Part shown: one piece after another, positions 1-37,342 of the stretch
Layout of the letters: every line of letters starts with the position of its first letter
Numbering within the stretch: position 1 is the first letter of the stretch
Source: a virus
Virus record (IMG/VR): IMGVR_UViG_3300009158_000009
Location: 1-37,342 of that record
Direction: 5' to 3' (one strand)
DNA: 37,342 nucleotides
Notes under the pieces: model-generated
Told to the model about the DNA's origin: nothing
The model's database searches: none
Seen by the model: only the letters and a program-made list of their open reading frames with translations
Program-made: the position numbers and the translations under genes

Positions 1-5379: not shown

Positions 5380-5782
5380 ATTCTGCGCTGCAAAGCCTGC
5401 TACTGAGACGGCGCTCCGGGAAACCGAGGCGCGTCTCGTGCGGCTCATCCGTGAACTGAACGCTCGCTTCGACTCAATCGAGGTGCGCATCAATGCGCTG
5501 CATCTGCATTCGACCTGCCATCCTGAATGGGTGGCTCCGGGTGCTGGTGCTGGGGCGAAAGCACGAAGAGCGGGAATCGTGGAAGCGGTCCTGCTCATGT
5601 CCGGGGCGGCAGGAATGACCGTTCCAGAGCTTGCAGGATACCTGCATATCCCCGTGTCCAGGCGTGAAACCCTGGGCGAAGACCTCTCATATCTGGTCGC
5701 CGAAGAGCGTATCCAGATTGTTCCCTCACGCAACAAACGCTGGAGAATCAGAAGCCATGGCACGAGCAAAAGCAACCGTTGA
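5366..5782 (+). CDS. Coiled-coil / winged-helix protein, possible regulator
   Basis: This 138-residue protein starts at ATG 5366 inside the end of the previous gene; an upstream GTG at 5330 is less likely. Residues about 12-45 are coiled coil (RETEARLVRLIRELNARFDSIE). Residues about 70-125 look like a winged helix: GMTVPELAGYLHIPVSRRETL followed by DLSYLVAEERIQIV. This suggests DNA binding, perhaps control of the downstream recombination genes, but it is inference. It overlaps the annealing-protein gene by 26 bases. Confidence 0.6.
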   Translation: MDTDRFCAAKPATETALRETEARLVRLIRELNARFDSIEVRINALHLHSTCHPEWVAPGAGAGAKARRAGIVEAVLLMSGAAGMTVPELAGYLHIPVSRRETLGEDLSYLVAEERIQIVPSRNKRWRIRSHGTSKSNR

Positions 5783-6485
5783 AACCGTCGAACCCATCAC
5801 CGTCGAACCCTCAGAAACTGGGGGCGGGAACCATCTCGACCTGTGGGATTCGGTCCAAGCGACCGACCCTAAGTACACCAAGAAGTTTAGCAGGGGTGGC
5901 GGGTTCTCAGGAACCGCCATCAATGCGACCTACCTCGCGAAGAAGGCAACCGAGAAGTTCGGGCCCCTCGGAATAGGCTGGGGCGTCATCGTCGAAGACG
6001 AAACCTGGGCGGAAGGTGCGCCCATCATCGACGATAAGTGGGGGAAAGTCGGGACCGAATTGATCCACGTCCTCCGAATCGTGCTCTGGTACGATTGGCA
6101 GGGCACCCGTGGCGAGGTGCGCCACTACGGCCAGACGACCTTCGTCGGCAAGAATAAGCACGGCGTGTTCACCGACGAGGAGGCTCCGAAGAAGAGCCTA
6201 ACGGACGCCATGTCCAAGGCTCTCTCGCTCCTCGGGTTCGCCAGCGACGTTCACCTAGGACTGTACGACGACAACAAATACGTGAGCGACCTCAAGCAAG
6301 CTGCGCTTGACGCAGAGAAACCCAAGGGGCCAACCCTTGAAAGCATCCTTGCCGCTGTAGGTGCGGCTGGAAACCTGGAGGCTCTGAAGTCTGCCGTCGT
6401 GGCGGCTTCAGTTCTCAGCGACGCAGACAAGGCCACCCTCAAGGTGGCATACCTCGCGCGCAAAGCCGCCATCGAGGTAGCGTGA
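5757..6485 (+). CDS. Rad52-like single-strand annealing protein (phage recombinase)
   Basis: This 242-residue protein starts at ATG 5757 with GGAG twelve bases upstream. Residues 45-176 carry the hallmarks of the Sak/Rad52-like annealase group: an INATYLAKKATEKFGPLGIGW start, a HYGQTTFVGKN strand and FTDEEAPKKSLTDAMSKAL followed by LGFASDVHLGLYDDNKYV. Such proteins coat and anneal resected single strands during phage recombination. The C-terminal 60 residues are a helical, Ala-rich domain that probably contacts partner proteins. The gene for an Fe-S exonuclease follows after one tiny gene, giving an annealase-exonuclease pair. Confidence 0.8.
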   Translation: MARAKATVETVEPITVEPSETGGGNHLDLWDSVQATDPKYTKKFSRGGGFSGTAINATYLAKKATEKFGPLGIGWGVIVEDETWAEGAPIIDDKWGKVGTELIHVLRIVLWYDWQGTRGEVRHYGQTTFVGKNKHGVFTDEEAPKKSLTDAMSKALSLLGFASDVHLGLYDDNKYVSDLKQAALDAEKPKGPTLESILAAVGAAGNLEALKSAVVAASVLSDADKATLKVAYLARKAAIEVA

Positions 6486-6601
6486 CCATCCTCTTCTTCT
6501 TCCTGCGCACGTGGCCCTGGTGGGTCGGTGCCATGGTTGGCAACCACATGGGATTCATGCTGGGCATGGTCGTGTGGGCTCTACTGGAGAATCGGAAGTG
6601 A
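6482..6601 (+). CDS. 39-residue membrane protein between annealase and exonuclease
   Basis: The gene starts at GTG 6482, overlapping the annealase stop as GTGA (6482-6485), and ends at TGA 6601, overlapping the exonuclease GTG start in the same way (6598-6601). The product is hydrophobic: ILFFFLRTWPWWVGAMVG, then MGFMLGMVVWALLE, then NRK, giving two short membrane segments. The exact fit between two coupled genes supports translation, either as a real membrane peptide or as a coupling device. Confidence 0.55.
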   Translation: MTILFFFLRTWPWWVGAMVGNHMGFMLGMVVWALLENRK

Positions 6602-7356
6602 AGCTCCCGGTCCTGTCCGCTTCCTCGACAGAGGAATGGATCAGCTGCGCTCTTCGCGCCTACCTGCCCGAGGAGCGACGCCCACCCGGCGAAGCTGCGC
6701 AGATAGGCACCCGCTTCCACGCGCTCGTGGAGAAGCCCATTGTGGCCAAGCAATGGGTGCCTCTCGATGCGCTTGACGAGTGCTTCGAGGTTCCGATCCG
6801 GAACACCATCGAATGGCTTCACCAAGCCATGCCCACTGGTGAGCATGAGCTTATGGCAGAGCAAGCCTACGAGCTTGCGCCCATGGGCTCATACGTCCAC
6901 GAACCGGGCACGCGCGAACCGCATTGGCGGGACTCGCTCACGTGCAAGACCATAACGATGACCGGGCACCGAGCCTATCCAAACACGGAGTCCCGCATCT
7001 ACGGGACCGCCGACGTGGTCATCATCGAGGGAAAAAAAGGCCACGTCATCGATTGGAAAACTGGGCGCAAGTCGAGTTCCCACGAGGCGCAGCTCAAAAC
7101 CCTGTGCCTCATGGCGTCAGAAGCCCACAAGCTTTCGAGCGTTCAAGGCACGGCGGTCTACGTCAACCTGAAGAACGGCAAGGTGGAAGCCACGACGTGG
7201 CTCTTCGACGCCTTCGACCTACACGTTCACGCTGGCGCTATTGTCAGCCTGTCAAAGCAATTGCTAACGGGTAAAATCCCGGACGCAAACCCTGGTAAGT
7301 ACTGCTTCTTTTGCCCAGCGTTGGGCTGCCCTGAAAAACTGAGGACGACACGATGA
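6598..7356 (+). CDS. RecB/Cas4-like PD-(D/E)XK exonuclease with Fe-S cysteines
   Basis: This 252-residue protein starts at GTG 6598 with GGAG eight bases upstream. The nuclease core shows GTRFH (41), GTAD (Asp139) and IDWKTG (Asp152, Lys154), the PD-(D/E)XK pattern. Four cysteines match the 4Fe-4S arrangement of AddB and Cas4: Cys17 in WISCALRAYL and Cys236, Cys239, Cys244 in YCFFCPALGC. Such enzymes resect DNA ends to load annealase. It overlaps the next gene as ATGA. It probably forms the phage recombination system with the upstream Rad52-like protein. Confidence 0.85.
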   Translation: MKLPVLSASSTEEWISCALRAYLPEERRPPGEAAQIGTRFHALVEKPIVAKQWVPLDALDECFEVPIRNTIEWLHQAMPTGEHELMAEQAYELAPMGSYVHEPGTREPHWRDSLTCKTITMTGHRAYPNTESRIYGTADVVIIEGKKGHVIDWKTGRKSSSHEAQLKTLCLMASEAHKLSSVQGTAVYVNLKNGKVEATTWLFDAFDLHVHAGAIVSLSKQLLTGKIPDANPGKYCFFCPALGCPEKLRTTR

Positions 7357-7799
7357 CCACCGAAATGAACGAAGCACTCCGACGCATCGAACAGAAGCTC
7401 GATGAAGTTCTCAAGATGGCGAAAGCTGCGCCGACTGCGACCGGCACCTTCACGAAGAAGAGCGTGGAGGACGCCGACCTCGACGGCAAGTACGGTAACC
7501 CCGAGGTCCGGCTAGTCCCTTCCCGCTGGTCGGGGCCTGACTACAAGGGCTGGAAGTTCGGTGACTGCCCGCCGGAGTTCCTCGAAGAGATGGCGAGTAT
7601 GCTTGACGCGATTGCTCGCAAGCAGGCTGGCGACCCTGCCAAGGCCAAGTTCTCGGACTGGTCTGCTAAAGACGCAGCACGAGCGCGATGCTGGGCAGAG
7701 CGCAAGCGCAAGACGCAGCCATCCGTGGCCGATGACTGGGGTGGCGACGCTACCGAAATTGCTGGTGGCGACACAGCCAGCGAAGGGTTCCCGTTCTGA
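7353..7799 (+). CDS. Recombination-linked protein with SSB-like acidic tail
   Basis: This 148-residue protein starts at ATG 7353, overlapping the exonuclease stop. It has an N-terminal helix (NEALRRIEQKLDEVLKM), a compact domain around residues 35-108 (DADLDGKYGNPEVRLVPSRW and KGWKFGDCPPEF) and a disordered acidic end finishing EGFPF. That end resembles the DDIPF tip of SSB proteins, which recruits replication partners. Membership in the SSB fold is not shown by the sequence; I infer an accessory ssDNA or partner-binding role from the tail and from the neighbouring annealase and nuclease. Confidence 0.6.
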   Translation: MTTEMNEALRRIEQKLDEVLKMAKAAPTATGTFTKKSVEDADLDGKYGNPEVRLVPSRWSGPDYKGWKFGDCPPEFLEEMASMLDAIARKQAGDPAKAKFSDWSAKDAARARCWAERKRKTQPSVADDWGGDATEIAGGDTASEGFPF

Positions 7800-7810
7800 C
7801 AGGATAATTG

Positions 7811-7865
7811 CAGCAAGACGTGGCCGGGTATTTGGGGCCGACCACGTCTTGTTGCGTTCCGCAAC
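7811..7865 (+). promoter_or_regulatory. Strong stem-loop leader between recombination and replication genes
   Basis: CAGCAAGACGTGG (7811-7823) pairs with CCACGTCTTGTTG (7842-7854) over 13 bp with a single G:U. The alternative hairpin GTTGCG-TTC-CGCAAC (7851-7865) overlaps its foot. No U-run follows, so a simple terminator is unlikely; attenuation, RNase processing or translation control are possible. Bases 7866-8027 beyond it hold only a possible N-terminal extension of the next gene. Confidence 0.6.
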
Positions 7866-8027
7866 ATGCGGAGCGGGCACCTTGCCATACAAGCAAACTT
7901 GTGGCAAAAAGAATTTGGCCCCGAACTCCAGCAAGAGTCCGAGGCCCGAGAACAACCAGATGGCAAAGACAAGATACCCCAACAGGCTTGGGTTGTCGAG
8001 ACCTTGCCACGCACCGCAAGGAAGCCA

Positions 8028-8801
8028 GTGGCCGGATGGTATAAGCAACACACGAGCGAGCTTGCTTCGCTCGAAGCGTTCGCCAAGTGCGGGCGCATCG
8101 ACCTCGTCACGTCCTGGCTGCGAGTCACGCGCTGGACTGTTGACCACGAAAGCGACGAGCTTCCCGACTCGTTGCGTCACGAAGCGGAGACTCTCGAAGA
8201 GGCTGGCCTAGTCGTCACCTTCGCGAGCCGATGTAAGAAGCTCCTCGACCAGCGAACTTCGATGGCCGAGAAGCGTGAAGCTAAGAGAGCTTTGGTGAAC
8301 TCATGTGAACTCACATCGATTCACATCGATTCACGTGAACTCACTTCGTATCACGTGAACTCATGTGATCATCAAGACAAGACAAGACAAGACAAGAGAG
8401 AAGAAGAGGGAGAGGGAGAGCACGAGAGGGATGTTGCTCCGCAACCCGCGAGCCCCGCTCGCTCCAAGAAGCCTTCGAAGGGCAAGCTGGCTCTAGACGC
8501 TTGGTGCGAAGCGGTCAAGGCCGAGACCGGAACCCGGTCAGCCGAGCAAGGCAAGACGCTCGAAGCCATCGCATCGAAGCTCCAAGACATCGCTGCCGAG
8601 TCCGGCGACACGTTCATCGACATCGTCCGCCGTCGCGTGACCCTGAACAAGAGCCTCCAGATTCGGTGGGCCGCTCAAGACTACGCGACCGACAAGACCC
8701 AGAAGCCTTGGAAGAAGGCAAACCCCCTAGACTGCGGCAACTCAGACAAGTGGGATAAGTTCGAGAAAGACTGGAAGAACCCTTACGGAGAGACCATGTG
8801 A
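8028..8801 (+). CDS. Replication initiator-like protein (lambda O-type position) with internal repeats
   Basis: The preferred start is GTG 8028, with AAGGAA four bases upstream, giving 257 residues; an ATG at 7866 (311 residues) has no ribosome site and a less coding-like composition. Residues about 15-60 look like a winged helix (GRIDLVTSWLRVTRWTVDHES, then EAETLEEAGLV). The middle is encoded by 10-bp and 5-bp DNA repeats plus a purine tract. The C-terminal part after residue about 145 is a separate helical domain that could contact the loader. The next gene is a DnaC-like ATPase, so the pair matches lambda O and P in layout. Assignment as initiator is inference from order and repeats. Confidence 0.6.
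   Translation: MAGWYKQHTSELASLEAFAKCGRIDLVTSWLRVTRWTVDHESDELPDSLRHEAETLEEAGLVVTFASRCKKLLDQRTSMAEKREAKRALVNSCELTSIHIDSRELTSYHVNSCDHQDKTRQDKREEEGEGEHERDVAPQPASPARSKKPSKGKLALDAWCEAVKAETGTRSAEQGKTLEAIASKLQDIAAESGDTFIDIVRRRVTLNKSLQIRWAAQDYATDKTQKPWKKANPLDCGNSDKWDKFEKDWKNPYGETM
8295..8420 (+). other. Candidate replication origin: 10-bp iterons, AAGAC repeats and purine tract inside the initiator gene
   Basis: From 8301 to 8370 there are seven 10-bp units of the form TCAYNTSNAN (TCATGTGAAC, TCACATCGAT twice, TCACGTGAAC twice, TCACTTCGTA, TCATGTGATC), with a partial unit before them. They are followed by about five AAGAC units (8374-8398) and a 27-base unbroken purine run (8394-8420). A 10-base period is one helical turn and is out of phase with codons, which points to selection on DNA. 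Lambda has its origin iterons inside gene O, so this is a plausible origin. Confidence 0.6.
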
Positions 8802-9538
8802 TGGAAGACATCGACAAAATCCTGGGCCGCCTAATGGTCCAGCCGACCAACATGCCCGACCACGCTAGGCGCTGGGACCAAGAACGCCTCGCCCCGTACT
8901 CCGCCGCCATCGCACGATGCGTTGCCATGCCCGAGTCCTTCGAAGCTATCGCCAAGGCTCACCCCTGGTTTCCCGTCGCGTCGATGCCCGTCATCGCCAA
9001 GGTGCTCCGCGACAACGAAGCCGACTTCCAGGAAACCATCTCGAAGCTAGTGCCATCGCCGTTCTCTTCGCCCATCGTCGCGCTCCTTGGAAAAACTGGG
9101 GCCGGCAAAACTACCGCATCGCTCGCCATGTTCTTGCTCCACATGCGGGCTCACCGCACGACCCTGATTGCTGAGGCCAGGATGGCCCTAGAACGAGCTT
9201 GCGCTGGGGAGATGCCACCAAGGGTGGCGAAGCCTGCAAAGGTCGTCTTCGTGGCAGCCAAGGACGTTGTTGACGCTCGCCGCTTTTCCCCGCTTGGCAA
9301 GGAGCCGGACCTCCTGGAACGCGCGAAGAGCGCTTCGCTTCTCATCCTCGACGACATCGTCGGCACCCGCGACACCGACCAAGACCTTTACCAAGTCATC
9401 TGGTCCCGCGATAACTTCAAGCTGCCGACCATCGTCACCACGGCCATGAACCCAGCCGAGATGACCGCAGCCTACAGCGAGATGTTCACCCGTCGAGTCT
9501 TCGGCGGTACGTCCAAGCTCATCACGAGGAAACCATGA
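8801..9538 (+). CDS. DnaC-like AAA+ ATPase, probable helicase loader
   Basis: This 245-residue protein starts at ATG 8801, overlapping the upstream stop as TGATG, with GGAG at 8787-8790; GTG 8798 is an alternative. Walker A is GKTGAGKT (97-104) and Walker B is LLILDD (180-185). Later segments (LPTIVTTAMNP and FTRRVFGGTSKLI) fit the sensor and arginine-finger regions of DnaC/IstB-type ATPases. It would load the host replicative helicase at the phage origin. The position right after the initiator-like gene supports this. It overlaps the next gene as ATGA. Confidence 0.8.
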   Translation: MEDIDKILGRLMVQPTNMPDHARRWDQERLAPYSAAIARCVAMPESFEAIAKAHPWFPVASMPVIAKVLRDNEADFQETISKLVPSPFSSPIVALLGKTGAGKTTASLAMFLLHMRAHRTTLIAEARMALERACAGEMPPRVAKPAKVVFVAAKDVVDARRFSPLGKEPDLLERAKSASLLILDDIVGTRDTDQDLYQVIWSRDNFKLPTIVTTAMNPAEMTAAYSEMFTRRVFGGTSKLITRKP

Positions 9539-9756
9539 AGCTCATTCAAAGCCCATCGCGCAGGTCTGAATTCACAGGCTGCGACTACGAGTGGCGCTGC
9601 CACGCGTGCGCGACGACCGCGACCACGCACAGCACCCTCGACGCAGTCTCCCTCCCGAAAGGCTGGACGCTGTCCAACACCAACATCACAACCACCGTAT
9701 GCCGCTCGTGCAATAGGCTCACGCCCCAATCCCGGGGGGCATTGGTTCGTGAGTGA
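9535..9756 (+). CDS. Small zinc-finger protein
   Basis: This 73-residue protein starts at ATG 9535, overlapping the ATPase stop. Cysteine pairs WRCHAC (22/25) and VCRSC (56/59) are spaced like a zinc ribbon. It is basic at both ends. No family is assigned; a DNA-binding accessory role in replication is inferred from context. Confidence 0.65.
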   Translation: MKLIQSPSRRSEFTGCDYEWRCHACATTATTHSTLDAVSLPKGWTLSNTNITTTVCRSCNRLTPQSRGALVRE

Positions 9757-9771
9757 CAGCCCAGCAATCGG

Positions 9772-9795
9772 GGAGGAAACCTAGCCGTCTCCTCC
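9772..9795 (+). other. GGAGGA/TCCTCC hairpin sequestering an orphan Shine-Dalgarno
   Basis: GGAGGA (9772-9777) can pair with TCCTCC (9790-9795). The GGGAGGAAACC sequence is a strong ribosome site but is followed by TAG instead of a start codon. It may be a relic of a lost gene start or a weak terminator for the replication block. Confidence 0.35.
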
Positions 9796-9823
9796 GCTCA
9801 TACACGCATTCGAGGAAAGTACA

Positions 9824-10348
9824 ATGGCAAGAAAAAAAGCCATCATGGCAAGCGTCATCGCAAGCAAGCTGCCGGCTCCCGGCAAACTGAACCGGGCTCT
9901 GCTGCCGTCGCGCACCACCGACAAAGACATCGCCGTCGAAGCCATCGCCAAGCTCATGTATTCCGGCCAGTGGGACAGCGACTCGCGAGACGCCACCCTC
10001 AAAGAACTTGGCTGCGCCAATACGGCCATGAGCAACTACGAGAAGGAAGCCCAGCGCCTAGTCCGCATGAGCATGAAGCACAGCGGCAAAGCCTTCGAGC
10101 GACTCAGCGGCGTGCTCAACGAAATCATCGACCGCACCATGGACGAGCGAGACCATCGCACCGCCGTCATGGCCATCGGCAAGCTCGCCGACATCACCGG
10201 CTTGAACAAGCAAGTCATCGAGCACCGCGAGGGCGACCGGCTCGAAGAGTTCCGTCGCCGTGCCCTGTCCGGCGAAGACCCGGAGCTTCTCGCACGGGAA
10301 GCAACGGACTTTTTGCTAGGTGTAGAATCTGGTTTGATGTATCAGTGA
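9824..10348 (+). CDS. Putative small terminase subunit-like DNA-binding protein
   Basis: This 174-residue protein has GAGGAAAG about eight bases before its ATG. It has a basic N-terminus and a helix-turn-helix-like segment (RDATLKELGCANTAMSNYEKEA, residues about 56-77). A long helical part follows (FERLSGVLNEIIDRTMDERDHR, then MAIGKLADITGLNKQ). This order, DNA-binding helix then oligomerisation helices, fits small terminases, and no other candidate lies beside the large subunit. Its early, + strand position far from terL is unusual, so another DNA-binding role is possible. Confidence 0.45.
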   Translation: MARKKAIMASVIASKLPAPGKLNRALLPSRTTDKDIAVEAIAKLMYSGQWDSDSRDATLKELGCANTAMSNYEKEAQRLVRMSMKHSGKAFERLSGVLNEIIDRTMDERDHRTAVMAIGKLADITGLNKQVIEHREGDRLEEFRRRALSGEDPELLAREATDFLLGVESGLMYQ

Positions 10349-10362
10349 ATGAGGAGGAAACC

Positions 10363-10935
10363 ATGGCTAAGAGAATTCCAGCTTCGGACCTGAATGTCCC
10401 AAGCTATGCACACGAAATTGCTGGGGGATACCCCGTCCACGTCACCGAAGAGTTCGGATGGGACCTCGTCGCGTACGTCTACTGCCCGATGATGCCAAGC
10501 CCACGTCCACGGGTAACGTCGCGCGGTACCTTCATGCCGACCGATTACAAGAAGCATTGCGAGAAGCTCGCGGTCTCCCTCGCGTACGCTCGCGGTCTCC
10601 TGGAATCCGGGCACTTCGGCAACATCATCACCTGGGACGCAGGCTCACCATTCAAGCTCGACATCGCTTTCTGGTCAGAGAAGCAGCGAGGAGACCTCGA
10701 CAACTGCGCCAAGACCATCATGGACGCCGCACAGCTCCATCGTGGTGAGTCGCCAGGATGCGAGCTTTGGAAGAACGATAGCCAAATCCGTAACCTGTCC
10801 GTCGAGTGGTGCCCAACCGATGACATCACGTGGGAGCAAGCCGTCGTCCGCGTCGTCCGCTCCGCCAAGGACGGCATCGTCGATGCGCCAAAGCCCACGC
10901 GCGCCAGCATCCGCAAGGCAGCGGTGAAGAAGTGA
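10363..10935 (+). CDS. rusA: RusA-like Holliday junction resolvase
   Basis: This 190-residue protein starts at ATG 10363 behind GAGGAGGAAACC; an in-frame extension upstream overlaps the previous gene and is rejected. The RusA signature is clear: PSPRPRVTSRGTF (46-57), LDIAFWSEKQRGDLDNCAKTI (99-119, with Asp111, Asp113 and Lys117) and KNDSQIRNL (137-145). RusA enzymes cut branched DNA symmetrically, resolving recombination and replication intermediates before packaging. The C-terminal 40 residues are a basic extension. The last codons overlap the next start as GTGA (10932-10935). Confidence 0.85.
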   Translation: MAKRIPASDLNVPSYAHEIAGGYPVHVTEEFGWDLVAYVYCPMMPSPRPRVTSRGTFMPTDYKKHCEKLAVSLAYARGLLESGHFGNIITWDAGSPFKLDIAFWSEKQRGDLDNCAKTIMDAAQLHRGESPGCELWKNDSQIRNLSVEWCPTDDITWEQAVVRVVRSAKDGIVDAPKPTRASIRKAAVKK

Positions 10936-11654
10936 AGAACCCCATCAACGTCGGCGACCAGTTCGGCCAGCTCACCGTGCTGCAAGTCTATCCTCTGCAC
11001 ATGCTGTGCTCGTGCGGCACTGAAGTCACGAAGTACAAAGCTTCGCACGTCAACGGAGTGCGGCAAGTCAAGAGCTGCGGATGCCTGAAGCGTTCGTCAA
11101 CCCAAGACTGGGAGAGTCAAATCCACGGCGACATCAAGGTGTTGTCGTGCATGGACCCTGGCGAGAAGGTGCGCTTCCGCTTTTACCGCGTCGAATGCCT
11201 GAAGTGCGGGACGCTCAGCACCATGGGCCGTGAGACCGTGGGCACGGCGCACACCCGCAAGTATGGCTGCACTGGCTGCATCGAGAAGCGACACAAGGGC
11301 AAAGAGCGTACGACCAACGCGCGCATCTACCTCGAACCCGTCATCGACGCGCAGCTCCGAACCCATTGCAACAGCAATGGTCTGACGTACACCGGCTTCA
11401 TCAAGGGGGCCATCTACGCGATGCTTGAGCAGCCGATGACCTACGCGGACATCCCGGACCATCGAGCAACTTACGGTCGCTTCGGCTCGCACTCGTTCAG
11501 CGTACCGCTGACCGTCAAGGACAAGAAGAAGCTCAAAGCGAAAGCTGCCGAACTCGGCCTTCGAATGTCACGCACGAACTCGAAGCTGATTCGATTCGCC
11601 GTCAGTCAGGCTTGCGCGCTCGCTTCTTCTTCCGAAGCACCGACAGCGCAATAG
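10932..11654 (+). CDS. Double zinc-motif protein, unknown function
   Basis: This 240-residue protein starts at GTG 10932, coupled to the resolvase stop. Two cysteine quartets are visible: C26/C28/C49/C51 (FGQLTVLQ, then CSCG, then SCGCL), a motif I know from phage proteins near HNH or AP2 domains, and C89/C92/C113/C116 (ECLKCG and YGCTGC). No HNH or AP2 catalytic part is seen. The C-terminal region (NARIYLEPVIDAQLR and PLTVKDKKKLKAKAAELGL) looks like a ribbon-helix-helix-type DNA-binding segment. It is the last rightward gene and its end overlaps a convergent gene. Confidence 0.65.
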   Translation: MKNPINVGDQFGQLTVLQVYPLHMLCSCGTEVTKYKASHVNGVRQVKSCGCLKRSSTQDWESQIHGDIKVLSCMDPGEKVRFRFYRVECLKCGTLSTMGRETVGTAHTRKYGCTGCIEKRHKGKERTTNARIYLEPVIDAQLRTHCNSNGLTYTGFIKGAIYAMLEQPMTYADIPDHRATYGRFGSHSFSVPLTVKDKKKLKAKAAELGLRMSRTNSKLIRFAVSQACALASSSEAPTAQ

Positions 11655-11739
11655 CGATTGCCTGCTCGCGGGGCTTGCCATGCTCCATCTCGGTCTTGAT
11701 GTTCTTACCGACGTTCTTCTTCCCGGCTTTGAGTGGCAT
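11602..11739 (-). CDS. 45-residue basic protein of a small phage family (DUF6496-like)
   Basis: The gene starts at ATG 11739 with TAGGAG seven bases upstream and ends at TGA 11602. The sequence pattern GKNIKTEMEHGKPREQAIAIAL followed by a basic tail (RKKKRARKP) resembles a widespread short phage protein family of unknown function. It is the last leftward gene, and its final 53 bases overlap the end of the rightward operon tail to tail. Confidence 0.7.
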   Translation of the reverse strand: MPLKAGKKNVGKNIKTEMEHGKPREQAIAIALSVLRKKKRARKPD

Positions 11740-11748
11740 GGCAGGCTC

Positions 11749-12354
11749 CTACAACATCACGATGGATGGGAACTGGACGTTCGCAAGCTTCTTGTCGTAG
11801 CTCTTCGCAATCGAATCGACCGTCTTGCGATAGGTCGCCTCGTCCGCTGTGAAGTAGCCGCCCTTTTTTAGCTCGTGGACGTACGCCGTCGTGTCGTGAA
11901 GCTTCGCCGCTTCAAGCGCGCGAGGGTACCGGCTGAACAGTAATTGCAGCTGGGCCTTTGCCGCGTCGTCGAGCGTCTCCCACGATGCGAAGCAGTTCAT
12001 GTCCTGCTTGCCGGCGAACTTCAACGTCTTCGTCGCGTCCGCATTCTCCGACACAAGCGTAATCTCGGAACCCGGCTTCGATGCCGCCAAGTACTTGTCC
12101 GCCTTGTCGCGTCCGAATCGCTCGGTCGTCGTAAAGTACGTGAAGTCACAATCCCCGTGCTTCTTCGAACCGCCAAGGTTGTAGTTGCAGATGCTCTTCC
12201 AGTGGCCCGTCTCAAGCGCCGACTGCGCATGAATGACCAGGATAACCTTGCGGTCGGGCAGCGTTCCAGTGATGGATTGCCACGCCACGGCCAGCGAAAT
12301 GAAGACTTGTTCGGGACTCACCGTGGTCGTCTTACACGTTCTTTCGATGCCCAT
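11749..12354 (-). CDS. Glucosaminidase-type endolysin
   Basis: This 201-residue protein starts at ATG 12354, overlapping the upstream stop as TGATG. The segment HAQSALETGHWKSICNYNLGG (catalytic Glu48 candidate) matches the ETG and N-x-N-L-G-G pattern of FlgJ/glucosaminidase-type enzymes, followed by FASWETLDDAAKAQL and GGYFTADEATY blocks typical of the same fold. It would cut peptidoglycan at lysis. No signal peptide is present, so export depends on a holin, probably one of the membrane proteins just upstream. Confidence 0.8.
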   Translation of the reverse strand: MGIERTCKTTTVSPEQVFISLAVAWQSITGTLPDRKVILVIHAQSALETGHWKSICNYNLGGSKKHGDCDFTYFTTTERFGRDKADKYLAASKPGSEITLVSENADATKTLKFAGKQDMNCFASWETLDDAAKAQLQLLFSRYPRALEAAKLHDTTAYVHELKKGGYFTADEATYRKTVDSIAKSYDKKLANVQFPSIVML

Positions 12355-12638
12355 CAATCCACCTTGAGTGCAGCTTGAATCCGCTTACGATCAGTGCCCT
12401 GGCTGTTCAATGCAGCGATATGCAGCGCCGAGTGAAGCGCAGGGTCCGCAGCCACCGCTGCGCTGAGCAGCGAGTTCGCGACCTCGGCAGGGTCGATGAG
12501 ACCAGCCGCCACCTTGAGCGATTCGGATTCGGGCATGATGAGCTTCCCGTCCTCAAACCTGGGAAGCTGGCCGATAGCTCCTTCGAGCTTGTTGACGATG
12601 GCGATGACCGCAGAGAGCCAGCCGAGAGCTTCGTTCAT
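12354..12638 (-). CDS. Small helical protein in lysis cassette
   Basis: This 94-residue protein has an amphipathic to hydrophobic N-terminus (LGWLSAVIAIVNKLEGAIG) and an Ala-rich helical body. It starts at ATG 12638, overlapping the lipoprotein stop as ATGA. It lies between the lipoprotein and the endolysin. A virion or lysis-accessory role is possible but unproven. Confidence 0.6.
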   Translation of the reverse strand: MNEALGWLSAVIAIVNKLEGAIGQLPRFEDGKLIMPESESLKVAAGLIDPAEVANSLLSAAVAADPALHSALHIAALNSQGTDRKRIQAALKVD

Positions 12639-12862
12639 TTGCCAATCTCCGCGCTACAGGTGCCAGCCGTGAGCGTGTCTACGACGTGCAAGTAAGCAGT
12701 AGCGCAAGCCACCGCGAGCTTCATATCCTTGTTGTCGCGAGCGACTACCGCGCACTCTTTGTCGAGAGCCACCGCCGTAAGCGCGACCCTCTTGCAAGGA
12801 GTGACACAGCCCAAAGACGCGCAAGCAAGCGCCAGAATCGCCAGCCATTTCGCATCGTTCAT
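12635..12862 (-). CDS. Small lipoprotein, possible spanin-type outer subunit
   Basis: This 75-residue protein starts at ATG 12862, overlapping the upstream stop as ATGA. A hydrophobic signal (WLAILALACASLGC) leads to Cys14 or Cys19 as lipidation sites; neither lipobox is perfect. Further cysteines at about 23, 37, 53 and 69 suggest disulfides in the periplasm. Its position in the lysis cassette suggests a spanin-like role, but it lacks the Pro-rich stretch of typical Rz1. Confidence 0.55.
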   Translation of the reverse strand: MNDAKWLAILALACASLGCVTPCKRVALTAVALDKECAVVARDNKDMKLAVACATAYLHVVDTLTAGTCSAEIGK

Positions 12863-13062
12863 TCTTTCCCCACTGCTTGCTTGAGTGCGTTCAGAGCCTT
12901 TGCACCGTCAAGGCCCGTGGCGCTAATGAAGCGCACTACGCCTGCGAGGCGCGGGTTCGCTTCAGCCCACGCCCACCATGCGTCGGGCGAACGGAAGCGA
13001 AAGAGCGCGTTGATGATCAGTGTCGCGAGCGGCCAGACAAAGGCCCATTGAGCTTCGTGCAT
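12859..13062 (-). CDS. Small membrane protein, holin candidate
   Basis: This 67-residue protein starts at ATG 13062, overlapping the upstream stop as TGATG; a longer start to 13104 lies in the neighbouring gene. It has a membrane segment WAFVWPLATLIINALF (6-21), an aromatic WWAWAEAN turn and a second amphipathic helix. It resembles small phage membrane proteins near lysis genes. Which of this and the next upstream protein is the holin cannot be told. Confidence 0.6.
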   Translation of the reverse strand: MHEAQWAFVWPLATLIINALFRFRSPDAWWAWAEANPRLAGVVRFISATGLDGAKALNALKQAVGKE

Positions 13063-13313
13063 CACTTCCCCGCAAACGGGTTGAGCTTGTTCTGAATCGC
13101 CCAAATCAAACCGGAGACGACGAGCATGGCCACAACCTTGACCATGGCCGCCGTCCCCTGTTCTGCATATTTCCGCATAGACTTGCCGAAGCGCAGGTCT
13201 TGACGAAACTCCTCGATGCTCGCCGCATCGTGGACGTCCACGCCAAGCAGGAAGAAGACCCGTTCAACGGCCTTCTCTGCTGCTTCTCCGGCTGGGTCTT
13301 TCGCGGGTGCCAC
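13062..13313 (-). CDS. Small protein with C-terminal membrane anchor, holin-like
   Basis: This 83-residue protein starts at GTG 13313, sharing its first base with the preceding TAG. A cytosolic part (FFLLGVDVHDAASIEEFRQDL, 20-40) precedes one membrane segment at about 57-73 (MVKVVAMLVVSGLIWAI). I have seen the LLGVD-x-EEFR-x-DLRFG pattern in phage lysis-region proteins of unknown function. It may be a holin or antiholin. Confidence 0.6.
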   Translation of the reverse strand: MAPAKDPAGEAAEKAVERVFFLLGVDVHDAASIEEFRQDLRFGKSMRKYAEQGTAAMVKVVAMLVVSGLIWAIQNKLNPFAGK

Positions 13314-13480
13314 TACAGCGCGTCGCTCGGTGGCGCTGGTGGCGCGAGGCTGGCCTTCAGAGCCTCGGAGACCTTGACGGCTTCGAGGACTACTGGCGCG
13401 TCTGCGAGGGCGAATAGGCCCCCCTTCTGCGCTGCGTGAGCCACGTTGATGAGTACCTGGATTGCGTCTGATTCAGTCAT
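13313..13480 (-). CDS. 55-residue helical protein, unknown function
   Basis: The gene starts at ATG 13480 with GGAGGAACC just upstream, and ends at TAG 13313, fused by one base to the next start. The sequence AIQVLINVAHAAQKGGLF and a Pro-rich tail (APPAPPSD) show one helix pair. The strong ribosome site and the overlaps at both ends support it as a real gene despite its size. Confidence 0.6.
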   Translation of the reverse strand: MTESDAIQVLINVAHAAQKGGLFALADAPVVLEAVKVSEALKASLAPPAPPSDAL

Positions 13481-13838
13481 TGGTTCCTCCTGCTGCTGGA
13501 GCTTCCGCTACTACCACGGGTGCAACGTCTTGCGCAACCGGCGGGAGGTCGGGAGTTGCGACCGCCTCCGCAACCGGCGCAACGTCGCGCACGATCTCGG
13601 TGATGGTGAGGCCGAGGGCTTCGGCACTGTAACGGTACAGATACTCGTCGTCGCTGCCCCACGCGGCGTAGGCTGCGCCTGCAAGCGACAAGCCCCCGGT
13701 AGTGAGGTTGCCGCGCTCTTCAGTCTGGAGCCACCACTGATAGCTCGCGGATGCTCCGGGCTGCACGGTTACGTTGTTGATGTAGAGCACCGCTGCGGTG
13801 CTAGGGAAAACTTGGACTGGGGAAATGATTGCGTACAT
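13473..13838 (-). CDS. Small virion-associated protein with Pro/Ala/Val tail
   Basis: This 121-residue protein starts at ATG 13838, nine bases after the fibre gene. Residues 1-60 are beta-like (ISPVQVFPSTAAVLYINNV, then SYQWWLQTEE). Residues about 80-118 are a disordered Pro, Ala and Val-rich tail. Its position after the tail fibre suggests a tail-tip or fibre accessory, but no family is recognised. Confidence 0.6.
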   Translation of the reverse strand: MYAIISPVQVFPSTAAVLYINNVTVQPGASASYQWWLQTEERGNLTTGGLSLAGAAYAAWGSDDEYLYRYSAEALGLTITEIVRDVAPVAEAVATPDLPPVAQDVAPVVVAEAPAAGGTND

Positions 13839-13847
13839 GATAAATCC

Positions 13848-14960
13848 TTAAACGTAATAAGTCACAGAGACCCACATTTCGCTAGCCGAAGCGGCGCTGG
13901 TGCCAAGATAAATTTTGCCATCGTAATACGCGACCACTTGCGCCACGCTGCTAGTGGTGCGCGAAAGGCCGCCGTGTCCGACACCGCTAAAGTTTGGTGT
14001 CATGCCGGATGGCACCGTCACAGTAGTAGTGCCGAGCACGCTCCCGAATAGACTGCCTCCGGCGTACAGATACACGTTTAGCGTGACCATACGCCCAACG
14101 CGCGTATAGCTGGCAGTGACCGAACTTGGCGTAGTGGTCACAAATCCAGCCAGTGTGGGAGTCCACGTCCCCTCCGCGTAACAGTCTAGCGCCTGCGCGT
14201 CGCCGTTCCCCGGCGTCGAGGGGAGCTTGAGGCCCGTGCCTGTTCGCCCAGACAAGTCTACAAGGCCAACTGTGCCGGTGCTATTTTGCGCGCCCGGTGT
14301 CAGTACGATATTGCCGCCGTTTGTGACGCCCGTCCCGAATCCGCTTTGAGCTGCAAGTGTGATTGACGTCCCGTTGCCCGATGCGGCTGTCCCCCCCACA
14401 ACGTGCAGCGCCCCCGTCGGGCTCGCCGTGCCGACGCCGACGTCGCCGCCGGGCAGAATAGTTACTCGAGTGGTGTTGGATGTTCTCAGAAGAACTGGCG
14501 TGGACGTATATGTTCCGAATACATACTCAGAGGCGTTTATTAAATGGTATCCCTCGACGTTATTATTCTTAAATACAAGCGAATGCTGTCCTGTATCTGC
14601 GTAGGAAATTAGTACTTTTGGCGTGGCGACGACTCCAGCAGTTCCCGAGCCAACATGTAGCGGGGCCGCTGGGCTCGTCGTGCCGATGCCGACGCGGCTG
14701 TTCGTCGTGTCGAGGTTCAGCAGGCCGCTCTGGATGTTCAGCGCGGTCGTGCTCGTCGCCAGGGTCCACGTCTGCGCCGCGCTGGACGAGAGGTTGCGTG
14801 CAACAAACGAGACCGTAGTACCGTCGTCAGAGACTCCAGAGTCGGCAATCGTCGTGGCCGCGCTCCACTTCGTAAGCCGGTTTACCGTCCCGACTCCAGA
14901 TACACCTACGGGAACGCCGCCACCAGCAGGGATGGCATACTGAAGTTGTGGTGCGCCCAT
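13848..14960 (-). CDS. Tail fibre-like protein with GIGTTSP repeats
   Basis: This 370-residue protein starts at ATG 14960 behind GGAGGTGTGAC; a longer start to 15011 overlaps the previous gene. The N-terminus (MGAPQLQYAIPAGGGVPVG, then RLTKWSAATTIADSGVSDDG) and the repeats RVGIGTTSPAAPLHV and DVGVGTASPTGALHV are typical of tail fibres and spikes. The C-terminal 110 residues (TWTPTLAGF through VTVPSGMTP) look like a receptor-binding beta domain. No S74 chaperone catalytic residues are seen. It most likely binds the host surface. Confidence 0.75.
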   Translation of the reverse strand: MGAPQLQYAIPAGGGVPVGVSGVGTVNRLTKWSAATTIADSGVSDDGTTVSFVARNLSSSAAQTWTLATSTTALNIQSGLLNLDTTNSRVGIGTTSPAAPLHVGSGTAGVVATPKVLISYADTGQHSLVFKNNNVEGYHLINASEYVFGTYTSTPVLLRTSNTTRVTILPGGDVGVGTASPTGALHVVGGTAASGNGTSITLAAQSGFGTGVTNGGNIVLTPGAQNSTGTVGLVDLSGRTGTGLKLPSTPGNGDAQALDCYAEGTWTPTLAGFVTTTPSSVTASYTRVGRMVTLNVYLYAGGSLFGSVLGTTTVTVPSGMTPNFSGVGHGGLSRTTSSVAQVVAYYDGKIYLGTSAASASEMWVSVTYYV

Positions 14961-14961
14961 G

Positions 14962-15327
14962 TCACACCTCCCAACAGGCAATAGTCGAGGGAAACGTCGC
15001 AACGCAAGCAATCCACGTGTTCATCCCGTCCCGGATGTCGATGCGCACGGCTTCGGTCGCATACAGCGGGTATCCAGCCGCGACCGCATCCGTAGACGAG
15101 GACATGATGAAGACCGTGTTCGAACCCGTGTTTCGAATGTTGATGCCTTGCACGCACGATGAAGCTCCGGATGGTTGACCCATATCCGTTGGAATGAGAA
15201 TCGGAAGCGTCGTGTTTCCGCTCCCGCTCCTCGCATTGCCCGTGATGGACGCGAGCTGCGTCACCGTTGCGCTAATTGCCGCCGTGTAGATTCTGCTTCG
15301 TGAGCTTACGCCTGTTCCGACTCTCAT
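14962..15327 (-). CDS. Beta-rich head or tail decoration protein
   Basis: This 121-residue protein starts at ATG 15327 with AAAGGT eight bases upstream; a longer reading to 15519 runs into the neighbouring gene. Residues about 60-110 follow the pattern GINIRNTGSNTVFIMSSS, then GYPLYATEAVRIDIRDGMNTW, common in small phage decoration or fibre-base proteins. It is coupled to the fibre gene, one base apart. Confidence 0.6.
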   Translation of the reverse strand: MRVGTGVSSRSRIYTAAISATVTQLASITGNARSGSGNTTLPILIPTDMGQPSGASSCVQGINIRNTGSNTVFIMSSSTDAVAAGYPLYATEAVRIDIRDGMNTWIACVATFPSTIACWEV

Positions 15328-15379
15328 GTGTTTTACCTTTCGTGACTGTCGTATCATCCGCCAGATGGCGGCAACGTCT

Positions 15380-18300
15380 TTATTCGCCGATGAGCTTTGA
15401 GCCCTCGACCGATGGTGACTTAGCGGGTGGTCGAGCGCGAGTCGCAGCTGCCTCTGCCCCAGGAGCCATTGGTTGCTGTTGTTGCGACGAAGCACCGACG
15501 AGCGACTGGGCAAGCGCAAGCGACATGCTCCCGCCCCGCATCGAGGACTTGGTCTTCATGATCAGCTTGAACAAAGGCGCAAGGTTCGTCGCCATCTCAG
15601 GTCGCTTCTCCTGAAGCAACTGTACCGCTCCCTTCAGCTGCTCGTACGCTTCAGGAGACACGCTCTTCATCACGTCCACGTCCTGCTGGCGCAGCGAACC
15701 CTCATGGACGAATTTGGCAAGCAAGTCAGGGTCGCGGATAACGGCGACCGCACGAGCGAAGTTCTGCGCATCCGCCCCGTTCGACGTGGTTGGTCGCTTG
15801 CGCTCCAGGTAGTCTACCGTCGCGTCGAACCGCGTGCGAGCTTCCTGAATGTGAGCAGGGTCTACCGCCCCGCTCTCAAGCATCTTGTCGAACGAAGCTC
15901 CCATGGCCTCGCGCTCCTTCAGAATGCCGTCAAGGTAAGCGTTTGCCGCCGGGACCGAGAACGTGTAGCCCTTGTGCCCCGAAAGCGCGCGGCCAGTCGG
16001 CACGGCCCCGCGAGCGAGAACGTCCATGGTTCGGCTCGTGGCGCTCCAGAACTTCACCGGACTGATCACCGAGGACGCTGCCTGATACATGGCCTTCTTG
16101 CCGCCAAGCGCCGCAAGAGCCACGCCGACAACCATGCTGCCCATGCCGCCGCCAAAGGGACCGGCACCAATGAACGCCGTCGAAAGTGCCCCGAGGACGT
16201 TGTCCTTGGTGAACATCTTTTCGCCGCTCTTTGGAGCGATGAACTTCATTGCCTTGAGAAGTTCCTTGCCCTCGGGGGACTTGTTGAACGCGTCAAGACC
16301 GTTCTCAAACAGTCGGCTTTCCGTGTACGGAATCAGGCGGTTTCTGACGCTGGACTTTTCCGCGACAGACTTGCCCAGGCTGGTGTACGCGTCGATGGCG
16401 TCCGCCGCCTGCTCGAACTTATTATTCAGGGCATCAACCTCAATCTTGAGGGTTTGCTTAGCGGTAAGGTCTTTTTGATTCTGGCCAATCTTGCTGCCAA
16501 GGTCAGCGATCTTCTCATCACGCGCGACCTGAGCGATGGCTTCACGCGCTTGCTGAGCGGTCGCAGCGTTCCTTACTGACGTGACGGCATCAGCCGTGCG
16601 CGTTGCCCGCGCCTCTTCTATGGCGTCAACTAGATTCGCCTTGATGCTGGTAAGCTCTTCTTCTCTTGTCGTAAGACGGTTTGCCTTGTCGCCAAGAGTG
16701 GTGACATTCGCAGCGATTACACGCTTCTTCGCATCCGTTTGAGCTGAGCCAACCGCAGCCTTCTGCTTGGCAATCGTTTCGCCAAGAGTGACTCCTTCTG
16801 CCTTGATTGCACTAAGCCTATTATCAACGTCGGCCAGCGTTTTTTCATTAACCGCAAGGGCAGTGCGAAGCTTCGCCGTCTCTTGTGGATTCGCCGCGAC
16901 GATGTTCGCCGACTTGACCGCTGCGGGCACAGCTTGAGCTGCTGCCGCTACCGGAACCTGCTTGCCCGCTCGTTCAGCTGCGGCAAGCCGGTACTTCTGA
17001 AGAATCTCAGGCGCATCACTCGCGAGCGGCGCTGGCAAACTGCGGAAGTCCGCAAGGGCCTGCTGCTTGATGCCAGCCAGGGTCTGCTCGTCGAGCCCTG
17101 CCATCTCTCCGCCGAGAAGCTTCGCTTTAAGCTCTTTCGGAAGCCGCGTTGCCGTGCCGGAACTCCTGGCAAGGCCAAGAGTCGGTGAGGCTTCGGCAAG
17201 CGCGTGAACGTATGCCGCGTTCTCCGCGCTTAGAAGCTTAGCTACCGGCTCATGATTGAACGTCTCCGTAAGAATGCTGATGTTGCTCTTCGGGTTTACG
17301 TTCAGCCCTCGCTCAACGCGGAGCATGTCTTGAACGTATGCTCGAAACTCTGCCGGGTCTCCACGGCCAACAGTCTTGAGCACAGGGATGAAGTCTTCAG
17401 CGTACCTAGCCGTTGACTGAACGCCCATCGCCTTGACTTCGCCCCTGGCTGCAAGGAGTCCGGCTTCGGCCTGCTGCGCTGTGGCGCGAGCCTCGCTTGC
17501 TGCCGCTCGCGCTTCTGGCGCAAGGGAGCCGGCCACTTCGCCAGCTGCTTCGCCAAGGTTAGCAAGCTTGGAAGTAAGGCTGCGGACTTCCTTCTCCGCA
17601 ACGCCCTTCTCCAATTGAGCTTCGACACGGCGTTTGGTGAGGTCAACAGCTGAGGCCAGAGACTTGCCAAGAGCCTCGTGCGCCTGCTCGGTAAGGCCGA
17701 GAGCTTCGAGAGCTTCATCAGCCTTTCCTTGACGATCTAGAATGCCAGCCAGCCGCTCCTCAGATGCCCCGGCCTTGACTGCAAGATTGTACTCGGCTGT
17801 AAGATTCGCCTTCTTGCCTTCGTAAATCCCTCGGTTCTTGACCAAATCAAGCTTGTCCGACTGCGCCCTTCTGACCGTGCTCGCCAAGTCCTTGTAAGCT
17901 TTGTTGGCCTTATCTAGGCTTGAATGTTCCGCTTTGTCGCTCAGGATGTCTTCAGTGAGACTCTCGATGTCCGCGTTCAGCTTGCTGACCGCAGCATCTG
18001 GCTTGCGGCCAAGATTCTCAACCGCGTCGTTGTAGTCGGCAACGTGCTTTGCTGCGGCAACCGCGTCGGCCTTAGCTTCGGCACGGATAGCGTCCGTCTT
18101 CGCCCCGTAGACGGATTTCGCCTCAGCCTGAATGGCCGCATCGTCAATGGCTTCGGCTGGCTCAGCCAGCGTCTTTGCCGCAGCGTCGGCTTCTGCTGCC
18201 GCGCCCTTGCCGAAAAGCTTCCTTGCCCCAGCCCCAAGCACTGGAGCCGCCGCACCGAACGCGCCGCCGATGCCCGCGCCAAGAAGACCGCCTTCGAGTG

Positions 18301-18883
18301 GACGCGCCTTGCGCTCCTCGATTGCCGCCTGCGTAATCTCTGAACCAGCGCCATACGCCCCGCCGATGGCAGCTTCGCGCCCCGCCGATTCCAGCACTTT
18401 GCGACCAAGAGGCTTTGCCGCGAGTGCCCCGGCTCCTTCAGCTACAAGCGACTCGCCACCCGTCAGCGCACCGAGGGCAAGAGCCCCGCCAAGCTCGCCC
18501 GCGCCTATGGCGTAAGGGTGCGCCTCGTGGAGCTTCGCAAGGTTCTCTGGAGTCGCCATGCCGGACTCGATGAGCGCCTTCCCGCCAAGGCCCAGCGTGC
18601 CAGATTGCAACGCGCCATAGCCTGCCGCCTTCAGTCCGCCGCCAAAACCGCCGTACTCTGCTTCGGCCTCGCGCTTAAATTGACCTTCGGAAGACTCCAG
18701 GACCGGATTGAGCCCTTCAGAAAGCACCTCCGCAAGAGTCTCAATCTTGATGGGATTGCCGCTTGCCAGCGTCAAGACCTGCCCGCGTTTGGCTGTGAAC
18801 CCAGAACGCATAAGGTCAGTGACCTGCTCTTGCGGAACGTCAACCGGGTTTCCTTGCGGGTCGGAAAGATTGACTGTTTTCAT
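15380..18883 (-). CDS. Large internal virion / ejection protein
   Basis: This 1167-residue protein starts at ATG 18883, overlapping the upstream stop as ATGA. The N-terminus (VNLSDPQGNPVDVPQEQVTDL) resembles other phage internal proteins with a short DPxGxxVxVP domain. Gly/Ala-rich, membrane-active stretches lie at about 120-225 (GALALGALTGG, GGLLGAGIGGAFGAA) and 920-950 (GAGPFGGGMGSMVVGVALAALGG), and the middle is long coiled coil. This build fits T7 gp16-like or P22-like ejection proteins that cross the envelope with the DNA. No lytic transglycosylase motif is seen. Confidence 0.65.
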   Translation of the reverse strand: MKTVNLSDPQGNPVDVPQEQVTDLMRSGFTAKRGQVLTLASGNPIKIETLAEVLSEGLNPVLESSEGQFKREAEAEYGGFGGGLKAAGYGALQSGTLGLGGKALIESGMATPENLAKLHEAHPYAIGAGELGGALALGALTGGESLVAEGAGALAAKPLGRKVLESAGREAAIGGAYGAGSEITQAAIEERKARPLEGGLLGAGIGGAFGAAAPVLGAGARKLFGKGAAAEADAAAKTLAEPAEAIDDAAIQAEAKSVYGAKTDAIRAEAKADAVAAAKHVADYNDAVENLGRKPDAAVSKLNADIESLTEDILSDKAEHSSLDKANKAYKDLASTVRRAQSDKLDLVKNRGIYEGKKANLTAEYNLAVKAGASEERLAGILDRQGKADEALEALGLTEQAHEALGKSLASAVDLTKRRVEAQLEKGVAEKEVRSLTSKLANLGEAAGEVAGSLAPEARAAASEARATAQQAEAGLLAARGEVKAMGVQSTARYAEDFIPVLKTVGRGDPAEFRAYVQDMLRVERGLNVNPKSNISILTETFNHEPVAKLLSAENAAYVHALAEASPTLGLARSSGTATRLPKELKAKLLGGEMAGLDEQTLAGIKQQALADFRSLPAPLASDAPEILQKYRLAAAERAGKQVPVAAAAQAVPAAVKSANIVAANPQETAKLRTALAVNEKTLADVDNRLSAIKAEGVTLGETIAKQKAAVGSAQTDAKKRVIAANVTTLGDKANRLTTREEELTSIKANLVDAIEEARATRTADAVTSVRNAATAQQAREAIAQVARDEKIADLGSKIGQNQKDLTAKQTLKIEVDALNNKFEQAADAIDAYTSLGKSVAEKSSVRNRLIPYTESRLFENGLDAFNKSPEGKELLKAMKFIAPKSGEKMFTKDNVLGALSTAFIGAGPFGGGMGSMVVGVALAALGGKKAMYQAASSVISPVKFWSATSRTMDVLARGAVPTGRALSGHKGYTFSVPAANAYLDGILKEREAMGASFDKMLESGAVDPAHIQEARTRFDATVDYLERKRPTTSNGADAQNFARAVAVIRDPDLLAKFVHEGSLRQQDVDVMKSVSPEAYEQLKGAVQLLQEKRPEMATNLAPLFKLIMKTKSSMRGGSMSLALAQSLVGASSQQQQPMAPGAEAAATRARPPAKSPSVEGSKLIGE

Positions 18884-20832
18884 TTCGACATCCCAGCAGC
18901 GGCCCGCGCCTCTACGGTTTTATCAGTCTTAGTCCGCGCGTCCCACTCGTCCATGCCGAGCACGGACGGCAGCAATGTCAAGTCGTAGCGGCCCTGGAGA
19001 ACCGTTTCGAATTCGCTCCCGCCCTTGCCGATGTTTCTGTACTGAGCAAGATTTGCTCGCGAGCTTTTCTGTTGCGCATCAAGCCATTGCATCATGCCTT
19101 CAGGCGACTGAGACGTAAGCTCAAGACCCTGACGAACTTCCTCTTGTCCAGTGACGGAACCGCCAGCATCCGTCTTGATGTTCGCATTGGCAACGTTTTG
19201 AACAGCTGCGCGCAGGCGGTTGACCATATCCGAAGAACCACTTTTAATTTGCTCCGCGATATACTTCTCGAACGACCCAGTCATCGCTGCAACCGTGCTG
19301 CCTTTGTTCTCTGTTGCTGCTCTAACAAAACCATTTACAACTGCGTTGCGGAACGTTGGGCCAAGGGCCTCTTGAATTTCTGCGGGAGTTGCCTTGGACA
19401 TAACGGTGCGCACTTGGCTGACCGCTTCCGCCATGACTTGCGCTTCCTTGAATGCCTTGCCGCCCATGACACCGTCAGCGTGAGTAATCGCAGCCTGCCG
19501 TACTTTCGGGTCTCCAGACATCATCTGCTGCTTTGCAACCATCAACTGAGCCATAGCTGCGTTGCGGTTGTTCGCAGCGGCTGCGGCCATCGACGCGTTC
19601 TTCTCGTCAATCTTCAGTCGGATGCCCCCAAGGTGCTCTTGAAGAGCGCCGATGCCAGCCTTCAGAGATGCTTTTGATTTCGCATCGGTGACGCGCTCCT
19701 CGGCGTATTGAAGAGCCCGCTTGTGCTGGTCAAGCGACGCAATCGTCGCGGTTTCCAAAGCCTTCTGCTGGCCTGCTCCCATGTCCATAGCGTCAAGGAA
19801 GTTGGTTCGCGAAACCTTCTGGCCGTACTGCATCCGGCTGTACTGCTCGCGCTGGTTCTCTACATCGTTCTGCACGGCTTTATCGACTTCACCAATCACT
19901 TGATTGGCGGACATATCCCCCGCCGCGCCTTTGAGCGCGCCGACGAGGCCAGCCGCAAAGCTCATCGCTGCGGTCGATACCGGGTTTTCTCCAAGCTTCC
20001 GAAGAACGCGCGAATGGTCAAACGTGCTCTCTGCGGCTTTTGTCTGAGCCAGCTCCCTGTCTGCCTCCGCACGACGAGCATCGAACAGTCCAGCCTGCTT
20101 GCCTTGCAGCACCTTGAGCTGGTCGATGTAGTTCTGACCGGCTTGCTGCGAGCCTGTATATGCGGCCTCTTTAAGAGGAACCTGATCTGCCATAATGGGC
20201 AGCACTTCGCCAGCAGCGTTTCGCTGAGCCTGGATGCCCTGGAGAATATCCTGGTTTAGCTTGACGCTAGGCGCACCTTGCTGAGTCTGAAGGAACGCAA
20301 TCTGCTTGTCATACTCAAGTTCGGCTTCACTTTTTGGCTTCGGTACTTCAGCCGGGGGCGCGGATGGAAGACCCGCTCCGACGTTCCCTTGCTGCACGTT
20401 GGGTCGCCCCGTGTTCGGACCTCCTGACTCAACCGGGCTGTCGTACGTCGCGACTGGTTGCATCCCAGGGAGAAAGGGAACCATCTTCTCGCCTACAAAG
20501 CGAAGAGGGCTCGCTACGGTTTTAACAAGAGATTTTGCCGCATCTCCAACAATAGAAGGGTCAGAAGAACCGGGCGCTGTCCCGCCCATCTCCTTATTCC
20601 GTTCAGAATAGTAGGCGACCTCTGACTTTATCTTCGCGTCTCTTTCCCTATCAAATTCCATGGCGCGGTCAAGACGGTCTCTTGCAGTAATATCCTTCAT
20701 GGCTGCCATGGCGGCCAAATTGGGGTCTGCTGCGCGAGCTTTGGCCTCCGCAATATCGGCCTGAAGAGCAACACGCTCTGCCTCTGCTGCCGCTGCTTCG
20801 CGTTGCGCTTTCTCTTCAGTAGTCTCGGCCAT
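18880..20832 (-). CDS. Internal virion / ejection protein, coiled-coil
   Basis: This 650-residue protein starts at ATG 20832, eight bases after AAGGG; the ATG at 20838 is too close to that site. It is Ala, Gln and Glu-rich with long helices (EKAQREAAAAEAERVALQAD, then repeated Q-rich segments) and one Gly/Ala hydrophobic patch near residues 292-312 (AAMSFAAGLVGALKGAAG). It sits between two similar proteins and probably forms the ejected internal core with them. No enzyme motif is seen. Confidence 0.6.
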   Translation of the reverse strand: MAETTEEKAQREAAAAEAERVALQADIAEAKARAADPNLAAMAAMKDITARDRLDRAMEFDRERDAKIKSEVAYYSERNKEMGGTAPGSSDPSIVGDAAKSLVKTVASPLRFVGEKMVPFLPGMQPVATYDSPVESGGPNTGRPNVQQGNVGAGLPSAPPAEVPKPKSEAELEYDKQIAFLQTQQGAPSVKLNQDILQGIQAQRNAAGEVLPIMADQVPLKEAAYTGSQQAGQNYIDQLKVLQGKQAGLFDARRAEADRELAQTKAAESTFDHSRVLRKLGENPVSTAAMSFAAGLVGALKGAAGDMSANQVIGEVDKAVQNDVENQREQYSRMQYGQKVSRTNFLDAMDMGAGQQKALETATIASLDQHKRALQYAEERVTDAKSKASLKAGIGALQEHLGGIRLKIDEKNASMAAAAANNRNAAMAQLMVAKQQMMSGDPKVRQAAITHADGVMGGKAFKEAQVMAEAVSQVRTVMSKATPAEIQEALGPTFRNAVVNGFVRAATENKGSTVAAMTGSFEKYIAEQIKSGSSDMVNRLRAAVQNVANANIKTDAGGSVTGQEEVRQGLELTSQSPEGMMQWLDAQQKSSRANLAQYRNIGKGGSEFETVLQGRYDLTLLPSVLGMDEWDARTKTDKTVEARAAAGMSK

Positions 20833-20844
20833 GATCATTGCCCT

Positions 20845-22125
20845 TTAGCGTGAGCCGCGAATGGCGCGGCTTGCACGTCGGCCAGTGGTGTTGGGAATCG
20901 CGCTGGCAAGGTTCTCTGGCGCGTATGGGTCCGTTGAATACCCGAATGAGAATCGCGTTGGGTCTCCTGACGACCCAGCGGAAAGGTCTGTTGCCGGACC
21001 GGCTGGCGCAGGTTGACGTGCGGCAACGGCTGCCGATAGGCTGGCTGAGTTGTCGCCCACCTGGGTAGTCATGCTGCGCCGCATCCGGTCAGCATTCGCA
21101 TCCATCCGGGTAGCGCCGATGTCTGACGAGAACCCGCCACGGCCTGGGCGCGCTGCATCCAACTGGTTAAACGTAGAAAGGTTCTGCGCGTCCTTGGCTG
21201 CTGCCGCTGCGTTAATTGGAGCTTGCTCGGACGCCGTCATCCTGGCCGGCAGGTTGCGAGTAGACCCGCCAAAAGCGCCTTCGAAATGTTGATACTGCGT
21301 GTTTGGGTCCGCCTGCTCCACGTCCTCGTACCCTGGCGTGCCGGTTCTGAGAGACGCCGCAACCGATGGGTCAAAGTCCGAGAAGCTCGTGCCTGACGCT
21401 GTCCTTCCGACAGGTGCCGCTGCCATACTTGCCGCAGGAGCCGCTGCAACGCCTGCTGCCGCAGGAGCCGCGCCGAATAGCGCCGTGCCAGCTTCCGCAG
21501 AGCTGATGCCGCCAGACGCAGGAGCGCCGATGCCGAGGGCCTTCTTAAGCGCCTCGTCCGAATTTGCTTGCCCTGCCGCGTCTGGAGCGCCAGCCGCCAT
21601 GCCAAGCTTCGTGCCCATGGACACCGCCGAACCTATCGCGCCAGACAATGCTTCGCGCTTGCGCTTTGCTTCCGCCGCCGCACGCTGGCCCTCGTAGTAC
21701 GCAAGCTGGCTGCGTGCGTGCTCCTGCTCTTTCGAGCGAAGGTCTGCAAGCTGTGCCGCATACCGCGCTTGAATCTCTGGCGCCTGCTGCATCGCTTGAC
21801 GCTGAAGCCCCGCCTGCTGCTGCGCGGTCCCGCGATTAGCCATGCCCTGCAAGTCCTGGAGGGTGCGCCCACGAGCGTAGGCCATGCCGGCCTGCCCTTG
21901 AGTCGTTCCGCCAGACGCGACGCGGTGTAGAGGCGCTAGGGCCGCCTTCTCAGCGTCTTCGGCGTCGGTCACGCCAAAGAGACCGCCAAGAGCCTTGGAG
22001 ATAAACGGAGTCGCGGCACCCGCCACGCCTCCAATGACTGCACCCACTGGGCCGCCAAACGAGGCACCCGTGGCAGCGCCGGATGCTCCACTCTTCAGCG
22101 CGTCGTACTCGTCTGGGTATGCCAT
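20845..22125 (-). CDS. Internal virion / ejection protein with glycine-zipper membrane segment
   Basis: This 426-residue protein starts at ATG 22125. A Gly/Ala zipper at residues 14-50 (GAATGASFGGPVGAVIGGVAG, then ALGGLFG) is typical of phage ejection proteins that enter membranes. Residues about 90-160 are coiled coil (AAQLADLRSKEQEHARSQLAY) and the C-terminal half is disordered and Ala/Pro-rich. The next two genes down encode larger proteins of the same character. The ribosome site is weak (GAGAAC). Confidence 0.6.
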   Translation of the reverse strand: MAYPDEYDALKSGASGAATGASFGGPVGAVIGGVAGAATPFISKALGGLFGVTDAEDAEKAALAPLHRVASGGTTQGQAGMAYARGRTLQDLQGMANRGTAQQQAGLQRQAMQQAPEIQARYAAQLADLRSKEQEHARSQLAYYEGQRAAAEAKRKREALSGAIGSAVSMGTKLGMAAGAPDAAGQANSDEALKKALGIGAPASGGISSAEAGTALFGAAPAAAGVAAAPAASMAAAPVGRTASGTSFSDFDPSVAASLRTGTPGYEDVEQADPNTQYQHFEGAFGGSTRNLPARMTASEQAPINAAAAAKDAQNLSTFNQLDAARPGRGGFSSDIGATRMDANADRMRRSMTTQVGDNSASLSAAVAARQPAPAGPATDLSAGSSGDPTRFSFGYSTDPYAPENLASAIPNTTGRRASRAIRGSR

Positions 22126-22132
22126 GGTGTTC

Positions 22133-25100
22133 TCAGTGCTTCGCTTCAGAGGTAATACGCTTGTCCAGCCCGCTCTTCAAGCCAACAACGACAGCAATGT
22201 TCGAGAGGGCAAGGCCGAAGCCAGTGTCAAGGATCGAGACTGGCCCCCCTTCGGTGTAGGCCACAGAAATCTTCTGGCCCTTCTGCTCGCGAACGTGAAC
22301 CTCAAACTGCGCACGGCCTTGCGCGTCGATGACGGCCTTCATCTGGTCGTGCGTCCATGACGCTATCTGGGGGTTCGCCCGTGATGTCGTGTAGTCCGTC
22401 CATAGGTCAAGCTCGGCCTGCCCATAGTCCGCAATCCCGGTCCCGACTGCCGGTGTCGCTGTCCCCAGAAGACGGACCCGCTTGAGCCGCTGGAATCCTT
22501 GCACGTTGTTCATCGCAATGGGTGCTGTCTGCACATTCATCGTTACGAAGTTCTTGGTGGGAACTCCGTACCCGCGTGTCGTGTCGTAATAACGCGTTGT
22601 GTCGTACGTGTATGCGAACGCTTGGTCGAACCCAAAATATGCGTCGGCCTTGCACGCAAGCCATACGTCCATGCCGACGAGGGCAACGTGAAACATCCCG
22701 CGACCAAGGTAGTCCGACTGCCCCGGCGAAATGAACTTCGACCACGTGCCCGTCTGATAGTTGAAGATGAGAATCTGAGCAGGCGGGCTCTGGTTGAACA
22801 CGTCAATCTTTGAAAAGTGACAGACGAACCAGACCTCGCGGTTGGCGGGGTAGTGCGTCGTCGAGGTGATGTACGGGTAGAGCTTCAGCGTCTCCCAGAC
22901 CTTGACCATCGGGTTGACCTCAAGAGCCGGGGTGAGAAGCTCCAGGCCACGGGTGCTCTGGAAGAACACGCCCACTGGCGTTTCAACAACGCTTCGATGG
23001 TCGATGCATCCGACGCCCGACGGCAGGTTGAACGGTTCGCCCAGCGAAGGACCGTTGCCGCTCGCATCCGGGAAAGTGCCCGGTACGACGTAGACATCTT
23101 GGTTCTTGAAGACGATAAGGTTGCCATTCAACGAAGCCAAGCCCATCACTGGACCGCCGTCGCCGATGGTGATGGTCAGCTGCTCGTTGAACCCAGGGCC
23201 TTCAGTCGGCGTGATAGGCTTCGAGAACCAAACGACGGTCGTGTCGTCCGCGCCGCCAAGCACGAGTCGATTCTGATGCACGCACATCGCCTTCGCCGCT
23301 GGAGGCGGAACGTTGTCGAGGATGCCACCTGTCGTGTAAAGGTAAGGCTCTGACAGGATGCCGTTGTAGGCTTTCGTCCCGCCGTCGAAGCACGTAAGGT
23401 TCGTCGTCACGAGTCCAAGCGGGACCGTGCCCGTCCCGTTGTAGGCCCCGTCGTATGCCCTGGCCGTGTATGGCACGACTGCGCGGGTGACGTTGCGGTC
23501 GATGACGAAGTCTGACGCCGAGTTACCGAAGTTTGAGAACGGCATCCGATACAAGACCGTCGAGAACGGTTCGGCTGTCGTGTACGGCTGCGTGACCATG
23601 CGGCGAGGGTCCGATGCTGCCGTGCTCAGCCGGTTCGTCAGCTCAAGACGTGGCGCAAAGAACCCGTACTGGAATACGGATACCAGCCCACCAGTGTATG
23701 CGGGAGCGTCGCCTTCGAGCTTCAGAGGAGCCCCAATAATTTCAGCGCAGATGGTGTACTGTGTAGGCAGGGATGGGGCCGAACGACTTATGCGCCCAGT
23801 CCCATCAACATACTCATACGTCCAACGCATGAGAAAGTCGCCACCGGCATCAGCCGGGCTGTAGATGCTTGCTTTACCAAAGTCGGTGTCACTTATATTG
23901 TCGCCTGTGTTTCCGCCCCACCCAGGCGCGCTTCTGGGTGCCCATACAAACAACCCTTGGCTGTCCCCAACATACATCCCTTGGCTGGGATTATTGCCGA
24001 ATATCGCCGGGTTGTTGTGATAGCGACCGTAGTAATGCTGACCGATTGCACCGGCTTGGCTAAACCCAGATGTCGATGGGCTGATTGAGCTAAACTGTGA
24101 AATACGCGGGTCCGAATAAGCGGACTCGTAGTTTGCTGAAGGAGCCCCGCCCCAAGTAGTGGTCATAAATGACCAGCCATTCCCAGAACTCAGAAACGCG
24201 CTAAGTATCTCGTACCAGCCATTCTTAGCCATGAACCCAGCTTCGTACTTAAAATACGGGCGGGTGATGTTCAAAAGCAGGAAACTTGACGGACCTGGGT
24301 AGCCACCGCCTGTATCCGCATTGTAGTCAAAGAACGCGCACGGCATGTCAGCGTACGCTGCGCCTGCATGGTAAATGCTGGTTGCAGCCGTAGTCAAATA
24401 CACATCAGGAGTGCTGGCCCAGTTAATACTGGTAAAGTCATACTGAGGCCAGACAAGCGGGACAACTTCGTTGCAGCCGACGCCGTCAAACACGGACGGG
24501 ACGCCGCCGTTGATGAACGTATAGTCGCTGAAAACCTGCATCTTACGCCAGTTCTGCGCCGTGTCCTCGTAGTCGAGGGCAAAGACTTGTTGCGTTCCCT
24601 TGGCTACACCGTCTCGAAGGCCCGACGACAAGAACCCTCGGCTCGTTACCGTAAGTCGTGGCACGTTGAGCGGCAGCGACGTAACGCGCATCATGTTGGC
24701 CGATTCGACCAACATTCCTGGGTTGTTGCCGTACGTGTACCCAGATGCGCCCGTCTGAACTTCCGGATTGGCCGGCGCATAGGTGATCGTAGTCGTGCCA
24801 GCGTCTGAGCCTACGCGAACCAGCATCGTGTTGCGCTGTCCTTCGTCTCCAGACGGGCTGATAGCGCATCCAACGTCGATGCCGCCTGATACGTTAGCTC
24901 CGAGAACCTGAAGGCCGCTAACAAGCCGCCATGGCCCGCCAAGCGCGCCAATAAGGCAGCTGACGGGTGAGCCACTCGTAACCAACGACGTGTTCAAGGC
25001 GGCGACCACCGGATTCCACTTGTAGACCTCGAAGAAGTTGTTCGAGTTGTGAGGGTCCGCTGCGCCGTACGGCTCTTGACCATTCGGAGTCGTCACGACA

Positions 25101-27232
25101 TTCGCGCTCGTAGAAGTCACCGCCAGAGCTACGTAAGTTCCTGTTGACGCAACCGACCAACGATGCACGCAATGCTCGTATCCACCGGATGAATGATACG
25201 AGGGGCCTCCCGTGTTCACGCCGGAAGCTGGAACGTCAACAAAGACAGCAGGCATCCCAGATGACGGGTGAATTGTGTGCGCCAAGCCTGAAGTCAGTGT
25301 GCCAGCACCAGACACCAACGGTGGGCCAACAACATGAGAGATTGCTGCGGTTGAGTTGACCGCCGGGTACGCATATACAGTCCTCCCATCTTCAATCGCA
25401 ATCTCCGTAATATGTCCTGCGCTGTCCACATATACGGTAGCTTGAGCCAGTTGCACATGCGCCGTCCCAGAACCACTTCCTACTCCAGTCGCGACGAACA
25501 CGATGTTAACGGTGTTCGCAGAAGCTCCAATAAGCGTGAAGTCTGTCGAACCTATGGTGGCAATCTTATACCGTTGACCAATAACAAAGCTTCCCGCACT
25601 CGCTGTTGGGCCAAAAATGAAGCTTCCAGTGTATGTTCCTGACGTATACGTGCCAGACGTGGATGTCCAGGTGATCCAGTTAGTTTGCACCGCTGGGATA
25701 CTCGGGGCCGTCGCTGCTCCCGATGGGTACACGTGACTGTTCTGCGGATATACTGCTGCTGCCGTGATGTTCGGCATGTCGGTTGCGGTATACGGAGCGA
25801 TTGGCGTGTACGATCCAAGCGATGCTGCCACGGAGTACTGCTGTACGCTTGCTGTTGTCCCAACGAGGCCGGTAAGAGTCAAAGCTGTTTCAAAGAACAA
25901 AGGTGGTATCGTAGGCTCCGCGTAACCAATGTTCGCCCCGAGATTAGCTGCGCTCGTGACGACTACACTTGCCGAAAACCGAGCTGGGCCAAGTGCCGTT
26001 GCAAAGATGCTGGTGTGGCTGTCCTGCGTCGTAAAGCCGAGCTGCGGCAAGTAGACTTGGTTGGTGTCGCGAGCAACCGTCGATGCCGTCACGACAGCGC
26101 GGCCAAGAACGATGGTCCCGTCGAGCGTGAACGAGTTTGTTGAAGGCCCTGAGTAGTACGACGAGACCGTGCGAGCCGCGAAGGCGACCTTGCCGTCCAA
26201 TGCCGCTTCCTGGTCAAGCACGACGCCACGATGCGCCCACGCGCTGTATCCGCCGCCGGCTGGCACCGTATGGTTGACAAGGTCCGCGACGGACGCGGTC
26301 GTAGTAATGCCTCCGGTCGTTGTGTTTACCGTCTTGGTCACACCGACCAGCGCCGCTGGGACCGTGTTGCTGGCAGGGTCTGCTGCGCCATACACAACCA
26401 GGATGCCGTTTGGCAAGATGGATGGGTGCAGTCCGACAATGTCGAACGCTCGGTGGCATGTCTGGCCTAGACCCGATACTACCGTGGCTTGCGCTGTCGC
26501 GGCACCAGTCGTGATGTCAATCGCAACGCCGCGCACCTTACCAGTTGCCGCCTCTTGCCATGCGACGTAAGACTTCGGGCTGTAGTCCGCTGCCGTGGTG
26601 CGCGTCACCCGAAGGTTGTACAGTACACTGGCCGCGTCGGTAGACGAGCGAAGCAGCGTCGGAGCCAGAACGAATGCCCCGGTATCCACGAGCTGCACGG
26701 CGTAATAGATAGCGTTTCCGCCGCCGACCGTCTGAGCCCCGTAGATAAGGTCGCTGGTGCGCTCTTGCCCGGTGCGCTGCCCGGATACCCACACCGTCAA
26801 ACGGTAGGTGTTCGTCCCGTCCTCGATGGTCTCGGTCTCGATAACCGAGCCGCCCGACGAGGTCACGCTCACGAGTGAACCGACGTACGAAGGGAGCTTG
26901 TTTACGTAGCGCCAGCCATGGGTCGGGTCCGATCCGACGTACTCGTAGAGCGAGCTTCCAGAAGCCATAACAGGACGCGTCCCGTTCTGACCGTAGTACG
27001 CGTCAATCGCCTCAACGGAGCCAGAAGGAGTCGGTACACTGCCACCATAGGCCGTAGCCGGTGCGCCCGACGTGGACTGGACAAGCGTGAAGCCGTGACG
27101 CTTCTCGATACGCCCTGGCCGCCTTACAACCGCTTCGTTGCACTCTACAAGTTCTGGGGGCGGAAGCTGGTCTGGGTCGTCGAACTGGTTAATCCCGCCA
27201 ATGAACGGAATCGAGACTACCTTCGTATCCAT
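22133..27232 (-). CDS. Giant tail hub / stabilisation protein (P22 gp10-like N-terminus)
   Basis: This 1699-residue protein starts at ATG 27232, overlapping the previous stop as TGATG. Residues 8-48 (PFIGGINQFDDPDQLPPPELV, then EKRHGF) resemble the start of P22 gp10-type tail stabilisation or nozzle proteins, which are far shorter. The C-terminal 400 residues (SLNGNLIVFKNQDVYVVPG, then VWLACKADAYFGFD) show the propeller-like pattern of the same family. About 900 residues in between are Ser/Thr/Gly-rich beta material, including a TDFTLIGAS module near 540-590 that also occurs in the decoration-like protein. It probably closes the portal channel and carries surface domains. Confidence 0.65.
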   Translation of the reverse strand: MDTKVVSIPFIGGINQFDDPDQLPPPELVECNEAVVRRPGRIEKRHGFTLVQSTSGAPATAYGGSVPTPSGSVEAIDAYYGQNGTRPVMASGSSLYEYVGSDPTHGWRYVNKLPSYVGSLVSVTSSGGSVIETETIEDGTNTYRLTVWVSGQRTGQERTSDLIYGAQTVGGGNAIYYAVQLVDTGAFVLAPTLLRSSTDAASVLYNLRVTRTTAADYSPKSYVAWQEAATGKVRGVAIDITTGAATAQATVVSGLGQTCHRAFDIVGLHPSILPNGILVVYGAADPASNTVPAALVGVTKTVNTTTGGITTTASVADLVNHTVPAGGGYSAWAHRGVVLDQEAALDGKVAFAARTVSSYYSGPSTNSFTLDGTIVLGRAVVTASTVARDTNQVYLPQLGFTTQDSHTSIFATALGPARFSASVVVTSAANLGANIGYAEPTIPPLFFETALTLTGLVGTTASVQQYSVAASLGSYTPIAPYTATDMPNITAAAVYPQNSHVYPSGAATAPSIPAVQTNWITWTSTSGTYTSGTYTGSFIFGPTASAGSFVIGQRYKIATIGSTDFTLIGASANTVNIVFVATGVGSGSGTAHVQLAQATVYVDSAGHITEIAIEDGRTVYAYPAVNSTAAISHVVGPPLVSGAGTLTSGLAHTIHPSSGMPAVFVDVPASGVNTGGPSYHSSGGYEHCVHRWSVASTGTYVALAVTSTSANVVTTPNGQEPYGAADPHNSNNFFEVYKWNPVVAALNTSLVTSGSPVSCLIGALGGPWRLVSGLQVLGANVSGGIDVGCAISPSGDEGQRNTMLVRVGSDAGTTTITYAPANPEVQTGASGYTYGNNPGMLVESANMMRVTSLPLNVPRLTVTSRGFLSSGLRDGVAKGTQQVFALDYEDTAQNWRKMQVFSDYTFINGGVPSVFDGVGCNEVVPLVWPQYDFTSINWASTPDVYLTTAATSIYHAGAAYADMPCAFFDYNADTGGGYPGPSSFLLLNITRPYFKYEAGFMAKNGWYEILSAFLSSGNGWSFMTTTWGGAPSANYESAYSDPRISQFSSISPSTSGFSQAGAIGQHYYGRYHNNPAIFGNNPSQGMYVGDSQGLFVWAPRSAPGWGGNTGDNISDTDFGKASIYSPADAGGDFLMRWTYEYVDGTGRISRSAPSLPTQYTICAEIIGAPLKLEGDAPAYTGGLVSVFQYGFFAPRLELTNRLSTAASDPRRMVTQPYTTAEPFSTVLYRMPFSNFGNSASDFVIDRNVTRAVVPYTARAYDGAYNGTGTVPLGLVTTNLTCFDGGTKAYNGILSEPYLYTTGGILDNVPPPAAKAMCVHQNRLVLGGADDTTVVWFSKPITPTEGPGFNEQLTITIGDGGPVMGLASLNGNLIVFKNQDVYVVPGTFPDASGNGPSLGEPFNLPSGVGCIDHRSVVETPVGVFFQSTRGLELLTPALEVNPMVKVWETLKLYPYITSTTHYPANREVWFVCHFSKIDVFNQSPPAQILIFNYQTGTWSKFISPGQSDYLGRGMFHVALVGMDVWLACKADAYFGFDQAFAYTYDTTRYYDTTRGYGVPTKNFVTMNVQTAPIAMNNVQGFQRLKRVRLLGTATPAVGTGIADYGQAELDLWTDYTTSRANPQIASWTHDQMKAVIDAQGRAQFEVHVREQKGQKISVAYTEGGPVSILDTGFGLALSNIAVVVGLKSGLDKRITSEAKH

Positions 27233-27651
27233 CAGAAAAGCTCCAGGTGCAGCCGCACGGATTCAGTTGAGCCCTTGGGTGCAACATACCTCAAACGCAT
27301 GATCTTCTGTCCAAGATTCCCTGCGACCGGCACGAGCTGCAAGTTCGGTGATGCCGATGGCATGGCCGAAGCTGAGTTGCCGTTCGTAAGAACCCTGGCA
27401 ATGTTGAACCCAGCTGGCAGCCTGCCTAGCTGGTGCGGGATATCGACCGTCTGCCCAGGCTTGAACGTCACGCCCTGGTTCGGGCGGTTCTTCTGCAAAC
27501 CTGTGACGACTTGACGCGGAGGAGGAGCTGCCCTCGCCGCTTGCGTAGTCTGCTTGACGGCATCTTGAATGTCATCAATCTTCGTGTCGCCAGTAGGTGT
27601 CGGAGCATATGCCTGCGGCTTGCTTACAGCCGTCGTGCCAGTAGCTGCCAT
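27232..27651 (-). CDS. Small head-tail joining protein candidate
   Basis: This 139-residue protein starts at ATG 27651, two bases after the adaptor stop. The first 55 residues are Thr/Pro/Ala-rich, followed by a beta-like domain (GVTFKPGQTVDIPHQLGRLP, then LVPVAGNLGQKIMRLRYVAP). No family is recognised. Position between adaptor and giant tail protein suggests a connector or tail-tip component. Confidence 0.6.
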   Translation of the reverse strand: MAATGTTAVSKPQAYAPTPTGDTKIDDIQDAVKQTTQAARAAPPPRQVVTGLQKNRPNQGVTFKPGQTVDIPHQLGRLPAGFNIARVLTNGNSASAMPSASPNLQLVPVAGNLGQKIMRLRYVAPKGSTESVRLHLELF

Positions 27652-27653
27652 GA

Positions 27654-28619
27654 TTACCTCCAGTAACCGTAGCGGCGGCTCAGGAGCCGGACGTTGCGCA
27701 CGCGCTCAGGTTGCGACCCGTCGCGATCCGAAGCGTGAAGCTGGATACGGGACCAAATCTCGTCGCGGATAGCCTTCAGGCTCGCCGCTTGTTCGATGCT
27801 CTCTTCTTTGAGCAGACACTTGATGGCGACATCCTTGATAACCCAGTCGTCCCACCCTGCGCGACCGTCGATGCGGTCTTGCATGTTCAACATGATGGGC
27901 GGAGCCGGGTAGTACCAGACGCGCAGAGACCCGCTTAGGCGGTCAGGAGCAAGGAGGAGCTTCTCGCGGCCCTTGTCCGAGATGACCCGGTAAAGGGCAA
28001 GCTGAGACGTGCCGGCGTAGATACCGGCTTGGGTGAACATGTTGAGTTCGTCCCACTGCATACGCTTGAGCGGGTTCCAGAACATGCCGGAGGAAGCTCC
28101 AGCAGACCCAAACCAAACGCCCTTAACCTTGTAAAAATCAGACTCGATTGTGGCCGTCACCGAGGCGGACACAACCGCCCCCTGCACGACGACAAGAGTG
28201 TTGTAATCGCTCGTATCGGAAAGAGTCGTGTAGCCATCCCCGGACTCCAGAAGCGTCAACGACGAGATGGTCCCGCCGCCGCCGACGACCGCCGTAGCCG
28301 AAGCTGAGACGTTCGTCCCGAGCTGGAGCTGCACGAGCCCGTTAGAATAACCAGTGCCGCCCGAGACAATCGAGATTGCCCGGACGACACCAGTCTTCCC
28401 TGCGTTCAAAAGGTCATACGCCCCCGTGCCTGTGGTCCCGAAGTCCACGGAGCGCAGGAAGTATTCTTGGTCGAAAAGACATACCCGGTCGTAGAGCTGA
28501 GCCCACGACTCGTTGATGTAGTCGCGCACCTCATCGGAACTCACGAACGCTGAGTTCACCATATCTGCCTCACGGCGGACGAAGGTTTCGAGTTCTGCGA
28601 GTGTGCGCGACCTAGCCAT
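27654..28619 (-). CDS. Head-to-tail adaptor-like protein
   Basis: This 321-residue protein starts at ATG 28619, overlapping the previous stop as TGATG. The N-terminus (LAELETFVRREADMVNSAFVS, then EVRDYINESWAQLYDRV) and C-terminus (AIKCLLKEESIEQAASLKAI) form the helical bundle of podovirus adaptors such as P22 gp4. Between them is an inserted beta domain of about 100 residues (GTGAYDLLNAG, SGGTGYSNGLVQLQLG, ESGDGYTTL). The SGGTGYSNG repeat looks like a surface-exposed insertion. Gene order just before the tail proteins supports the adaptor role. Confidence 0.7.
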   Translation of the reverse strand: MARSRTLAELETFVRREADMVNSAFVSSDEVRDYINESWAQLYDRVCLFDQEYFLRSVDFGTTGTGAYDLLNAGKTGVVRAISIVSGGTGYSNGLVQLQLGTNVSASATAVVGGGGTISSLTLLESGDGYTTLSDTSDYNTLVVVQGAVVSASVTATIESDFYKVKGVWFGSAGASSGMFWNPLKRMQWDELNMFTQAGIYAGTSQLALYRVISDKGREKLLLAPDRLSGSLRVWYYPAPPIMLNMQDRIDGRAGWDDWVIKDVAIKCLLKEESIEQAASLKAIRDEIWSRIQLHASDRDGSQPERVRNVRLLSRRYGYWR

Positions 28620-28891
28620 CAGTACTTCTCCTCGTCCTTATCCTCTTCGCCGACTTCTTCGCCCTCGTCGTCGTCCATGTAGGAATCGCAGATGCGGTGA
28701 ATCTCAGCTTCGATTTTCGCAGCCTTCTTGAAGTCGCCACGCTTCATGCAGTCCCATTGGGCCTTCAGAAGCGGTTCGAGTTCGGCAGACGCACCTTCTT
28801 GCTCGCGCTTCGAAGATGGGGGGGCCTCTTCTTCGTCATCATCCATCGGCTTTTTAGCTCCGAGGATGATGGCTAGTCCGCGACCTTTCAC
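28619..28891 (-). CDS. Small acidic protein in head operon
   Basis: This 90-residue protein starts at GTG 28891, overlapping the previous stop as GTGA. It has a short basic start, an acidic DDDEEEAPPSS stretch, a helical middle (LEPLLKAQWDCMKRGDFKKAA) and a very acidic end (DDDEGEEVGEEDKDEE). No family is recognised. It lies between decoration-like and adaptor genes, so it may assist head completion. Confidence 0.65.
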   Translation of the reverse strand: MKGRGLAIILGAKKPMDDDEEEAPPSSKREQEGASAELEPLLKAQWDCMKRGDFKKAAKIEAEIHRICDSYMDDDEGEEVGEEDKDEEKY

Positions 28892-29826
28892 GCTGACACC
28901 GCGCTTTGCGTGAACTGGATGTCCACGGAAAGGTAAACGGGCGAAGCCTGCGTCACAATGACAGTCCCGAAAGATGTCGCTGCGTTGCAGGTAGCCGTCG
29001 TGGAGCCAAGGTTTGCTGGGACAGTCACCGTGTAGGTCGTTGCCGTTGCTGGAACGCCAACAGCCAGGAGCGCCGCAATGGTCGGCCCGGACTGGTCGAA
29101 CGTTGCCGTAGCAACAGTCGTCGTGTTTGCCGTTCCAGTCGTTCCGCCGCCAAGGCCCGTCGAAGTAAACTGCACACCGATGGCGTTGCTTGAAGCGCCG
29201 ATCAGGGTGAAGTCAGTGTCTCCGACATTGGTGATGGTAAACGACTTGCCGATAGTGAAGCTGCCGGTCGTTGTTGACGTAGCAGCAGCCGTCGTGAGCG
29301 TCATGGTAAGGCCCGCAATCGGGACTCCACCAGAAGCAACGACAGTGACGGGGACGCGGGTAAACGTCGTAGCAAGGCCAGTGCTAAGGGCAACAAACGG
29401 AGAGGTGCCAAGAGCAAACGCCGTGGACACAGACCCGGTTACGCTGGACGCGGGATTGGACGTAGCCACGACTGGACCAGAAGCCGTCGTTTTCCAAATC
29501 TGGAACGTCACGCTGGAAGACGTAATCGCCTCCGGCATGACGAAGTAGTTGACAAGCGGAGACGCGATATAAGACGTGATGCTTGCATCAGCCTTCAAGA
29601 TGTCCGCAACAGAATTGCCCGCATCAAGACTGACCGTAAAACGGCCAGTCGAGAATGCAGTCATGTTGAGGCCGCGCCCCGCCGTTGCGTTGCTCGCAAG
29701 ACCGTATTCATCGGTCGCCACGTTGACAGCGGTGCCCGCCGTATTGACCAGCCAACGCTGGACCATTCGCCCGTGCTTTACGATGTTCGTACCCGAAGTC
29801 GGGTAAAGGTTTCGGTTCAGTGCCAT
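28888..29826 (-). CDS. Capsid decoration / fibre-like protein with TDFTLIGAS module
   Basis: This 312-residue protein starts at ATG 29826 with AGGAG nine bases upstream. It is Ser, Thr, Val and Ala-rich and beta throughout. Residues 189-231 (GSFTIGKSFTITNVGDTDFTL, then GASSNAIGVQF) belong to a recurrent phage surface module, seen again in the giant tail protein. The C-terminus (SPVYLSVDIQFTQSAVS) is short and beta-like. Its position right after the major capsid gene suggests a capsid decoration protein. Confidence 0.6.
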   Translation of the reverse strand: MALNRNLYPTSGTNIVKHGRMVQRWLVNTAGTAVNVATDEYGLASNATAGRGLNMTAFSTGRFTVSLDAGNSVADILKADASITSYIASPLVNYFVMPEAITSSSVTFQIWKTTASGPVVATSNPASSVTGSVSTAFALGTSPFVALSTGLATTFTRVPVTVVASGGVPIAGLTMTLTTAAATSTTTGSFTIGKSFTITNVGDTDFTLIGASSNAIGVQFTSTGLGGGTTGTANTTTVATATFDQSGPTIAALLAVGVPATATTYTVTVPANLGSTTATCNAATSFGTVIVTQASPVYLSVDIQFTQSAVSA

Positions 29827-29854
29827 GAGTTAGGCTCCTTTCTTAGCCTGTGGC

Positions 29855-31180
29855 TCAGAGGCCGAAGTTGTCGATGACGATGTTAGCGCCAGGGTTGTTG
29901 CAGATGAACTGGCCGTAGTGACCGAAGCGGACTTCGTACTGGTCATTGTTCGACACGCGGAGGTAGTCGTTGTTATCCCAATCGAGCATCTGAGGTGCTG
30001 GGCCGAGGGTCGCAAGTTCCCAGCTGGCAAGATTCAGCATCATGGCCTTGTTGCGTGGGCAAAAAGGAGCCGAGATGATCTTGACTGGGCCTTGCATTCC
30101 GTCGTACTCGACAGCCTTGAACGACACGCCAGCGACGTTGCTCTGGACGCGGTCATAGCGGATGTCAACGCCAAGAGCCTTCTTGAGGTTCTGCAGGTCG
30201 AGGGGGTTCACGAAGATGTGGTCCGGGTGCCCAACGCCCTGAATGGCGACTTGGCCTTCGGCTTCCATGAGAGCTTCGTTGAGCGGGAGGCCCGCTGCGT
30301 TGAGGTGCTGGCCGGCAAGACGGACTGGGTCCACCGAGCGGTCAAGGCCCCAATACGTGGCCGAAGTGACCGTGGCGGGAACCCATGCCTGAACGCCGCA
30401 AACGACGCCAGCGCCAGCGCCAGAAGTCACAGATGCCGAGCCGCCGACCGCAGTCGAAAGCTGGAAGTCGCCAGCGCGCGAGATAACGTCAGTCGCAACA
30501 GGCGCAGAGCCGGAGAACGTTGGGTTGGTCGTCGCTGCTCCGCCGCCAGTTGGGATCGAAACGATGGTCACAGTGCCGGCCTTACGGTCGATGGCCTGGA
30601 CATAGAGGTACTGGCCCGTCACGGTGCGCTCAACGCCAGCCGTCGAGAAGATTTGGACTTGCATCCCGAGGTTGAAGTAAACCGCGTTCGCCGTGGTCGC
30701 GAGGGTGATGGTGCCAGCCGAATAGCCGCCGGTCGCGACCGAACCGCGCACGCCCGTACCGTCGCCGAAAAGCTGGAACTCCAAGTCCGCCATCTCGTTC
30801 TTCGAGATTCCGTCCGTCTCCTGGTTCCAGAGGTCCACGAGAGCGCCAGCCGAACGAACGGCAGCTTTCATCGTTTCGCCGTCCATACGGAGAATGCCGT
30901 AGTGGCGGGTACGGTAGACCTGGAAGCGGTTGTAGCTACCGCCACCGCCGCGAAGACCGTACTGGGCGATGCCCTGGGCAACACCAAACACCGAAGACGA
31001 GCCCTGCGGACGCTCGTTCTGGAGAGCCACAACGCGGAAGTCGCCGTCAAAGTTCGTCGTCTTTTTAACGAGCGAAAGGAACGGGAAGTCCTTGTACATT
31101 GCCTGGGGGATCGCTCCGTCAGGGTACTTGGTCTTGAGGATAGCTTGAACTGCGCCGTACGTTGGATTTGAGTATGCCAT
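29855..31180 (-). CDS. Major capsid protein
   Basis: This 441-residue protein starts at ATG 31180 with AAGGT about ten bases upstream. Its place directly after the scaffold gene, its length and its composition fit a HK97-fold capsid protein. The start (AVQAILKTKYPDGAIPQAMY, then DFPFLSLVKK) and later blocks (HPDHIFVNPLDLQNLKKALG and GPVKIISAPFCPRNKAMMLN) match podovirus capsid proteins that I have seen described only as such. A glycine/threonine-rich insertion at about 140-260 could be a surface domain. Confidence 0.8.
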   Translation of the reverse strand: MAYSNPTYGAVQAILKTKYPDGAIPQAMYKDFPFLSLVKKTTNFDGDFRVVALQNERPQGSSSVFGVAQGIAQYGLRGGGGSYNRFQVYRTRHYGILRMDGETMKAAVRSAGALVDLWNQETDGISKNEMADLEFQLFGDGTGVRGSVATGGYSAGTITLATTANAVYFNLGMQVQIFSTAGVERTVTGQYLYVQAIDRKAGTVTIVSIPTGGGAATTNPTFSGSAPVATDVISRAGDFQLSTAVGGSASVTSGAGAGVVCGVQAWVPATVTSATYWGLDRSVDPVRLAGQHLNAAGLPLNEALMEAEGQVAIQGVGHPDHIFVNPLDLQNLKKALGVDIRYDRVQSNVAGVSFKAVEYDGMQGPVKIISAPFCPRNKAMMLNLASWELATLGPAPQMLDWDNNDYLRVSNNDQYEVRFGHYGQFICNNPGANIVIDNFGL

Positions 31181-31196
31181 TTGAGATTACCTTCTT

Positions 31197-32168
31197 TCAG
31201 TTAGATGCGGAGGGCTGACGAGCCTTTTTCGCTGCGGCGAGAAGAACCTCTCTCTGTTCTTCAGCAGAGAGCTGCCCAAAAGGCTTGCCAGACGTCCGCG
31301 TCTCGCTGGAAGCCTTCGTGCTGAGTGACTTCGCCACTGGCTTTTTTGCCGTTGTTGGCTCTGCCGCCCCACCACCAAGACGCGCGACACGCGCCTTGTA
31401 CTTTTCCTCAAGGTATTTGATTACCTTGGAGTCTTCTGGAGGAACCCCGTGCTGACGCTCGTGCGTCTGAGCCACGCTGATTGCCTCGCGCCACAGCGCG
31501 TCTCGGTCGTCATAAAACATTGAGTAAAGCGTCGGGAACTTTGACTTATCGACTTGCGACAAGAACTCCGTTCGAGCTTGCTGCATCTGGGCGCGTTGCG
31601 TTTGCGTCTCCTGCTGACGCAGGGACTCTTCGCGCTCTTTCTTGAGGGACTGAATCTCTTGCTTCAGTTCGTCAAACCCATCGGCAAACCGGGAGTCTTC
31701 CCCGTTACCCTCGCGAATGCCCGCGTCGATGAGGTCTTGGAAGCTGAACCCGTATTCCTGAAACGTCTTTGCTGGAGCGCGACGAAGCTTCTTAAAAAGC
31801 TCGTTGACCATCTGCTGCTTCGACTGCTCGATAGCCTGTCCAGCTTTCTCAAGCTGAGCCTCAAGAGCTGTCACGCGCTGCTCAGCCTTGCGAACCTTGC
31901 GCTCTGCGCTTGAACGCACGGCAAGAATCTCATCAACGAGGTCTGCCGGTGCGGGCGCGTCTTCGTCGCTGGCTTCTGCGCCGGCTTCGGCTTCGACACT
32001 GTCGTCGCCGTCATCGGCGCTGTTCGCAGACGATGGCTCGCCAGGGCTCGCAGAGGCCGTCTCCGCGACTTCCGGAGAAGCTTCGCCCCCGTCGTCGCCG
32101 TCAGGCGGCGCAGACTCTTTAAGGGCGGTGTCAGCGGCAGCAATAAGCTTGCTTGTCAGTTCATCCAT
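31197..32168 (-). CDS. Capsid scaffold protein
   Basis: This 323-residue protein starts at ATG 32168 with GGAGG nine bases upstream, overlapping the portal gene end by 8 bases. The first 75 residues are acidic and disordered (many Glu, Asp, Ser and Ala). Residues about 80-125 and 165-205 are coiled coil (RKAEQRVTALEAQLEKAGQA, then QEIQSLKKEREESLRQQ). The C-terminus is basic (TTAKKPVAKSLSTKASSETR), as expected for scaffold binding to capsid. No protease motif is seen. Confidence 0.75.
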   Translation of the reverse strand: MDELTSKLIAAADTALKESAPPDGDDGGEASPEVAETASASPGEPSSANSADDGDDSVEAEAGAEASDEDAPAPADLVDEILAVRSSAERKVRKAEQRVTALEAQLEKAGQAIEQSKQQMVNELFKKLRRAPAKTFQEYGFSFQDLIDAGIREGNGEDSRFADGFDELKQEIQSLKKEREESLRQQETQTQRAQMQQARTEFLSQVDKSKFPTLYSMFYDDRDALWREAISVAQTHERQHGVPPEDSKVIKYLEEKYKARVARLGGGAAEPTTAKKPVAKSLSTKASSETRTSGKPFGQLSAEEQREVLLAAAKKARQPSASN

Positions 32169-34050
32169 TTGCGGTTTCCTCCGGTGGTGCAGCAGGGGGG
32201 GCTCCCTGCGGTGCTTCTTGTGGCGGCGGCTGGGCGGCTTCGGCTTGCGCCTGCTGCTCTGCCTGCGCTGCCGTCAGCAGCTGCTCAATCTTGGTCAAGT
32301 ACTCGTCGAGGGCCTGGACCTTTTCGTCAGGAATTCCGTCGATGCGGGCCTTGAGGTAGTGCTTCCGGGTCCGGTCGTAGGCCAGCGGCAGGTTCATGCG
32401 ACGGTCAGGGTCCGGGTAATCCTTGCCGCGCAGGATGAGCGAGACGGTCTTATCGACCATGTCGATGTCTGCGGTCTCAAGGTCGCGCTCTTCTTCCGCG
32501 TCCGGGAGGTTGAGCATCCGCGCAACGACGCCACGGTCGGTAATGACCTTGCGGTCTACCAGCTCTAGCACCTCAGCAAAGAGTGCCGCTTTTGTCTGAG
32601 AGAGTGCGGAGATTGGCTCGCATCGGAGGGCGTACTCTTTGCGGTCCATCTGGATGTCAGACCAGTTGATACGCTCAAGCGACCCTTGGCCTGGAGCCAG
32701 AATCTCTACTTGCTGCCCAGCTTCAGCCGCCTCTTCGCACGCATCGACGATGAGCCAGCCGATGTCCACGTGGAACTGCTGAACGGACTCATGGGCTACG
32801 CGGAATCGCGCATCTTCCATGTCGTCATAGACAGTGAGGGCTCGCCCCGAAGCTTGGCGCAAGCCAGCCGGAAGCGTGGACTGTGCAGCCATCTCTGAAA
32901 TACCGAGGTACTTCAGCATGTTGGTCGCGATCATGTCCTTGTAGGCGTACGTGTCCGGGTGAACCGGCTGCGGGTTAAACGTCCTCGGCTCAGCGCCGGA
33001 GTACTCGATGAACGTCCCGATATCGTTGTCGATGTGCGTCTTGCCGAGCGTGCCGGCTTGAACCATGATGTGGCTTCCGCCCATCAGGTTATGCGCCATC
33101 TGAATCTTCTCGCTGAGCCGGTCGTACTCGTCTTGAGCCGACGCAAGCTCAAGGGCCATAGAAGGCCCGAACACGCCAGAGAGCGTAGCGTTAAGCTTGA
33201 GGAACCCGAGCCCCGCGTTCTTGTGGCGCGTCCACGGCAACGCCTGAAGCGTGCCTGAGTTCGTGCCGCCGTTCACGGACACGACTCGAAGGCCATCGTC
33301 CGCGTCTGGGCCTGACGCAAGGTGCGTGGCCTCGTAGACGAGAATCTGGTCCGAGTGACGGGTAACATTCAGGTAGACGGAATCGTCGTCCTGTGGCCGT
33401 GGAGCGGCGAGAATAGACGCACGGCGCTCTTCGAGGGTGCCGAAGAGTGACTCGTCGTCGCTGTCTTCCTCGCGGCAGAACATCTCCAGGACAACGGAGC
33501 GGTCCATGTAGCAACGATGGTAGAGGCATCGTGGCGTGCCGTAACGCGATTCGACCTCGCTGATGAGCAGGTCAAAAATAGGAATGCGCTCGATGACCGG
33601 CTGGCCGTCTTGAACGTAGACCTTTACCGCCGCCGTGCCGAAGACGAGAACGTCGAGGATAAGCTGCGGATAAATCTTGGCGTAGCTGTTGGCAGTGAAC
33701 GTCCCAGCCAGGAACTTGTCAAGCTGCTGGGCACGGAAGCGACGAAGGAAGTCTGCGCCGACAGTCTGCGCGCTTGGGAGCGGCATCTGCCGGCACAGCT
33801 TCGCTTGCATCGTGTGGATAGCGTTGCGTGCGACGTTGAAATTGACGCGCTCATCCCAAATATTCTTAACCGGCATTCCGAACATCTTCAGGTCGGTGCC
33901 GTATACCTGGGCGGCTCGCTGCCACATCTGGCGGCGGTACGATGACTCGTTTCGGATGTCATTGACCGCACCGATGACTGCGCCTCCGGGGTTCTCATCT
34001 TGCTGATAGAGAAGCCACCACGCTTCAGTCGTGTCGGAAATACTCGCCAT
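32161..34050 (-). CDS. Portal protein
   Basis: This 629-residue protein starts at ATG 34050; a TTG at 34059 would add three residues. It has the typical portal pattern of a helical stem and wing: NESSYRRQMWQRAAQVYGTD, then FRAQQLDKFLAGTF, then LILDVLVFGTAAVKVYVQDG, and the crown region ELASAQDEYDRLSEKIQMAH. It ends in a Gln/Pro/Ala-rich tail. It follows the large terminase and precedes scaffold and capsid genes, the usual order. It forms the ring through which DNA is packaged and ejected. Confidence 0.85.
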   Translation of the reverse strand: MASISDTTEAWWLLYQQDENPGGAVIGAVNDIRNESSYRRQMWQRAAQVYGTDLKMFGMPVKNIWDERVNFNVARNAIHTMQAKLCRQMPLPSAQTVGADFLRRFRAQQLDKFLAGTFTANSYAKIYPQLILDVLVFGTAAVKVYVQDGQPVIERIPIFDLLISEVESRYGTPRCLYHRCYMDRSVVLEMFCREEDSDDESLFGTLEERRASILAAPRPQDDDSVYLNVTRHSDQILVYEATHLASGPDADDGLRVVSVNGGTNSGTLQALPWTRHKNAGLGFLKLNATLSGVFGPSMALELASAQDEYDRLSEKIQMAHNLMGGSHIMVQAGTLGKTHIDNDIGTFIEYSGAEPRTFNPQPVHPDTYAYKDMIATNMLKYLGISEMAAQSTLPAGLRQASGRALTVYDDMEDARFRVAHESVQQFHVDIGWLIVDACEEAAEAGQQVEILAPGQGSLERINWSDIQMDRKEYALRCEPISALSQTKAALFAEVLELVDRKVITDRGVVARMLNLPDAEEERDLETADIDMVDKTVSLILRGKDYPDPDRRMNLPLAYDRTRKHYLKARIDGIPDEKVQALDEYLTKIEQLLTAAQAEQQAQAEAAQPPPQEAPQGAPPAAPPEETANG

Positions 34051-34082
34051 ATGCGCCAAGTATCCATAACCGTCGCCCTACT

Positions 34083-35729
34083 TCAAGAGCGGAAGCGTAG
34101 ATACTTGGATTCGCGTTCATTTTTCTTGCGTATCTTCTTTTCTAATGGGTGCCATATTTCTTTCTCTTCTTTGCTCAGCCCTTGGTATCCGTCCTCGAAC
34201 TCGTTCTGCTGCGGGCTTTCTTCAAGCTCGTGCCACCTCGTCAAAGCCATGCAGATAGCCGGAGCATAGTCGGCGTGGCGACCGTCGCCAGACTTGGCGA
34301 GGTCGATGCTGATGCCCGATTGCGTGTACCGACGAATGACGCGTTGAAGGTCTTGGCGGACGAACGAGTCAGGAGGAAGCTCCACGTCGCCAATCTCGAA
34401 CATCGTGCGGAGCGTCAGGTATCGTTTGGTGCGCTCCGTCGAGGTCCATGCGTGAGGCACGAGCACGAGCCCGACTTGGTTAGCCAAGTCACGCAGCGCG
34501 TCACCCATGTACTGGTCGCTATCCAGTATCGTGACCCTATATGCTTTCAGTATGTGTGCAATCTCTTGCAGCACGAGTGCAGGACGCAAGGGATTTACTG
34601 GGCTTCCGGTCCACTGGCGAGCCAAGCAGATGACCTTCTTCTTCCTGCCTGAGCCAGTAGCCACGACGAGGGTGAAGCTGTTGCCTCGGGTTGCCGGGTC
34701 GATGGCTGCGGTGTACGTCACTCCGGGCTGAGGTGCGGAAGCAATTGGGGCTTCCCTCGTGGCACCTTCGATCATGCTTGTCGTGAAGAGAGCCTCTTCA
34801 GGGTCGGCGAACTCTGCCTCAATGTCGGTGCGATAGATGCGAGGGTCGCGCTTGGCAATCTCCAGCTTCTCTGGCGTCCAGATGATGGGAGCCATGTCGT
34901 AGGCTGGAGCTTTGACGACGACGCAGTCTCGACTTGGACGCCCCCATCGTTCTTTGACAAGGTCGTAGAGGAACCCCATCGGAGCCCACGGCGACGAGAT
35001 GTAGACGAGCTGCGCTCCTGGCAGGATGCGGAGCAAGACGGCGTCGCGCAGGTCGTTGACGGAGACGGCTGCATCGTCCGAACCCCATCGGGCGACTTCG
35101 TCGAGGATGACGCCAGCAGACCAGCGGGCTACGAGGGACGTACCGGCCTTGCTAGATGCGACGACTTTGATCTCTACGGGCCTTCCTGAAGGGTGCCGCA
35201 TCATCAGGGTGTCAGCTGTCGGGGTCTCAAGAACGAGCTTTGACAGGAGCGGAGACGCCATCGTGCGGCCTACGATGTGGCCGTAGACCACGTCCGCGAG
35301 GTCTTTCGAGAGAGAGACGATGGAGATACGCGGAATCTCTCCAGGGCCTAGCCTTGAGAGGTCCGCACGCTGCGACCAATGGACCGCAAGCGCCGCAGCA
35401 GATAGGCTCTTCGCGGTACGGATGCCCGAGACAATCGCGAACTCAGACGGCTTCGTCGCTTCTGGAACCACGCCACCGAACGCGCGGAGTACGACCGGGT
35501 CATCCGCAAGGTCGCCAAGAGGACGACCATCGGCAACGCGAGCAATTGCTCGTTGAAGCGGACTAGCAGTGGTGAGAGCAAAACCAAGAGGAGAGGTGAG
35601 CAAACCCTCGAAGTGAACAAGGCTTTTCTCCTCTAGGTTCTGCTTAACCCTGGCTTCGAACGCGCTTAGAATGTCAGCTGATGGGGAGTTTACGCGGGCG
35701 TCCACGGCGACGGATGATGGCTTCTTCAA
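34083..35729 (-). CDS. terL: Terminase large subunit
   Basis: This 548-residue protein starts at TTG 35729, with GGAG seven bases upstream; GTG 35705 is an alternative. The ATPase part has a variant Walker A SGIRTAKS (101-108), Walker B VILDE (207-211) and the SSP coupling motif (245-247). The nuclease part has Asp344 (AAIDPATRG), Asp403 (LDSDQ) and Asp487 (HADYAP), consistent with the RNase H-like cleavage centre. It powers DNA packaging through the portal and cuts the concatemer. It overlaps the end of the upstream gene by 56 bases. Confidence 0.9.
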   Translation of the reverse strand: MKKPSSVAVDARVNSPSADILSAFEARVKQNLEEKSLVHFEGLLTSPLGFALTTASPLQRAIARVADGRPLGDLADDPVVLRAFGGVVPEATKPSEFAIVSGIRTAKSLSAAALAVHWSQRADLSRLGPGEIPRISIVSLSKDLADVVYGHIVGRTMASPLLSKLVLETPTADTLMMRHPSGRPVEIKVVASSKAGTSLVARWSAGVILDEVARWGSDDAAVSVNDLRDAVLLRILPGAQLVYISSPWAPMGFLYDLVKERWGRPSRDCVVVKAPAYDMAPIIWTPEKLEIAKRDPRIYRTDIEAEFADPEEALFTTSMIEGATREAPIASAPQPGVTYTAAIDPATRGNSFTLVVATGSGRKKKVICLARQWTGSPVNPLRPALVLQEIAHILKAYRVTILDSDQYMGDALRDLANQVGLVLVPHAWTSTERTKRYLTLRTMFEIGDVELPPDSFVRQDLQRVIRRYTQSGISIDLAKSGDGRHADYAPAICMALTRWHELEESPQQNEFEDGYQGLSKEEKEIWHPLEKKIRKKNERESKYLRFRS

Positions 35730-35952
35730 CGGCAGGCTCCTCGACAGGTGGGGCGGCTTCCGTCACGACTACGGGCAGGCTGAGCAGTTCGACGACGTTA
35801 TCTACTGGGACGAGGACGCCTCCGGATCGGACGAATCCTTCGTGGTAGTAGAGGTCGGCGTGCTTTGGCCGGTAGAAGGTAGTGGTGATTCGACTCTCTT
35901 CGGATGGGTCGGAGACACCACGAAGGAACACGGCACGTTGCAGTTGGAGCAT
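35674..35952 (-). CDS. Small protein with AT-hook-like tail, upstream of terL
   Basis: This 92-residue protein starts at ATG 35952 with AAGG about nine bases upstream. Its middle (RITTTFYRPKHADLYYHEGF) looks like a genuine folded domain and it ends with RRRGRPRKLPIS, an AT-hook-like DNA-binding motif. Its frame overlaps the preceding gene for 151 bases and terL for 56. It could be a terminase partner, or the C-terminal half of a protein made by -1 frameshift from the preceding gene. Confidence 0.6.
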   Translation of the reverse strand: MLQLQRAVFLRGVSDPSEESRITTTFYRPKHADLYYHEGFVRSGGVLVPVDNVVELLSLPVVVTEAAPPVEEPAVEEAIIRRRGRPRKLPIS

Positions 35953-36185
35953 TTGTGAGCCTTTGGCCTGATGACTGGGAATAGAGCTTCGATGAACTCG
36001 ATGCTCATGGACTGGGTGTGCTTGTAGTCTGGCGAGACGAACTTGATGTCTTTGGCGAACGAATGGATTGACCATCCGGTCATGGCTGCGACAGGTTCTG
36101 CGTACCGTCGCCAGCCGTCGCAGTAGGCTTTGGCGGTGGTGACGAAGTTCCCGCCGGGGATGCGGCGCTTGATGGAGTCACTCAT
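35802..36185 (-). CDS. Small protein with cysteine cluster, possibly continued by frameshift
   Basis: This 127-residue protein starts at ATG 36185, overlapping the upstream stop by 8 bases; the ribosome site is poor. Residues 1-80 look real (RRIPGGNFVTTAKAYCDGWRR, then GWSIHSFAKDIKFVSPDYK). After HKCSNCNVPCSF (C-x2-C-x3-C) the sequence becomes Ser, Thr and Pro-rich and looks out of frame, while the -1 frame reads as a convincing protein. Function is unknown. Confidence 0.55.
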   Translation of the reverse strand: MSDSIKRRIPGGNFVTTAKAYCDGWRRYAEPVAAMTGWSIHSFAKDIKFVSPDYKHTQSMSIEFIEALFPVIRPKAHKCSNCNVPCSFVVSPTHPKRVESPLPSTGQSTPTSTTTKDSSDPEASSSQ

Positions 36186-36405
36186 GGGGCGGGGCCTTGG
36201 TGCGGCATGATAGGCAGGCAACGAATCGGTAGTTGATTTCGTTTTCGAATCTGCGTGCGAACTCACCGCACGAGCATTGAACGAGCCAGCGTCTGGACGA
36301 AGCGGAGCCCATGTCTTCGAGGAGCTTCAGGAGGGTCCACTCGTAGTGCTTGTAACCTGGGTACTTGCGGCTGACCGTCTTGAACCGCCTTGGGATTTGG
36401 TTCAT
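36178..36405 (-). CDS. Small zinc-ribbon-like protein
   Basis: This 75-residue protein starts at ATG 36405, three bases after the preceding gene. It has a basic N-terminus and cysteines in VQCSCGEF and VACLSCRTK, spaced as a zinc ribbon. No family is recognised. It is one of several small cysteine-pair proteins in this part of the leftward operon. Confidence 0.6.
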   Translation of the reverse strand: MNQIPRRFKTVSRKYPGYKHYEWTLLKLLEDMGSASSRRWLVQCSCGEFARRFENEINYRFVACLSCRTKAPPHE

Positions 36406-36408
36406 GGT

Positions 36409-36597
36409 CTATTCATCGCGTGCTGCGTAGATGCGCAGCAGAAAGCTGTTGAGCTTACCGTGGCATGTGATGCAGGTAATCAGGTCGAGCCTCGAAGCGG
36501 TCCTGACGCCGACTAGAATCATGCCGTCTTGCGGATCAAGTTCGAGCCGGCATATCGGCCCGTCCTCTCCGTTGCCTAGCGCACCATGGTAGATCAT
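36409..36597 (-). CDS. Small protein with CxxC motif, unknown function
   Basis: This 62-residue protein starts at ATG 36597 with AAAGGAG seven bases upstream, overlapping the previous stop as ATGA. It is beta-like (ICRLELDPQDGMILVGVRT) with a single ITCITCHGK motif near residues 41-49 and a basic end. A much longer same-frame reading exists but runs antisense to the known domain order of the neighbouring gene and is rejected. Confidence 0.65.
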   Translation of the reverse strand: MIYHGALGNGEDGPICRLELDPQDGMILVGVRTASRLDLITCITCHGKLNSFLLRIYAARDE

Positions 36598-37055
36598 GGT
36601 TTCTCCTTTGCGGCTGCGAGCTGCGCACGGGCCTCGTCTCGCTCCGCTCGAACTCTCAACAGCTCCTCTGCGAGCTTCCTGCGATCCGCGCAACAGTGGC
36701 GGTGTCCGTCGCAGGGTGCGCCGGTGTCGTGGGCTGCAAGCTGCGCGCGTGCCTCGTCGCGCTCGCGGGTCATCTGCTCTAGCCGCTCCTCGGCGGTGAG
36801 GGCGCGCTCTTCCAGCTTGCGCACTCGCGCGATGAGCGCGGGAACGTCGGTGCGGGCGCTCGCGATGAACTCCGAGTCTCCCTGGTTTGCGCTGGCAACA
36901 GCGAAGACGCACATCGTTTGCCCGCTGTACGGCGGCGCGACCTCTCCCACTATGTCCGTCGATGGGTCGGCGATGTAGCGACGGTCCCCGTACGAGAAGC
37001 CCCATGGGCCTTTGGTAGCCGCGTTGGCGCGGCGCTCGATTCTGTCAAGGTTCAT
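36594..37055 (-). CDS. Ead/Ea22-like protein with coiled-coil repeats
   Basis: This 153-residue protein starts at ATG 37055 with GGGAG ten bases upstream. Residues 1-70 resemble Ea22/Ead-type phage proteins of unknown function (LDRIERRANAATKGPWGFS, then DSEFIASARTDVPALIARV). After it comes the local coiled-coil repeat twice (ALTAEERLEQMTRERDEARAQ and RVRAERDEARAQLAAAK) around a CDGHRHCCADRRK cysteine/histidine loop. The first repeat is nearly identical to one in the gene at 173-604. Confidence 0.7.
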   Translation of the reverse strand: MNLDRIERRANAATKGPWGFSYGDRRYIADPSTDIVGEVAPPYSGQTMCVFAVASANQGDSEFIASARTDVPALIARVRKLEERALTAEERLEQMTRERDEARAQLAAHDTGAPCDGHRHCCADRRKLAEELLRVRAERDEARAQLAAAKEKP

Positions 37056-37342
37056 CGGGGCTCCCACCCGCCACAGGCGGGAATTGCTTGTGATCTGGGA
37101 TCGTCAAGCGCCGGATCTCGTCTGCGCGCTCGAAGCCCAGCGCTTTTTTCGCCCATTCCGCGATTGCCTCGCGCGCGTAGTAGCCGCCGGCTACGTAGGC
37201 GACGTGGCGGATCTCTCCTCGCTCTAGCTGCGTGATGAACACCTTGGGGGCGAGTTCTGCAAGCCGCGAGCGAGCTTCGTCGCGCTCGCGCGTGGCTGCG
37301 TTGAGCGAGTCGGTGAGCTGGAGAATGTGGCAGTTCGCCTCA
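37045..37342 (-). CDS. Small coiled-coil protein, C-terminal part (gene crosses the circular junction)
   Basis: This is the C-terminal half of the 116-residue gene starting at 176 on the circle; the reading frame is open to the right edge. It includes the domain IRHVAYVAGGYYAREAIAEWA and a Pro-rich end. TGA is at 37045-37047, and it overlaps the Ead-like gene start by 11 bases. A GTG at 37242 inside the frame is not the true start. Confidence 0.8.
   Translation of the reverse strand, partial: EANCHILQLTDSLNAATRERDEARSRLAELAPKVFITQLERGEIRHVAYVAGGYYAREAIAEWAKKALGFERADEIRRLTIPDHKQFPPVAGGSPDEP
37220..37342. repeat. Terminal direct repeat, right copy (circular junction)
   Basis: This is the second copy of the 123-base end repeat, identical to bases 1-123. 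Removing one copy leaves 37,219 unique bases. The length could simply be an assembly overlap of a circular contig. Confidence 0.95.

Follow-up and report, generated by a model that had tools for sequence, protein, structure and literature searches.

Positions 8291–8420 of the virus record analysed here are very likely a theta-type replication origin, located in the linker-coding part of a putative initiator gene and working through the initiator/loader mechanism proposed below. No experiment has been performed on this phage. The record, a 37,342-bp entry from IMG/VR that was analysed as a whole (hereafter the window), carries genes that indicate a tailed phage. An origin inside an initiator gene is already known. 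As far as the searched papers show, what is new is this initiator family with its strictly 10-bp palindromic iterons and GA-rich flank, together with a rule that relates a helix residue to the flank of the iteron. Phage origins have seldom been mapped; if the findings are confirmed, the initiator gene itself could reveal the origin of many phages, and one or two residues could serve to predict origin specificity. Confirmation would also illustrate how an origin can evolve in step with its reader, since the two are no more than about 100 bp apart in one gene.

The iteron array and its gene neighbourhood

Early genes (exonuclease-like, PD-(D/E)XK and RusA-like) are on the + strand of the window, and head, packaging and internal virion genes are on the − strand. 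The initiator ORF is open from ATG 7866 to 8801, and ATG 7866 had been taken as the gene start. Homologues of the protein begin with MAGWYKQHTSE or MANWY, which places the start very probably at GTG 8028 (257 residues), so that the upstream ATG is probably not used. The following gene overlaps the 3′ end of the initiator gene, and its PHROG matches support the DnaC-like loader proposed at this place (Table 1). Cumulative GC skew along the window is highest at 6–8 kb and declines from ~8 kb, near the array; gene orientation alone could produce this peak.

Table 1. Features of the putative origin region, in window coordinates
Feature	Position	Strand	Description
Putative replication initiator gene	8028..8801	+	257 aa; GTG start inferred from homologues; no Pfam match
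Candidate iteron-recognition element (codons)	8250..8288	+	Basic end of long helix, QRTSMAEKREAKR, residues 75–87; AF2 helix 65–93; position equivalent to the Phage_rep_org_N specificity helix; inference for the window protein
Array of eight 10-bp iterons	8291..8370	+	TCACGTGANN and half-site variants; units at 8291, 8301, 8311, 8321, 8331, 8341, 8351, 8361
Five CAAGA repeats	8373..8397	+	Tandem Repeats Finder
27-nt all-purine tract	8394..8420	+	No longer purine or pyrimidine run in the window; candidate site of strand opening or loader entry
DnaC-like helicase loader gene	8798..9538	+	phrog_50, E 1e-12; phrog_3277, 3.8e-5

Each iteron unit is a palindrome or half palindrome, TCACGTGA plus 2 spacer bases. 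Perfect palindromic copies (TCACGTGAAC) were found at 8331 and 8351, TCATGTGA units at 8301 and 8361, and half-sites at 8291, 8311, 8321 and 8341. The first-pass annotation had described seven tandem 10-bp units of the form TCAYNTSNAN. The 10-bp tandem array is real, but it has eight units, starts at 8291 and consists of palindromes and half palindromes that are not just TCAYNTSNAN. Tandem Repeats Finder gave a period of 10 with 7.4 copies (8295–8368). Identity within the stretch was 0.67 at lag 10 and 0.61 at lag 20; at other lags it was mostly 0.12–0.26, but reached 0.40–0.42 at lags 5 and 15. Lag-10 identity was 0.53 or less in every other 76-bp interval of the 37-kb record, and when TCAC/GTGA half-sites were scored every 10 bp, the eight units from 8291 were the only succession of at least three.

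Synonymous resampling, homologues and the purine tract

To separate DNA from peptide, synonymous codons were drawn anew 2000 times per sequence in nine family members, keeping the peptide fixed and following local codon usage. For the window and four relatives (L002 to L005), none of the 2000 resamplings reached either the observed lag-10 identity or the observed count of phased palindromic half-sites. In L006 and L007 the p-value was about 0.015 (up to 0.017) for lag 10 and <0.0005 for half-sites; the corresponding values were <0.0005 and 0.002 in L009, and 0.0085 and <0.0005 in L137. Since this null was rejected, the array is not explained by the peptide, in line with the earlier argument that a 10-base period cannot serve a protein repeat.

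The first-pass annotation had also suggested aligning homologues to see whether the DNA period is conserved while the peptide is not. In the family members examined, successive sites were spaced by exactly 10 bp along the whole array. L009 and L137, which are 25–31% identical to the window protein, carry the motif CCACGTGG with variants and a different linker peptide, yet they keep the 10-bp register. Retention of the register with a changed motif and peptide is the reverse of the outcome that the annotation had named as refuting its reading, and favours, in this sequence comparison, a DNA function for the array. The family is limited to nine sequences in two iteron classes. The L009 contig was the only match to the CCACGTGG version of the array pattern, and BLAST of an array sequence against annotated phages gave marginal matches only.

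The array is followed by the CAAGA repeats and by the purine tract, which has exactly the 27 bases reported for it; within the tract, Tandem Repeats Finder detected AGAGGG repeats at 8405–8420. The most purine-rich 60-bp interval of the record starts at 8374. GC content is 48% in 8369–8432 vs. about 59% around it, and the flank is a strand-asymmetric, purine-rich tract, GA-rich rather than AT-rich as had been noted. CAAGA repeats are kept in L002 to L007, while AGAAC repeats occur in L009 and GAGAA repeats in L137. In every family member the array is followed by a purine-rich tract, which ranks in the top 0.1–2.4% of intervals per locus and has a GC content below that of its surroundings.

It could be argued that the repeat is a functionless by-product of a low-complexity linker or of replication slippage. 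The linker is indeed of low complexity and is modelled with low confidence, as disordered stretches are, and the CAAGA repeats resemble slippage products. A by-product is, however, hard to reconcile with the rejected synonymous-codon null, with an exact register that is kept with other motifs and peptides, with a palindromic ACGT core common to several phage groups, or with the prediction of the iteron flank by a residue of the preceding helix (see below). We consider it very improbable.

Known origins and the proposed mechanism

Staphylococcus phage 80alpha offers a close parallel. For autonomous replication, its ORF20 and DnaC-like ORF21 are both required and together suffice; a mutant in ORF20 could not be complemented in trans, the ORF20 gene being needed in cis (PMC5499656). 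The 80alpha record marks a rep_origin inside gp20. As in the window, the initiator has an N-domain, a repeat-bearing linker and a C-domain, the origin is in the gene, and the loader gene is directly downstream. Because the 80alpha gene pair is sufficient and its initiator gene is needed in cis, an origin is the best reading of the window array, although it is not proven. ORF20 differs from the window initiator in its weak HTH_36-like N-domain match and its Phg_2220_C domain, its linker repeats differ in sequence and lack a 10-bp period, and it has an AT-rich trinucleotide tract.

In lambdoid phages, iterons are found in the middle of gene O; plasmid replication is abolished by silent iteron changes that disrupt the binding of O, and in Stx phages extra iterons add residues to O (PMC7466680). 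The first-pass annotation saw in the window a layout that copies lambda O/P with the origin inside O. This was borne out, with iterons mid-gene in the initiator and a loader gene beside it. The analogy is one of layout only; the protein does not match lambda-O families. The lambda iterons, which lie beside the strand-opening region, are four 19-bp imperfect inverted repeats with an AT-rich flank, whereas the window has eight 10-bp units and a GA-rich flank. Repeats inside the initiator gene are also known from the RepA_N plasmid pSK41, where Rep boxes are located centrally within rep and the encoded linker is dispensable as protein (PMC5703833). Unlike the window, pSK41 is a plasmid, and its RepA_N domain is absent from the window protein.

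The window initiator had no Pfam match, and thus neither a PF09681 (Phage_rep_org_N) nor a RepA_N domain; searches of PHROG and Pfam assigned it to no lambda-O-type family and to no other known initiator family. Searches of annotated phages by DNA and by protein gave no direct relatives. AlphaFold2 (AF2) predicted an all-helical N-domain, a disordered linker and a weak C-part; the N-domain was modelled confidently (block means about 77–87) and the remainder poorly. The last helix of the N-domain, residues 65–93, contains QRTSMAEKREAKR, and the array is encoded right after it. The model had no match in the PDB, and no solved relative was found by sequence either. In their C-terminal halves, the window protein and L002 differ from L003 to L007, which also differ among themselves. 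These differences suggest that the loader-contact (C-terminal) part may have been exchanged while the N-domain and the array stayed.

We propose that initiator dimers would bind the TCACGTGA-like palindromes via the basic helix end encoded just upstream. The palindromes recur every 10 bp and are therefore on one face of the DNA helix. The resulting nucleoprotein array would strain and open the adjoining CAAGA/purine tract, and the initiator would then pass the exposed strand to the DnaC-like loader of the neighbouring gene, which would bring the host replicative helicase. Binding, dimerisation, strand opening at the purine tract and the hand-over to the loader are all inferred. Against the origin reading stand the lack of a family or PDB match for the window initiator and the composition of the tract, which is not AT-rich.

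The array could instead be an operator by which the initiator or another phage regulator controls the initiator/loader operon at the transcriptional or translational level, without acting as an origin. Its short palindromes would fit dimeric repressors, and a few similar arrays are intergenic or elsewhere (L051, L085 and L115, and L145 just upstream of a rep gene). The window array, however, is in the middle of a gene and is followed by a conserved strand-asymmetric tract, the same layout recurs in the linkers of dissimilar initiator types, and replication of 80alpha requires the equivalent gene in cis (PMC5499656). An operator without origin function is unlikely in our assessment.

Helix residues and ACGT-core iterons in other initiators

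Viral contigs scanned for exact matches to TCACGTGANNTCACGTGA yielded at least 120 stretches. Among the matches listed, nearly all coding ones were mid-gene, in linkers of initiator-like ORFs; the genes belonged to Phage_rep_org_N (PF09681; L011, E 6.5e-52) and to PHROG replication-initiation or primosomal families. Many matches came from near-identical phages, so that the location of the arrays, and not their count, is the evidence. Phage initiators that are otherwise unlike each other carry ACGT-core palindromic iterons in their linkers. When the pattern was set to 11 bp, it matched 33 stretches, again mostly in initiator linkers; strict 10-bp spacing, universal within the window family, is therefore not universal in the wider class, where spacing is about one helical turn (10–12 bp). 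No 10-bp array was found in TP901-1 rep, which its record describes as a replication protein on experimental grounds. Judged by a Walker-A proxy, a loader comes directly after the PF09681 gene in 47 of 76 loci, an arrangement that is common but not universal. Thirty ORFs with TCACGTGA arrays had been classed by eye as not of the PF09681 type. A basic motif such as RxR(K/Q)xxxR was present upstream of the array in 18 of them, where shuffles gave an expectation of 0.6; the motif was defined with the sequences already in view, and the count therefore describes and does not test.

The Phage_rep_org_N replisome organisers of Bacillota phages resemble the window initiator in having ACGT-core palindromic linker iterons after a basic helix, followed by a purine-rich tract, and many of them use TCACGTGA, as the window does. 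They differ from it in an N-domain that is winged-helix in the AF2 model vs. all-helical as predicted for the window, and in a spacing of mostly 10–12 bp vs. strictly 10. The flanks of their ACGT-core palindromes vary, giving TCACGTGA, TAACGTTA, mixtures of TGACGTCA and TGACGTTA, or CTAACGTTAG. A protein-similarity search, which avoids motif bias, was made in a collection with one genome per species, and the 80 PF09681 proteins taken from it were dereplicated to 65 (residue numbering of L253; thresholds of the flank classes were set by us). The columns most informative on flank class were residues 120, 121, 123 and 118, all in the basic helix just before the linker, with corrected mutual information of 1.13, 0.80, 0.80 and 0.69 of 1.68 bits, respectively; no other column exceeded 0.35. 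Residue 120 alone gave 97% leave-one-out class accuracy in 62 proteins (baseline 48%), and the best winged-helix column gave 68%. In the AF2 model of a PF09681 initiator, these residues are in a separate long helix (106–129) after the winged helix; Foldseek returned CRP/NtcA-type folds as weak best matches to the model.

Pairs of proteins that are 87–94% identical over their first 95 residues have different helices and also different iterons. A tree built from the first 98 residues, poorly resolved at 98 columns, shows at least 25 changes of flank class; on its well-supported branches, the helix residue switched together with the TA-class in 7/7 independent pairs. In a second set, picked by DNA motif from viral contigs and possibly sharing species with the first, residue 120 fitted 68 of 69 ORFs (37/37 with TAACGTTA and 31/32 with TCACGTGA). 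The helix codons adjoin the iterons on the DNA, and co-inheritance could therefore inflate the association. Residues 125–132, which are nearer to the iterons, predicted worse (21–58% accuracy), which speaks against linkage alone without ruling it out. From sequence covariation, these data suggest that one short protein stretch may decide which site sequence is used.

This tracking of the iteron flank by the initiator's own helix is what one would expect of an array bound by the initiator itself, and it speaks against a partition (centromere-like), packaging or recombination site that is merely located in the initiator gene. Centromere-like sites do use arrays of short palindromes, and one array (L115) is just upstream of a gene that, by eye, resembles a terminase small subunit. 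We give such a site very little weight.

Eukaryotic bZIP proteins have a basic helix with N-x7-R, followed by a leucine zipper, and recognise 8-bp ACGT-core palindromes (G-box CACGTG, CRE TGACGTCA). PF09681 phage helices likewise combine N-x7-R with TCACGTGA, TGACGTCA or TAACGTTA sites, but no leucine zipper was identified in them and the helix is C-terminal to its domain. The window helix has Q or H where N stands. The likeness is regarded as a resemblance and no homology is claimed; if confirmed, it would be a compact test case for convergence of a phage initiator helix with the eukaryotic bZIP reading of ACGT-core sites. We find it reasonably probable, with considerable doubt remaining, that many phage initiators of otherwise unlike types read ACGT-core iterons with a bZIP-like basic helix encoded beside them and that one residue largely sets the flank (K, TC-ACGT; V/Q/A/F, TA-ACGT; N, TG-ACGT). 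Helix and iterons would then form a small swappable origin-specificity cassette, of which the window phage would be a member with strict 10-bp spacing. The extension of the helix rule to the window protein is an inference from the position of the helix in the model only. A literature search (TCACGTGA in phage origins, Phage_rep_org_N specificity, bZIP-like phage initiators) did not find the helix–iteron rule; most subscription papers were outside its scope.

Several loci showed other arrangements. In L290, L292, L315, L321, L322 and L328, the helix NAERN(R/K)(R/K)YRERKK is accompanied by a composite linker array, TGACGTTAGCGTGACGTCACGTGACG, of overlapping different ACGT palindromes. A Phage_rep_org_N gene was found on a contig labelled as a Bacteroidota MAG (L258); its sequence groups with Clostridium, and the contig is therefore probably misbinned. 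In a few phages, TCACGTGA arrays are outside initiator genes, and other or additional roles are therefore possible. L051 has two clusters between structural genes (2168–2196 and 2367–2397), L115 has an array at 1097–1124, just before the terminase-like gene, and L085 has one at 8846–8883 in a region without a clear gene; these are possibly second origins or operators. In L145, a TCACGTGA array at 5466–5484 is just upstream of a Phage_rep_org_N gene (5508–6305) whose own helix (NRERFKKFYEK) and linker are of another iteron type, and the upstream array looks like the remnant of a replaced origin module.
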